Program-made: the position numbers and the translations under genes
The notes under the pieces: generated by a model
Databases searched by the model: none
Told to the model about the DNA's origin: nothing
What the model saw: only the letters and a program-made list of their open reading frames with translations
Source: Methylotenera sp.
Lineage (GTDB): Bacteria; Pseudomonadota; Gammaproteobacteria; Burkholderiales; Methylophilaceae
Length of the DNA stretch: 64,000 nt
Reading direction: 5' to 3'
NCBI RefSeq assembly: GCF_029946165.1
Contig: NZ_JAQSDZ010000006.1
Location: 62,001 to 126,000, forward strand
Shown here: positions 1 through 64,000 of the stretch, piece by piece
Position numbering within the stretch: position 1 is the first letter of the stretch
Layout: each line of letters starts with the position of its first letter

Positions 1-279
1 AACTGCATCATCATGGATGCCAGCATTATTAACCAGAATCTGGATGGGGTCATTCTCGACTAATGGGGTTAGTACAGCATGCACTGCAGCGCTGTCAGTC
101 ACATCAAATTGCAAAGCCTCTGCACTACCACCAGCCGCACAGATTTCAACGGCTAATTGCTGAGCAGCAGCAATGCCTTGGTTTGCGTGGATATAAACAT
201 GGTAACCATCCGCCGCGAGACGACGGCTAATAGCGCAGCCTATTCCTCCACTACCACCTGTAACTAAAGCTCTTTTCAT
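1..279 (-). CDS. 3-oxoacyl-ACP reductase (FabG/ApeQ-like SDR), N-terminal part, truncated by window edge
   Basis: Minus-strand translation from ATG at 279 starts MKRALVTGGSGGIG, the SDR Rossmann TGxxxGIG motif; runs off the window start. Confidence 0.8.
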   Translation of the reverse strand, partial: MKRALVTGGSGGIGCAISRRLAADGYHVYIHANQGIAAAQQLAVEICAAGGSAEALQFDVTDSAAVHAVLTPLVENDPIQILVNNAGIHDDAV

Positions 280-301
280 AAACTGCCTTCGTGTAAATTC
301 A

Positions 302-772
302 TTATTTAATGGCGAGTGCATCTGCATCTAAAACCACAGCGGCACGCCCTTCTAGTAATAGTTTGTCATCAGCTGACACGGTAAATTGGTAAAGCATATT
401 ACTTTCACTTGCCATAATGCAAACAGCCGTTATCAGCAAATCTGAAACGATATCATCCAATCTTGTCACGGCCATAGTAACGCCACGTACGCTCACTAAA
501 TAGCCTACTTTAGGTGTTTCGCTATCAGCAGGTGCTAACAATGCACCATGCACAGCCATTGCCTGAGCGGCATATTCAATACCGCATGAGATGCCTAATT
601 TTCCGTGTGCGCGCAATGGGTTATCAGGGGTACGATGACTATCGGCAAGACAAGTAATTTTTTCTTGATCCCACGCCAGTACATTGCTTAATAAACACAT
701 GCTGCCTTGATGCGGAATATGACTTTCGATCCAAGCATGATCTAGTTTCTGATTCACCTGCTGAGTTAACAT
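302..772 (-). CDS. 3-hydroxyacyl-ACP dehydratase (hotdog fold, ApeP-like)
   Basis: 156 aa ORF; IPHQGSMCLLSNVLAWD...GIEYAAQAMAVHGAL typical of ApeP/FabZ-like hotdog proteins; located among APE-type genes. Confidence 0.75.
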   Translation of the reverse strand: MLTQQVNQKLDHAWIESHIPHQGSMCLLSNVLAWDQEKITCLADSHRTPDNPLRAHGKLGISCGIEYAAQAMAVHGALLAPADSETPKVGYLVSVRGVTMAVTRLDDIVSDLLITAVCIMASESNMLYQFTVSADDKLLLEGRAAVVLDADALAIK

Positions 773-1578
773 GCGCTTACCTCAATGGCTAAACGTAAGT
801 CATCGAGGTAATCTAACACAACGCGACGGTCTTTTTGTTGGGCTAAAGCCTGCAATAAAGGTAAACCGCGTGCTGCTGGAATCGCCAAACGCAAGGCTTC
901 TAGCGCAACATCATCAAATTGGTCTGCGGGGTCCTGAGTAAGGCTAACTTTTATTTGAGCAAGAGATTTTTGGCTCGCTTGCGGTGCAAGTATTAATGCG
1001 ATACCGCAGTTGTTAGGGATAGGTCGTTTAGCAAACATGGGTTCAGGATATGGCGTATCGCTCGCCATTAATATGCAGCGTGTATGATCAACTACAACCT
1101 GTGTCAATGCATCTAATAATCCTGCGCCAAAGCTGGCATCGAACGCACATAGCACTGATGAAGTTGCCATATTCCCAGTCGCAATGCTCCAGTAGCCTGC
1201 GGCAGCATTATGCACAGAGTTATGAAAGCGCGTAGGTGAAATTTGCCTGTCCTCAGAGGCCAGCATTTCGCAAATAGTGTGGCAGTTCAGACCATCACCA
1301 TTAGAAAATGAGAATACACTAGGTAAATTTTCTTCTTGTAATCCAGCAGTAGTGATGGCTTCTAAAGAAGTCGCCAAGGTCAGTTTAACAATATCACTGG
1401 CGCGTCGTCGTTCTGCAGCTGGCAATAATTCAGGCGCTGGAATGATTGTTTTTGAGGGTTGGTAATGTTGTAAACCATTCAATATAGCCTGACTATTTGA
1501 CCAGCCAGATAAGCCAGGGCCTAATAGACCGATGCCTTCAATATAAGCATTCAGATAAGTAATAGGTTCAGCGTTCAT
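766..1578 (-). CDS. Beta-ketoacyl synthase N-terminal-domain protein (chain-length-factor-like, ApeC-like)
   Basis: Start at MNAEPITYLNAYIEGIGLLGPG chosen inside the ORF; overlaps the next KS by ATGA; synthase fold lacking the normal KS active-site cysteine context. Confidence 0.65.
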   Translation of the reverse strand: MNAEPITYLNAYIEGIGLLGPGLSGWSNSQAILNGLQHYQPSKTIIPAPELLPAAERRRASDIVKLTLATSLEAITTAGLQEENLPSVFSFSNGDGLNCHTICEMLASEDRQISPTRFHNSVHNAAAGYWSIATGNMATSSVLCAFDASFGAGLLDALTQVVVDHTRCILMASDTPYPEPMFAKRPIPNNCGIALILAPQASQKSLAQIKVSLTQDPADQFDDVALEALRLAIPAARGLPLLQALAQQKDRRVVLDYLDDLRLAIEVSAC

Positions 1579-2789
1579 CAGACTTGATCTCCATTTTTTG
1601 CAAGTCCAAAAACTAGGCTGCAATTAGTACCGCCAAAGCCAAATGAGTTACTCATCACGTAGGATAAAGCTTGAGGCTGATTTTTTAACTGGTAATTCAT
1701 TTTAAGCAATGGATCAACCTCATTGGTATTAAGTCCGCCAACTATAAATCCATTTTGTAATGCAAGCCCACAAATCACCGCTTCCACCGCACCTGCAGCA
1801 CCTAATGTATGGCCAGTAGCACCTTTGCTAGAGCTGCAAGGTGGTGTGTCGTTGCCAAAAACAGCAGTAACCGCCTTCGCTTCCGCTGCATCATTACTTG
1901 GCGTTGCCGTACCGTGCAGATTAATATAATCAATATCACTTGGTACCAAGCCAGCACTTTCCAAGGCTTGTTGCATGGCCATACGCGCACCTAAACCTTC
2001 TGGATGAGGTGAAGACATATGGTAAGCATCACTCGACTCCCCTATCCCAAGCAGTAGCACGTCATTTGGCTGTAGATTAGCAGAAGGTTTTTCCAATAGG
2101 GCGAAAGCTGCAGCTTCGCCAATCGAAATTCCATCACGTGCAGTGTTATATGGTCGACAAGCTTGTGTGGAGAGCAGCCCTAATGAATGGAAGCCATACA
2201 AAGTGGTTAAGCACAGCGAATCGACACCACCTACGACGGCGGCATCAATTAAGCCAGCTTCAATCATGCGACGCGCCACGCTGAATACCTTGGCACTTGA
2301 GGAGCATGCTGAGGATACGGCTAAAGCTGGGCCAGTAAGTTTGAAATATTGTCGGGTAAAATCTGCAACTGAATAAGTGTTTTGAGTTTTTCTATAAACA
2401 AAATCGTCAGGCAACGCTCCAGAAACAGAATCTCTGGAACGAAAAGCAATCTCTGTTTCTAGGATGCCAGAAGTGCTGGTGCCTATGAATACACCGATAC
2501 GATTGCGCCCATATTTTTCTGCGGCAAGTTTAACCGCTTCATCAAATCCGTCTTGTTGTAATCCTAACTTTGCCAGACGGTTATTGCGGCAATTATACTC
2601 ACTCATATCTGCCGTCATTTTCACCTGGTTGACTTCACTGACTTCGCCAATAAACGTGTTTAATTCTACCGTTTCAAAATCACACGGCTTTAAGCCTTTT
2701 CGACCTTGTTGCAGTGCATCTAATGTTTGCTTCAGCCCTTGCCCAATACAACTGGTAGCTGTGAAATGCGATAACAATAAAGGTTTCAA
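1578..2789 (-). CDS. Beta-ketoacyl-ACP synthase (KAS II-like)
   Basis: 403 aa with VSSACSSSAK active-site Cys, LHGTATPSND and GATGHTLGAAG active-site His motifs. Confidence 0.9.
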   Translation of the reverse strand: MKPLLLSHFTATSCIGQGLKQTLDALQQGRKGLKPCDFETVELNTFIGEVSEVNQVKMTADMSEYNCRNNRLAKLGLQQDGFDEAVKLAAEKYGRNRIGVFIGTSTSGILETEIAFRSRDSVSGALPDDFVYRKTQNTYSVADFTRQYFKLTGPALAVSSACSSSAKVFSVARRMIEAGLIDAAVVGGVDSLCLTTLYGFHSLGLLSTQACRPYNTARDGISIGEAAAFALLEKPSANLQPNDVLLLGIGESSDAYHMSSPHPEGLGARMAMQQALESAGLVPSDIDYINLHGTATPSNDAAEAKAVTAVFGNDTPPCSSSKGATGHTLGAAGAVEAVICGLALQNGFIVGGLNTNEVDPLLKMNYQLKNQPQALSYVMSNSFGFGGTNCSLVFGLAKNGDQV

Positions 2790-2869
2790 TGAATCCCCCT
2801 TAACGCTTTGAGTGTGGTTAGTAATTTATACATTTTTTGCTTCGCTGTTATGTTGTTACGATCTGAATC

Positions 2870-3679
2870 TTAGAGTGCCTCTTGCAGGGTGACCCAGTGC
2901 AAATTTTTCTTTTTAGCTTCTTCCAACAGAGTGGGAAGTACCGTAAGAATAATCGGAATATTGAGTTTTGTAATAGCAGCATTGCCATCATGTAACAATA
3001 AAATTGCCCCTGGACGCAATCCTGATAATAATTTCTTACTCACCTTTTCTGCATCTCTAACCGTCGTATCAAAACCACGTACCGTCCAGCTTGCAAGCTT
3101 TAACCCTAAGCGATTAAGTGCTGGCTCTAAAAAAGGATTACGCAACCCTGCCGGAGCCCGAAAAAACTGAGGACGTGATCCTGTGACATCAAAAAGTGTT
3201 TTCTGCGCTGCCTCAATTTCACGAGTGAATCCTTTTAGCCCTAGCAGAGAGAAATAATGCCTATGCTGTTGACTATGATTTTCTATCTTATGACCACGTC
3301 GTAAAATTTCACGACTTAGTTCAGGGTATTTCGTCACATTTTTACCAATGCAAAAAAATGTAGCTTTCGCATGATAATGATCTAATATATCCAGCACTTG
3401 TGGTGTCACCAATGGCTCAGGGCCATCATCAATCGTCAGCGCGATCTCATTCCGGCTAGCTGCTGTAGATGGCAATTGTGTCCAATTTGGTCCTAACCAA
3501 TTGCTTCGCGGCCACAATCCCACTGCGGCAATTAGCAAATGATTAAAAACAAATATAGCCAATATCCACTTCCATAAGTTTGGCGTGATTAACAATGCCA
3601 CCAATAAAAGTAAATGAAGCGTTATAGATAGCTTAATCAGCACGGGGGAATGCCAAGATGGTTGAATAGCTTTATTCAT
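2870..3679 (-). CDS. Polysaccharide deacetylase family protein (NodB-like)
   Basis: IALTIDDGPEPLVTPQVLDIL...ATFFCIGKN...HKIENHSQQH...LLLHDG NodB motifs; start at MNKAIQPSWHS chosen to reduce overlap with upstream gene. Confidence 0.85.
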   Translation of the reverse strand: MNKAIQPSWHSPVLIKLSITLHLLLLVALLITPNLWKWILAIFVFNHLLIAAVGLWPRSNWLGPNWTQLPSTAASRNEIALTIDDGPEPLVTPQVLDILDHYHAKATFFCIGKNVTKYPELSREILRRGHKIENHSQQHRHYFSLLGLKGFTREIEAAQKTLFDVTGSRPQFFRAPAGLRNPFLEPALNRLGLKLASWTVRGFDTTVRDAEKVSKKLLSGLRPGAILLLHDGNAAITKLNIPIILTVLPTLLEEAKKKNLHWVTLQEAL

Positions 3680-4334
3680 GAATTGTTTTAATGAATCGTT
3701 TATCCAAAAAATTTTGCCATAACCGCTGCCATACTGGCCATGTATGCTCACCAGCAATTTTGTTAACTCGATCTTCGCACATCATTTCCGCCATCATCAA
3801 ATAGCTTTCTGCGAAGCGGTCATCTTCACCGTAACCTAAATATACTTCAATATTTGTAGCAGTTGCATGAGTTTTTAGCCAACTCCAATTACCCAGTTCG
3901 ACATCATCACTAGGTATAAATTCTGGTGTCCATGCCTGAACACCGCCTGCTGAGGCTAGCTTACCAGTAGTGATACGATTGCCAGGATAAGGCGCTAATA
4001 GTAAAAGACCTGTCAGTCCTGCGGGATAGCGATTGGCATATGCAATAGCGACATAGCCGCCTATGGAAATACCCGCCAACCAGATACTTTTATAACCTTT
4101 TGTGATGGCAACTTGTATTAACTCGCTATGGATTTCAGTGAGCGCGGTTTGATCGGCAATATGGCTGAACTCTAACTCTGCCATAATTAAATCCACTGCT
4201 AATTTACGTTCTTGCAATGCACTTACAAAGCCTTGCTCGATAAAATCTTCTGGGTGTTGATATGCGCCAGGTAATAATATAATAAGCGTATCAGCCTGTT
4301 GCCCAACCTGCGCCAAGTGGCTCAGATAACGCAT
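3672..4334 (-). CDS. Alpha/beta hydrolase
   Basis: IWLAGISIGGYVAIAYANRYP nucleophile-elbow GxSxGG; C-terminal H in GEHTWPVW; 4-nt-scale overlap with MMPL gene. Confidence 0.75.
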   Translation of the reverse strand: MRYLSHLAQVGQQADTLIILLPGAYQHPEDFIEQGFVSALQERKLAVDLIMAELEFSHIADQTALTEIHSELIQVAITKGYKSIWLAGISIGGYVAIAYANRYPAGLTGLLLLAPYPGNRITTGKLASAGGVQAWTPEFIPSDDVELGNWSWLKTHATATNIEVYLGYGEDDRFAESYLMMAEMMCEDRVNKIAGEHTWPVWQRLWQNFLDKRFIKTIHE

Positions 4335-6745
4335 CAGATTTTGGCCTTATCAGGTGGTGCATGACGTGCAAACACTGCTGAGAATATTAATGCGAGTATG
4401 ACACCTGGTGCTACCGTAATCCCCATAGCCTGCAATACGGGCACATTGGAAAATGCGAGTAAACCAAAACCTAGTACTGTAGCCACATTGGCAAGTAGCA
4501 GTGATGCATAAGTGTGCGATGAAATCGCCTGTGTATGTTGATTAAGTGGCGGATTAAAAAAAAGTGCGTAATTAGAGCCAATCGCCACAATCAGTAATAG
4601 GCCAATCAAGTGCAATATAATCAATTGCTGTCCCAATAAAGCCAAGCCTGCCGTGACAGTGAGTACAGAGGCGATTAGGGGGGCAATGATAGCGAGTACG
4701 CGCACTGGTGAGCGCAATGCAAACAATAGCAGCATTACAATTGCCGTTAAACCTGCCAGCGACAGCATAATGGCTTCATGCATATAAGACGAATATAGGC
4801 GATTGGATTCAGTTTTCATATCTACAAATAATGCATTTGAAACTTGTGCCTGAGTTATAGCTTTACGCATTTGAGTTGCATCAATGTTGCCACTTTTTGG
4901 TGCAGTTAGCGGTATTAGTGCACTCCAGCGCTTGCCTTGCTGCAGCAACATTGCATCGACTGCCATTGCCATTGAAGTGCCATCTAAATCACTTCGCTGC
5001 AATAAAGGTTTTGTGCGGGATGCTTCTACATCCTGCACAAAAGGTGTAAATACTTTGGCGCGAACTGGTAAGTCTTTAATGGCGTTTTCTAAATTCGGTC
5101 TTAATTCTTCGGCATTAGGCAGACTATCTAATCGTGCCTGTTGTGTGTGTTGGCTAGGTAGGTAATGGCTGGCGCTGTCAAATGCTGTGAGTTCACCAGA
5201 TTCGACCAATGGTTGTAGCGCAATGGATACTTTTTCAGAAGACATCAGTACCGCTTCTTGACTATTGCCAGAAACAACCACTAAGTAGCGTACATCAGGC
5301 GCGCCCATTCCAGCTCGCAAACGTGTATCGAGCGCCAAATCTGCGCTTGAAACAGGACTAAGCGCAGTAAGTTCACTATTCCATAAATGATCGTGGTGTT
5401 GATATACAACCAGACTGGATGCAACAATCAGACCAATTGCCGGCCATTTTAAGCGCGAAGCTAAATGTGCGTAATAGGATAGTTTTAGCCCTGCATTGTT
5501 TAAGTTTTGGATTTTAAAACCTGCGGGCAACAAATGCGGCAAAACATAACGTGTCATGGTAGCAGCTGCAATCAGCCCAGCTGTTGAATATAAACCAAGC
5601 TGGGCTAATCCAGGAAAGCCCGATAACATTAATGCTGCAAAACCAAATACAGAGGTTAGCACGCCTAATCTGACTGTAGGCCATACATTCGCTATCCATT
5701 GTTGACGATTTTTCTCACTCTTTCCATCCGCCGCATAATCAGACTGTATGAATAAATATATAGAATAATCTACCGCCTCACCGATTAGAGCCGTACCAAA
5801 ACCTAATGTAATCCCATGCACGACACCAAATCCCAGACTAACGGAGGCAATGCCTGCCAGTATGCCAGTTGCAACAGGCAGAAAACCTAGCAGCAATGCA
5901 GTCAATGAACGATAAACGTACAGCAATAAAAGAGCGATAAGCACGGTGCTGACTATAAATATTAATCGCACTTGGCTTTTAATAGCGTCACGTGACACGA
6001 CTGAAAATACGCCTGGTCCAGTCATTAAGAGTTTTGGCTTATTTTCGGTCACTATATACTTTTGGCTAATTACAGATAGGCTAGCTTGGTCGAAAGCTGC
6101 CTGAATTGTTTGCATCGCCAGTTTTTGTGCATCGGTATCAGAACCTACGGCGCGAGTCTGTAAGAGTAATAAAGACGTCTTACCATCATGCGATGCCCAA
6201 GCGCCATCAAATAACTGCGGACGACTTTCCGCATTCATTTGGTCTAGTAATTGAAGCATCTCGCCAGTAGGGTCGTGCGGAAGTAGCGACTTAAGCAGTA
6301 AACCAGCGGGCGAAGCAATCTGATCAATGCTATCACTGATGGCCGAATGCAATCCATCAACACTGAAATGCGCTGGTGTAACCGCAGGGCTTAATAAGTA
6401 ACGGTTATTAAATAGATAAAGACGGTCACGCTCACTACTGATAGGCTCACCATTATTAACTGTTACAAATTCATCGTTGTTACGTAAACCCTGTGCAACT
6501 TCTTTAGAGAGTTTTGCACGAGTGTTGGCATCAGACCCTTCAATTCCAACCAATATCAGCCGAGATGCCACTCCATCTTTAAGCTGATCCAAGAGTAATT
6601 GTTGTTCAGCAGTAGGGTTGCTGGGCAAGAAAGCGGACAAGTCGGCGGTGAAGTGACTGCGGCTGATAATAACAGCGCATACGATTAACATTAGCAACCA
6701 AATAACGATTGCACTACGAGGTCGTTGTAATCCAGTTAAATTCAT
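4334..6745 (-). CDS. MMPL/RND-family exporter (ApeM-like)
   Basis: 803 aa with two blocks of transmembrane helices around large extracytoplasmic loops; neighbours LolA-like and KS genes. Confidence 0.8.
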   Translation of the reverse strand: MNLTGLQRPRSAIVIWLLMLIVCAVIISRSHFTADLSAFLPSNPTAEQQLLLDQLKDGVASRLILVGIEGSDANTRAKLSKEVAQGLRNNDEFVTVNNGEPISSERDRLYLFNNRYLLSPAVTPAHFSVDGLHSAISDSIDQIASPAGLLLKSLLPHDPTGEMLQLLDQMNAESRPQLFDGAWASHDGKTSLLLLQTRAVGSDTDAQKLAMQTIQAAFDQASLSVISQKYIVTENKPKLLMTGPGVFSVVSRDAIKSQVRLIFIVSTVLIALLLLYVYRSLTALLLGFLPVATGILAGIASVSLGFGVVHGITLGFGTALIGEAVDYSIYLFIQSDYAADGKSEKNRQQWIANVWPTVRLGVLTSVFGFAALMLSGFPGLAQLGLYSTAGLIAAATMTRYVLPHLLPAGFKIQNLNNAGLKLSYYAHLASRLKWPAIGLIVASSLVVYQHHDHLWNSELTALSPVSSADLALDTRLRAGMGAPDVRYLVVVSGNSQEAVLMSSEKVSIALQPLVESGELTAFDSASHYLPSQHTQQARLDSLPNAEELRPNLENAIKDLPVRAKVFTPFVQDVEASRTKPLLQRSDLDGTSMAMAVDAMLLQQGKRWSALIPLTAPKSGNIDATQMRKAITQAQVSNALFVDMKTESNRLYSSYMHEAIMLSLAGLTAIVMLLLFALRSPVRVLAIIAPLIASVLTVTAGLALLGQQLIILHLIGLLLIVAIGSNYALFFNPPLNQHTQAISSHTYASLLLANVATVLGFGLLAFSNVPVLQAMGITVAPGVILALIFSAVFARHAPPDKAKI

Positions 6746-6777
6746 AAGATGGGCAGTTTTAGAAGTAGCAAAAATAT

Positions 6778-7407
6778 CTACTCTAAAACGGGTAATGGTG
6801 TGATGCTCATCTGTGAGCTGTCGCCGTCAGCTTGTAAGATGTCTATTGTCTGCAGAGCATTGCCTAAGCCTGCAATGCTGATCTTTGCGACCACTTTTTT
6901 CATTTTATCTTCTATGGGAATTAAAGTGAGATTCCAACTTTGCTCATTTCCATCCATACTTAAGTGATAATTGCGCTCTAATGCCTGACGGTCGCCCGCT
7001 AAAGTCCCTCGAATACTATCAATGAATGCAGCGATCTCTGGATAGTTACGCAAGGCTAATACATGCTTTTTGCCACGCTGCTCAACAATCAATTTATCCT
7101 TATCCAACAGCATGCTTTCTGCTTTGGGTTTAAGTGTGCGTTTCTCTAAATGGTCTGGTGCGCTATAAAATAACTCTCCAGATGACTCCACAGGCTTTTC
7201 AAGTATGGCAATCGATTTTTTTTCAATAAAGCTTGCATGACTGGAACGCGTAGTAGCTAAAGACTGCATTAACTGATCAATACCCCAACTACCCTCCGCT
7301 TTAGCGAGGGGCGCCATTAACATGATGCTCAACAATAACAAGCCGCATAGCGAACAATGTAAAGAATTTTTATTAATTAACTTGATGGTTTTCATAGACT
7401 TACTCAT
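6778..7407 (-). CDS. LolA-related outer-membrane lipoprotein carrier-like protein (ApeL-like)
   Basis: Signal peptide then SASFIEKKSIAILEKPVESSGELFYSAPDHLEKRTLKPKAESMLLDKDKLIVEQ, LolA-like. Confidence 0.75.
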   Translation of the reverse strand: MSKSMKTIKLINKNSLHCSLCGLLLLSIMLMAPLAKAEGSWGIDQLMQSLATTRSSHASFIEKKSIAILEKPVESSGELFYSAPDHLEKRTLKPKAESMLLDKDKLIVEQRGKKHVLALRNYPEIAAFIDSIRGTLAGDRQALERNYHLSMDGNEQSWNLTLIPIEDKMKKVVAKISIAGLGNALQTIDILQADGDSSQMSITPLPVLE

Positions 7408-8387
7408 TTCTTAATTAATTTTTTATTCAGCTTTTCATTCAAGGATCCAGGCACAGATTGCCAGTAATCGAAAAAATTAAACCAATTATAGGGAGCTAAA
7501 CGTGTGTAACGATTTAGCAGTTCTGCATAACGCAAAATGGCTATTTCTACTGCCTTATTACGCCCTCCTGCGGGGATGTTAGAGAAGTCTGCCAAAGTCT
7601 CAAAATGTACCTGATAACGGTTATTACCCATATATAAGCCAACCATAAACACTACAGGACGGCGCAATAAAGCCGCCATGCGAAAAGGGCCTGTTGGTAG
7701 CGCAGCGCTTGCCCCAAGCAAATCAATTTCGGTCATTGGCTCATCGCCTAATGTACGGTCTGACAACATGCCGACCAGCATGCCATCGTCAAGCCGTTGC
7801 TGCACTTGTAACATAGAATCAATGCGTCCTAAGGGGATAACGTCCATAGTAGCTTCTGGGTTGATTGCGCCCAACATGGAGTTGATCTTTTGTGCATTAT
7901 CTTTGTGCATGACCATCGCGACGCGCAAACCTGGAACTTTGCGCCCTATTGCACGCATGACCTCAAAGCTGCCAAGATGTGCGCCCATTAAAAACACGCC
8001 CTTACCTTCATCTATGAGTGAGCGAATATTTTCTTCGCCTTGTATTTCAATATCAAATAAATCATAACGACGATTAATCAAATATATGCGGTCATGTATG
8101 GTGGCCGCGAAACAAAAGAAATGACGATACAAATCTACCCAAGTAGCAGGGCGACCTAGTGCCCGCGGCAAATAGCTAAGAGAGGCACGGCGGCTATCCA
8201 GCGAAAACAATACAAAATAAGTAGCGATTAAATGTAGCACCGAGCGGGCAACAGTGCGACCTAAACGCAGTGATATCCAAGACATGATACCCAACATCAG
8301 CATATTGCTACGCTCTTGTCGTTGTAACCAAACAGCAGGTTTTATAGGCGCTAATTCTATAGGATCATTTTTATTAGTCGTTGTCAT
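7404..8387 (-). CDS. LpxL/HtrB-like lysophospholipid acyltransferase (ApeJ-like acyltransferase without a glycosyltransferase domain)
   Basis: GVFLMGAHLGSFEVMRAIGRK and LSDRTLGDEP motifs; start MTTTNKND chosen to avoid overlap. Confidence 0.75.
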   Translation of the reverse strand: MTTTNKNDPIELAPIKPAVWLQRQERSNMLMLGIMSWISLRLGRTVARSVLHLIATYFVLFSLDSRRASLSYLPRALGRPATWVDLYRHFFCFAATIHDRIYLINRRYDLFDIEIQGEENIRSLIDEGKGVFLMGAHLGSFEVMRAIGRKVPGLRVAMVMHKDNAQKINSMLGAINPEATMDVIPLGRIDSMLQVQQRLDDGMLVGMLSDRTLGDEPMTEIDLLGASAALPTGPFRMAALLRRPVVFMVGLYMGNNRYQVHFETLADFSNIPAGGRNKAVEIAILRYAELLNRYTRLAPYNWFNFFDYWQSVPGSLNEKLNKKLIKK

Positions 8388-8388
8388 G

Positions 8389-8703
8389 CTAAGCATCCGC
8401 AGCAATTTGTGCTGCAATAAGATTACCGATAACAATTTGACGATTTCCTTCAAGCACTTCAAATTTGATTGAACCATTTGGGAGTTGCTCATGCTCAATA
8501 ATCACTATCTCGTTAGGCTTTAATGGGTTCAAAAATTTAACAGAACTAATTTTCCAATCACTTTCAACTAAACCCGTCTCAATAGAAATAGCATGCATCA
8601 CTTCATCTAGTAGCACTACGCCAGGAACAATGGGCGTTCCAGGAAAATGTCCTGCGAAAGCTGGATGATCAGCAGGTAGTATAAGTTGGATATGTTTTTT
8701 CAT
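8389..8703 (-). CDS. 3-hydroxyacyl-ACP dehydratase-like hotdog protein (ApeI-like)
   Basis: HIQLILPADHPAFAGHFPGTPIVPGVVLLDE, FabZ/FabA-like HFPGxPIVPGV motif. Confidence 0.8.
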   Translation of the reverse strand: MKKHIQLILPADHPAFAGHFPGTPIVPGVVLLDEVMHAISIETGLVESDWKISSVKFLNPLKPNEIVIIEHEQLPNGSIKFEVLEGNRQIVIGNLIAAQIAADA

Positions 8704-8705
8704 TA

Positions 8706-10070
8706 TCAGTTTTGCGTACAACTTAAATCTTTATTTATTGAGGTATCGAAAAGTTTTTTCAGGGCTTCACGTGGTAATTTACCTGTGGCATTTCTGGGTA
8801 AAGTTTCCAAGAATAATAATGGGCGAGGCAAGAAAGCAGGGTCAATTTTGGTACGCAATGCGGCTAATAACTGACTAGCCGTTAAATTGGGCGCAACAAC
8901 ACATGCACTTAGCCGAGTGACATGATCATGTGATAACTCATCAGGCATAAAGAAAGCGCCATCAATTACCCCCTCAATGGCATTCAAGTGATGGTTAAGA
9001 TTAGTCAGAGAGCTACGTTTACCTGCAATATTAATTAAATCCTGTGTGCGTCCATGCAGTAAAAAGAAACCTGGCTCGGTTAACTCTATGATGTCATTAA
9101 GCGTGGTTGCAACTTCTACATGACCACCCTCCGCAAATACTTGCTCACCTTGCTGTGTTAACTTTATCTGAGGTAATAATTGCCAAGAATCACCATCAAT
9201 GGTGCGTCGAGTCGCTATTTGTCCTGTTTCTGTACTGCCATATATTTCTATTAATGGCGCTTTAAGAGTAGTTTCAACTTTATCTGCCAAGGTATAACTC
9301 AAAGGAGCCGTTGCTGAGAGTAGCAGTGCGGGCTCTGCAATATTTAGTTCAGAGTCTAATAGCAACCTTAAATGTAAAGGGGTAGAAACTAAAATGCGCG
9401 GTGCAGGTATGGATTGCATCGCGCTGCAAATATCCGCTGGATAAAATGGTTGCGCGCTACTTATGGCATTGCCACTTTGCCAAGGCAGCAAGACTGTAGA
9501 TTCAAAACCATACATATGCTGAGGTGGAATAGTGCCAATAAAGCTGTATTCGTTGCTTTCTGATAAGCCAAGCCGTTTTGCCTGTGCCTGAACATTCTGT
9601 ACTAGAGATCCCCATTTTTTGGGATGCGGATTAGGTTGACCCGTAGAGCCAGAGGTAAAGACAATCGCGATTAATTGTTGTGTATTAATTCGCGGAATTG
9701 AAACTTTTTTAGCGGGATGCTTAGGCATCGTTGGGTAGTTAAATCGCGGCAATGCAATATCACAATCATCATTGTCATATAGACAAAACACATCTGGAGA
9801 AAATATTTGTAGTTGACGTAACATTTCTGGTGTGTGCGTCGGAGGCAATACGCTAACTTTATTACTAATAATAGCTGCAGCTAAACCCACACTGAAATGA
9901 TAGCGATCTTTGCATACATTAAGGATATGTTTGCCAGCTGGAAGTAATGTCGCTAAATAATTAACATCTGCAAGAAACTCCTCCACAGAAACACTAATCC
10001 CCTTACGCCATGCGATGGGTTTAGCAAATGAAGTATGAGTGATGAGAGGTAGGGTTTGCATGAGGGCCAT
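8706..10070 (-). CDS. AMP-dependent acyl-CoA/acyl-ACP synthetase (ApeH-like)
   Basis: IVFTSGSTGQPNPHPKKW (A3), IEIYGSTETGQIATR (A5), GRTQDLINIAGKR and NATGKLPREAL (A10) adenylation motifs. Confidence 0.85.
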   Translation of the reverse strand: MALMQTLPLITHTSFAKPIAWRKGISVSVEEFLADVNYLATLLPAGKHILNVCKDRYHFSVGLAAAIISNKVSVLPPTHTPEMLRQLQIFSPDVFCLYDNDDCDIALPRFNYPTMPKHPAKKVSIPRINTQQLIAIVFTSGSTGQPNPHPKKWGSLVQNVQAQAKRLGLSESNEYSFIGTIPPQHMYGFESTVLLPWQSGNAISSAQPFYPADICSAMQSIPAPRILVSTPLHLRLLLDSELNIAEPALLLSATAPLSYTLADKVETTLKAPLIEIYGSTETGQIATRRTIDGDSWQLLPQIKLTQQGEQVFAEGGHVEVATTLNDIIELTEPGFFLLHGRTQDLINIAGKRSSLTNLNHHLNAIEGVIDGAFFMPDELSHDHVTRLSACVVAPNLTASQLLAALRTKIDPAFLPRPLLFLETLPRNATGKLPREALKKLFDTSINKDLSCTQN

Positions 10071-10078
10071 ACTAAAAC

Positions 10079-10729
10079 TTAACGAACACGTGTAGATTTA
10101 TCTAAATAAGCTTTTACTGCGTCAAGCACATGGCCTGTAGGAAGGTTTGTTAATAAACGTCGACGCAACAAGAACTCCACTATAAACATAAGTGCTACCA
10201 GCGGTAAGGTGAAGAAATTGACGAAGATTGACCACGTTGCTAACGGCGTCATAAAAAAAAACAATGTCGAGGTAATACTGATTGCTGCAAAAAATATCAC
10301 CCAAGCCACAGTCACTCTACGAGCATAAATTTCATGCTCTGCTGGGAGCGAACCTCTATTAATTATTTCGGCAAAATGCACGCATAAAGGTTTACGACCT
10401 GGTAACAGCGTTTGTCCAAAAGTCATCATCAAGGCTAACATTAATCCAACATCCAATATCCAGAATACAAGCCCAGAATGCTCTTTTAAAAATGCCCATA
10501 AAAACCAAGAGATAATAGATAACGTAAGCAATATACTTATGCTAAATAAGTGCGATCTACTCTTCCAAGCATAGCTAAGCACAATTATGAATATGGGTAT
10601 TAAGGCTAATACTGCAGCGAGTGAACTGGGAACGTTGGACGTGTTAACGTGGTGTACCAACAACGCATAAATTACAATACATGCCGTAATGCCTAATCCA
10701 CGTGCAATTCTGATGAACTTGAGCATCAT
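10079..10729 (-). CDS. Integral membrane protein (COG4648/ApeG-like)
   Basis: Multiple TM segments; position between ACP and AMP ligase matches the APE gene order. Confidence 0.65.
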   Translation of the reverse strand: MMLKFIRIARGLGITACIVIYALLVHHVNTSNVPSSLAAVLALIPIFIIVLSYAWKSRSHLFSISILLTLSIISWFLWAFLKEHSGLVFWILDVGLMLALMMTFGQTLLPGRKPLCVHFAEIINRGSLPAEHEIYARRVTVAWVIFFAAISITSTLFFFMTPLATWSIFVNFFTLPLVALMFIVEFLLRRRLLTNLPTGHVLDAVKAYLDKSTRVR

Positions 10730-10743
10730 CCTTTACTGAAATC

Positions 10744-11022
10744 TCAGCTTGCCTTATTTGCTGCAACATAGCTTGTAAGATTGTGTAGCGAACTGAAAAT
10801 TTCATGATTATTTTCGCTATCTGCCTTGAGCTGCAAACCATAACGTTTCGAAATGACCAAAGCAACTTCAAGAATATCAATAGAATCCAAACCTAGTCCG
10901 TCGCCATAAAGCGGTGCGTCTGGGTCAATTTCATTTGCTGAAGTATCCAGATTTAGTGCCTGAACCATTAATTCAGCAACCTCAAGTTGTAAAGCCTTGT
11001 TATTTTCAATCATGATTGTCAT
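10744..11022 (-). CDS. Acyl carrier protein (ApeE/F-like)
   Basis: LGLDSIDILEVALVISKRYG phosphopantetheine attachment motif DSID. Confidence 0.9.
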   Translation of the reverse strand: MTIMIENNKALQLEVAELMVQALNLDTSANEIDPDAPLYGDGLGLDSIDILEVALVISKRYGLQLKADSENNHEIFSSLHNLTSYVAANKAS

Positions 11023-11467
11023 TTTAATAGAAACTCATCCTATTTGAATGAGTAATTAATCGGTGAGTTGATAGTATATTGAACCGCAGAGACTTGCCAA
11101 GTTTTTTTAGAGCATAACATGATTTAACTTTTTGACCATATCTCTGGGTTTAAAATATGCGAGGTCAGTCGGCAAGCTACAATGCTTAACCTTACCTTTA
11201 ACATTAATAAATTTCGTGAGCAGCATCGTTGCGCTTTTACGATGGCACTATGAAGATTTTACAAATATACGTTTTAGAAACTTCGTTTGAAAATATGTCT
11301 AACTAGAAAAATTAGAATAAATAAACCCCATTAACTTATCAAGATGACGGGGTTGTTTACATTAAAAAGAATGGTAGATCCTAAAATGGTAGTTCATATA
11401 TAACTAAATTAAATTATTAACTTTTAACTAATTGATAATAAACAATATTTGTTGTAAACATACTTAT

Positions 11468-11701
11468 TCAAGCAACTTTGTGAGCCACAGGATTCTGCCA
11501 AAGTGGAAACTGTAATGCTTCAAAATAAAAGTTAAGTAAAGTTGGTTCGTTATGTGTAGGATTCTCGGCAAGATAATCGGCAATCTTTGTGACTACACGT
11601 TGAAGCAACAACACAAATTCTTCAGGTATTTGATTATAAACCTCATAATTTGGCTGCTGATTTTGATTTACTAATACCCAGCAATTACCTAACTTATTCA
11701 A
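11468..11701 (-). CDS. Small hypothetical protein (77 aa)
   Basis: Isolated ORF in a ~1 kb intergenic region; no recognised family. Confidence 0.4.
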   Translation of the reverse strand: MNKLGNCWVLVNQNQQPNYEVYNQIPEEFVLLLQRVVTKIADYLAENPTHNEPTLLNFYFEALQFPLWQNPVAHKVA

Positions 11702-12068
11702 TTCAACAGTTAAGTTTTAATTGGCGATTAAAGCCTGAAGTCTGCTTTCAACCTACTTGAGCTGTGCAATCTACCTAGCTTGGTATCCTATTGGTAGGTT
11801 AGGGGATGATTTTGAAGGTTATCACTCACTCTGGAAATTTAAGTATGGCGTTATATTAATTTAAGTGACTTTTCCGCTTCTACTCTTATATTTAAAAGTA
11901 ATTCGAATGTAGCAATATCTATTCATATTAATCAGATGGTGAAATTCGTGCTCAGTAAATACCAGCACATGACATAAAGCTTTGTTAGTAAACCTTGCTT
12001 ACTTGAGATGAAATCATTTAAGCCCTAATTAAGAAGCATAAACAATAAATTATCGGATCTATCCTCAC

Positions 12069-14557
12069 ATGTCACAATTAATTTTAAAGAATGAATTGGT
12101 AAGTGATGAATTTATGTGGCCTGAGCCACCCTATTTCAAATTCATATCAAGCTTTGGCAAGACAGCGCTCGAAACCTGTTTCGTTCATTTAATTGATGGC
12201 AAAGAATTGGCTGGTTACCTGATTAGATTTTCACCAGATGAGAAGCGTATTTTACTTCAACCAGTGAATCAAAGTACTAGTGAAGTCATACATTTTGATC
12301 AAATCAGCGATTTACAATTATTGCGTCCTATTTCGCTAGTAAGAGAACAAGGCTTTCTTGAAGCGCGTGCGCAGGATACGCTTCCAGTATCTGACAAGCA
12401 AACTTATAAAATAGAGATCATCAATGATTCGACTCTGACTGGCGATACTTTCGGTTACTTAAATACGGAAGCTGGTTTATATATTTATCCTGCAACAAAA
12501 AATGAAAAAATTGAGAGGCACTTCATCCCTCAGCACTCAATTAAAAATTATCAAATTGGTATGCATATTGGCAAAGTACTGATAGAGGAAAATCTTGCGA
12601 CTGCCAAAGTAGTTGAAAGTGCTTTAGAGCATCAACAACAGTTGCGTTCAAAGTTAATTGGCGATTATTTATATGAAAATCAGATTCTGACGGCTGAACA
12701 ACTCAGGCAAGCCATCACCCATCAAGAAAAGCAGCCTGTCATAAAACTAGGTGAGGCGCTAATACAACTTAATCTGCTGACTAATGAACAATTAGAAGAT
12801 GCATTAGAGAAACAGAAACAAAATCGCTCACTGCGGCTTGGTCAAATTCTTGTCGATATGGGCGTAGTTGATGAACGCGCTTTGAAAGGCACATTATCGA
12901 AAAAGCTTGGCATTCCATTTGTCAATTTACCCAAATTTAACTTCGATCCAAATGCAATTAGATTGGTGGGCAAGTCCATCGCAAAAAGATTTAACCTGAT
13001 GCCGCTATGTATCCACGAGGATAAGTTGGTAGTTGCATTTGAAGATCCAATGAATTCAAAAGTAATTGATGAGTTACGCTTCGTTACTCAGATGAAAATA
13101 CTTCCAGCCATGGCGTCGCATGAGGACATTAAACTAGCTGTTGAAGAAAATTATGGCAATTTCAGTTGGTCAGAAGATGAACAAAGTAGCGTTAAAGAAA
13201 AGGTTGATGGCTCTATTGAGTATAGTCAAAATGAAAGCGCTGATGCTGACTTTGGTATCAATGACCTCGCAAGTAAGTTGTTTGATGAAGATAAGTCCAG
13301 AGTCAAAGAAATTGTTAATGAGCCAATAGCAGAGTCAGATAACACATTAGTACAACTGGTCAATAAGATTATTCTTGATGCTTTCAAGGACGGTGTATCA
13401 GACATCCACATTGAAACTTACCCTGATAAAAAAAATACACGTGTGCGTTTCCGTAAAGATGGAACGCTTATGCATTATTTAGAAGTCCCAGCTAACTTTC
13501 GTAATGCCTTGATTTCACGTATTAAGATTATGGCACAACTCGATATATCAGAACGTCGCAAACCACAGGATGGCAAATTAGATTTCCAGCAATATGGCCC
13601 CGCAAAAGTGGAACTAAGGGTTGTGACTATCCCTACGACAAATGGACTTGAAGATATCGTGATGCGCTTGCTGGCAGCATCTAAGCCTTTACCAATGGAT
13701 AAGTTAGGATTATCCGATGAAGTTCTCGAAACAGTAAAAAGAATGATAGCGCATCCGCATGGCTTAATACTAGTCTGCGGGCCTACAGGTTCGGGTAAAA
13801 CCACCACATTGCACTCACTCATGGGTCATATCAACTCCCCAGAACGCAAAATATGGACTGCTGAAGACCCAATCGAAATCACTCAAACTGGTTTAAGACA
13901 AGTTCAGGTAAATGCAAAGATTGGTTGGACCTTCGCTGCGGCGATGCGAAGTTTCTTGCGCGCTGACCCAGATGTAATTATGGTAGGTGAAATGCGTGAT
14001 GAAGAAACCACCAAGATTGGCATCGAGGCCTCTCTTACTGGACATCTTGTACTCTCCACGCTCCACCTAACAGTGCGCCAGAAAGTATAGTGCGGATGCT
14101 TGACCTTGGCATGGATCCATTTAATTTTGCTGATGCTTTGTTAGCCATATTGGCTCAGCGCTTAGCAAAAACACTCTGCTCAAAATGTAAGGAGGCTTAT
14201 GAGCCTGCTGAAAATGAATTAGAAGTGCTTGCAGCTGAATATGTTGATAACACTGAAGGTAACGCAACTCTAATTCTTGAACGTTGGAGAGAGCATAGCG
14301 CTAATAACAAACTTATTCTTTATAAAGCTAAAGGTTGTAAATATTGCAACCACACGGGCTATCGAGGACGATTAGGACTCTATGAACTAATGACTGTGAC
14401 TCCCTCCATCAGAAGAATGATACAAAAGCGTGCGCTTGTAAGTGAAATAACACAAGGAGCTTTGGCCAATGGGATGAATACTTTAAAGCAAGATGGCATT
14501 CACAAAGTGATACAAGGTCTGACCGACATCGCTCAGGTGCGGGCAGTCTGTGCGTAA
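12069..14557 (+). pseudogene. GspE/PulE/PilB-family ATPase split by an apparent -1 frameshift
   Basis: ORF1 (12069-14090) has MshEN-like repeats, Walker A GPTGSGKTTT and Walker B-type ...PDVIMVGEMRDEET; it loses homology at LVLSTLH|LTVRQKV*. ORF2 (14090-14557) continues in another frame with MLDLGMDPFNFADALLAILAQRLAKTLCSKC (tetracysteine region). Frame restoration gives STLHTNSAPESIVRMLDLG. Confidence 0.85.
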
Positions 14558-15591
14558 TTAAAGTTAATTTAACCAATAGCATTTAAGATGACAGCAAGTA
14601 AGTTACTAATTAAATAGAATAAACTCAAGAGTTGGAGTCGTTGACTGCAATGCATTATCATCTTGGATCAATATTTTAAAGACTTTGCACTTCCGTTTGG
14701 TTGTATAGTCCTAGCTTCAGTAACTCCTGTTATTTTTGCATGTTTTATTTCATCAATGGGTATGCACGCAGCTAAATACACCTCCCCTATTCAAATGCAG
14801 CATATCCCTTAATGTGATGTGCTAGGCCCGATTTAGAAAAGGGGATCTGCTCATGATTCTGCTAACAAAATTCATTAGATAAATTGAAAGTTACTTTGGA
14901 TCTAAAGCCAATACTGGCTATCAATTAAAGAGCCAATCTACACCCCTTGTTTAGCTATGAAGCGCATTTCCATAGCCCAGACAAGACTTAAAATTAATCT
15001 GACAAAAGTCTCTACTTGCATCTAACTCAAAGACTTCAAAGTACAATTTCTTTCTGAATCTAAGTTCAAGATTTTCTTTTCGCCCCTCCATGAACTTTAG
15101 TAATACAGTTATTGCACTCAAAGAAGTAAGCATCGCTGACAATGACAAAGAGTTATTTCTTATTTGTGTTGTGACATATAAGTTAGGATAAAAAAGTGGT
15201 ATGCCGGAGTTATATCGACAAGCAAGCTGCTGCGCTCCCCATTAGCCATCACAAACCTTCTGACAAAAATCCTCATAACCATTTAATCCCTTAAACGAAC
15301 ATTTAATTTAGAAAAAAATATTTAGTTTTTTGATTTACTTAATTAAAGAATATTTGTTATGAGCATCGTCATCAATAGAATAAAACATGAAAAAATCAAT
15401 GTTATATTTCATTGATGGATTGATAAAAATAGAGTGGGTATTTATAGAGGGCTGTGGAAATTTTGAATCTGTTGCTAAGTAATAATCAATAGTTTTTATA
15501 TAAACCTTATTTAATCTTTACACAAATTAAGGTATCCAATACACAAAAAAATATTGAAAATAAATTACATTTTAAATTTGCTCATGCCAAT

Positions 15592-15618
15592 AAAAAAGCC
15601 CCTGAAAACAGGGGCTTA
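15592..15618 (-). terminator. Rho-independent terminator downstream of ssb
   Basis: Minus strand reads TAAGCCCCTGTTTTCAGGGGCTTTTTTA: GC-rich stem followed by T tract. Confidence 0.85.
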
Positions 15619-15654
15619 GAACCTAATACTTTACACGACTGCTATAGGTAAGTC

Positions 15655-16170
15655 CTAAAATGGAATGTCGTCTTCAAAATCATCAAAGCCCGAACCGCTA
15701 GTCGCTGCTTTTGGGGCTGATTGCGCAGACGCTGGTTTTGCTGAAGACTGGCTAGCACTTGATGAACTTTGATCGTAATCGCTACTGCCGCTACTTTGAT
15801 CCATACCGCCTTCATAGCTAGCATTTGAACCAGAACCATCACGGCCGCCTAGCATTTGCATTTGATCTGCAATGATTTCTGTCGTATAGCGATCTTGACC
15901 CTCTTTAGTTTGCCATTTACGTGTTTGCAAGCGGCCTTCAACATACACTGGGCGACCTTTTTTAAGGTACTCACCTGCAATTTCCGCAAGTTTGCGATAC
16001 ATCACAATATTGTGCCATTCAGTGCGCTCTTGCTTTGCGCCCGATTTATCTTTCCAACTATCGGTAGTCGCAATGCTAAAGTTACAAACTGCTTCGCCAT
16101 TTGGCATAAATCTTACTTCAGGATCACGGCCTAAATTACCTACTAAGATGACTTTATTTACTGATGCCAT
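15655..16170 (-). CDS. ssb: Single-stranded DNA-binding protein
   Basis: [20 protein letters not shown]... and acidic C-terminal tail DDFEDDIPF. Confidence 0.97.
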
Positions 16171-16172
16171 TT

Positions 16173-17705
16173 TTATCCCCTCAACAATTGATGTACTTGT
16201 GTTTGCAATTGGGTTTCATCCCCATGTTGCGATTTATCTATCTTTAATATGACGGTGTATTCTTGCGGCAATACCACAGCTTCTATCACCCCTACCAGCG
16301 CTAGCAACTTGCCCTTTAACAACTCAGCAGCGTCTGCTGTTAACTCAGGCGCATCTTCATCCAAGCCGTACATTTTAGTTTTTACTGCAGGTGGCGCTTG
16401 CATTGAATAAGCAAATATTAGCCATAAAAGCATCATCACGCTACAGAAAATAAACACACTGGCAAAACCTGCTTTATGTGATAAATAACCACCAAAAGCT
16501 CCACCGACAAATACGCCTAGTGACTGCGAAGTATTATAAACGCCAATCGCCGTTCCTTTTGCTGCAGCTGGTGCAATTTTACTAATGATTGAAGGCAAGG
16601 AGGCTTCAAGTACGTTAAATGCTATAAAGTACAGTGTAAGTGAAAGCACTATGCCCCAGAATAGCTGAATGGAAGCTGAGAACATTAATTGCGCAATGAA
16701 CATAGTAGCGATTGCACCTACGAAAACCTGCTTCATTTTGGCTTTCTTTTCCGCATAAATAATTGCTGGCACCATAAATACGAAGGAAGCAATTAATACA
16801 GGTAAGTAAATCATCCAATGCTGGTTTTCATGCAAATCACTTGATTTAGCAAGGGCAAATGGCACAACAACAAACATCGCCATTTGAGCGGCGTGTAGTG
16901 CAAAAATACCGTAATTTAAGCGTAGTAATTGTTTGTTTTTAAGAACGTCTTTTAATTTAGCTGGCGCTGCGCTGGCATCAGAATGATAGTGGCTATGCAA
17001 TGGTTCTGGCACCACAAATTTCATCACAGCGATTGCAGCTAAACTTAAAATTGCTGTCATCGCGAATATGCCTGGCACGCCAATCCATTGATTAAGTAAA
17101 GGGCCTATCACTAATGAAACGGCAAAGGCGATACCAATGGTACCGCCTATGGTTGCCATGGCTTTGGTGCGGTTTTCATCTCGAGTTAAATCTGCTAACA
17201 AGGCGGTTACAGCGGCAGAAACAGCCCCAGCGCCTTGTAAGGCTCTACCTAAAATAACACCTTCTATATTCATCGCCAATGAAGCCACCATGCTGCCAAT
17301 TGCAAAGATTGCTAGTCCTAAGTAAATCATAGGCTTGCGACCAAATTTATCTGAGGCCATGCCAAACGGCAATTGGAACAAAGCTTGCGTTAATCCATAA
17401 GCACCAAGCGCTAGTCCAATTTGCAAGGCATTTGGTCTTGGTAGAAAATTGTTTGATGCATAAATGGCAAAAATTGGCAAAATAGAAAACATGCCAAACA
17501 TACGTAAACCGTAAATCGCCGCCAAGCTTATAGTGGCACGCACTTCTACAGGTGTCATTTTATCTGCTGGCAAATCGATAACACTCTTTGCGTTTGTTGC
17601 ATTATTGCCTTCTGTGGTAACCGCTGCTGATTTATCCGCATCTGCTGCAATGTCTGCAAAAAGGTCTTGCGTTTGATTGCTTGAATGGTTGTTGGGTGTT
17701 GACAT
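16173..17705 (-). CDS. MFS transporter (YajR-like, with C-terminal soluble extension)
   Basis: 12-TM MFS pattern, [18 protein letters not shown] motif A; hydrophilic ~60 aa C-terminal extension. Confidence 0.85.
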
Positions 17706-17788
17706 AAAAAAACTAAAGGCCTAAAAATGTAGCTAAATGCGTAAAAGTATGTATATTAGCAGGTTGCCCTAATTTTCGTAAAAGCATT

Positions 17789-20602
17789 ATGGAATTCATC
17801 AAAATACGCGGTGCGCGAACGCACAATCTTAAAAACATTTCACTGGATATTCCACGCAATCAGCTGGTCGTGATTACGGGCTTATCAGGCTCGGGCAAGT
17901 CCTCACTTGCTTTTGATACACTGTATGCAGAAGGTCAGCGCCGCTATGTCGAATCGTTGTCAGCTTATGCTCGCCAATTTTTGGCACGTATGGATAAGCC
18001 TGATGTGGATTTGATTGAAGGTTTATCTCCGGCGATTTCTATTGAGCAAAAATCCACCTCGCACAACCCGCGTTCTACGGTTGGTACAGTGACAGAAATT
18101 CACGATTACCTACGTTTGCTTTATGCGCGCGCGGGAGACCCAGAGTGCCCTGAACATGGCATTAAGCTAGAAGCGCAAACCGTGAGTCAAATGGTAGATA
18201 GCGTGTTAGCGCTGCCTGAAGAAACCAAGCTGATGATTTTAGCGCCAGTGGTAAGTAACCGCAAAGGCGAGCAAGTCGATTTATTTGAAGAGCTAAAAGC
18301 ACAAGGTTTTGTACGCTTGCGCGTAGATGGAAAAATCTATGAGGTGGATGCTTTACCGCAACTCACCAAAACCACAAAACATACAGTTGAAGTTGTAATA
18401 GATCGTATCAAAGTTAAACAAGACATGAAGCAGCGTATTGCTGAATCATTTGAAACTGCATTACGTTTAGCTGAAGGAAAAGCCATTGCAGTTGAGATGG
18501 ATACCGACAAAGAGCACCTGTTCTCTGCCAAATTTTCTTGCCCCGTGTGTGACTATTCACTTGCTGAATTAGAGCCACGCCTATTCTCCTTCAACAACCC
18601 GATGGGCGCTTGTCCGAAGTGTGATGGCTTAGGTAATATTAACTTTTTCGACCCCAAACGCGTGGTAGCATTTCCACATTTATCACTGGCTGCTGGAGCA
18701 ATTAAAGGCTGGGATAAACGTAATCAATTTTACTTTCAAATGCTGGCAAGTATAGCAACGCACTTCAACTTCAACCTTGATACCGCGTTTGAAAAACTAC
18801 CTGAATACATTCAAAAAGTATTACTCAACGGCAGCGGTAAAGAGGTAATGCCGTTTAAATACCTGAATGAACGCGGTGTTTTCTTCGAAAAAACCCATGC
18901 GTTTGAAGGTATTTTAAATAACCTGCAACGCCGTTATCACGAAACTGATTCGCAAACTGTGCGTGAAGAGCTGGCAAAATATTTAAACTCACAAAGTTGC
19001 CCTGAGTGTTCTGGCACACGCTTACGCAAAGAAGCGCGCCATGTCAAAGTAGGTAATAAGAACATTCACGAAGTATGCGAAGTACCGCTTAAGTTAGCGC
19101 TCACTTTCTTTGATACGCTTGAATTGACTGGCTCAAAACTTGCGATTGCCGATAAAATCGTAAAAGAAATTAGCAACCGCCTGAAGTTTTTAACTAACGT
19201 TGGCTTAGAGTATTTATCACTTTCACGTTCAGCTGAAACGCTTTCTGGCGGCGAGGCGCAACGTATTCGTTTAGCCTCTCAAATCGGCAGCGGCTTAACA
19301 GGCGTGATGTACGTACTGGATGAGCCTTCAATTGGTTTGCATCAGCGCGACAATGACAGACTACTAGAAACGTTAAAGCGTCTGCGTGATATTGGTAACA
19401 GTGTGATTGTGGTGGAACATGACCATGATGCGATTTTAACGGCAGATTACGTGGTGGATATTGGACCAGGTGCAGGTGAACATGGCGGCAGAATTGTGGC
19501 GGAAGGCACCCCTGCTGAAGTTTTAGCTAACCCGAACTCGCTCACTGGTCAGTATTTGAGCGGCAAAAAACAAATAATTTATAACAAAAAACGTACGCCA
19601 CCAGATCCAGCGCGCTGGTTAAAATTAAGCAATGCGACAGGCAATAATCTAAAAGATGTCACATTAAAACTACCTGTGGGCTTACTAAGCTGCATTACAG
19701 GCGTTTCTGGTAGCGGCAAATCAACTCTGATTAACGACACCTTATACCGTGTGGTTTCTCAGCATTTATACGGAAGCAGTACTGAACCAGCGCCGTATAA
19801 CGAAATCGACGGTTTGGCATTTTTCGATAAAGTGGTCGATGTTGATCAAAGCCCAATTGGTCGTACGCCACGTTCAAACCCTGCGACTTACACAGGACTA
19901 TTCACGCCGATTCGTGATTTATTTGCAGGCGTGCCAGAAAGCCGTGTTCGCGGCTACGGCCCAGGTCGATATTCATTCAACGTTAAAGGTGGGCGCTGTG
20001 AAGCTTGCCAAGGTGACGGTGTATTACGCGTAGAAATGCACTTTTTACCAGACGTTTACGTGCCTTGCGATGTGTGTAAAGGTCATCGCTACAATCGCGA
20101 AACTTTAGAGATTCAATTCAAGGGTAAAAATATCCGCGAAGTATTAGAAATGACCGTTGAACAAGCACATAGCTTCTTTAGCGCACAGCCAGTGATTTCA
20201 CGAAAATTGAAAACATTATTAGATGTAGGCTTAGGCTATATCACGCTTGGACAAAGTGCGACGACCTTATCTGGTGGTGAAGCGCAGCGCGTTAAACTAG
20301 CGCTAGAACTCAGTAAACGTGACACAGGTCGCACACTCTACATTCTGGATGAACCAACGACTGGTTTGCATTTTGCCGATATTCAATTATTGCTTGATGT
20401 AATTCATCGCCTACGTGACGCAGGCAATACCATCGTCATTATTGAACACAATCTAGATGTGATTAAAACTGCGGACTGGATAGTGGACATGGGACCAGAA
20501 GGCGGCGATGGCGGCGGTACAATTATTGCACAAGGTACACCAGAAGAAGTTGCTTTAAGCACCGAAAGCTATACGGCTAAATACCTCAAGACTATGCTGT
20601 AA
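17789..20602 (+). CDS. uvrA: Excinuclease ABC subunit A
   Basis: 937 aa; duplicated ABC domains ([41 protein letters not shown]) and zinc-finger CxxC motifs. Confidence 0.98.
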
Positions 20603-20632
20603 AACCTAGTGCTAATCTGATTAAGAAACTGT

Positions 20633-20857
20633 ATGAAAGTACCAAAGAAATACTCAAATATCCTATTTGCTTTTGTTATGTCTTTGCTTATGGCTTTCAT
20701 CATGTCTGGCGTGTTAACAGCGTTATTTGCGGGTATTGGCGCACAGTTTTTTTCACACTGGATCGGCGCATTTATTCACGCTTGGCCAGTGGCGTTTCCA
20801 GCAGTCTTGTTGGTTGCGCCTATCGTTAAAAAAATAGTCGCAAGCCTTACTGAGTAA
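20633..20857 (+). CDS. DUF2798-like small membrane protein
   Basis: 74 aa, two TM helices, MSLLMAFIMSGVLT...HAWPVAFPAVLLVAP typical of DUF2798. Confidence 0.7.
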   Translation: MKVPKKYSNILFAFVMSLLMAFIMSGVLTALFAGIGAQFFSHWIGAFIHAWPVAFPAVLLVAPIVKKIVASLTE

Positions 20858-20860
20858 ACC

Positions 20861-21595
20861 TTACGGAACCTCTGCAAAGCGCATTCTAGCTTGTATGGTA
20901 GCTGTTCTACGGTTTAGGTAGGAAGTTGATTTATGTGCATCGTAATAGCGCGGATTGGGAATCATTGCGGCTAGTTTTGCTGCTTGCGCACGACTTAACT
21001 TTGCCGCGCTGGTTTTGTAATAATGCCGCGATGCAGCTTCCGCACCAAACACGCCATTACCCCACTCAATCACATTTAAATAAATCTCTAAAATTCGGCG
21101 CTTGCTTAATACCTTCTCCAGCATCACAGTGATAAGCACCTCCTCGCCTTTGCGCCAAGGAGTGCGCTTGGTCGATAAAAATAAATTCTTAGCGAGTTGT
21201 TGGCTGATGGTTGAACCACCTGCAACAATTTTGCCTTTTTTTATATTTTTTTCGTAAGCCTTCTCAATGCCTTCCCAATCAAAACCTTCATGGTCTACAA
21301 ACTTGGCATCTTCGCTGGCGATAACTGCACGTTTGAGATTGTTTGAAATTTTAGCGTAATCCACCCATTGATATTTCAACTCAGCATCGGGCTTTTTTTC
21401 ATGAATGACTTCCAAACGATCAACCATAAACGCGCTAGAAGTTGGATTGAATTTTATCCACCAGCAAATGTGCAAAAAAATCCACAGTTGATATAAAAAA
21501 AGTAGTATAAAAAATATTACTAAAACCCTAGTGACAAAACCACCAAACCCCAATGGCTTAGCATTAGGCCTGTTATTAAATATCCAATTTTTCAT
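20861..21595 (-). CDS. mtgA: Monofunctional biosynthetic peptidoglycan transglycosylase
   Basis: AVIASEDAKFVDHEGFDWEGIEKA and GGSTISQQLAKNLFLS GT51 motifs. Confidence 0.93.
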   Translation of the reverse strand: MKNWIFNNRPNAKPLGFGGFVTRVLVIFFILLFLYQLWIFLHICWWIKFNPTSSAFMVDRLEVIHEKKPDAELKYQWVDYAKISNNLKRAVIASEDAKFVDHEGFDWEGIEKAYEKNIKKGKIVAGGSTISQQLAKNLFLSTKRTPWRKGEEVLITVMLEKVLSKRRILEIYLNVIEWGNGVFGAEAASRHYYKTSAAKLSRAQAAKLAAMIPNPRYYDAHKSTSYLNRRTATIQARMRFAEVP

Positions 21596-21624
21596 TAATT
21601 ATAATTTTTCTAAACTTAAATTGG

Positions 21625-22470
21625 CTAAGCCAAATTTCTAATGAGCTGAATCACACTTTGCGTTTCAGGCCGAACGCCTCGCCAAATATAAAAAGCCTCT
21701 GCCGCTTGCTCTACTAGCATCCCCAGACCATCCGCCACCTGTGCGCCATTTTCACGCGCCTGCTTCATAAATGGCGTTTCACGACCATACATCATGTCGT
21801 AAGCTAAACAGCCTTTGGCGAAAATGGTATTGGGGATAGGTAAGGCTGTATCAGTTAAACCTGTTGAGGTTGCGTTGATAATAATATCGAATTGTTGATC
21901 GTTTAAATCATCGAAAGTACAAGCTTCCGCGCGTCTGGCTTTATCGAATGACTTTTCAACTAAGCGTAGAGCTTTTTTATAAGTTCTATTTGCCACTACC
22001 AGTTTTGCAGGCTTTTTAACCAATAGTAGTTGAAAAACACCTTCTGCCGCACCGCCTGCACCTAATAATAAAACGCGCTTACCTTCGATATTAGTAGCTA
22101 GATTCTGGGTAATATCTCGCACCAGACCATCACCATCAGTATTATGTCCAATAATGCCTATGTCGGAAAAAATCATCGTGTTAACTGCACCCGCTAAATC
22201 AACCTGTGGCGCGAGACTAGTACTTAGCTGAAACGCCTCAAACTTAAAAGGCACAGTGACATTCGCACCTTTATACCCGCTGGCGATTAAATCTCGAACG
22301 GTAGCTTCAAAACCGTCCAAAGGCGCCAATATCGGCTCATAACTAATATCTTGATTGGTTTGTTTAGCAAAAGCCTCATGTATTAGTGGTGACTTGCTGT
22401 GTGCAATTGGGTTGCCCACCACCGCATAGCGGTCTAAACTATTAAAAGGCTTGGCATACTTATCAGTCAT
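21625..22470 (-). CDS. aroE: Shikimate dehydrogenase
   Basis: YAVVGNPIAHSKSPLIH, GANVTVPFK, GAGGAAEGV, NATSTGL motifs. Confidence 0.95.
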   Translation of the reverse strand: MTDKYAKPFNSLDRYAVVGNPIAHSKSPLIHEAFAKQTNQDISYEPILAPLDGFEATVRDLIASGYKGANVTVPFKFEAFQLSTSLAPQVDLAGAVNTMIFSDIGIIGHNTDGDGLVRDITQNLATNIEGKRVLLLGAGGAAEGVFQLLLVKKPAKLVVANRTYKKALRLVEKSFDKARRAEACTFDDLNDQQFDIIINATSTGLTDTALPIPNTIFAKGCLAYDMMYGRETPFMKQARENGAQVADGLGMLVEQAAEAFYIWRGVRPETQSVIQLIRNLA

Positions 22471-22473
22471 TAT

Positions 22474-22923
22474 TTAGTTAGTCCAAGGCAAACCAGCATT
22501 TTTCCAGCCGTTAATTAGCGTGCGTTGCTTAAGTTCGTTTGCTTCACCCTCAAAGCCTTCAAGCATATTGTAAGCTTTATCAAAACCAAGTTGCTCAGCC
22601 ACTACTGCTGCATTATGTGAACGGCCACCTGTGCGGCACATAAATATCACAGTAAGGTTTTTATCTACATTATCAGCAAGTTGATTGGCAAAGTCCTGAT
22701 TTTTCACCATACCGGGAAAAGTCGCCCATTCTATATTCATGGCATTTGGCACTCTACCAACTAATTCTAATTCTGCTTGCGTGCGCACATCGACTAAAAT
22801 CACTTCAGAATTGCCTTGCAATAACTCAAATGTTTCCCTAGGCGTCAATGCTCCCGCATATGGAAAATTGTTATCAGTTGCTCGCTTGTGCGCTAATTGT
22901 AAAATTTCGTCTAAATTACTCAT
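22474..22923 (-). CDS. Rhodanese-like domain protein
   Basis: VILVDVRTQAELELVGRVPNA and catalytic loop FMCRTGGRSHNAA. Confidence 0.9.
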   Translation of the reverse strand: MSNLDEILQLAHKRATDNNFPYAGALTPRETFELLQGNSEVILVDVRTQAELELVGRVPNAMNIEWATFPGMVKNQDFANQLADNVDKNLTVIFMCRTGGRSHNAAVVAEQLGFDKAYNMLEGFEGEANELKQRTLINGWKNAGLPWTN

Positions 22924-23078
22924 TTGAATGACCTTTGTGAATGTTTCTACTCTATATTACAAACCTTGCCTAGTACCGAATTTCAATAAATTAACATTCG
23001 AAATTGCGGGTCAAAATATGCGTAAAGTATAACTTCAAAATCTTGAAAAAATACAGGCATTTATCCATCAACAGCTAC

Positions 23079-23093
23079 GCACTATAAAGGTGC
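23079..23093 (+). promoter_or_regulatory. Putative NtrC binding site 1 upstream of glnA
   Basis: GCACTATAAAGGTGC matches the GCAC-N7-GTGC NtrC dyad. Confidence 0.7.
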
Positions 23094-23109
23094 ATTAATT
23101 ATCCAAGTC

Positions 23110-23124
23110 GCACATATTTGGTGC
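23110..23124 (+). promoter_or_regulatory. Putative NtrC binding site 2 upstream of glnA
   Basis: GCACATATTTGGTGC, same dyad, 31 bp from site 1. Confidence 0.7.
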
Positions 23125-23184
23125 TTACTTTTGGAATGGATTCTACCACTTCTGTAAAAAAGCCGCAGTTTGCTCTTTTCAGAA

Positions 23185-23200
23185 TGGCACGTTTCCTGCT
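23185..23200 (+). promoter_or_regulatory. Putative sigma54 (-24/-12) promoter of glnA
   Basis: TGGCACGTTTCCTGCT, close match to TGGCAC-N5-TTGCW; ~70 bp upstream of the start codon. Confidence 0.75.
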
Positions 23201-23271
23201 AATGTATTGAGTTGAATTATTTTGTTTTTTTGTGTTTTAGTTTTAATCCCCACACCCAATAGGAGATTCTG

Positions 23272-24681
23272 ATGTCAGTGGCTAATGTAATGAAAATGGT
23301 AAAAGAAAACGACATTAAGTTTGTTGATTTTCGTTTTACTGATACTCGCGGTAAAGAACAACACGTGACTGTGCCTGTTTCACATTTTGATGAATCAAAA
23401 TTTACAGAAGGTCACGCTTTTGATGGTTCTTCAATCGCAGGTTGGAAAGGTATTCAAGCCTCAGACATGCAATTGATGCCAGATGCATCAACAGCAAATA
23501 TCGATCCATTCATGGACGAGCCTACACTAGTATTAACTTGTGATGTAGTTGACCCAACAGATGGTAAAGGTTACGAACGTGACCCACGTAGCTTAGCTAA
23601 ACGCGCTGAAGCTTACTTAAAATCAACTGGTTTAGGCGATACAGCTTACTTCGGTCCAGAACCAGAATTTTTCATTTTTGACAGCATTCAATGGGATGTT
23701 GCAATGAACGGTAGTTCAGTACGCATCAACTCAGAAGAAGGCGCTTGGGCTTCAAACGAGAAATTTGAAGGCGGCAACACTGGCCACCGTCCAGGTGTTA
23801 AGGGCGGTTATTTCCCAGTGCCTCCAGTCGATTCATTGCATGACATCCGTTCAGCAATGTGTATGACTTTAGAAGCAATGGGCGTACCTGTTGAAGTGCA
23901 TCACCATGAAGTTGCAACGGCTGGTCAATGTGAAATTGGTACTAAATTCAGCACCTTAACGCAACGCGCTGACTGGACTCAAATTCAAAAATACGTCATT
24001 TTGAACACAGCTCACGCATACGGCAAAACAGCGACATTTATGCCAAAACCATTCGCAGGCGATAACGGCTCAGGTATGCACGTTCACCAATCAGTTTGGA
24101 AAGATGGCAAAAACTTGTTTGCAGGTAGTGGCTATGCAGGTTTGAGCGAGTTCGCGCTTTATTACATCGGCGGTATCATTAAACATGCTAAAGCCTTGAA
24201 TGCGATTACCAACCCAGGTACAAACTCATACAAACGCTTAGTGCCACACTTCGAAGCGCCAGTTAAATTAGCTTATTCAGCTAAAAACCGTTCAGCTTCT
24301 ATCCGTATTCCTTTTGTGCATTCCGACAAAGGCCGTCGTGTTGAAGCCCGCTTCCCAGATCCAATCGCTAACCCGTACTTAGCTTTCTCTGCATTGCTAA
24401 TGGCTGGTTTAGATGGCGTTCAAAACAAGATTCACCCAGGCGAGCCAGCAACTAAAGACTTGTACCATCTTCCTCCAGAAGAAGATGCAAAAATCCCAAC
24501 AGTGTGTGCATCATTAGAAGAAGCATTAACGGAATTAGATAAAGACCGCGAATTCTTAACTAAAGGTGGCGTATTCACTAACGACTGGATTGACGCTTAC
24601 ATTGGTTTAAAAATGGAAGAAGTTAACAAAGTACGTATGACTCCACACCCAGTTGAGTTTGGTTTGTACTACTCTTGCTAA
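23272..24681 (+). CDS. glnA: Glutamine synthetase type I
   Basis: 469 aa; [43 protein letters not shown] adenylylation region. Confidence 0.98.
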
Positions 24682-24731
24682 GTTATCTTTTGCTAAGTTA
24701 ACTTTTAATTAGCAATTGAAATATCGGCAAT

Positions 24732-24763
24732 AAAAAAGGGGCAATTTTCGCCCCTTTTTTCAT
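24732..24763 (+). terminator. Rho-independent terminator downstream of glnA
   Basis: AAAAAAGGGGCAATTTTCGCCCCTTTTTTC. Confidence 0.85.
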
Positions 24764-24848
24764 TTTTAAATCAGGTCAACCTTTTACAACAGTTATGCGT
24801 TTTCTAAGCACATTGCCTAACTAGACTAACTCTACTAAACTATCTGCT

Positions 24849-25358
24849 ATGAAAAAAATTCTGCCTATAGTCACACTCATTGTTATCGCGTTTTCTACTA
24901 CCGCGATTGCTGAAATATACAAGCGCGTAGATGCAGAGGGGCGCATTACTTATTCCAATATCAAGACAAAAGGAGCAATGCGCTTAGAGTTTGATCCTGA
25001 TATGAACACCATTGAAAATGACCGTCCAAAAAGCTCTGGAAACTCAACTTCTAGCAACAAGCGCACTGCAACACCAGAAGGCTTTCCTAAGGTGGATAAA
25101 CAAACACAAAATCAACGCGATAATAAACGCCAAGAGATTTTACAAAATGAGCTTGATTCTGAAAAAGCTGCTTTAGAAGAAGCCAAAAAAGCCTATGCCG
25201 AAGGCGAATCAAAGCCAGAAGTATACAAAACGGCTAACGGCGCCACCATGCGCAACGTGCCTAAATTTCAAGAAAAAATGAAAAGCTTGCAAAATGATGT
25301 GGATAGCCATGAAAACAACATCAAACTACTGCAAAAAGAGCTTGATAATCTACGTTAA
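24849..25358 (+). CDS. DUF4124-domain exported protein
   Basis: Signal peptide then EIYKRVDAEGRITYSN; coiled-coil C-terminus. Confidence 0.75.
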   Translation: MKKILPIVTLIVIAFSTTAIAEIYKRVDAEGRITYSNIKTKGAMRLEFDPDMNTIENDRPKSSGNSTSSNKRTATPEGFPKVDKQTQNQRDNKRQEILQNELDSEKAALEEAKKAYAEGESKPEVYKTANGATMRNVPKFQEKMKSLQNDVDSHENNIKLLQKELDNLR

Positions 25359-25403
25359 ATCCAGATTATTCATTAGGAATACTAAAGTTAACGTAAATCC
25401 AAA

Positions 25404-25477
25404 TGTAGGAGGGGCTTTTAGCCCCGAATTGCGCTGGTACGAGTAATGTTTGTTCGGGGCTGCAAGCCCCTCCTACA
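25404..25477. repeat. REP-like inverted pair (family A)
   Basis: TGTAGGAGGGGCTTTTAGCCCCGAA ... TTCGGGGCTGCAAGCCCCTCCTACA. Confidence 0.85.
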
Positions 25478-25715
25478 GACATCTGCAACAGTATGAGTAG
25501 GTAACTCTACAAAATTAAATGTTCTAATGGATCTAGACTAAAAATAGTACAAATCGTCTTTTAAAGTATCATTTTATAGTCATCAAAATTAAAGAACGAC
25601 CTACCTGCGAAGTTGGTCTATCTTTTGCTTAGTCATAGTATCATCATTGAAAAGTCGTTTAAAAAAACGCTAAACTCAATATAACTATGACTCAATTTTT
25701 AATGGCTAAAATTTA

Positions 25716-26822
25716 ATGGTTCAACCCACACCCAATCATTTTTCTGGCTTAGAACATTTAGCAACCGCCATCATCCTTTTAGATGAAAACCGTCGCGTGG
25801 TGTATATCAACCCTGGGGCAGAAATCATATTTGCCTTTAGCGCAACGCATGTGACTGGCATGTTCATTAGCGATGTATTTCCTGATTGCGAAATTTTAAT
25901 GTCCGCAATAAAAAATGCAATCCAGCAACAAAGCCCATTTCGCGAGCATGAATTTACCATCACCACCAATAGGCATAATTCGTTTGCGGTCACTTGCACA
26001 GCAACCCCTATAGATTCACCTAAGGCATGTTTAATACTTGAGTTTCAGCAAATGGATGCGCAACTCCGCATCGCGCGTGAAGAACGCATGTTGATTCAAC
26101 AACAAGCCAATGCTGAATTACTCCGCAACCTTGCGCATGAAATTCGCAACCCACTAGGCGGGCTACGCGGCGCTGCACAATTACTAGAGCACGAATTACC
26201 ATCACCCAGCTTACGTGAATATACACAAGTGATTATTAAAGAAGCTGATCGTCTGCAATCGCTGATGGATAGATTGCTGATACCGCATCGTGCACCCAAA
26301 TATCAACCGACCAATATTCATGAAGTGCTTGAACGTGTGCGTAGTTTGTTATTAGCCGAAACGCCCAAAACCGTGCTGATTAAACGTGACTATGATTTAA
26401 GCCTGCCTGAACTCATTGGAGACCGCGAAAAGTTAATTCAGGCGGTGCTTAATATTGCGCGCAATGCGGTACAGGCTATGCAATCAAACAATACAACTGG
26501 CAGCCAAATTACCTTTAGAACGCGCGCAGAACGTCAGGTGACATTAGCAAGAAAACGCTATCGCGTCGCAATTAAATTAGAAATCACAGATAACGGCCCA
26601 GGTATTCCAGCCGACATTCGTGACCGTATTTTTTATCCACTGGTATCAGGCAGTGAAGGTGGTTCTGGTCTGGGCTTAACGCTTGCCCAAACATTTATCA
26701 CCCAACACCACGGCATGATTGAATGCGAAAGCGTTCCGGGCAATACTTGCTTTACGATACTACTGCCGATTGAAACAACGGCAATCAAGCCTGTTTTTGT
26801 GAAAAACATTATTAAGCAATAA
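25716..26822 (+). CDS. ntrB: Nitrogen regulation sensor histidine kinase
   Basis: PAS domain then LLRNLAHEIRNPLGGLRGAAQLLE H-box, GDREKLIQAVLNIARNAVQAM N-box, DNGPGIP. Confidence 0.93.
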   Translation: MVQPTPNHFSGLEHLATAIILLDENRRVVYINPGAEIIFAFSATHVTGMFISDVFPDCEILMSAIKNAIQQQSPFREHEFTITTNRHNSFAVTCTATPIDSPKACLILEFQQMDAQLRIAREERMLIQQQANAELLRNLAHEIRNPLGGLRGAAQLLEHELPSPSLREYTQVIIKEADRLQSLMDRLLIPHRAPKYQPTNIHEVLERVRSLLLAETPKTVLIKRDYDLSLPELIGDREKLIQAVLNIARNAVQAMQSNNTTGSQITFRTRAERQVTLARKRYRVAIKLEITDNGPGIPADIRDRIFYPLVSGSEGGSGLGLTLAQTFITQHHGMIECESVPGNTCFTILLPIETTAIKPVFVKNIIKQ

Positions 26823-26832
26823 AGTTAAATTT

Positions 26833-28239
26833 TTGAATATTGAGATAACAATGAAACCAATCTGGATCATCGACGACGACAAATCTATACGCTGGGTGTT
26901 TGAAAAAGCCCTAGCACGCACGGATTTAGAATTTAAAACATTTTCTTCCGTCGCAGAAGCGCTCAATGCTTTAGAGCGTGAGCAACCGCAAGTCGTGGTA
27001 AGTGACATACGCATGCCAAATGGTTCTGGCTTAGATTTTCTAAGCGAAATCAAACAGAAGTTTCCAGATATTCCCGTCATCATTATGACCGCCTATTCAG
27101 ACTTAGAAAGCGCAGTCGCAGCTTTTCAAGGTGGCGCATTTGAGTACTTAGCCAAGCCTTTTGATGTTGATCAGGCGATTGATGTGATTAAGCGTGCAGT
27201 AGACGAGAGTACCAGACAAGCACCTGAAAGCACTGCCATTGAAGCAACACCAGAAATAATTGGTCAAGCACCCGCCATGCAAGAGGTTTTTAGAGCCATA
27301 GGCCGATTAAGTAGATCACACGCCACAGTATTAATTAATGGTGAATCAGGTAGCGGCAAAGAGCTTGTAGCACGCGCTTTACATCGCCACAGCCCAAGAG
27401 GTGATAAACCATTTATTGCCATTAACACCGCAGCTATTCCAAAAGACTTGTTAGAGTCAGAATTATTTGGGCACGAACGCGGCGCGTTTACAGGCGCACA
27501 AGCGGCCAGACGCGGCAGATTTGAACAAGCAGATACTGGCACTTTGTTTTTAGATGAAATTGGCGACATGCCGCCAGACCTTCAAACCCGCCTTTTACGT
27601 GTATTAAGTGACGGACAATTCTACCGTGTCGGCGGGCATCAACCCATTAAAGTGAATGTTCGCATTATCGCCGCAACCCATCAAGATTTAGAAGAACGCG
27701 TTAAGAATGGCTTATTCCGTGAAGATTTGTTTCACCGCTTAAATGTCATTCGCTTAAGATTACCAGCGCTACGCGAACGTAGAGAAGATATTCCGTTATT
27801 GATAAAGCATTTCTTACAGCATAGCGCTACTGAGTTAGGCGTAGAGACCAAGCAACCTTCAGTCGCGGCACTAAAGTACTTAAGCGCCGTCAATTGGAGC
27901 GGCAATGTACGCCAGTTAGAAAACGTTTGCCATTGGCTGACCGTCATGGCACCTGGTCAGAATATTGATATCGCAGACCTACCGCCAGAGCTTAAAGAAG
28001 ACAGCAGTAAATCAAACGCTGCACTTTCTTGGCAAGATGCACTAGCGGCTGAAGTGATGGATGCGCTAACAAGAGACGAGCAAAACATACTAGAAACCCG
28101 CACCAATATATTTGAAAAAATATTAATCATTAAAGCGCTAGAGCATACACATGGTAGACGCATAGAAGCAGCCAATCAACTAGGCATGGGACGCAACACG
28201 CTTACCAGAAAGATTCAAGAATTGGGAATCGAAGAGTAA
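26833..28239 (+). CDS. ntrC: Nitrogen regulation sigma54-dependent response regulator
   Basis: Receiver domain, AAA+ GESGSGKELVARALHRHSPR and ELFGHERGAFTGA (GAFTGA), Fis-type HTH C-terminus. Likely start at MKPIWIIDDDKSIRW (ATG 26851). Confidence 0.95.
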   Translation: MNIEITMKPIWIIDDDKSIRWVFEKALARTDLEFKTFSSVAEALNALEREQPQVVVSDIRMPNGSGLDFLSEIKQKFPDIPVIIMTAYSDLESAVAAFQGGAFEYLAKPFDVDQAIDVIKRAVDESTRQAPESTAIEATPEIIGQAPAMQEVFRAIGRLSRSHATVLINGESGSGKELVARALHRHSPRGDKPFIAINTAAIPKDLLESELFGHERGAFTGAQAARRGRFEQADTGTLFLDEIGDMPPDLQTRLLRVLSDGQFYRVGGHQPIKVNVRIIAATHQDLEERVKNGLFREDLFHRLNVIRLRLPALRERREDIPLLIKHFLQHSATELGVETKQPSVAALKYLSAVNWSGNVRQLENVCHWLTVMAPGQNIDIADLPPELKEDSSKSNAALSWQDALAAEVMDALTRDEQNILETRTNIFEKILIIKALEHTHGRRIEAANQLGMGRNTLTRKIQELGIEE

Positions 28240-28260
28240 TTATTGGATATAGAGCATATC

Positions 28261-28336
28261 TGTAGGAGGGGCTTGCAGCCCCGAAAGCAATAGTAGATTT
28301 ATTGCACAAACTTCGCGGCTACAAGCCGCTCCTACA
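28261..28336. repeat. REP-like inverted pair (family A)
   Basis: TGTAGGAGGGGCTTGCAGCCCCGAA...TTCGCGGCTACAAGCCGCTCCTACA. Confidence 0.9.
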
Positions 28337-28362
28337 AAAAAAGCGAATCTAAAGACATGTCA

Positions 28363-28486
28363 GGAGGCAATCGTAAAGGTTGTCTCCGTGGAATATATTT
28401 GTTGAAGCACATATATTCCACGCGAACGCCCTCGTGCCGAAATGGTCGCATACACGCTACATTCATTTTCGCGACGAGGGCGTCGC
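28363..28486. repeat. Three consecutive hairpin-forming inverted repeats
   Basis: GGAGGCAA/TTGTCTCC (28363-28387), CGTGGAATATAT/ATATATTCCACG perfect 12 bp (28387-28422), ACGCCCTCGT/ACGAGGGCGT perfect 10 bp (28426-28483). Confidence 0.8.
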
Positions 28487-28498
28487 TCATACAGAAGA

Positions 28499-28539
28499 CA
28501 CTTACCCATAAGATTAAAAAATTGGGTATTGAAGAATAA
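28499..28539 (+). pseudogene. Degenerate copy of the ntrC 3' end
   Basis: Translates ..TLTHKIKKLGIEE* versus ntrC ..TLTRKIQELGIEE*; exactly 300 bp downstream and followed by a second copy of the REP pair. Confidence 0.65.
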
Positions 28540-28561
28540 AAGTCAGAGGTAGAAGAGTAAT

Positions 28562-28636
28562 TGTAGGAGGGGCTTGCAGCCCCGAAGCAATAGTAGAATT
28601 TTGCGGAAAACTTCGCGGCTACAAGCCGCTCCTACA
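28562..28636. repeat. REP-like inverted pair (family A)
   Basis: TGTAGGAGGGGCTTGCAGCCCCGAAGCAATAGTAGA...TTCGCGGCTACAAGCCGCTCCTACA; near copy of 28261-28336. Confidence 0.9.
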
Positions 28637-28644
28637 TTAGGCGT

Positions 28645-29346
28645 TTAAACTTTTATGGCTTTTACTCTATTAATAGGAAATGAATCAGCTTTATTTGCGT
28701 CTATTCTATTCACAAAAAACACTTGCGCTAACCTTGAGTCTTGTGGAGTGGACCCAAAGAAGTTATTGGCAGAATGAAATATATCGCCTTCAAACAAAAT
28801 GAGGGTGTTGTAAACGTTGTTAATTCTAATTACTTCATCAAACATGCTATGAAAACTAGTATCCATAACAATTTCACCCGCTTTGAATTTTTCATCATTC
28901 TGTTCTGAAGCTCGCTTGTATTTTTCTTGTGTAAATGTAGCGTTACTTCTAAATATAGAGGTGCCCGAGTCTAACGGTGCATTTGGTGTTAAATATAGAA
29001 CGCCAGCAAATATAGTATTGTTATCAGTATGTATCACTCCGCGTTTATATTGTTCTGAAACGATTTGAAAGCTTGATGAAACCGCCCATTGCATACGATC
29101 ATGTTCAGGAATATGGAAAACTGAAATAAGCTTTTTCAGCACTTTTTCTTGTAAGGTTTTATCTAATTCGTATAAATCCCTGGTTCTACAACCGGGATAA
29201 ACATACCCCACATCCCCTTCTTCATGGCGAAATTTATATTTCTGCGCTAATGCGAATTTTCTTATCGCATCAGGATTATCATAAAAGTTTTCAATTACAG
29301 TGACAGGGTATAAATTCATATTCGTTAACTCTATAGTTTTGCTCAA
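28645..29346 (-). CDS. 2OG-Fe(II) oxygenase-like protein (DUF6445-like)
   Basis: VIHTDNN (HxD), FEGDIFHSANNFFG distal His; jelly-roll-type spacing. Confidence 0.55.
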   Translation of the reverse strand: MSKTIELTNMNLYPVTVIENFYDNPDAIRKFALAQKYKFRHEEGDVGYVYPGCRTRDLYELDKTLQEKVLKKLISVFHIPEHDRMQWAVSSSFQIVSEQYKRGVIHTDNNTIFAGVLYLTPNAPLDSGTSIFRSNATFTQEKYKRASEQNDEKFKAGEIVMDTSFHSMFDEVIRINNVYNTLILFEGDIFHSANNFFGSTPQDSRLAQVFFVNRIDANKADSFPINRVKAIKV

Positions 29347-29412
29347 TGGGGGCTATATTCAATCTGCATGATTATAAATCCGTATTGGAATTATATATTT
29401 TTACAACCAAAA

Positions 29413-29438
29413 AAAACGGCATCCGAAGATGCCGTTTT
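29413..29438 (-). terminator. Rho-independent terminator of porin gene
   Basis: AAAACGGCATCCGAAGATGCCGTTTT hairpin; T-rich on minus strand downstream. Confidence 0.8.
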
Positions 29439-29481
29439 AATTTATAACTTTAAATCACAACAGGGTTAACCCTGCCTTATC

Positions 29482-30735
29482 CTAGAAGAATAAGATTGCG
29501 CCTAAAGCGATAGTTTTTGATTTTCCATCAACGTTTGTACCACCAACACCACCTACGCGACCTAAAGCATTAATTTCAGATTGAGCATCTGAGTATTCAG
29601 CCACTAAGTTTAAGTGTTTTGTAAGTGGGTGGTATGCACCAACTGTCCACATACTGTTTTGGTACTCATCAAATTCACCGCTGTTACCATCTAGTGTAGA
29701 CTCACCGTATGAAACACCTAATTTAGTACCTACACCTGGAAGTGTGTATGTACCTTGAACGTACCAGTCATCTGAATCACGTGAATTACCAGCAGCATCA
29801 AAACCGTCACGTAATAGGACTGTTGTACCTGTACCTTCACCTTGACCGTAGTAGCCAGTTAAACCAAAACCAGCTACGTTTACTGTAGCACCCATATCCC
29901 ATGCATTAGCACGATCATTACCTAAAGCGCTATTGAATTCGACTTTTTGTGATAAACCAGAAACCCAAACTTTACCTGCAAAATCACCTGCCCATGCGTA
30001 TGAAGCTTTACCTTCAAATGCTGGTGAAGAACCACCACGGCCTGTGCCAATAGCACTACCAAATGGGTTAGAAGCACTTTGCACACCAGATACGCCAGCA
30101 GAATCACCTGCGGCTATTGCATTCCAAGCTTGAGTAACACCAGCTGTGAAGCTAAAGCCGTTCCAGTTTGGTGATGAGTAAGCAACTTGTGATTTCCAGT
30201 CAGCGTACATGAAACCAGTACCAATACGACCTAGCGTAGTTGTGTTACCAGCTAAACCACCAGCAGCAGAACCAACACCTAACAATGTCATGTCGTTTAA
30301 GATAGCATCAGAAGCGTAAATACCTAGATCTTTACCTAACTTGATAGAACCCCATGAAGCATCACCAAAAGTTAAGAATGCTTGACGGTTTTCTTGGTTA
30401 GCGCCCTGAATACCAGAATTCTTTGTTGATGCACCTGGGTTGATGCTGATTGTGAAAGCAACATCTAAATCGTTTTGACGTGTTTTACCAGAAACTGATA
30501 GGTAGTTTGGTAACAATCCTGTAGTAATGTTTGATTCTGTTTTATCACCAGTAGAATTTACACCACCAATAACAGTTACAGCATCACCACTAGTACGTGT
30601 TGATGTGTAGTAAGCGTTTACAACGCCACCAATGTCTAATGTCCAATCGCCAGCTGGAATCATGATACCAGCTGAAGCGTTTGATGCTGCAGCTAATAGA
30701 GCTGAAGCAACTGCTAATTTAATTGTGTTATTCAT
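29482..30735 (-). CDS. Outer-membrane porin
   Basis: Signal peptide MNNTIKLAVASALLAAASNASA, Gly/aromatic beta-barrel pattern, C-terminal KTIALGAILFF ending in Phe. Confidence 0.85.
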   Translation of the reverse strand: MNNTIKLAVASALLAAASNASAGIMIPAGDWTLDIGGVVNAYYTSTRTSGDAVTVIGGVNSTGDKTESNITTGLLPNYLSVSGKTRQNDLDVAFTISINPGASTKNSGIQGANQENRQAFLTFGDASWGSIKLGKDLGIYASDAILNDMTLLGVGSAAGGLAGNTTTLGRIGTGFMYADWKSQVAYSSPNWNGFSFTAGVTQAWNAIAAGDSAGVSGVQSASNPFGSAIGTGRGGSSPAFEGKASYAWAGDFAGKVWVSGLSQKVEFNSALGNDRANAWDMGATVNVAGFGLTGYYGQGEGTGTTVLLRDGFDAAGNSRDSDDWYVQGTYTLPGVGTKLGVSYGESTLDGNSGEFDEYQNSMWTVGAYHPLTKHLNLVAEYSDAQSEINALGRVGGVGGTNVDGKSKTIALGAILFF

Positions 30736-30960
30736 ATGAATCTCCTAATTATGTATTGCTATTTTTATAACTAAATAACCTCACTATTATCTAGTCATGG
30801 TGACTTGAGACAACAGCGAAAGAGTTTGCAAACTCTCTCAATGAAAATCATTAAGAAGGTGAATGAGAGTATGCCTAAACCATTTAGGCTAAACAACTAA
30901 ATATTGGTGTTTCTGTCACATTTGTTTACATTTGTTGTAAATTTGCAACATTTGGGATTG

Positions 30961-31063
30961 TAGTAGGGGCTTGTCGCCCCGAAAGCAGTAGTGAAAATTG
31001 TACAAAGCATTCGCGGCTGCAAGCCGCTCCTACCATATGTAGGAGCGGCTTGCAGCCGCGAAG
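30961..31063. repeat. REP-like cluster (three units, family A)
   Basis: TAGTAGGGGCTTGTCGCCCCGAA, TTCGCGGCTGCAAGCCGCTCCTAC, GTAGGAGCGGCTTGCAGCCGCGAA. Confidence 0.9.
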
Positions 31064-31068
31064 ATATA

Positions 31069-32193
31069 TTACAAATACTCTTCAACTGTAAATAGTTTAC
31101 GATGCTCTCTAATTGCAAAGCGATCTGTCATCCCTGCAATGTAGTCCGCTACGGCACGGGCTTTGTCAGTTTCTGCAGATACTTGAAATTCATTGGGTAG
31201 TAGCCCAGTATTTTCAAAAAAAGCTTCAAAAAGCTCACGTACGATGCGTGCCGCTTTTGCACTCATGCGGTTAACTTTGTAGTGGTGATATAAGTTTTTG
31301 CGTAAAAACTGTTTAAGTTTTTGGTTTTGCTCTGCCACCTGACTACTAAAACTAATTAGCTGAGGTAGTTGTCGGATATCACTAATACTTTTAGCATTTG
31401 ATTGCGCTATATTTTGCGCGCTGTGTGTACATAGATCGACCATTAAGGTGTTGATCATGCGACGTACTGTTTCGTGTATGAGTCGCTTTTGCTCTAATTT
31501 TGGATATTTAGCTTTAACTATTGCTAAGTTATTGGCAAACAATTCAACTTTTGCAAGTTGATCTACGGTAATTAAGCCGGAACGCAATCCATCGTCAATA
31601 TCGTGGTTGTTATAGGCGATTTCATCGGCAAAGTTAGTGAGCTGTGCCTCTAAACTTGGACTAGTTTTATCTAAAAAGCGCTGACCAACGTCGCCCAATA
31701 GCTTTGCATTTTTGATTGAGCAATGTTTGAGTATGCCTTCTCGCACTTCAAATGTAAGGTTTAGACCATCAAATTCTGCGTAGCGCTGTTCTAGCTTTTC
31801 AACCACTCTTAATGATTGTAAGTTATGTTCAAAGCCGCCAAAGTCACGCATGCAAGCATTCAGTGCGTCTTGCCCTGCGTGACCAAATGGCGTGTGGCCT
31901 AAATCATGCGCTAATGCGATTGCTTCAGTTAAGTCTTCATGCAGATTTAGTGTTCGTGCAATACCGCGCGCCATTTGCGCTACTTCTAAACTATGCGTTA
32001 ACCGTGTACGGAATAAATCGCCTTCATGATTCACAAAGACCTGCGTTTTGTATTCTAGCCGACGGAAAGCAGTGGAATGAATGATACGATCACGGTCACG
32101 CTGAAAAGCGTTGCGCGTTTCAGAGGCGGGCTCGTCAAAATGACGCCCTATTGTTTCTTCTGGTTTTGCAGCATAAGGCGCAAGGTTATTCAT
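31069..32193 (-). CDS. dgt: Deoxyguanosinetriphosphate triphosphohydrolase-like protein
   Basis: [11 protein letters not shown]...[15 protein letters not shown]...[18 protein letters not shown]-domain motifs. Confidence 0.92.
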
Positions 32194-32239
32194 TAGGGTT
32201 AATATTTTCCAATTTTTAACATTAATTTTCTCTAATACT

Positions 32240-33313
32240 TTATATCGCCAATGTCTCTTCTAGCTTTTCTGCATCATAGTCACTAGTGATAACTGACTTA
32301 CCAATGCCTTGCTGCAATATCAATCTAATTTTGCCATTTTCTACTTTTTTATCTAATGACATTAAATCTAAATACTTTTCCACACCTAAGCTTGGCGGTA
32401 TTATCGGTAAGTTTGCTGCTTCAAAACTATTCTTAATCCTTGTCACTTCAAGTTCATTTAACCAGCCCATACGTTTTGATAAGTCCGCCGCCATGACCGT
32501 GCCTGCGGCAACTGCCTCACCATGTAGCCAAACACCATAGCCCATTGCATTTTCAATGGCGTGCCCAAAAGTATGACCTAAATTTAACAGGGCACGCTCA
32601 CCTTGCTCATGCTCGTCTTTAGCGACGACATCTGCTTTATTTTGACATGAATGGTAAATTGCATAACTGAGCACTTGTTCATCCAATTGCATCAAACTTG
32701 TCATATTAATTTCTAGCCAATCAAAGAAATCAGCATCGCGAATTAAGCCATATTTGATTATTTCAGCAACTCCAGCAGAAAATTCTCTTGGCGGTAGTGT
32801 TTGTAGTGTATCAATATCAGCCAAAACCAATTGCGGCTGATAAAAGGCACCTATCATATTTTTACCCAGCGGGTGATTAATGCCAGTTTTGCCTCCTACA
32901 GATGAATCTACTTGAGATAGCAAAGTAGTAGGCACTTGAATAAAAGGCACACCGCGTAGATAGGTAGCAGCAGCATAACCAGTTAAATCACCAATCACGC
33001 CACCACCTAACGCAATTAATGTTGTATTGCGTTCACAACGATTTTTTAGTAAGGCATCATAAATGACATTGAGCGTTTCAGAATTTTTATAGGCTTCACC
33101 GTCAGGTAATATAATTGAAATAACGGTGACACCAGCAGCTTGCAAACTATGACTCAACTGCTCCAAATACAATGGAGCAACTGTTGTATTAGTGACAATC
33201 GCAACATGCTTGCGCTTAAGATGGGGCAATATTAAGCTTGCATCAGCAAGCAGATTGCGCCCTATATGTATTGGGTAACTTCTATTAGCCAGCTCTACTT
33301 TAAGTGTTTGCAT
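32240..33313 (-). CDS. aroB: 3-dehydroquinate synthase
   Basis: [47 protein letters not shown]. Confidence 0.97.
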
Positions 33314-33355
33314 TTTATTTCTGTTGTATAGATAAATTAAATTTCATATTAACTG

Positions 33356-33919
33356 TTAAATGTTTACATTTACAGCTTCTTTATCACGGGCTTCTTTTAT
33401 CAATTGTTCAATATCGCTAGTTATTTCATTTGCAGATTGCGCACCTGTATCAACGATGCAATCTGCTAATGCAGTGTATATTGGGTCTCGATCAATATAA
33501 AGTTGCTCCAACTTCTGCTTAATATTACCCCCTTGAAGCAAAGGACGAGACTTATCATTACGAGTTCTAAGCCATAAGTCATGCACATTTGCACGCAAAT
33601 AGACAATTTTGCCATTATTTTTTAGAATCTCACGGTTTTCTGGAAGTAATACCGCGCCCCCACCTGTAGCCAATACTATATTTTCTAATTGGCATAACTC
33701 TTCTAACGCGGCAGTCTCACGCTTTCGGAATCCATCAACACCTTCTAATTCAAATATAAGTGGGATTTTAACGCCAGTTTTACGTTCAATTTCATGATCT
33801 GTATCGTAAAAGATCATACCCAATTGTTTAGCAATTAACCTGCCGATAGTAGTTTTACCTGCTCCCATCAGCCCTATAAAATAGATATTGTTTGATTTAA
33901 TCGCCATTACTGCCACCAT
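33356..33919 (-). CDS. aroK: Shikimate kinase
   Basis: IYFIGLMGAGKTTIGRLIAKQLG, FYDTDHEIE, LATGGGAVL. Confidence 0.96.
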   Translation of the reverse strand: MVAVMAIKSNNIYFIGLMGAGKTTIGRLIAKQLGMIFYDTDHEIERKTGVKIPLIFELEGVDGFRKRETAALEELCQLENIVLATGGGAVLLPENREILKNNGKIVYLRANVHDLWLRTRNDKSRPLLQGGNIKQKLEQLYIDRDPIYTALADCIVDTGAQSANEITSDIEQLIKEARDKEAVNVNI

Positions 33920-33930
33920 TATGCATAAAA

Positions 33931-33960
33931 AATGCCCATCAAAGTTATGATGGGCATTTT
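33931..33960 (-). terminator. Terminator between pilQ and aroK
   Basis: AAATGCCCATCAAAGTTATGATGGGCATTTT stem-loop with T run on minus strand. Confidence 0.8.
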
Positions 33961-34027
33961 AAGGCAATCTTGAGTTTCTGTCAGGTTAAGCTTAGTTTAT
34001 ATAACCGCAGAATTCAAAGTTATCCAA

Positions 34028-36202
34028 TTACTGTAAGTTCAAGCTATCATCCATGATTCTTGGTGTAATGAATATTAGCAACTCTTGTTTATCATTTTGT
34101 GAACTTTTACGTTTGAATAAATTACCCATAATTGGCAAGTCTCCAAAGAACGGTACTTTTTCTACATCATTACGCACTGTTTGTTCGAAAATACCGCCTA
34201 ACACTGCCGTTTCACCATTTCCAACAAGAACCTGAGTATTAATGTTTTGCGTTTCAATTGAAGGCACGCCACTGAATACCTGTCCAACACGATCTTTCTT
34301 AACATCCAGCTCCATGATGATTTTATCGTCTGGCGTAATTTGCGGCGTTACTTCTAAACTCAATACAGCAGACTTAAATGATACTGTCGCAGCTCCACTA
34401 CTACTTGCTTCTAGATATGGAATCTCCGTACCTGCCGCAATTTTAGCTTTATGCTGGTTCGCTGTTGTCACGCGAGGGCTAGATACAATTTTACCTCGCC
34501 CATCAGACTCCATTGCGGTTAATTCCATATTTAACAATAAACCAGCTGCTACATTATAAATACTATAGGCTAAAGAACCAGTTGCATTTGCGACAGCTAA
34601 ATTCGACATTAAATCTGGTTGACCATCCGAACTAGTAAGTATAGAACCATCCGTTAGGTTGGTTTGAATAGCACCATTATGTGTACCTTGTGTAATTCTT
34701 GCTGGCGTTGTTGCAGTTGCTGCCGTAACTGCTGTAGGCCTATTACCTAATGATCCACTTATAGTGTTAGCGGTATTTCCTGATCTTCCATATTGAGTAA
34801 TACCAAGTCTAGCACCCAAAGCCTTGCTATATTTATCGTCAGCAATCACTAATCTAGATTCGATCATCACTTGCTTAACTGGAACATCTACCTTACTGAT
34901 TATTGCCTGTACTTGCTCCAAATATTTAGGAGTATCTTGAACGAACACAGTATTGGTGCGAACATCTAATACCGCACTTCCACGTTTAGACAAAATTTTC
35001 TGTTTTGGATCACTTAATATACTTTTAAGCGATTCTGCTTTCATATATTTTAAAGTGAATACTTCAGTCCTAACGGACTCTAAATCATCTATTTGTTGCG
35101 CAGCCTCAAGCACTTGTTTCTCTTTAGCTGCAACTTCTTCAGCAGGTGCAATTAAAATAACATTGCCTGTTTTGCGCATTGATAAGCCTTTGCTTTGTAT
35201 AATAATATCCAAAGCCTGATCCCAAGGCACATCTTTTAGCCGTAAGGTTAAATTACCAGTGACCGTATCACTTGTAATAATATTCAAACCCGTAAAGTCA
35301 GCGATCACTTGCAGTACAGAACGGACTTCAATATTTTGGAAATTTAAGGAAAGTTTCTCACCTGCATAACCAGGTTTCGATCCGCGTACTAGTTTGTTTG
35401 GATCTTCAACTACTTGGCGCACATCAATAATGAATTTTTTGTCTGCCTGATAGGCTGATTGCTCCCAATTACCTTTAGGCTCAATGATCATTTGCCCATT
35501 TTTACCCTGCTTCATTGTGTCAACATAAATGACTGGTGTATTAAAATTGGTCACATTTAATCTGCGTTGCAGGTTCGCTGGAACATCAGTATTAAGGAAG
35601 TCGACAACAATTGTTTTACCTTTTTGCTTAATATTAATACCTGCTGAAGCAGATGATAAATCTACGATGATACGACCCTCACCATTTCTACCACGTGCAA
35701 AATCAACATTATTAATTGCAAATTGTTGTTGACCCATCACCGGCTCGGCAAATTTTGTTTCCACCCCTACATTTGCATTTGATTCATTGGCTTGCAACAT
35801 TATTGTTACATCGTTACCATCAACAGTAGTGTTATAAGCTACATTCTTAGAAAGATTTAATACTATGCGAGTACGTTCCTTAGCTTGCGCAAGCGTGACA
35901 CTTTTAAGGGAGCCTTGATCTGCTTGAATATTGGTTTTATTAGTGCCATTTGCAATACCGGGAAAGTCTAAAGCTATACGTGCAGGACTATTTAATGTAA
36001 ACCCTGCAGGTGCATTTTTTAGTGGTAATGTGGTTTTTATATGAATGGCAACTCTACCACCAGGCAAAGACGAAAAATCTACGCTTTCTATTTTATTTTT
36101 AAGCGCAGATTGCTCTTCAGCGTATGATAAATTTGAAATTATTGTTAACCCTAACAGTAAAAAGACCTGCAAGAATTTATCTAACCATGTGTTGTTTTTC
36201 AT
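34028..36202 (-). CDS. pilQ: Type IV pilus secretin
   Basis: AMIN domains, secretin/TonB N-domain, LEVTPQITPDDKIIMELDVKKD...VLGGIFEQ secretin motifs. Confidence 0.96.
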   Translation of the reverse strand: MKNNTWLDKFLQVFLLLGLTIISNLSYAEEQSALKNKIESVDFSSLPGGRVAIHIKTTLPLKNAPAGFTLNSPARIALDFPGIANGTNKTNIQADQGSLKSVTLAQAKERTRIVLNLSKNVAYNTTVDGNDVTIMLQANESNANVGVETKFAEPVMGQQQFAINNVDFARGRNGEGRIIVDLSSASAGINIKQKGKTIVVDFLNTDVPANLQRRLNVTNFNTPVIYVDTMKQGKNGQMIIEPKGNWEQSAYQADKKFIIDVRQVVEDPNKLVRGSKPGYAGEKLSLNFQNIEVRSVLQVIADFTGLNIITSDTVTGNLTLRLKDVPWDQALDIIIQSKGLSMRKTGNVILIAPAEEVAAKEKQVLEAAQQIDDLESVRTEVFTLKYMKAESLKSILSDPKQKILSKRGSAVLDVRTNTVFVQDTPKYLEQVQAIISKVDVPVKQVMIESRLVIADDKYSKALGARLGITQYGRSGNTANTISGSLGNRPTAVTAATATTPARITQGTHNGAIQTNLTDGSILTSSDGQPDLMSNLAVANATGSLAYSIYNVAAGLLLNMELTAMESDGRGKIVSSPRVTTANQHKAKIAAGTEIPYLEASSSGAATVSFKSAVLSLEVTPQITPDDKIIMELDVKKDRVGQVFSGVPSIETQNINTQVLVGNGETAVLGGIFEQTVRNDVEKVPFFGDLPIMGNLFKRKSSQNDKQELLIFITPRIMDDSLNLQ

Positions 36203-36257
36203 TGTTTCACCTTAAATTACCAATTACTTTAAATAGGGGTTTCTACTAAGTCGCAAA

Positions 36258-36809
36258 CTACTCTTGCAATGGCAAATTAGAAACTCGCTCTATCCAATCC
36301 CCTGAAAGATCATCTTGCACAATCTCTTTTAACTCCACTTCACTATCTGTAATTTTTGTAACCATGCCGTAATTTTGGCCTACATAATTACCTATTTTAA
36401 CTTGCTGTACACCATTATCTGGTGTTAACAATAACGCATAAGTGAGCTTAACTTTAGATAATTGACCCACGTATTTAACGCTTTCTAATGGATATGCTTC
36501 CATAGGCTCTCTGGGTCTATTCATATTAGGTTGTAAAACACTATTATTATTTGAGGCCTTACGTGCACGGAATGGGTCAGTTAGTTTGCCGTCTGCATTA
36601 TATTGCAGTGCTAGATATGGCTTTACTTCAGGAAGAGGTTTGATTTTAGGATGCATGGTATTTGCAGCATTTTTAATAAAGCTATCCAAATCATCCCCAC
36701 CATCTCCGTTACAAGCAACCAAACTCATTGCTAACAAACCTATTAATGAGGCTTTTACTAGCATCTTATGGGCGGATGGTCGTTTAAACCGAAAATTCAA
36801 TGAATTCAT
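36258..36809 (-). CDS. pilP: Type IV pilus lipoprotein
   Basis: Lipobox LVACNG, PLESVKYVGQLSK...VGNYVGQNYGMVTKI. Confidence 0.93.
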   Translation of the reverse strand: MNSLNFRFKRPSAHKMLVKASLIGLLAMSLVACNGDGGDDLDSFIKNAANTMHPKIKPLPEVKPYLALQYNADGKLTDPFRARKASNNNSVLQPNMNRPREPMEAYPLESVKYVGQLSKVKLTYALLLTPDNGVQQVKIGNYVGQNYGMVTKITDSEVELKEIVQDDLSGDWIERVSNLPLQE

Positions 36810-37460
36810 CTATTTTCCACCTGCTTTAATTTTTACATCATTTTGTTTCTTTGCTGCGATCTCATCCGTATCCAAATACCTATAAGTTTTGGCGGTAACC
36901 TCCATTATAAGTGTCGCATCAGCATTGCTAGGTTTAGCGTCTTTACCATTGGTGATGGCAATGTCATTAAGGGTAACGATACGTGACAATTTAGAGATGT
37001 CAGAGGCAAATGCTCCTAAGTCATGATAAGTACCGAGCACTTTAATAGAGATTGGCATTTCCGCATAAAATTCTGCTTGGGTTTCTTGACCGGGCTTAAA
37101 TAGTTCAAATTCAAGACCACGTCCCAATCCAGCCTGATTAATATCAGTAAGCAATCCATCCATTTGAGATTTATCAGGTAATTGCTTTAACAATGCGCCG
37201 AAGGTTTTTTCAATTTCCACCATCTGCTGCTTATAGCCAACTAAATTAATTGCCTGTGCCTGCTTATCTAGAAAAACTGTCCGCAATTCTTCTTCTTTGG
37301 CCTTTGCTGTGTCAAGCGAAGTAAAAGCATCAGTCCAAAAAAAATAGTAGCCAAATGCAAAAACAAGAAGAAAGACAAATGTAAGCAATACAGCTTTAAC
37401 CGCAGCTGGCAAGCTGCCTGCATTATTAAAATCTATATTATTAAAATCCTCTAATTTCAT
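36810..37460 (-). CDS. pilO: Type IV pilus inner membrane protein
   Basis: Single N-terminal TM, LLKQLPDKSQMDGLLTDINQAGLGRGLEFELFKPG. Confidence 0.95.
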   Translation of the reverse strand: MKLEDFNNIDFNNAGSLPAAVKAVLLTFVFLLVFAFGYYFFWTDAFTSLDTAKAKEEELRTVFLDKQAQAINLVGYKQQMVEIEKTFGALLKQLPDKSQMDGLLTDINQAGLGRGLEFELFKPGQETQAEFYAEMPISIKVLGTYHDLGAFASDISKLSRIVTLNDIAITNGKDAKPSNADATLIMEVTAKTYRYLDTDEIAAKKQNDVKIKAGGK

Positions 37461-37462
37461 GA

Positions 37463-38044
37463 TTAATTCCCACCTTTAACTGGCTTTTCATCAGTCTCAA
37501 CTTTAGGGACTTTAATTTTCACATTCAACACAAATGCATTTTGCTTTAACGTATTGACTATTACAGATTTAATTTCAACCAAGCTAGGGGACTCCATCAA
37601 ATTCGAGGTAGATAGATTTCTCACCAGAGTTGCGACACGCGCATTGGTATCAGCTACACCCTCTATGGTAATAACCTCCCCCTGCTGTTTGATACTTTTC
37701 AGGTACATACCTTCTGGTAGTTGCCGACTTAGCTCATCCAACACAATCACAGCTTGACTGCGATTTATCTGCAAGTTCTCAACGACTTGCTTACGTTCTA
37801 ACATAGTACTAATCTGATCTTTCAAATCTTTAATATCAGCAATTTCTTTATCTAGCTTCACTATCGCGGTATCCAAGCGCGTATTGCGCTCAACCTGTGC
37901 ATCTAATTTCGCATTGATATAGGTATAACCCATAAAGATAACGGTTGCAGCAGCAATGGCTGCAAACAATGCCATTAAGCCAAACTCACGCTGACGTTCT
38001 TCACGTCTAATTTGGCGGTGGGGTAGCAGATTTACGCGTATCAT
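37463..38044 (-). CDS. pilN: Type IV pilus inner membrane protein
   Basis: MIRVNLLPHRQIRREERQREF; start at 38044 overlaps pilM stop. Confidence 0.95.
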   Translation of the reverse strand: MIRVNLLPHRQIRREERQREFGLMALFAAIAAATVIFMGYTYINAKLDAQVERNTRLDTAIVKLDKEIADIKDLKDQISTMLERKQVVENLQINRSQAVIVLDELSRQLPEGMYLKSIKQQGEVITIEGVADTNARVATLVRNLSTSNLMESPSLVEIKSVIVNTLKQNAFVLNVKIKVPKVETDEKPVKGGN

Positions 38045-39114
38045 AGCGCCACCCCCCTCATGGCAAGACCGCATGCAATAAGAAGTGCAGGCGCATCAGT
38101 AGCTGCCTGTTGCTGTTTTAGCCTAGCATTCATTTTCATACTGTGGAATGGGTTGGCGACAATTGTATGCACTTGCGTGCGATCTTGCACAACAGCATCA
38201 ATTGCTGGAATCGCTGCGCATCCACCAGCCAGCACTATGTGATCTATGCGATTGTATTGGGTGGAACTTGTGAAAAATTGTAGTGCCCTAGCAACTTCCA
38301 TAGCAAGCGTCTGCATAAATGGTTGCAAAATCTCACTATCATAACTTTCGGGCAAGCCGCCTTTGCGCTTAGCAATTTCGGCCTCTTCTAATGACAAGCC
38401 AAATCGACGCTGAATTTCTTGCGTCAGCTGACCACCGCCAAAACTTTGCTCTCTGGTGTAAACAGACTTATTATCGTGCAGCACATTAATATGCATCATA
38501 GATGCACCTATATCAATGATAATTACGGTTTGTTCGCGGCCTGCATTTGGAAGCTGACTACAAACCAAAGAGTAAGCAGCCTCAGTTGCATAATTCTCAA
38601 CATCCATGACCGTCACTTTAAGTCCAGCACCCTCGGCAGCGGCAACTCGGTCTTCTATTTTTTCTTTACGTGACGCAGCAATTAATACTTCTACTTCATC
38701 TGGATTATTGGGTGCGACACCAAGGGTTTGAAAATCAATATTCACTTCATCTAAAGAGAATGGAATGTATTGGTTGGCTTCTGCCTCTACTTGCACCTCC
38801 ATGTCCTCCTCACGAAGGTCAGCGGACATTAAAACTTTTTTGCTAATCACCGCTGAGGCAGGTAAGGCCAGTGCCACACGCTTCTCACGGGAGCCTAAAA
38901 GTTTCCATGCAAGCTTGATAGCATCAGCCACTTTTTCTAGGTCGCCCACATTGCCATCGACCATTGCATCTTTCGCCAAAGGTGCGCTTGAATATCCCTC
39001 AAGCTTATAGCCGCCATGCCCGTCTTCAGAGAGCTCTACCATCTTAATAGAAGTAGAGCTAATGTCGATTCCAATCAGCGGGGGGGTCTTTTCTTTAAAA
39101 AAGTTGAATTTCAA
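38041..39114 (-). CDS. pilM: Type IV pilus actin-like protein
   Basis: PLIGIDISSTSIKMVELS, VIIIDIGASMMHINVL. Confidence 0.96.
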   Translation of the reverse strand: MKFNFFKEKTPPLIGIDISSTSIKMVELSEDGHGGYKLEGYSSAPLAKDAMVDGNVGDLEKVADAIKLAWKLLGSREKRVALALPASAVISKKVLMSADLREEDMEVQVEAEANQYIPFSLDEVNIDFQTLGVAPNNPDEVEVLIAASRKEKIEDRVAAAEGAGLKVTVMDVENYATEAAYSLVCSQLPNAGREQTVIIIDIGASMMHINVLHDNKSVYTREQSFGGGQLTQEIQRRFGLSLEEAEIAKRKGGLPESYDSEILQPFMQTLAMEVARALQFFTSSTQYNRIDHIVLAGGCAAIPAIDAVVQDRTQVHTIVANPFHSMKMNARLKQQQAATDAPALLIACGLAMRGVAL

Positions 39115-39333
39115 ACTGAAATTCCCTTTCTGGGTTCGTTAGTTACGTTCAATTCTAATAAATTACATTAAATCCTATCAACAACTTTAAGCCCTGTAAA
39201 GCAATTTTTTTATTCGTCAAATTTATTGTTGGTTTAATTGAAACTTTTAATGCTTTATTTTGTTGTTTATTAGCAAGGTGGGTGATAGCAATTTATAATA
39301 GTATCGATTCTAACCATTGAAATTGTAAACTTC

Positions 39334-41907
39334 ATGACTCCTACAAAATGGTGGCACTATGTTTTACTCGCTATACTAGTTGGCGGTTTATCCGTTGCAG
39401 CTCTGGTGACTATTGCTGCCGCAATAATTTACCCCTCACTCCCCTCTCTTGATGCGCTTACCAACTACCAACCCAAGCTTCCATTACGAGTTTATTCTGA
39501 AGATGGCTATTTAATTGGCGAATTTGGTGAAGAGCGTCGTGCATTTATTAATATCGACCAAGTTCCGCAAAACCTTAAAGATGCCGTGCTGGCAATTGAG
39601 GATCGGCGTTTCTATCAACACAACGGCATTGATACTACCGGGATATTAAGAGCGATTAAAAACAATGTATCAGGCAGATCTCACGAAGGTGCTAGCACCA
39701 TCACAATGCAAGTTGCCAAAAACTTTTTTACTGTACCAAATGGCAAACGTACATTGATTACCAAAGTCAATGAGGCGTTATTGGCGATTAAAATTGAACA
39801 TAGCTTAAGTAAAGATAAAATACTTGAGCTCTATATCAATCAAATTTATTTAGGCCAGCGTGCCTATGGGTTTGCAGCAGCTTCACAAGTGTATTATGGA
39901 AAACCACTTAATAAGTTAAACCTTGCGGAGACTGCGTTATTAGCTGGACTACCTAAAGCGCCATCTAACTACAATCCTTTTACCAATTCAAAACGCTCAA
40001 TAGGCCGCCAGCAAGAAGTTTTGCATGACATGTTTCGCTTTGGCTTTTTAAAAGAGAGTGACTATCAGAATGCGCTTACACAACCGTTGCGTTTCAAAGT
40101 AACAAAACAATCACGTGATTTGTCGGCTGATTATGTCGCCGAAACTGTTAGAGAAGCACTTTATGGCCAATATCAAGATGAAATTTATAGCAGTGGTCTG
40201 AATGTATACACCACCATTTTGAAAGCGAATCAGGATGCTGCGAATGCAGCAGTGCGTGAAGGCGTTTTAGACTATGACTTACGTCATGGCTATCGCGGCC
40301 CAGAAAAGATATTAGACATTGCATCATTGCCAATACCTGAATATACAACTAAGAATAAGAAAAATTCACTAGACATAGCTTTAGATGATTTTGAAACATT
40401 TAATGGCTTTATCCCTGCAATTATTACTAGCGTTTCACCCAAGTCTGTTGAGGCACATACCAAAAGCGGCGAGGATATTGTTATTAACGACAAGGGTTTA
40501 ACCTTTGTAAATAAAATGCTGAACAACAAAGACCCTGCTAAGCGCCTATTGAAAGAAGGCGCAGTCATCCGCGTTATTAATAAAGATGATACTTGGCGCA
40601 TCGTGCAACTTCCTCAAGTTGAATCGGCATTAGTCGCACTTGATCCCGAAAATGGTGCGATACGAGCCTTGGTGGGTGGTTTTGATTTTAACCAGAGTAA
40701 GTTTAATCATGTTACTCAGGCATGGCGTCAACCAGGTTCTAGCTTCAAGCCTTTTATTTATTCCGCAGCTTTAGAAAAAGGTTACACCCCAGCAACAATT
40801 TTAGAAGATGCCCCTTTAAACTTTTCAGCAGCTCAAACAGGTAATAAAGATTGGTCGCCACAGAACTATGAGAACTCGTTTGAAGGTTCAATCAATTTAA
40901 GAAAAGCATTAGCACATTCAGTCAACACGGTAGCTATTCGGGTGTTGCAAAATATCGGGCCAGAGTATGCGCAAAGCTATATCACCCGTTTTGGTTTTAA
41001 TGCCAAAAACCACCCAGCTTACCTTACTATGGCGCTGGGCGCTGGTTCAACAACACCTTGGCAAATGGCTAGCGCTTACGCTGTGTTTGCCAACGGTGGT
41101 TATCGCGTTAAACCCAATTTGATTTCAAAAATTGTAGATCAACATGGCAAAGTGATTTCCAGAACTGTTTTTGACCATGCCAGCAATGGTGCGCCGCGTG
41201 TGATTGATAGCCGGAATGCTTTCATTATGAATTCTATGATGCAAAGCGTGGTACGCAATGGTACTGCCACCAAAGCACTTAAACTAGGCCGTAGCGACAT
41301 TGCTGGTAAAACGGGAACCACCAATGATCACTTAGATGCTTGGTTTGCAGGTTATAGCCCCAAGCAAGTGGCTATCGCATGGGTAGGATTTGATTCACCA
41401 AGACCGTTAGGCAGAGGTGAAACTGGCGCAGCAGCAGCCTTGCCAATTTGGATCAAATATATGGCAACTGCATTAAAAGATACGCCTGAAATGGCAATGC
41501 GTATGCCTGACGGCGTAATAGCCATGAATATTAATCCGACTACAGGTACGCGAGATGAAAATGGCATTACAGAGTATTTTTATCACGAAAACCCACCGCC
41601 GCTTCTTGAAAATCTCCCCCCACTTTTAGAGGATGGGCAAAATTCAGATGACTTTAATACAGCATCGCCCAATCAGGCCCAACAGCTGTTGCAACCTGAC
41701 CCTTTAGCACCAAACTCTAAGCCCGGAGCGATTTCTAAACCTATAGCTCCAATACCTAACAATCTAAACCAAAAGCAGAGCTTACCCCAAAGTCCTAACG
41801 CGGGCACTAACCCAGCCTCGGTGATACCTACACCTACTGAACAGAAACACCAGTCAAACAATAGAAACATGCAGAATGCAGCGGCTAGACTTCTAAGTGG
41901 TCACTAA
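39334..41907 (+). CDS. mrcA: Penicillin-binding protein 1A
   Basis: GT51 AVLAIEDRRFYQHNGID..GASTITMQVAKN; transpeptidase PGSSFKP, SVN, KTGTT. Confidence 0.95.
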   Translation: MTPTKWWHYVLLAILVGGLSVAALVTIAAAIIYPSLPSLDALTNYQPKLPLRVYSEDGYLIGEFGEERRAFINIDQVPQNLKDAVLAIEDRRFYQHNGIDTTGILRAIKNNVSGRSHEGASTITMQVAKNFFTVPNGKRTLITKVNEALLAIKIEHSLSKDKILELYINQIYLGQRAYGFAAASQVYYGKPLNKLNLAETALLAGLPKAPSNYNPFTNSKRSIGRQQEVLHDMFRFGFLKESDYQNALTQPLRFKVTKQSRDLSADYVAETVREALYGQYQDEIYSSGLNVYTTILKANQDAANAAVREGVLDYDLRHGYRGPEKILDIASLPIPEYTTKNKKNSLDIALDDFETFNGFIPAIITSVSPKSVEAHTKSGEDIVINDKGLTFVNKMLNNKDPAKRLLKEGAVIRVINKDDTWRIVQLPQVESALVALDPENGAIRALVGGFDFNQSKFNHVTQAWRQPGSSFKPFIYSAALEKGYTPATILEDAPLNFSAAQTGNKDWSPQNYENSFEGSINLRKALAHSVNTVAIRVLQNIGPEYAQSYITRFGFNAKNHPAYLTMALGAGSTTPWQMASAYAVFANGGYRVKPNLISKIVDQHGKVISRTVFDHASNGAPRVIDSRNAFIMNSMMQSVVRNGTATKALKLGRSDIAGKTGTTNDHLDAWFAGYSPKQVAIAWVGFDSPRPLGRGETGAAAALPIWIKYMATALKDTPEMAMRMPDGVIAMNINPTTGTRDENGITEYFYHENPPPLLENLPPLLEDGQNSDDFNTASPNQAQQLLQPDPLAPNSKPGAISKPIAPIPNNLNQKQSLPQSPNAGTNPASVIPTPTEQKHQSNNRNMQNAAARLLSGH

Positions 41908-41915
41908 ATCACCTC

Positions 41916-42536
41916 ATGGCGAAAGAAAACCTTCAACAATTAAGACAGCTTATAGCTCAATCAGCCGCCAGAATGATGGCGGAAGATGGCATCTCAGATT
42001 ATGCCTATGCGAAGAAAAAGGCGGGTCGGCAAGTAGGCGCATCAGATAACGATGTATTACCTTCAAATGCAGAAATTGAAGAAGAGCTAAAACTCTACAA
42101 CGCATTGTTTTTAAGTGAAGAACAGCCAGAAAACTTGCGTGAACTACGTAAAAACGCGCTGTTCACCATGAAACTATTAGAGAAATTTAACCCTTATTTA
42201 ACGGGTTCAGTGTTAGATGGCACGGCTGGATTAGGCTCAGAAACACATATTCATTTGTTTGCAGACAGCTTAAAAGAAGTGGAAATGTTTCTACTTAACC
42301 AAGACATTCCTTTTGAAACCAATGAAAAAACCTACCGCGTTCTCAATGATGGAAAACGCGATAAAAAAGGCGATCACCGTAAAAAAGTACCTGTTTTTTC
42401 ACTAGAGATGTCAACAGGCGTCATTAAATTAAGCGTGTTTGAAGTGGATGAAATAAGAGTTGCCACCAAACGTACCGCCGATGGAAGCAACGCAGATCGC
42501 GCAAATATTAGCGATGTGAAAGCCTTATTAAATTAG
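41916..42536 (+). CDS. Conserved hypothetical protein
   Basis: 206 aa ORF directly downstream of PBP1A; N-terminal LIAQSAARMMAEDGISDYAYAKKKA; no confident family. Confidence 0.7.
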   Translation: MAKENLQQLRQLIAQSAARMMAEDGISDYAYAKKKAGRQVGASDNDVLPSNAEIEEELKLYNALFLSEEQPENLRELRKNALFTMKLLEKFNPYLTGSVLDGTAGLGSETHIHLFADSLKEVEMFLLNQDIPFETNEKTYRVLNDGKRDKKGDHRKKVPVFSLEMSTGVIKLSVFEVDEIRVATKRTADGSNADRANISDVKALLN

Positions 42537-42640
42537 CATTAACTCACTTAACAATTAAGTTGAGTCATTGCCCACACGGATTTTTTTAATATTGCACGAA
42601 GGTATTTAGGTTAGCCTTTCGTTGCTAAACTTGTTAGCTA

Positions 42641-42670
42641 CCTAGATTCCCGCCTACGCGGGAATGACGG
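42641..42670. repeat. Family B palindrome
   Basis: CCTAGATTCCCGCCTACGCGGGAATGACGG. Confidence 0.75.
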
Positions 42671-42906
42671 ATGGTTTTGAACTTAAAATCCCCTGCTACC
42701 GCGCTTGTTCTTCTAAGTTTCATGGGAGCTTTCGGCAAGCGGCTGTCTGAGCGTAGCGAGTTTCCGCTTGACGCCCATTAAGCTTAGCAGAACAGGATTC
42801 AAGCGGGAAGGGGTAGCCTTTTCTTTGGTTTCTTTCTTTTGGCTAAGCAACAGAAAGAAACTCGCAAGTCGCGCGAAAGCGACCACTTACATACGGCGTA
42901 ATGCCT

Positions 42907-44597
<1,691 letters not shown>

Positions 44598-44605
44598 TTA
44601 TACTC

Positions 44606-44703
44606 CCTCCCCATTTTAAGAGGGAGGGTTGGGGCGGGGTAAAATCGATGAAACTTATAATGTTCTACCCCCATCCTAGCCTTCCCCCTTGAATGGGGAA
44701 GGA
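44606..44703. repeat. Family C GC-skewed repeats (two divergent copies)
   Basis: CTCCCTCCCCATTTTAAGAGGGAGGGTTGGGGCGGGG and ACCCCCATCCTAGCCTTCCCCCTTGAATGGGGAAGGA. Confidence 0.7.
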
Positions 44704-44714
44704 ATATCTTATAA

Positions 44715-45503
44715 TTATGCAAATACTCTAGCTAGCTCGGCACCTGGATCTGGTTGGCGCATAAACGCTTCGCCCACTAAGAACGCATGCACATCGTTAT
44801 CGCGCATTAACTTCACGTCTTCTGGCGTGAAAATACCTGACTCCGTGACCACAAAGCGGTCTTCTGGCAACACTTTGAGTAAATCTAGTGTCGTTTGTAG
44901 CGTTACATCGAAAGTGCGTAAATTACGGTTGTTAATGCCAATGAGCGGTGTATCTAACTGCAAAGCCAATTCAAGCTCATCTGCATCGTGCACTTCTACC
45001 AATACTGCCATGCCTAAGTCATGTGCGAGCTGTTCTAAAGCGCGCATTTGCTTAACTTCCAGCGCGGCTACTATCAACAAAATACAATCTGCACCCATCG
45101 CCCGTGCTTCAAATACTTGGTATGGGTCTATCATAAAGTCTTTACGCAACACTGGCAGTTTGCATGCTTTGCGTGCTTGTTTTAAATAGTCTGCGCTGCC
45201 TTGAAAATACTCAACGTCAGTAAGCACTGACAAACACGCCGCGCCGCCTTTTTCATAGCTTTTGGCGATTTCAGCGGGGTTAAAATCTTCCCGAATAACG
45301 CCTTTTGATGGGCTCGCTTTTTTGATTTCTGCAATCACCGCAGGTTTGTTAGCACTAACTTTTTTAAAGATACTGCCAACAAAATCACGCGGATCGCCTT
45401 GCGCTTCAGCTTGCTTTTGCAGCTCAGCCAAACTGACTAGACCTTTGCTGGCGGCAACTTCTTGCTCTTTAGTCGCTAAAATTTTCTTTAAGATATCACT
45501 CAT
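44715..45503 (-). CDS. trpC: Indole-3-glycerol phosphate synthase
   Basis: [44 protein letters not shown]. Confidence 0.97.
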
Positions 45504-45948
45504 ATTTTTTTGCCTTATGTTCTAACCAACCAGCCGCATGATTGCCGCGTGGGTCTTTGTGTGTCCAATGTACTGTGCCGCCTTTTGGCGTATAGACGTA
45601 TTCACCTTTAAAGCTCACAGTGTCGCCTTCGTGAATATCATCCACACGCGGTGCCAAATCAATATTATGGGCGATTAAAATCGTAATATTGTCACTGACT
45701 TTTAGTAAAAACTTTTGGTGCTGCAAGCCGTTAGTGTCATCTTTTAACAGCTTAACCACAACACCACTGCCTTGAACTTGCGGTAAATTGCGATGCGCAC
45801 CATAGGCTTCAACAATCGCGCCAGCGTCTATATTGTCAGATGAATAAACAGATGCTGACTCTAGCAGTTGTGGGTTGTTAGGTGCGTGGCAAGCGGCAAA
45901 ACTAAGTGCTAAAAAGATTGCTAATAATATTAAAAATTGCTTTTTCAT
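45496..45948 (-). CDS. DUF3465-like exported protein
   Basis: Signal/lipobox-like N-terminus, [50 protein letters not shown]. Confidence 0.7.
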
Positions 45949-46018
45949 AATCTTGTTTTCATTTTAAGTGCTTTGCACAAACTTAAATTTAGCTGTATTT
46001 TTAGCAAAATTATCAAAA

Positions 46019-46129
46019 GTCCGTCATACCAGCGTAGGCTGGTATCCAGTCAGATTTCAATCTTAGTGATTGTAATTTAGCACTCTAATATTTAACCTTG
46101 ACTGGATTCCGTCCTCCGACGGAATGACG
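46019..46129. repeat. Family B inverted pair with ~50-bp spacer
   Basis: GTCATACCAGCGTAGGCTGGTATCCAGT ... ACTGGATTCCGTCCTCCGACGGAATGACG. Confidence 0.8.
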
Positions 46130-46171
46130 AGTTTATAAGTTTTTATGATTAAAATGCATTTCCCCAAAGCC

Positions 46172-47203
46172 TTAAGCTGCTTTCAATGCATTTAATTTAG
46201 CTAAAGCAAGACCATTATCAATCACTTCACGCGCTTTATTGATGCCACTTTGCAAGCTATCCGCAACACCAGAAACATAAATTGCTGCGCCTGCATTCAA
46301 CAACACAATGTCGCGCGCTGCGCCTTTTTTACCATTGAGCACATCTAAAATCATCGCTTTTGATTCTTCAGCGTTTTGCACTTGTATGGTGTTTAAGTCA
46401 TGTATTGGCATATCAAACTGGTTGGGGTTAATGGTGTATTGATTAACTGCACCGTCTTTTAACTCGGCCACATAGGTGTCACCCGTAAAAGAAATCTCAT
46501 CCATACCATCAGCGCCGTGCACAACCATGACGTGCGTGCTGCCTAAGCGCTGCAATACTTGCGCAAGTAGCAGTGTAAGGTCTTTATGAAACACGCCCAT
46601 CACTTGCCGTTTAGCGCCCGCAGGGTTAGTCATCGGGCCAAGCAAGTTGAACAGAGTGCGAATGCCCATCTCACGACGTACAGGCGCGGCATGCTTCATA
46701 GCACTATGGTGGTTGGGGGCGAACATAAAGCCAATACCGATGCTATCAACGCATTGAGCGACTTGCTCTGGAGATAAGTTCACGTTCACACCTAAAACTT
46801 CTAACACATCCGCACTGCCGCAGGTTGATGAAACAGAACGTCCACCATGCTTGGCTACTTTTGCACCCGCTGCTGCTGCAACAAAGGCACATACCGTTGA
46901 CACGTTAAATGTTTGAATGCCATCGCCACCCGTGCCGCAAGTATCAATCAAGTGGCTTGTGTCGTTAATCGTGACTTTAGTTGAAAGGTCGCGCATGACT
47001 TTAGCGGCGGCAGAGATTTCATCGACCGTTTCGCCTTTCATGCGTAAGCCCATCAACAAGCTGGAAATTTGCACCGCAGTTAACTCGCCAGACATCATCA
47101 TGCGCATGATTTCTAGCATTTGCGCATGGGTAAAGTCCTTGCGATCAAGCAGTAGCTGTAAGGCTTCTTTGAAGCTGATGTCGATTTGCTTTCCTTCAGC
47201 CAT
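46172..47203 (-). CDS. trpD: Anthranilate phosphoribosyltransferase
   Basis: DTCGTGGDGIQTFNVST, KHGGRSVSSTCGSADVLE, GPMTNPAGAKRQV. Confidence 0.97.
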   Translation of the reverse strand: MAEGKQIDISFKEALQLLLDRKDFTHAQMLEIMRMMMSGELTAVQISSLLMGLRMKGETVDEISAAAKVMRDLSTKVTINDTSHLIDTCGTGGDGIQTFNVSTVCAFVAAAAGAKVAKHGGRSVSSTCGSADVLEVLGVNVNLSPEQVAQCVDSIGIGFMFAPNHHSAMKHAAPVRREMGIRTLFNLLGPMTNPAGAKRQVMGVFHKDLTLLLAQVLQRLGSTHVMVVHGADGMDEISFTGDTYVAELKDGAVNQYTINPNQFDMPIHDLNTIQVQNAEESKAMILDVLNGKKGAARDIVLLNAGAAIYVSGVADSLQSGINKAREVIDNGLALAKLNALKAA

Positions 47204-47769
47204 TACTTTTCCTTCAGGAAATTATCCAGCAACTCGTGGCCGTATTCCGTGAGGATGGATTCTGGGTGAAATTGCACCCCTTCTACACGCAAGGTTTTAT
47301 GACGCACGCCCATAATTTCGCCATCGTCAGTCCATGCGGTGATTTCTAGGCAATCTGGTATGGTTTCTTTTTCAATCACCAATGAGTGATAACGTGTTGC
47401 GGTGTAAGGGTTTGGCAAATCTTTAAACACACCAATATTTTTATGGTGAATCAATGAAGTTTTGCCATGCATTAAAGTTTTAGCTTTAATAATATGACCG
47501 CCAAAAGCCTGACCGATACTTTGATGGCCTAAGCAAACGCCAAGCAATGGAATCTTACCTGCGAACTCTTTAATAAGCGGCACGCTAATACCAGCCTCAT
47601 TCGGCGTACATGGACCTGGTGAAATAACGATATGGTCAGGCTTAAGTGAGGCAACCTTAGCTAAATCAATTTCATCATTGCGATACACCTGCACGTCTTG
47701 CCCTAACTCACCTAAATACTGCACCAAGTTATAAGTAAAAGAATCGTAATTATCTATCATGAGTAACAT
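47203..47769 (-). CDS. trpG: Anthranilate synthase component II
   Basis: [41 protein letters not shown]. Confidence 0.97.
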
Positions 47770-47770
47770 A

Positions 47771-49279
47771 TTAACTCCCTGCTTTCGGTGCCGCATCTAT
47801 ATTCGAGTCTAACCCTGCTTGAACTAATTCAGCCGCACGTAGCACTGCCTTGGCCTTGTTCTGCGTTTCTTCCCATTCCGAGAGTGGCACGGAATCTGCA
47901 ACAATGCCAGCACCTGCTTGCACGTAGAGCATATTGTTTTTAATCACACCAGTTCTAATGGCAATTGCCACATCCATATCCCCGTTGAAGCCTAAGTAGC
48001 CCACCGCACCTGCGTAAATGCCACGTTTGCTTGGTTCTAGCTCATCAATGATTTCCATCGCGCGGACTTTTGGCGCGCCGCTTACCGTACCTGCGGGGAA
48101 GGTTGCTTTAATCACATCAATCGCGTCCATACCAGCTTTGAGTTTGCCTTCCACATTGCTGACGATATGCATCACGTGTGAATAGCGCTCAATCATCATA
48201 TTATCGGTAACTTTTACACTACCAGTTTGTGCGACGCGACCAACATCATTACGGCCTAAATCCATCAGTTGTACATGCTCTGCACGCTCTTTAGGGTCTG
48301 CTAATAACTCCACTGCCAGCGCCAAATCTTGCTCGCGGGTTTTGCCGCGTGGGCGCGTACCTGCAATCGGTCTTGCCGTCACAGTACCATTTTCTAAGCG
48401 CACTAAAATCTCAGGTGATGCGCCGACCACATGGTGATCGCCCATATCGTAATAGAACATATAAGGTGATGGATTTAAGCTGCGTAAGGCGCGATACAAA
48501 CTTAATGGTGGCGCTGTGAATTTTTGCGACATACGTTGCGACAAAACAACCTGCATAATGTCGCCATCTAAAATGTATTGTTGGGCTTTTTTAACCGCGG
48601 CTTTGAAATTATCTTCACCAAACTCTGAAACGGCTACTGAAGATTCTGATGGGCTAGATTGTGGAATCGTTGCATTTTTACGTAACATTTTGGCTAGCTC
48701 ATTTAAGCGATTTAGCGCTGTCTCGTAAGCGTTGGCTTGGTCTGTGTTAGCATAAACTATGAAATATAGCTTGCTGCTTAGGTTATCAACAACAGCAATT
48801 TCTTCTGACACCATGAGCAATACGTCAGGCACGTTAATCGCATCGGGCTTTTGTACGCCAGCTAAACGTTTTTCAATATAGCGCACGGTTTCATAGCCAA
48901 AATAACCAGCTAAACCACCAGTAAAACGCGGCAAACCTTCATAAGGCGGCGTTTTGTAGCGTGCTTGAAAGCTTTTAACAAAGTCTAATGGATTGGTGTT
49001 TTCTACAGTTTCAACAACGACATTATTTTCAAGCACTTGTACTTGATTATCGTACGCTATGATACGTGTTTTGGCAGGCAAGCCAATAATTGAGTAGCGA
49101 CCAAAGCGCTCACCACCTTGTACGGACTCAAGCAGGTATGAAAAAGGTTGATTGGCTAATTTTAGATACAGTGACAAAGGCGTATCTAAATCGGCAAAGG
49201 TTTCCAGCACTAGCGGGATGCGGTTAAATCCTTTTGCTGCTAGAGCATCGAATTCTGTTTTATTAATTGTGGTAAACAT
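47771..49279 (-). CDS. trpE: Anthranilate synthase component I
   Basis: [55 protein letters not shown]. Confidence 0.97.
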
Positions 49280-49464
49280 GATGTAAAAATCTTTCTAATA
49301 ATTTTCTAGTATTTGCGGCTGCACTTTTGCGGTATAACTCGACCGCATTGGCTACACGCCTGTTGGTTGCTGGCAAGGTCGGCTCAGCTTCGCCAAGAGC
49401 CACGCCAGCTTAGAAAAGTATTATTAAAATTCATCATATTCACTTAATTCTGTTCGTAAAGTTA

Positions 49465-50157
49465 TTAAAGCAAAACTGTAATTAAATTCTTTGAGACCAA
49501 TTCAGTTAAATTCTCAATCATTGCATCGACTTTAGACTCATCAATCGACCGTCCCTGATTATAACCGTAAGGCACGGTAACAATAAAGCAACCCGCAGCG
49601 TGTGCCGCTGTAATGTCCGTATCTGAATCACCGACTAACATCGCCTCAAAAGTATGAATATCTAGCTTTTCACAAATGTGCTGCAACTGCATAGGGTCAG
49701 GCTTCTTTTTTGGCAAACTATCACCAGACACCACAATCTCGAAAAATTCTGCCAAACCACTTTTATGCAACAAAGGCAAAGTGAATTTTTCTGGCTTATT
49801 GGTTACACAAGCCAGCTTCAAACCTTTGTTACGCAAGGCTTGTAAGCCTTCTACAACACCGTCATACGGCTTACTATCACTTACATTATTTGCGTAATGA
49901 GAGAAAAACGAACTCTCAGCTTGAGCAAATAACGCGGTATCAGGCTCATCGTTCAAGCGAGTAATGTGCAACTGACTATTCAAGCAGCGCTTAATCAGCA
50001 CTGCCGCGCCTTCACCAATATAACTTTCAACCTGCTTCTCGGGCAACACTGGCAAATTCAAATCAGCCAGCATTAAGTTGATTGCGGATGCGATTTCTGG
50101 CGCGCTGTCTACCAAAGTGCCGTCAAGATCCAGCATGACGGCTTTTACTCTAAACAT
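49465..50157 (-). CDS. gph: Phosphoglycolate phosphatase
   Basis: VMLDLDGTLVDSAPEI, CVTNKP, VGDSDTDITAAHAAG. Confidence 0.92.
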   Translation of the reverse strand: MFRVKAVMLDLDGTLVDSAPEIASAINLMLADLNLPVLPEKQVESYIGEGAAVLIKRCLNSQLHITRLNDEPDTALFAQAESSFFSHYANNVSDSKPYDGVVEGLQALRNKGLKLACVTNKPEKFTLPLLHKSGLAEFFEIVVSGDSLPKKKPDPMQLQHICEKLDIHTFEAMLVGDSDTDITAAHAAGCFIVTVPYGYNQGRSIDESKVDAMIENLTELVSKNLITVLL

Positions 50158-50193
50158 GAACAGTCGACTTAAATGCTAAAGATAATTGAGCTT

Positions 50194-50901
50194 TTAAACA
50201 GTTGCCAATGCAGCACGCATTTCGCCAACTACCGTGTTATAGCGGTTTTTATCAGCGTCGTTACCTTTAGTGAAAATCGCGCTACCAGCTACAAATGTGT
50301 CAGCACCTGCACGAGCGATTTCAGCAATGTTTTGCGCATTAACGCCACCATCAACTTCTAACCAAATTTGACGGCCTGTTTTCTCGTAGTAAGCATCAAT
50401 CTTAGCGCGAGCCAATTTCAATTTTTCCAATGTTTCTGGAATAAATTTTTGACCACCAAAGCCAGGGTTAACTGACATCAATAAAATCATATCGACTTTA
50501 TCCATCACGTGATCTAAGTAGCTTAATGAAGTCGCTGGGTTAAATACCAAGCCAGATTTACAGCCTAAATCACGCACCATAGCAAGGCTGCGGTCGATAT
50601 GCTCAGAAGCTTCTGGATGGAAAGTAATGATGTTCGCGCCTGCTTTTGCAAAGTCAGGAATAATACGATCCACTGGTTTTACCATTAAATGCACGTCAAT
50701 CAGCGCGCCAGCTTTTTGTGAAATTTCACGAATCGCATCACAAACTAAAGGGCCAATCGTCAAGTTAGGCACGTAGTGGTTATCCATCACATCAAAATGC
50801 ACTAAATCTGTACCTGATGTAATTACATCATCGATTTCTTGGCCTAATTTAGCAAAGTTTGCAGAAAGAATACTAGGGGCAATTCTAAAAGTTTTATCCA
50901 T
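50194..50901 (-). CDS. rpe: Ribulose-phosphate 3-epimerase
   Basis: [50 protein letters not shown]. Confidence 0.97.
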
Positions 50902-51021
50902 GACGAAAATCCAAAAGTCCAAAAAATTAAGTAATAAGTCGTTATTTTAACGCCATTTTGCACTTTTTGGATATGTGCCTTGCTTAACATAAGCCAATAC
51001 ATCAAAATTACGGCTTTAAGG

Positions 51022-51159
51022 ATGCTTGTATGAATACAGGTTTCTATATTAGACAAGGCGCAAGTGAAAAATAATGACGCAGCATATGGATGTATATGTA
51101 AGGAATTATTTTTAATGAGCAACGCAGTATAATAACGAAAAATGTATTGATACAAGCAT
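51022..51159. repeat. MITE-like long imperfect palindrome in the rpe/hemA intergenic region
   Basis: Perfect 10-bp outer arms ATGCTTGTAT / ATACAAGCAT and perfect 9-bp inner arms AAAAATAAT / ATTATTTTT. Confidence 0.6.
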
Positions 51160-51163
51160 ACTT

Positions 51164-52423
51164 ATGCAGCTATATGTAATCGGCGTTAACCACACGACCG
51201 CACCCGTCCAGATTCGAGAAAATGTCGCTTTCAACAGCGAACATCTAGGTAGCGCCTTGCGCGAACTCACCTCGCACGATGCGACTGAAGCGGCAATTCT
51301 ATCAACCTGCAACCGCACTGAACTCTATTGCAGCGCAGAAAATCCTGAAAAACCACTGCAATGGCTGTCGCACTATCATAAGCTAGATACAAGCAGCATT
51401 CAGCCTTACATTTACACCTTACCCAATGACGAAGCCGTAAAACACGCCTTTAGAGTAGCTTCTGGCCTAGATAGCATGGTGTTAGGCGAAGCACAAATTT
51501 TGGGGCAATTTAAGCAGTCCGTTAAAATCGCTCAAGATGCAGGCACTTTAGGCACCTTGCTACATAAATTATTTCAACGCACTTTTGAAGTGGCAAAAGA
51601 GGTGCGCACCAACACAGACATTGGCGCAAACTCTATTTCAATGTCCGCAGCTGCGGTCAAGTTGGGGCAACGTATTTTTGGCGACATCAGCCAGCAAAAA
51701 GTGTTGTTTATTGGCGCAGGTGAAATGATAGAACTATGCGCTGACCATTTTGCCGCACAAAAACCTAAAAGCATCATGGTGGCTAACCGTACCCTAGAAC
51801 GTGGCACCGCCTTAGCAGAAAAAATCTCTTTGCAAGGCGTTAAGGCGCAGGCGATTCTGCTAAACGACCTACCAGAACGCTTTGCCGAATTTGATATTGT
51901 GATTACCAGTACTGCAAGCCAATTGCCAATTGTAGGCTTAGGCATGGTCGAAAGTGCCATTAAAGCCCGTCGCCATCGCCCGATTTTTATGGTCGATTTA
52001 GCCGTACCGCGCGACATTGAAGCTGAGGTTGCGCAACTTGATGACGTATTTTTATATACCGTTGATGACCTAGCGCAAGTGGTGACCGATGGCATGGCGA
52101 ACCGCCAAGAAGCGGCTGTAGATGCTGAAGTAATTGTGACCGCGCGTGTTGAAAATTTCATGCAGTGGATGAAAAAGCGTGATGCCATACCAACCATCAA
52201 AGCCTTACGCGACCAAGCGGAAGCCACTCGCCAAATGGAGTTAGAAAAAGCGCTCAGGCTGATTCAGAAAGGTGAAAGTGCTGAAAAAGTATTGGAAGCA
52301 TTAAGTAATGCGCTGACTAACAAATTCTTACACGCACCTAGCCATGCTTTAAATCGAGCACATGGTGAAGAACATGCCAAGCTGGAAGATGTCATTAAAC
52401 AGCTGTATTTAACCAAAAATTAG
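51164..52423 (+). CDS. hemA: Glutamyl-tRNA reductase
   Basis: [42 protein letters not shown]. Confidence 0.97.
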
Positions 52424-52457
52424 TAAAATTAAAGTAATTCTCTAAAAGAGCCCCCGT

Positions 52458-53540
52458 ATGAAACCAAGCATGATGAGAAAGCTCGCTACCTTAAGCGAGC
52501 GCCTAGAAGAAATTAACCGCCTAATGAGCAGTGAAGGTGTGACCAATAATATGGACACCTACAGAAAGCTCAACCAAGAACACGCTGAAATTACGCCGAT
52601 TGTTGAGCAATATCACGCTTTTGTTCAAGCTGAAGCCGACATTAAAGAAGCGCAATCGATGTTGAGCGATCCTGACATGAAAGAGTTTGCGCAAGAAGAA
52701 ATTGAAAATGGTAAGGCCAAACTTGAGGCCGTAGAAAGCGCACTGCAAATTTTACTGTTACCAAAAGACCCGAATGATGAAAAAAATATCATTTTAGAAA
52801 TTCGTGCAGGTACGGGTGGTGACGAATCTGGCTTATTTGCGGGCGATTTATTCCGCATGTACAGCCGCTATGCGGAAAAACAAAAATGGAAAGTAGAAGT
52901 GCTTTCTGCCAACGAAGGCGAAGTCGGCGGCTACAAAGAAATCATTGCCAAAATTGAAGGCTATGGCGCGTACTCTAAAATGAAATTTGAATCAGGCGGG
53001 CATCGTGTTCAAAGGGTTCCTGATACTGAAACGCAAGGCCGCATTCACACCAGCGCTTGCACTGTAGCGATTTTGCCAGAAGTCGACGAAGTGAGCGATG
53101 TGGTGATTAACCCTGCCGATATTCGTCTAGATACTTTCCGTGCATCTGGCGCGGGCGGACAACACATTAACAAAACCGACTCTGCCGTGCGCATTACGCA
53201 CTTTCCTACAGGTATTGTGGTGGAATGCCAGGACGGCCGAAGCCAGCACAGCAATAAAGCACAAGCCATGATGGTGCTAGCCGCAAGAATTAAAGCCAAA
53301 CAAGTAGATGAGCAAAATAGCAAAATCGCCAGCGAGCGCCGCAACTTAATTGGCTCTGGCGACCGCTCAGAACGCATTCGCACCTACAACTACCCGCAAG
53401 GCCGCATCACCGACCACCGCATTAACTTAACTCTGTACAAAATTGACGCGATTACAGAAGGCGATATGGATGAATTGATTGGTGCGCTCGCGACTGAGCA
53501 TCAGGCTGATTTGTTGGCGACTTTGGGTGATGATAATTGA
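52458..53540 (+). CDS. prfA: Peptide chain release factor 1
   Basis: [27 protein letters not shown] with the GGQ motif. Confidence 0.97.
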
Positions 53541-53641
53541 TTTTTTTAAAATTGATCGTCTGATTTCATTAAACTCCTTTCCTGTTTCTTCATAAAATTA
53601 ATAACATATCAATAATACGCTTACAGAAGCGGAAGTAACTT

Positions 53642-54358
53642 TTGCTCGGACTAATAAACCTTATGACTAAACAAAATATCATCATACTTACAGCCACAAT
53701 TACGCCACCTCTTGATGCACCAAACTTAGCAAGAATTGACCCAGAACTTCGCCTAAAGGATTACACACAAGCATTAGAGTTTTACCTAGATTGTTTATCC
53801 AAAAAAATAATTACAGGCATTGTTTTTTGTGACAATTCAGCATCAGATATATCCAACTTACAATTAATATGTAATCAACACGAAATGAGTGAAAGTATAG
53901 AACTACTCTCTTTTAATGGCTTAGACTATCCGTTAAATTATGGAAGAGGATATGGTGAGTTTAAATTAATTGATTATGTGATGACAAAATCTATTCTCAT
54001 TAATCAGCTCCCTGAAAATGCAAATATATGGAAAGTAACTGGGCGTTATATACTTAACAATCTAAACTCTATGATCAAAAGCATTCCGAAAAAATGTGAT
54101 TTTTACAGTAATTGTCGTAACTTTCCCACTTACTGGATTGACTTATATTTACTTTGCTGGAATAAAAGATCATATGGTGAAATCATCAATAATATTTACA
54201 CTCAACTTAATGAAAAAGGTGATGGTAGAGTTGCAGAGCAATATTTCCGAGAAATTTTAGATAATAAAAAATATAAATCAAAAATTCACAAACGCTTCAA
54301 ATGCACACCAGAGTTAATCGGTGTTAGGGGTTTTATGGTCGAGGTTATAAAGACATGA
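53642..54358 (+). CDS. Hypothetical protein, possibly glycosyltransferase-like
   Basis: 238 aa ORF, visibly AT-rich; IIILTATITPP..., IWKVTGRYIL...; no confident family. Confidence 0.6.
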   Translation: MLGLINLMTKQNIIILTATITPPLDAPNLARIDPELRLKDYTQALEFYLDCLSKKIITGIVFCDNSASDISNLQLICNQHEMSESIELLSFNGLDYPLNYGRGYGEFKLIDYVMTKSILINQLPENANIWKVTGRYILNNLNSMIKSIPKKCDFYSNCRNFPTYWIDLYLLCWNKRSYGEIINNIYTQLNEKGDGRVAEQYFREILDNKKYKSKIHKRFKCTPELIGVRGFMVEVIKT

Positions 54359-54450
54359 ATTACAAACTGATCATGAGAAAGTTGGCTAATAAAATGATGC
54401 CTTGGGTTTGGATCTGAACTGAGGCAGGGTATGAAAATGCTCAAGCTAGC

Positions 54451-54576
54451 TTAGGTTGGGCTGAAGTATGAAGCCCAACGTTAATTGAAGCCTCTCAAAC
54501 GTTGGGTTACGCTACGCTAACCCAACCTACAACACCTAAGTCAGGTAGGGTGGGCAAAATGCTTTATCTTGCCCAC
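54451..54576. repeat. Family D repeats (GTTGGGTTACGCTACGCTAACCCAACCTAC and GTAGGGTGGGCA..TGCCCAC types)
   Basis: Inverted GGTTGGG/CCCAACC arms, plus GTGGGCAAAATGCTTTATCTTGCCCAC hairpin. Confidence 0.75.
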
Positions 54577-54702
54577 GCTGAAACAGCGTAAAACCGCGTG
54601 TGCAACAATTTGAACACCCTACAAAACCTGATATTTCACGCTGTCATTCTCGCCGAACGGTGACGATTGAGAAACTTACGCCAACTGTTATCATCACACC
54701 TA

Positions 54703-55644
54703 ATGACCAACACACAATCTATCAAAACCATTCTTACGTCTGCTGCAGCTCAACTTAACAATGATGAAGCTACGTTAGAGGCGCAATTGCTTTTGCAACA
54801 CGTGCTGAATGTAAATCGTGCGTGGCTCATTTCACATGCAAATGATTCCATGCAAGCCAATAGCCACGAGGCATTTGAGTTATTACTTAATAGACGGCTA
54901 AAGGGCGAGCCTATTGCTTATATTTTAGGCGTTCGTGAGTTTTACGGTTTAGATTTATTGGTGACACCTGACACCTTGATTCCAAGGCCTGATACTGAAA
55001 CGCTGGTAGAAGCGGCTTTAGCAAAAATCGCTAACCCGTCATTCCGACGCAGGTCGGAATCTAGTGACGTTAAGCCGCCCCCCTCACCCCAACCCTCTCC
55101 CGCCAGCGGGCGAGGGAGCTTTACCGTACTTGACCTTGGCACAGGCACTGGTGCTATCGCCCTAGCGATTGCCAAAAGCCGTCCGCAAGCTTTTGTAACA
55201 GCGGTAGATGCCTCCAAAGCAGCCTTAGAAATCGCCAAAAAAAATGCACAAAACTTAAACATTACGAACATAGAATTTGTTTTAAGTAACTGGTTTGATG
55301 AATTAGAAAATTCCACGTTTGACATGATTGTGAGCAACCCACCTTATATTGAAGAAAATGACGTGCATCTTAGCCAAGGCGATTTACGTTTTGAGCCTAT
55401 CAGCGCATTAGCTTCTGGCGCGGATGGTTTGGATGATATTCGCAAAATCATCGATAACTGTTTGATTTACCTAAAGCCGCAAGGTTGGTTGATGTTGGAA
55501 CATGGCTTTAATCAGGCGTTACAGGTTGCAGACTTAATGGCAGGCGCGGGTTTAACTAACATTGAAACGATTAAAGATTTAGGTAACAATGACCGCGTGA
55601 CTATTGGTAAAAATCCTTTGATTGTTAGTACGCATTGGGATTAA
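54703..55644 (+). CDS. prmC: Peptide chain release factor N5-glutamine methyltransferase carrying a repeat-derived in-frame insertion
   Basis: GVREFYGLDLLVTPDTLIPRPDTETLVEAAL, VLDLGTGTGAIALA, DMIVSNPPYIEE (NPPY). Confidence 0.93.
   Translation: MTNTQSIKTILTSAAAQLNNDEATLEAQLLLQHVLNVNRAWLISHANDSMQANSHEAFELLLNRRLKGEPIAYILGVREFYGLDLLVTPDTLIPRPDTETLVEAALAKIANPSFRRRSESSDVKPPPSPQPSPASGRGSFTVLDLGTGTGAIALAIAKSRPQAFVTAVDASKAALEIAKKNAQNLNITNIEFVLSNWFDELENSTFDMIVSNPPYIEENDVHLSQGDLRFEPISALASGADGLDDIRKIIDNCLIYLKPQGWLMLEHGFNQALQVADLMAGAGLTNIETIKDLGNNDRVTIGKNPLIVSTHWD
55037..55121. repeat. Family B + family C repeats inside prmC
   Basis: CCGTCATTCCGACGCAGGTCGGAATCTAGT followed by CCCCCTCACCCCAACCCTCTCCCGCCAGCGGGCGAGGGAG. 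Confidence 0.85.
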
Positions 55645-55660
55645 CAATGTAACAAAACCC

Positions 55661-56197
55661 TTAATAAAGGTTTTTCAGTTTTACATAATTATCTGCGGAG
55701 GCTTTTAAACCTGTTATTTCATCTTGCGTTAAAGCGCGTATTTTCTTTGCTGGGCGGCCGATATATAAATGGCCGCTTTCTAGCACTTTGCCTTCTGGCA
55801 CTAAACTGCCTGCGGCGAGCAACACTTGTTTTTGCACCACGGCTTTATCCATCACAATACTGCCCATGCCGATTAAACATTCATCTTCAATCGTGCAGCC
55901 ATGCAAAATAACCGTGTGCCCAATGGTGACGTTATCGCCAATAATGAGCGGCGAACCTTGTGGGTCTTCGCTAGATTTATGGTTTACATGCAGCATGCTT
56001 AAATCTTGAATATTGGTATTTCTGCCAATGTGAATAAAATTCACGTCACCCCTTATCACCGTGCTTGGCCACACTGAGCTATCTTCGCCGATGCTCACTT
56101 CACCAATAATGATAGCGGATTCGTGTACGTAAGTACTGTCTGCCAATTGCGGTGTTTTATTCTGGAAAGTTTGAATGTTTTTGCGTTGCATTTTCAC
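55661..56197 (-). CDS. Gamma-carbonic-anhydrase-like hexapeptide-repeat protein
   Basis: SSVWPSTVIRGDVNFIHIGRNTNIQDLSMLHV...IGHTVILHGCTI left-handed beta-helix. Confidence 0.88.
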   Translation of the reverse strand: MKMQRKNIQTFQNKTPQLADSTYVHESAIIIGEVSIGEDSSVWPSTVIRGDVNFIHIGRNTNIQDLSMLHVNHKSSEDPQGSPLIIGDNVTIGHTVILHGCTIEDECLIGMGSIVMDKAVVQKQVLLAAGSLVPEGKVLESGHLYIGRPAKKIRALTQDEITGLKASADNYVKLKNLY

Positions 56198-56307
56198 ACC
56201 TCTTTGTTGCGGGCCGTTTTTTTACAAGCCAGCTTCCTTCAAGTTAAAATCACACTATCAAGTATGACTAACAGCCGTATTTAATTTACACATAGTATAA
56301 TCACAAA

Positions 56308-57480
56308 ATGACTGAAAATAACCCTGTTGGCAACAACTCTGTAGGCTCTGACTTTGTTGGAATAGTTGCCCCACAAACCGCACACTTCAACTCACCGCTT
56401 ACGCTAAAAAGTGGCGCAGTGTTGCCTCAATTCGACCTTGTATATGAAACTTACGGAACGCTGAATGCAGATAAATCCAATGCGGTTTTAATCTGCCATG
56501 CGCTTTCTGGCACGCATCACGTTGCTGGGAAATATACTGAAAATGATAAATACGCAGGCTGGTGGGACAATTTAGTTGGCCCGAACAAGCCTTTAGACAC
56601 GAATAAATTCTTCGTCATTGGGCTCAACAACCTTGGCGGCTGTCACGGCAGCACTGGGCCAGTTAGCATCAATCCTGAGACCAATCAACAATGGGGATCG
56701 CAATTTCCTATTGTGACCGTTGAGGATTGGGTTAAATCTCAAGCTTTATTAGCCGACCACTTAGGCATTGCGCAACTCGCCGCGGTTATTGGCGGCAGCC
56801 TTGGTGGTATGCAAGCCCTGCAATGGACAATTGCTTATCCAGAGCGCGTTCGCCATGCTTTGGTCATCGCCTCTGCGCCTAACCTCACCGCACAAAACAT
56901 AGCATTTAACGAAGTGGCTCGCCAAGCCATTATTACCGACCCCGAATTTCATGGTGGCGATTATTACGCACACCATGTATTGCCTCGCCGTGGCTTACGC
57001 ATCGCGCGCATGCTAGGCCACATTACCTATTTAAGTGACGATGCAATGGGCGCTAAATTTGGTCGTAAACTTAAAGGCGACATTAAATACAGTTTTGATG
57101 CTGAATTTGAAATGGAATCGTACCTGCGTTATCAAGGCGATAAGTTTGCGGGTGAGTTTGATGCAAACACTTATTTGCGCATGACGCGAGCTTTAGATTA
57201 TTACGACCCTGCGCTCAATTTCGATGGTGATTTAAGTACAGCTTTAAACAAAGTCACTGCAAAATTTCTAGTGGTTTCTTTTACCAGTGATTGGCGCTTT
57301 TCACCTGCGCGCTCACGCGAAATTGTAAAAGCATTGCTCGACAACGAACGTACCGTAAGTTATGCAGAAGTCACTGCTGCGCATGGCCATGATGCATTCT
57401 TAATGCGAGATGTGCACTACCACAACATTTTGCGCGCCTATTTAAATAGTATTGAAGTTGGTATTCATCATGCAAAATAA
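56308..57480 (+). CDS. metX: Homoserine O-acyltransferase
   Basis: [41 protein letters not shown]. Confidence 0.95.
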
Positions 57481-58087
57481 TGTAAATATTACAAATTCAA
57501 CGCAAGAATTCAGGCAAGACTTTGCAATTATCTCTGGTTGGGTAAAATTTGGCTCAAAAGTACTCGATTTAGGTTGTGGCGATGGCGCATTATTGCAATT
57601 TTTACGCAGCGGCTTAGAAGTAAAAGGCTATGGCGTAGAAAAAGATGATGCTAACTGGATTGCGTGTATGAATAATGGCGTAAATGTTATTCAAATGGAC
57701 TTAGAAGACGGTTTATCAGGCTTTGAAGATCAATCGTTTGATACTGTTATCCTCTCGCAAACACTGCAAGCCATGCATAATACAGAAAGAATCGTGCTTG
57801 AAATGTTGCGCGTTGGTTGCGAAGTGATTGTCACTTTTCCTAACTTTGGCTATTGGCGCAATCGCATACAAATTCTCTCGGGCAATATGCCAGTGTCTAA
57901 AATACTGCCATACCAGTGGTTTGATACACCTAATGTGCACCTTTGTACAATTAATGACTTTGACGAATTTTGTAAAAATCACAAAATTTCAGTGCTTGAA
58001 CGCAAAGTAATTACCGACGGTAATCAAATTGATTTTATGCCTAACTTTTTGGGCAATTTGGCTATTTATCGCTTGAAAGCTAATTAA
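57470..58087 (+). CDS. metW: Methionine biosynthesis protein MetW
   Basis: [40 protein letters not shown]. Confidence 0.95.
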
Positions 58088-58089
58088 TA

Positions 58090-59367
58090 GTGTTGCATAA
58101 CGCAGCACAGCCTACAATTTGGCAAACGATTTTCACTAAAAGAATGCTGGCCTGCGTATTCTTGGGCTTTACCTCAGGCTTGCCTTTATATTTGCTTTTG
58201 CAACTTCTACCTGCATGGCTACGTTCTGAAGGAATGAATCTTAAAACGATTGCAGCATTTGCTTTTATTCAACTGCCATACTCATGGAAGTTTGTATGGG
58301 CGCCGTTGATGGACAGATACAACCTTATTGCCCCGCTTGGGCGCAGACGTAGTTGGATGCTCATCACGCAAGTCGCGCTATTTTTCAGCATGGTGGCTTA
58401 TGGGTTTTACGAGCCAAAGCTTGACATCACAACCATTGCGATTATTTCTACTATCATTGCATTTTTCTCTGCCAGCCAAGACATCGTCATTGATGCGTTT
58501 CGGCGCGAAATTTTAAGCGATCATGAACTAGGTTTAGGCAACAGCATCCATGTGAATGCTTACCGCATTGCAGGGCTTGTGCCAGGGTCGTTAGGGTTAA
58601 TATTGGCTGACCATTTGCCTTGGTCATCCGTATTTTGGATTGTTGCGCTGTTTATGTTGCCTGGCATTATCATGACTTTGGTAATCAAAGAATCTAACAA
58701 AACTGCTGCGCCAAAAACACTTTATGACTCAGTATTTGAGCCATTCCATGAATTTATTACCCGACAAGGTTGGCAGAGCGCATTGCTCGTGTTGATATTT
58801 ATTTTGCTCTACAAACTGGGCGACAGCATGGCAACCGCACTCGCTACGCCATTCTATCTAGATATGCACTTTAGTAAAAGTGACATTGGCGCCATCGCAA
58901 AAGGTAGTGGTTTAGTCTTACAGATTGCAGGCGCTTTTGCGGGCGGCTTGTGGATGCTTAAACTAGGCATAAATCGAGCATTATGGATATTTGGTATTGC
59001 GCAAGCTGTGACTATTTTAGGTTTTGCTTGGCTCGCGCACGCAGGCCCTTTTGAAGTCATTGGCACAGCAGAACGTACGATGTTAGCCATTGTGATTGGT
59101 GCAGAAGCCTTTGGCGTAGGTTTAGGTACCGCGGCCTACGTTGCCTACATGGCGCGCGAAACCAACCCCATTTACACCGCTACTCAGCTTGCTTTATTCA
59201 CCAGCTTATCCGCCGTACCACGCTCAATGTTTAACGCGCTAACAGGCGGCATGGTAGAAAATTTAGGTTGGGAGAATTTCTTCTACGTTTGTACGCTATT
59301 AGCCATTCCGGGGATGGTGCTTTTGTTAAAAGTTGCGCCGTGGCATACGGTTAAAGCCAATGATTAG
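58090..59367 (+). CDS. AmpG-like MFS permease
   Basis: GFTSGLPLYLLLQLLPAWLRSEGMNLKTIAAFAFIQLPYSWKFVWAPLMDRY; GTG start. Confidence 0.88.
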   Translation: MLHNAAQPTIWQTIFTKRMLACVFLGFTSGLPLYLLLQLLPAWLRSEGMNLKTIAAFAFIQLPYSWKFVWAPLMDRYNLIAPLGRRRSWMLITQVALFFSMVAYGFYEPKLDITTIAIISTIIAFFSASQDIVIDAFRREILSDHELGLGNSIHVNAYRIAGLVPGSLGLILADHLPWSSVFWIVALFMLPGIIMTLVIKESNKTAAPKTLYDSVFEPFHEFITRQGWQSALLVLIFILLYKLGDSMATALATPFYLDMHFSKSDIGAIAKGSGLVLQIAGAFAGGLWMLKLGINRALWIFGIAQAVTILGFAWLAHAGPFEVIGTAERTMLAIVIGAEAFGVGLGTAAYVAYMARETNPIYTATQLALFTSLSAVPRSMFNALTGGMVENLGWENFFYVCTLLAIPGMVLLLKVAPWHTVKAND

Positions 59368-59369
59368 TA

Positions 59370-59484
59370 CTAAATTCCGTGGTTACCACGGAATCCAGCG
59401 GTATGTTATCCAATCGGTAAGTAATACCTCAAGTTAGCAAGCATTGCTGAAGACACTGGATTCCGACCTGCGTCGGAATGACGG
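59370..59484. repeat. Family B inverted pair
   Basis: CCGTGGTTACCACGGAATCCAG ... ACTGGATTCCGACCTGCGTCGGAATGACGG. Confidence 0.8.
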
Positions 59485-59552
59485 TATAAAAAATTTTGTA
59501 AGTTTTCTGCAATCACTCCGACCAACTCCTATGACCAAAAAGGAGTTAGACC

Positions 59553-60329
59553 ATGCAACTTATCGCTAAAATAGCATTCGTTTTGAGCTTATTTAACCTT
59601 GCCGCACAACCCGCAATTGCTGCAGAATGCAGCGCTAAAAGCGGAGCCGCGACTGTACCGTTACTCGAGCTATACACTTCAGAAGGTTGCAGTAGCTGCC
59701 CACCAGCAGATAAGTGGTTAAGTGACTTAAAACCAGACACTAAAAAAATCATCCCTCTGGCTTTTCACGTAAATTATTGGGATTACATAGGCTGGAAAGA
59801 TAAATTCTCTAAAGCAGAATATTCAGACCGCCAACGTAAAACTGCCGCGTTTGCAGGCACTGGTTTTGTCTATACACCGCAATTTATATTAAGTGGACGT
59901 GACATGAAAGGCGCAGATGCCTCGCGTTTAAACCAAGCAATTTCTGCCAGCCAAAAACTTGCCTCTCGTGCCAATTTAAGCCTAAATGCTATCACGCAGA
60001 CAAATGGTGAAATCACACTCAAAGCCACTGCACAGGCGGTTAACCCAGCTGACATTAACAATGCCGATATTTTTGTGGCAATTTATGAAAATAAATTGGT
60101 CAGCCAAGTAAATGCAGGTGAAAACAGCGGTCGCGAGCTAAAGCATGATTACGTGGTGCGTGATTTATTAGGCGCTTATCAACTAAGCAATAAAAATGAA
60201 TTTGCAAAAAACTTTACCTTAAAACCTGAGTGGAAAGGCAGACAAGCGGGAGCGGTGATATTTGTGCAAAATTCAAAAAATGGTGAGATTTTGCAGAGTT
60301 TGCAGTTGCCGTTTTGTAGCGAAATTTAG
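59553..60329 (+). CDS. DUF1223-domain exported protein
   Basis: VPLLELYTSEGCSSCPPADKWLS..FHVNYWDYIGWKDKFSK, thioredoxin-like fold with CSSCPPA. Confidence 0.85.
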   Translation: MQLIAKIAFVLSLFNLAAQPAIAAECSAKSGAATVPLLELYTSEGCSSCPPADKWLSDLKPDTKKIIPLAFHVNYWDYIGWKDKFSKAEYSDRQRKTAAFAGTGFVYTPQFILSGRDMKGADASRLNQAISASQKLASRANLSLNAITQTNGEITLKATAQAVNPADINNADIFVAIYENKLVSQVNAGENSGRELKHDYVVRDLLGAYQLSNKNEFAKNFTLKPEWKGRQAGAVIFVQNSKNGEILQSLQLPFCSEI

Positions 60330-60423
60330 ATTGTTAAATTGACCAACCAAAATTTGACGTGAGCAAAAACTGAAGTGTATTTAAGATAGAATGTTGCTCA
60401 ACCCTTAATATAGCAGCGTCTAC

Positions 60424-60741
60424 GTGAATACCGAACACCCCGAAAAAGGCATTTTATTCATCTATGCCGCCGTGTTTCTCTTTGCAAGTAGCGATGCGCT
60501 TTCCAAATATCTCACCAACTTTTACCCGTGGTGATGGTGCTATGGGTGAGATATGTAGTGCATATTTCGCTAATGATAGTTGCTTTAAGGCCACCATCAT
60601 TAAAAACACTCATCACCACTAAAAACTCCAAACTACAAATTATTCGCGGCTTATGCATGGTGAATATCTACTTAAAGTTCATCAGCGCCCTACACTTTAT
60701 TCCACTAGCTGAAGGCACCACGGGGTGGGTTATTGGTTTTT
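60424..60741 (+). pseudogene. Truncated, frameshifted EamA/DMT-family transporter remnant
   Basis: VNTEHPEKGILFIYAAVFLFASSDALSKYLTNFYP then -1 frameshift to VVMVLWVRYVVHISLMIVALRP...LQIIRGLCMVNIYLKFISALHFIPLAEGTT, then loss of similarity. Confidence 0.75.
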
Positions 60742-60850
60742 AGTAAAATAGCTTATAAAAATCGAACTAAAGAATGTTAATACGCCTGCTCTGTAACCAA
60801 TATCCATGGGGGGGGTCGCAGGGCAGATTCCAAATACTTATCGAGCGTAG

Positions 60851-61639
60851 CTAGTCCAAAAATTCAACTGTCAACGGCGCATGATCACTAAACTTCTCTG
60901 CCTTATAAATGCTGGTTGAAACCGCTTTCTTGGCGATGCCAGGCGTAGCAATTTGGTAGTCTAACCGCCAACCCACATTTTTCTCATACGCCGCCCCACG
61001 GTTACTCCACCATGTGTAACACTCATCGGTGGTATCAGGATGTAAGGTTCGATAAACGTCTACCCAGCCCACTTCATCAAATAAGGTGGTCAGCCATGCG
61101 CGTTCTTCCGGCAAAAATCCTGAATTTTTCTTGTTGCCTTTGTAATTTTTAAGGTCAGTTTCTTTGTGGGCGATGTTCCAATCGCCACAAATAACGATTT
61201 CACGACCGCATTTAATCAACGCTTGCATGTGTAACATAAAGCGTGTCATAACGCTAAATTTAAAGGCTTGACGTTCTTCTCCACTAGAGCCGCTTGGCAA
61301 ATAGAGGGAAACCACGCTTAAATTACCAAATTGACATTCTATATACCGCCCTTCACTGTCGATATCTTGTACACCGTCATTTGAGCTTCCTAATCCCTCA
61401 ATCACAGCATCTGGTTTAGTTTTGCAGTAAATGCCAACACCGCTATACCCTTTTTTTTCAGCATAGTGAAAATAGCCATAATAGCCTGTCGGATTAAGCA
61501 TTTCTGGCGTCATATCAGCTTGTTGCGCTTTGACTTCCTGCATACAAACGATGTCAGCATTTTGCGTTTGCAGCCATTTCTGTACGCCTTTATTTGTTGC
61601 AGAGCGTATGCCATTGAGGTTTAGCGATATAATCTTCAA
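60851..61639 (-). CDS. xthA: Exodeoxyribonuclease III
   Basis: MKIISLNLNGIRSA, VCMQEVKAQ, GDWNIAHKE, SDHAPLTVEF. Confidence 0.95.
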   Translation of the reverse strand: MKIISLNLNGIRSATNKGVQKWLQTQNADIVCMQEVKAQQADMTPEMLNPTGYYGYFHYAEKKGYSGVGIYCKTKPDAVIEGLGSSNDGVQDIDSEGRYIECQFGNLSVVSLYLPSGSSGEERQAFKFSVMTRFMLHMQALIKCGREIVICGDWNIAHKETDLKNYKGNKKNSGFLPEERAWLTTLFDEVGWVDVYRTLHPDTTDECYTWWSNRGAAYEKNVGWRLDYQIATPGIAKKAVSTSIYKAEKFSDHAPLTVEFLD

Positions 61640-61670
61640 AACTTTTATCCTTAATATAATTATCTAGAAC

Positions 61671-62345
61671 ATGAGCACGAATCACACAATTGAGCAGTCT
61701 GACCAATTCAGGCAAGAGTTTATCGCATTTGCCATTAAAAAAGAGGTTTTGCGCTTTGGCGAATTTACAACTAAAGCAGGTCGCCTAAGCCCTTACTTTT
61801 TTAATGCCGGGTTGTTTAATGATGGCGAAAGCTTGATGAAACTCGGCGAATTTTACGCTGAAGCCATTAAAAACTCTGGTATTGAATTTGATATGTTATT
61901 TGGCCCAGCTTATAAAGGCATTACCTTGGCAGCCAGTATTGCCATTGCCTTTGCCAAAAATGGTCACAATGTGCCCTACGCGTATAATCGTAAAGAAGCT
62001 AAGGATCATGGCGAAGGTGGCGTGATTGTTGGCAGCCCTCTTAAAGGTCGAGTTCTTATCATCGATGACGTAATCTCAGCAGGTACATCAGTGAGGGAAT
62101 CTGTTGATCTCATACGCGAAAATGGCGCGACTGCATGTGGCGTAGCTATTGCCATAGACAGACAAGAGAAGGGGTTGGGTGAATTATCGGCAGTGCAAGA
62201 AGTGATTAAAAATAATGGAATTCCCGTATGTGCAATCGCTAATTTGAATGACTTATTAACCTATCTAGAGAATCAAAACGATATGGCACAAAGTTTGCTA
62301 ATCGATAAAGTTATGTCGTATCGCCAGATGTATGGCGTTATTTAA
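61671..62345 (+). CDS. pyrE: Orotate phosphoribosyltransferase
   Basis: SPYFFNAGLFNDG, GPAYKGITLA, VLIIDDVISAGTS PRPP motif. Confidence 0.96.
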   Translation: MSTNHTIEQSDQFRQEFIAFAIKKEVLRFGEFTTKAGRLSPYFFNAGLFNDGESLMKLGEFYAEAIKNSGIEFDMLFGPAYKGITLAASIAIAFAKNGHNVPYAYNRKEAKDHGEGGVIVGSPLKGRVLIIDDVISAGTSVRESVDLIRENGATACGVAIAIDRQEKGLGELSAVQEVIKNNGIPVCAIANLNDLLTYLENQNDMAQSLLIDKVMSYRQMYGVI

Positions 62346-62408
62346 ATAAGGTTGAATACAGCACCTTAAAGTTATTCTAAACAATTGATAAAGTAATTTT
62401 AATTCTTA

Positions 62409-63050
62409 ATGAAACTATTAGCTGCAAATAATTCAACCTTTATTAACGTGGCGAAACTTGGTCATTCCAGTTCTGCCTTATTTGCGTTGCTGTTTTCCAG
62501 CCTACTGATTTTGACGAGCTTTGCGCCTCTGGCGCATGCGGATGCCAGCAAAATAGTGAAATGGAAAGATGCAAATGGCGTTACTCATTACGGCGACAAA
62601 ATGCCGGCGCAAGAGTCCGGTCGGAGTAATAGTGAATTAAATAACCATGGTACGGTGATTAAAACGAATAAGTCCTTTAATCCTCAGGTTAACTCTGAAG
62701 AAAAAGATAAGCATTCAATTGAGCAACATAGACAAGACAAGGCCTTGTTAGCCTCTTATTCATCTATCGAAGAAATTGATATGGCGGAAAAACGTAATTT
62801 GAAGAGTGACGAATCCGCCTTACTCACGCTAAATCAAAGTCAAGAAGAAACCAAAAAGTTGTTGGCTAAGATATATGCAAATTTTTCTGGCAAAAAAATG
62901 TCTAACCAAGCCTCCATAGAAGCTCAAACCTATCAGACGGAATTAAAACAAACAAAATCACAAATTGTTGCAGTACAAAATAGCATTGCTCAAACAAAAG
63001 TTCGTTTTAATCAATATAGATCTAGATATATTGAATTAAAGCCTCAATAA
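62409..63050 (+). CDS. DUF4124-domain exported protein
   Basis: Signal peptide then KIVKWKDANGVTHYGDKMP. Confidence 0.75.
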   Translation: MKLLAANNSTFINVAKLGHSSSALFALLFSSLLILTSFAPLAHADASKIVKWKDANGVTHYGDKMPAQESGRSNSELNNHGTVIKTNKSFNPQVNSEEKDKHSIEQHRQDKALLASYSSIEEIDMAEKRNLKSDESALLTLNQSQEETKKLLAKIYANFSGKKMSNQASIEAQTYQTELKQTKSQIVAVQNSIAQTKVRFNQYRSRYIELKPQ

Positions 63051-63090
63051 AACACTAAAAAAATAAACAATAAACAATACTTAATAAAAA

Positions 63091-63128
63091 TGCCGCCTAT
63101 TTGCCAAACATTCTCGGCATAGGCGGCA
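63091..63128 (-). terminator. Terminator downstream of gatB
   Basis: TGCCGCCTAT ... ATAGGCGGCA stem; minus strand followed by TTTTTATTAAG. Confidence 0.7.
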
Positions 63129-63170
63129 AATTACTTTAATACCACTGCGGTTTTTTGATTTAGCAGGAAT

Positions 63171-64000
63171 CTAGCTTAGTTTTTTCTTTAAAATATCATT
63201 CACTTGCGTTGGGTTGGCTTTACCTTTTGAGGCTTTCATGGCTTGCCCAACTAAAGCATTAAACGCCTTTTCTTTACCTGCCTTAAACTCTTCAACCATC
63301 GCGGCATTTGCGGCTAATACTTCGTCGACAATCGCTTCAATTGCTCCGCTATCAGATTCTTGTTTTAAACCTTTGGCGGCAATGATGTCGTCAACACTGC
63401 CTTCAACATTCCATAGCGCCTCAAATACTTGTTTGGCTGCGTTGTTTGAAATCGTATTATCGCTAATACGTTTTAATAGTTGTGCTAATTGCTGTGCATT
63501 GATTGGTGAATCACTAATACTTGTATCTTCTGCATTTAATTTAGCAGCCAGTGTACCCATTACCCAGTTCGCCGATTGTTTAGCATCTGCACCTGCTTCA
63601 ACGGTTGCAACAAAATAATTGGCTAAATCTCGTGAGGTAGTCAGCGCGTTTGCATCGTAACTTGATAACGCATATTGTGCTTCAAATCGTGCTTTCATGG
63701 CTTCTGGCAACTCGGGCATTTGCGCTCTTACCGCATCTTTATCAGCTTCTGAAATGACTAATGGTAACAAATCTGGATCTGGAAAGTAGCGGTAATCATT
63801 GGCTTCTTCTTTGCTACGCATAGCGCGTGTTTCGCCAGTATCTGGGTTAAACAAAACCGTAGCTTGTTGAATCGTGCCGCCATCTTCTAGTGTTTCAATT
63901 TGCCAGCGAGTTTCATACTCAATGGCTTGGGTCATAAATTTGAACGAGTTCAGGTTTTTAATCTCGCGGCGCGTACCTAACTTTTCGCTGCCTTTCGGGC
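63171..64000 (-). CDS. gatB: Asp-tRNA(Asn)/Glu-tRNA(Gln) amidotransferase subunit B, C-terminal part, truncated by window edge
   Basis: Minus-strand frame continues past the annotated Met: ..[24 protein letters not shown].., [21 protein letters not shown]. Confidence 0.95.

Follow-up and report, generated by a model that had tools for sequence, protein, structure and literature searches.

Short palindromic repeats are usually viewed as intergenic. Intragenic CGTC REPs are nevertheless already known (PMC3733652), and Di Nocera et al. (2013) classed RPE-4 and RPE-6 of Rickettsia conorii, together with dRS3 of Neisseria, among these repeats (PMC3733652). In the main text of that work, CGTC REPs including dRS3 carry a CGTC tag at one extremity of a short palindrome, are interspersed and often paired, occur in frame within ORFs and have no dedicated RAYT; different REPs also occupy about the same site of recB in Xanthomonas campestris and X. 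oryzae. According to Bertels and Rainey (2011; PMC3116915), RAYTs mobilise REPINs, which are inverted REP pairs giving one long hairpin.

The CGTC-type repeats described below, situated in the prmC gene of a Methylotenera sp. and several relatives, share all the listed characters of the CGTC REPs, and the prmC case differs from those in the main text of PMC3733652 in that a single loop has been reused by several repeat families over many species. With RPE-4/RPE-6 and RPE-1 they share the in-frame location of palindromic repeats in protein genes, but RPEs occur in numerous genes within a single lineage, whereas here one gene's loop is involved repeatedly in many lineages; the putative kinship with RPE-4/RPE-6 follows the CGTC grouping of PMC3733652. 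In the recB case, too, related species have different repeats at about the same place in a gene, but it comprises two species in the main text of PMC3733652; for prmC, about 12 changes are inferred across six genera, and four cases come from other families. That main text mentions neither prmC, nor hemK, nor any name beginning with Methylo, and no other account of intragenic palindromes in prmC/HemK emerged from our literature search. A sequence-only reading of this DNA had noted a likeness to the Rickettsia palindromic elements, which agrees with this classification; its remark that no description of the repeat family was known needs correcting, because RPE-4, RPE-6 and dRS3 are classed as CGTC repeats (PMC3733652). 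The pile-up of unrelated repeats at one prmC site is thus a new variation on known intragenic repeats, and the finding is real and more general than first reported.

Two Adjoining Repeats in prmC

PrmC is the enzyme that methylates the release factors of protein synthesis. In the window (the whole stretch of 64,000 nucleotides that was analysed), the prmC frame is open from the ATG at 54703 to the stop codon at 55642-55644, and its product contains the Pfam domains PrmC_N (residues 11-76) and methyltransferase. Besides prmC, the genome (G000) gives one clear full-domain homologue match, a 33% paralogue that is probably PrmB. The loop from the RPDTE helix to SAM motif I contains half a CGTC-type REP doublet (55036-55074) and an adjoining C-rich palindromic repeat (55075-55119). 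The linker reads ANPSFRRRSESSDVKPPPSPQPSPASGRGSFT, followed by VLDLGTGTG, and contains CCGTCATTCCGACGCAGGTCGGAATCTAGTGACGTTAAG and then CCGCCCCCCTCACCCCAACCCTCTCCCGCCAGCGGGCGAGGGAG; SESSDVKPPPSPQPSPASGR is an example of the predicted linker peptide. Two different interspersed repeats, back to back and in frame in prmC, with the ORF open through both and a C6 tract in the insert at which slippage might put the gene out of frame, were precisely what the sequence-only reading had proposed. The first repeat (31 nt, CCGTCATTCCGACGCAGGTCGGAATCTAGTG) also differs at one position from the reverse-complemented copy at about 59455-59484, in line with that reading.

Table 1. Features of the window (window positions) and repeat content of the prmC loop in other genomes (genome handles).
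Feature	Location	Strand	Remarks
prmC, release factor glutamine methyltransferase	54703-55644	+	313 codons, frame intact, NPPY motif present
CGTC-type REP unit CCGTCATTCCGACGCAGGTCGGAATC	55036-55061	+	Translates as PSFRRRSES
Remnant, interior of GAC-type REP doublet TAGTGACGTTAAG	55062-55074	+	Right arm partner missing
C-rich palindromic repeat (type 2)	55075-55119	+	Translates as PPPSPQPSPASGRGS; contains C6 tract 55078-55083
Intergenic CGTC REP	59459-59482	-	Sole other genome copy found with identical core GACGCAGGTC; 4.4 kb from prmC copy
Two CGTC REP units, opposite orientation	46023-46046; 46105-46128	+; -	Further window copies
CGTC REP unit, CCC subtype	42645-42668	-	
C-rich inverted pair, diverged	44606-44703	.	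Related to type-2 repeat
Half GAC doublet + C-rich repeat in prmC loop	G000		Window genome
GAC-subtype CGTC doublets in prmC loop	G013, G027, G020, G018, G021, G118		
Worn CGTC remnants in prmC loop	G032, G031, G070		
CCC-subtype CGTC in prmC loop	G003, G188, G147, G186		
Full C-rich doublet in prmC loop	G001		
C-rich pieces in prmC loop	G127, G121		
Full C-rich doublet in prmC loop	G379		Outside family (f38)
Type-3 unit in prmC loop	G308		Outside family (f38)
Another repeat in prmC loop	G472		Outside family (f49); 83-nt copy elsewhere, 92% identity
Probable C-rich remnant in prmC loop	G337		Outside family (f25)

Each of the two repeats recurs elsewhere in the 2.94 Mb genome, as that reading had led us to expect. 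Pattern searches, from which all copy numbers beyond the window come, gave 20 matches to the first-repeat core at ≤3 mismatches (7 of them exact at the specified positions) and 6 to the second repeat (CCCTCACCCCAACCCTCTCCC; one other exact), against 0 for the reversed-pattern control in both cases. The pair at 44606-44703, previously taken as a relative of the second repeat, is of the same kind but has diverged, lying more than 3 mismatches away. In the unit at 55036-55061, a short palindromic stem bears CGTC at one of its ends; this type of repeat is multi-copy, dispersed in the genome and found in inverted pairs (26 genomes of the family contain 64 exact doublets), the window copy retaining one arm; the interior remnant beside it also occurs in intact doublets elsewhere, e.g., G186:C65. 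A search for close inverted pairs around prmC found none.

The surroundings of the gene offer some further observations. prfA and prmC, neighbours in many relatives, are 1.16 kb apart in the window (53541-54702); an ORF between them (53642-54358) has no Pfam match, and the spacer contains more palindrome-like stretches at 54440-54640 (AACGTTGGGTTACGCTACGCTAACCCAACC and GTAGGGTGGGCA..TGCCCACG). The pair is also split in several other repeat carriers. An association between repeat carriage and splitting (Fisher p 0.01) was discarded, as phylogenetically independent pairs give it no support. GTAG-type REP pairs (TGTAGGAGGGGCTTGCAGCCCC) at 25401-25477, 28258-28637 and 30956-31063 represent a second REP superfamily of the same genome.

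Unlike REPINs (PMC3116915), the prmC repeats have no associated RAYT: no convincing CGTC unit flanks any of 12 RAYT loci of the genus, and one genome (G018) contains 31 CGTC units but no RAYT match. The RAYT was therefore rejected as the mover of the CGTC repeats. In the window genome, the locus L067 (G000:C16:201-641) carries a RAYT-family transposase gene with the palindrome GCGCAATA/TATTGCGC nearby, and is devoid of CGTC, type-2 and type-3 repeats.

Position in the Protein

Alignment to E. coli HemK (1t43, 2b3t) places the insert downstream of the RPDTE helix and upstream of motif I, between HemK residues 108 and 112. In the AlphaFold2 model, helix 96-108 and strand 140-145 lie on either side of it. 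The site had been assigned to the stretch between the N-terminal helical domain and motif I; it does precede motif I, but it is situated further on than the boundary between PrmC_N and the catalytic domain. In this prediction, made with eight sequences, most of the PrmC fold is predicted with high confidence, apart from a weaker stretch near residues 220-240, and insert residues 114-137 have pLDDT <50 and are predicted to be disordered. Given the HemK alignment, the AlphaFold2 fold, the Pfam domains and the intact NPPY, the insert is, as modelled, a loop extension on the catalytic domain of PrmC.

Loop Lengths and Repeats Among Relatives

Loop length, counted from DTE to motif I, was compared in 85 PrmC of the family (Methylotenera and relatives). 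A loop of 17 residues is the default (50/85) and also the modal length outside the family, so the in-frame insertion lies where most relatives lack it, as in the RPE type. Within the same genus most loops have 17 residues; in nine relatives the loop reaches 28-54 residues and includes repeat sequence. Overall, 17 of the 85 family members, spread over the genera g1, g31, g32, g37, g39 and g43, have longer loops derived from three unrelated repeat families: CGTC (GAC or CCC subtype), C-rich type 2 and type 3 (GTTCGACAAGCTCACC). In G186, too, two families adjoin, since an inverted pair of a third family (GTTCGACAAGCTCACCACGAACGG) stands directly before the CGTC doublet. A non-repetitive linker of equal length shared by relatives was not found; instead, other genomes have the same site filled.

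Repeats were also found at this site in four genomes of other families, which show existence and not frequency, because the query favours long linkers; in an unbiased sample of the order, 20 of 22 readable loops have 15-21 residues. The inserts of G186, G379, G308 and G472 have further copies within samples of 120-240 kb of their own genomes (shuffled inserts, 0-2 chance matches), and for the type-2 insert of G001 a sample of 160 kb yielded no further copy. The loop also lengthens by other routes, since no clear repeat is visible in the long loops of G064, G151, G196, G197, G202, G203, L200 and L223. The idea that a contig break conceals an insert in G033 was rejected, the visible sequence resembling an ordinary short loop. 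In one further prmC, L133 (G063:C138), this linker is interrupted by a TAA stop (KISPLKA*KILDLG), corresponding to a pseudogene, a sequencing error or a two-piece protein.

Contigs are often broken or joined by repeats, and an assembly artefact or a misannotated frame might in principle produce such an insert; this is practically negligible here, because comparable in-frame inserts stand at the same place in independent genomes, including the single-contig G013.

Number of Origins

In a PrmC tree built with the linker removed, carriers adjoin 17-residue relatives with good support, as for the carrier and empty sister pairs G118/G117 (100/100), G188/G185 (100/89) and G021/G022 (100/92). The genus is treated as Methylotenera-like on the basis of the PrmC tree, where L070, a record named Methylotenera sp., falls within it. 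Parsimony needs 12 changes for all carriers, against one gain and 28 losses, and 10 for the CGTC carriers only, against one gain and 23 losses. The rpoB tree of the genus also scatters the carriers, its supported branches forcing 6 changes. G000, G003, G013 and G027 form one clade in the rpoB tree and may share one insertion with later changed content; the window case thus looks like turnover at an occupied site, and separate events in the family number about 9-12, plus the outside cases. The insert interior matches the genome-wide consensus of each subfamily and not a prmC-specific sequence, so shared prmC ancestry could not be read from it and this line was abandoned. Sister genomes are about 75% identical, and thus no exact empty site or target duplication is readable.

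Alternatively, one CGTC-REP insertion in the ancestor of the family could have been followed by many losses and by gene conversion with other copies, altering subtype and interior. One old insertion would explain why all CGTC copies share the same frame, and the four-genome clade plausibly derives from a single insertion, although the subtype differs in G003. Nonetheless, this history is very improbable: some 28 losses (23 for CGTC only) are needed, many of them back to exactly 17 codons, the C-rich and type-3 inserts are unrelated sequences, and families elsewhere in the order carry their own repeats at the site.

Reading Frame, Peptide and RNA Hairpins

All 14 CGTC copies in prmC share the frame NCG TCA TTC (GCG CCT TTC in the worn copy of G032) and, where the right arm survives, read GAT TCC there. 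A tally of 52 family doublets, not counting those in prmC, gave 312 orientation-phase readings; 82 were open, and of the open ones 22 (~27%) used the prmC frame pair. The chance of nine to ten events sharing one frame pair is ~1e-4, on the assumption of independent events and of landing in any phase. The prmC frame gives charged, soluble peptides (SFRRKSES, DSDFRRND) and the alternative one hydrophobic VIPTKVGIQ / WIPTFVGMT, which suggests that the peptide content of insertions has been filtered.

Several repeats concentrated in one loop and in one phase might also be expected if a mobilising enzyme recognised a DNA feature in this part of prmC. We regard such sequence-directed insertion as unlikely, as the spacing between the conserved KI codons and the repeat ranges from 2 to ~18 codons, unrelated repeats would need a common target, and none of the RAYTs found is flanked by these repeats.

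Intact doublets, as in G020 and others, are inverted REP pairs folding into one hairpin, as in REPINs, and the window copy has lost one arm. The coding hairpins can be extreme (G020, -69.4 kcal/mol, z -14; several carriers with z below -9), and 3 of the 64 exact family doublets lie within prmC (P ~4e-6 for a named gene, 0.008 allowing for 2200 genes). Both facts would suit inserts selected for a function, the mRNA hairpin or the extra linker tuning PrmC expression or activity. This is quite unlikely, however: the arms have decayed in G032, G070 and G031, the repeat families are unrelated, most relatives are without them, and the fold of the window copy has only moderate stability (z -2.7).

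In-Frame Repeats in Other Genes

A search of 187 family genomes covering two peptide forms, in one reading frame, found the doublet peptide within long frames (>150 codons) nearly always in prmC (GAC form in six genomes, CCC form in four), with one further long frame in G202. Still, prmC is not the sole affected gene, since in-frame repeats also occur in three other genes of the window genome. A type-2 repeat (LLSPSPQPSPTRGEVVQ; L051, G000:C1:208911-208931) lies just before the OB_NTP_bind domain of an HrpA-type DEAH RNA helicase. Another, on the other strand (TPSPFKGEGWGEG; L053, G000:C11:189804-189824), precedes the ATPase domain of an ABC transporter. A worn CGTC doublet (SHSVPDTESSGLKSLDTDFRRHDG; L050, G000:C16:36479-36502) is found in a TPR-Glyco_transf_41 protein, its left-arm frame differing from that of prmC.

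A Loop Probably Rebuilt Repeatedly

The prmC loop very probably reflects the recurrent, independent capture of unrelated interspersed palindromes in one tolerant surface loop, where they have been retained as linker. A repeat would land in the PrmC loop that leads from the RPDTE helix to SAM motif I, and the only survivors would be insertions with an open frame and a soluble, flexible added peptide, their survival being allowed by a loop that would tolerate roughly 10-70 extra residues. The new peptide would be translated and would loop out of the folded enzyme, and could later decay in frame or be overwritten by another repeat. In the window, the CGTC-REP doublet presumably came first, the C-rich repeat later replacing its right half; the insert is probably translated, and PrmC would have retained its activity.

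One loop of a widely conserved enzyme would thus have been rebuilt repeatedly from short palindromic repeats, with stages visible across living species: an intact doublet, half a doublet, two fused repeats and a worn remnant. As these stages are spread over species, it becomes testable whether in-frame repeats are merely tolerated, directed to a site or of use to the host, and by what steps selfish DNA gives rise to new segments of protein; the measurable methylation of release factors makes the prmC loop a tractable system. More tentatively, and with some doubt on our part, the loop may be a genuine hot spot for insertion or a site under selection, to which unrelated palindromes are steered, or in which they are favoured, in one frame and across the order. 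If so, it would constitute a naturally replicated experiment in mobile repeats becoming protein sequence.
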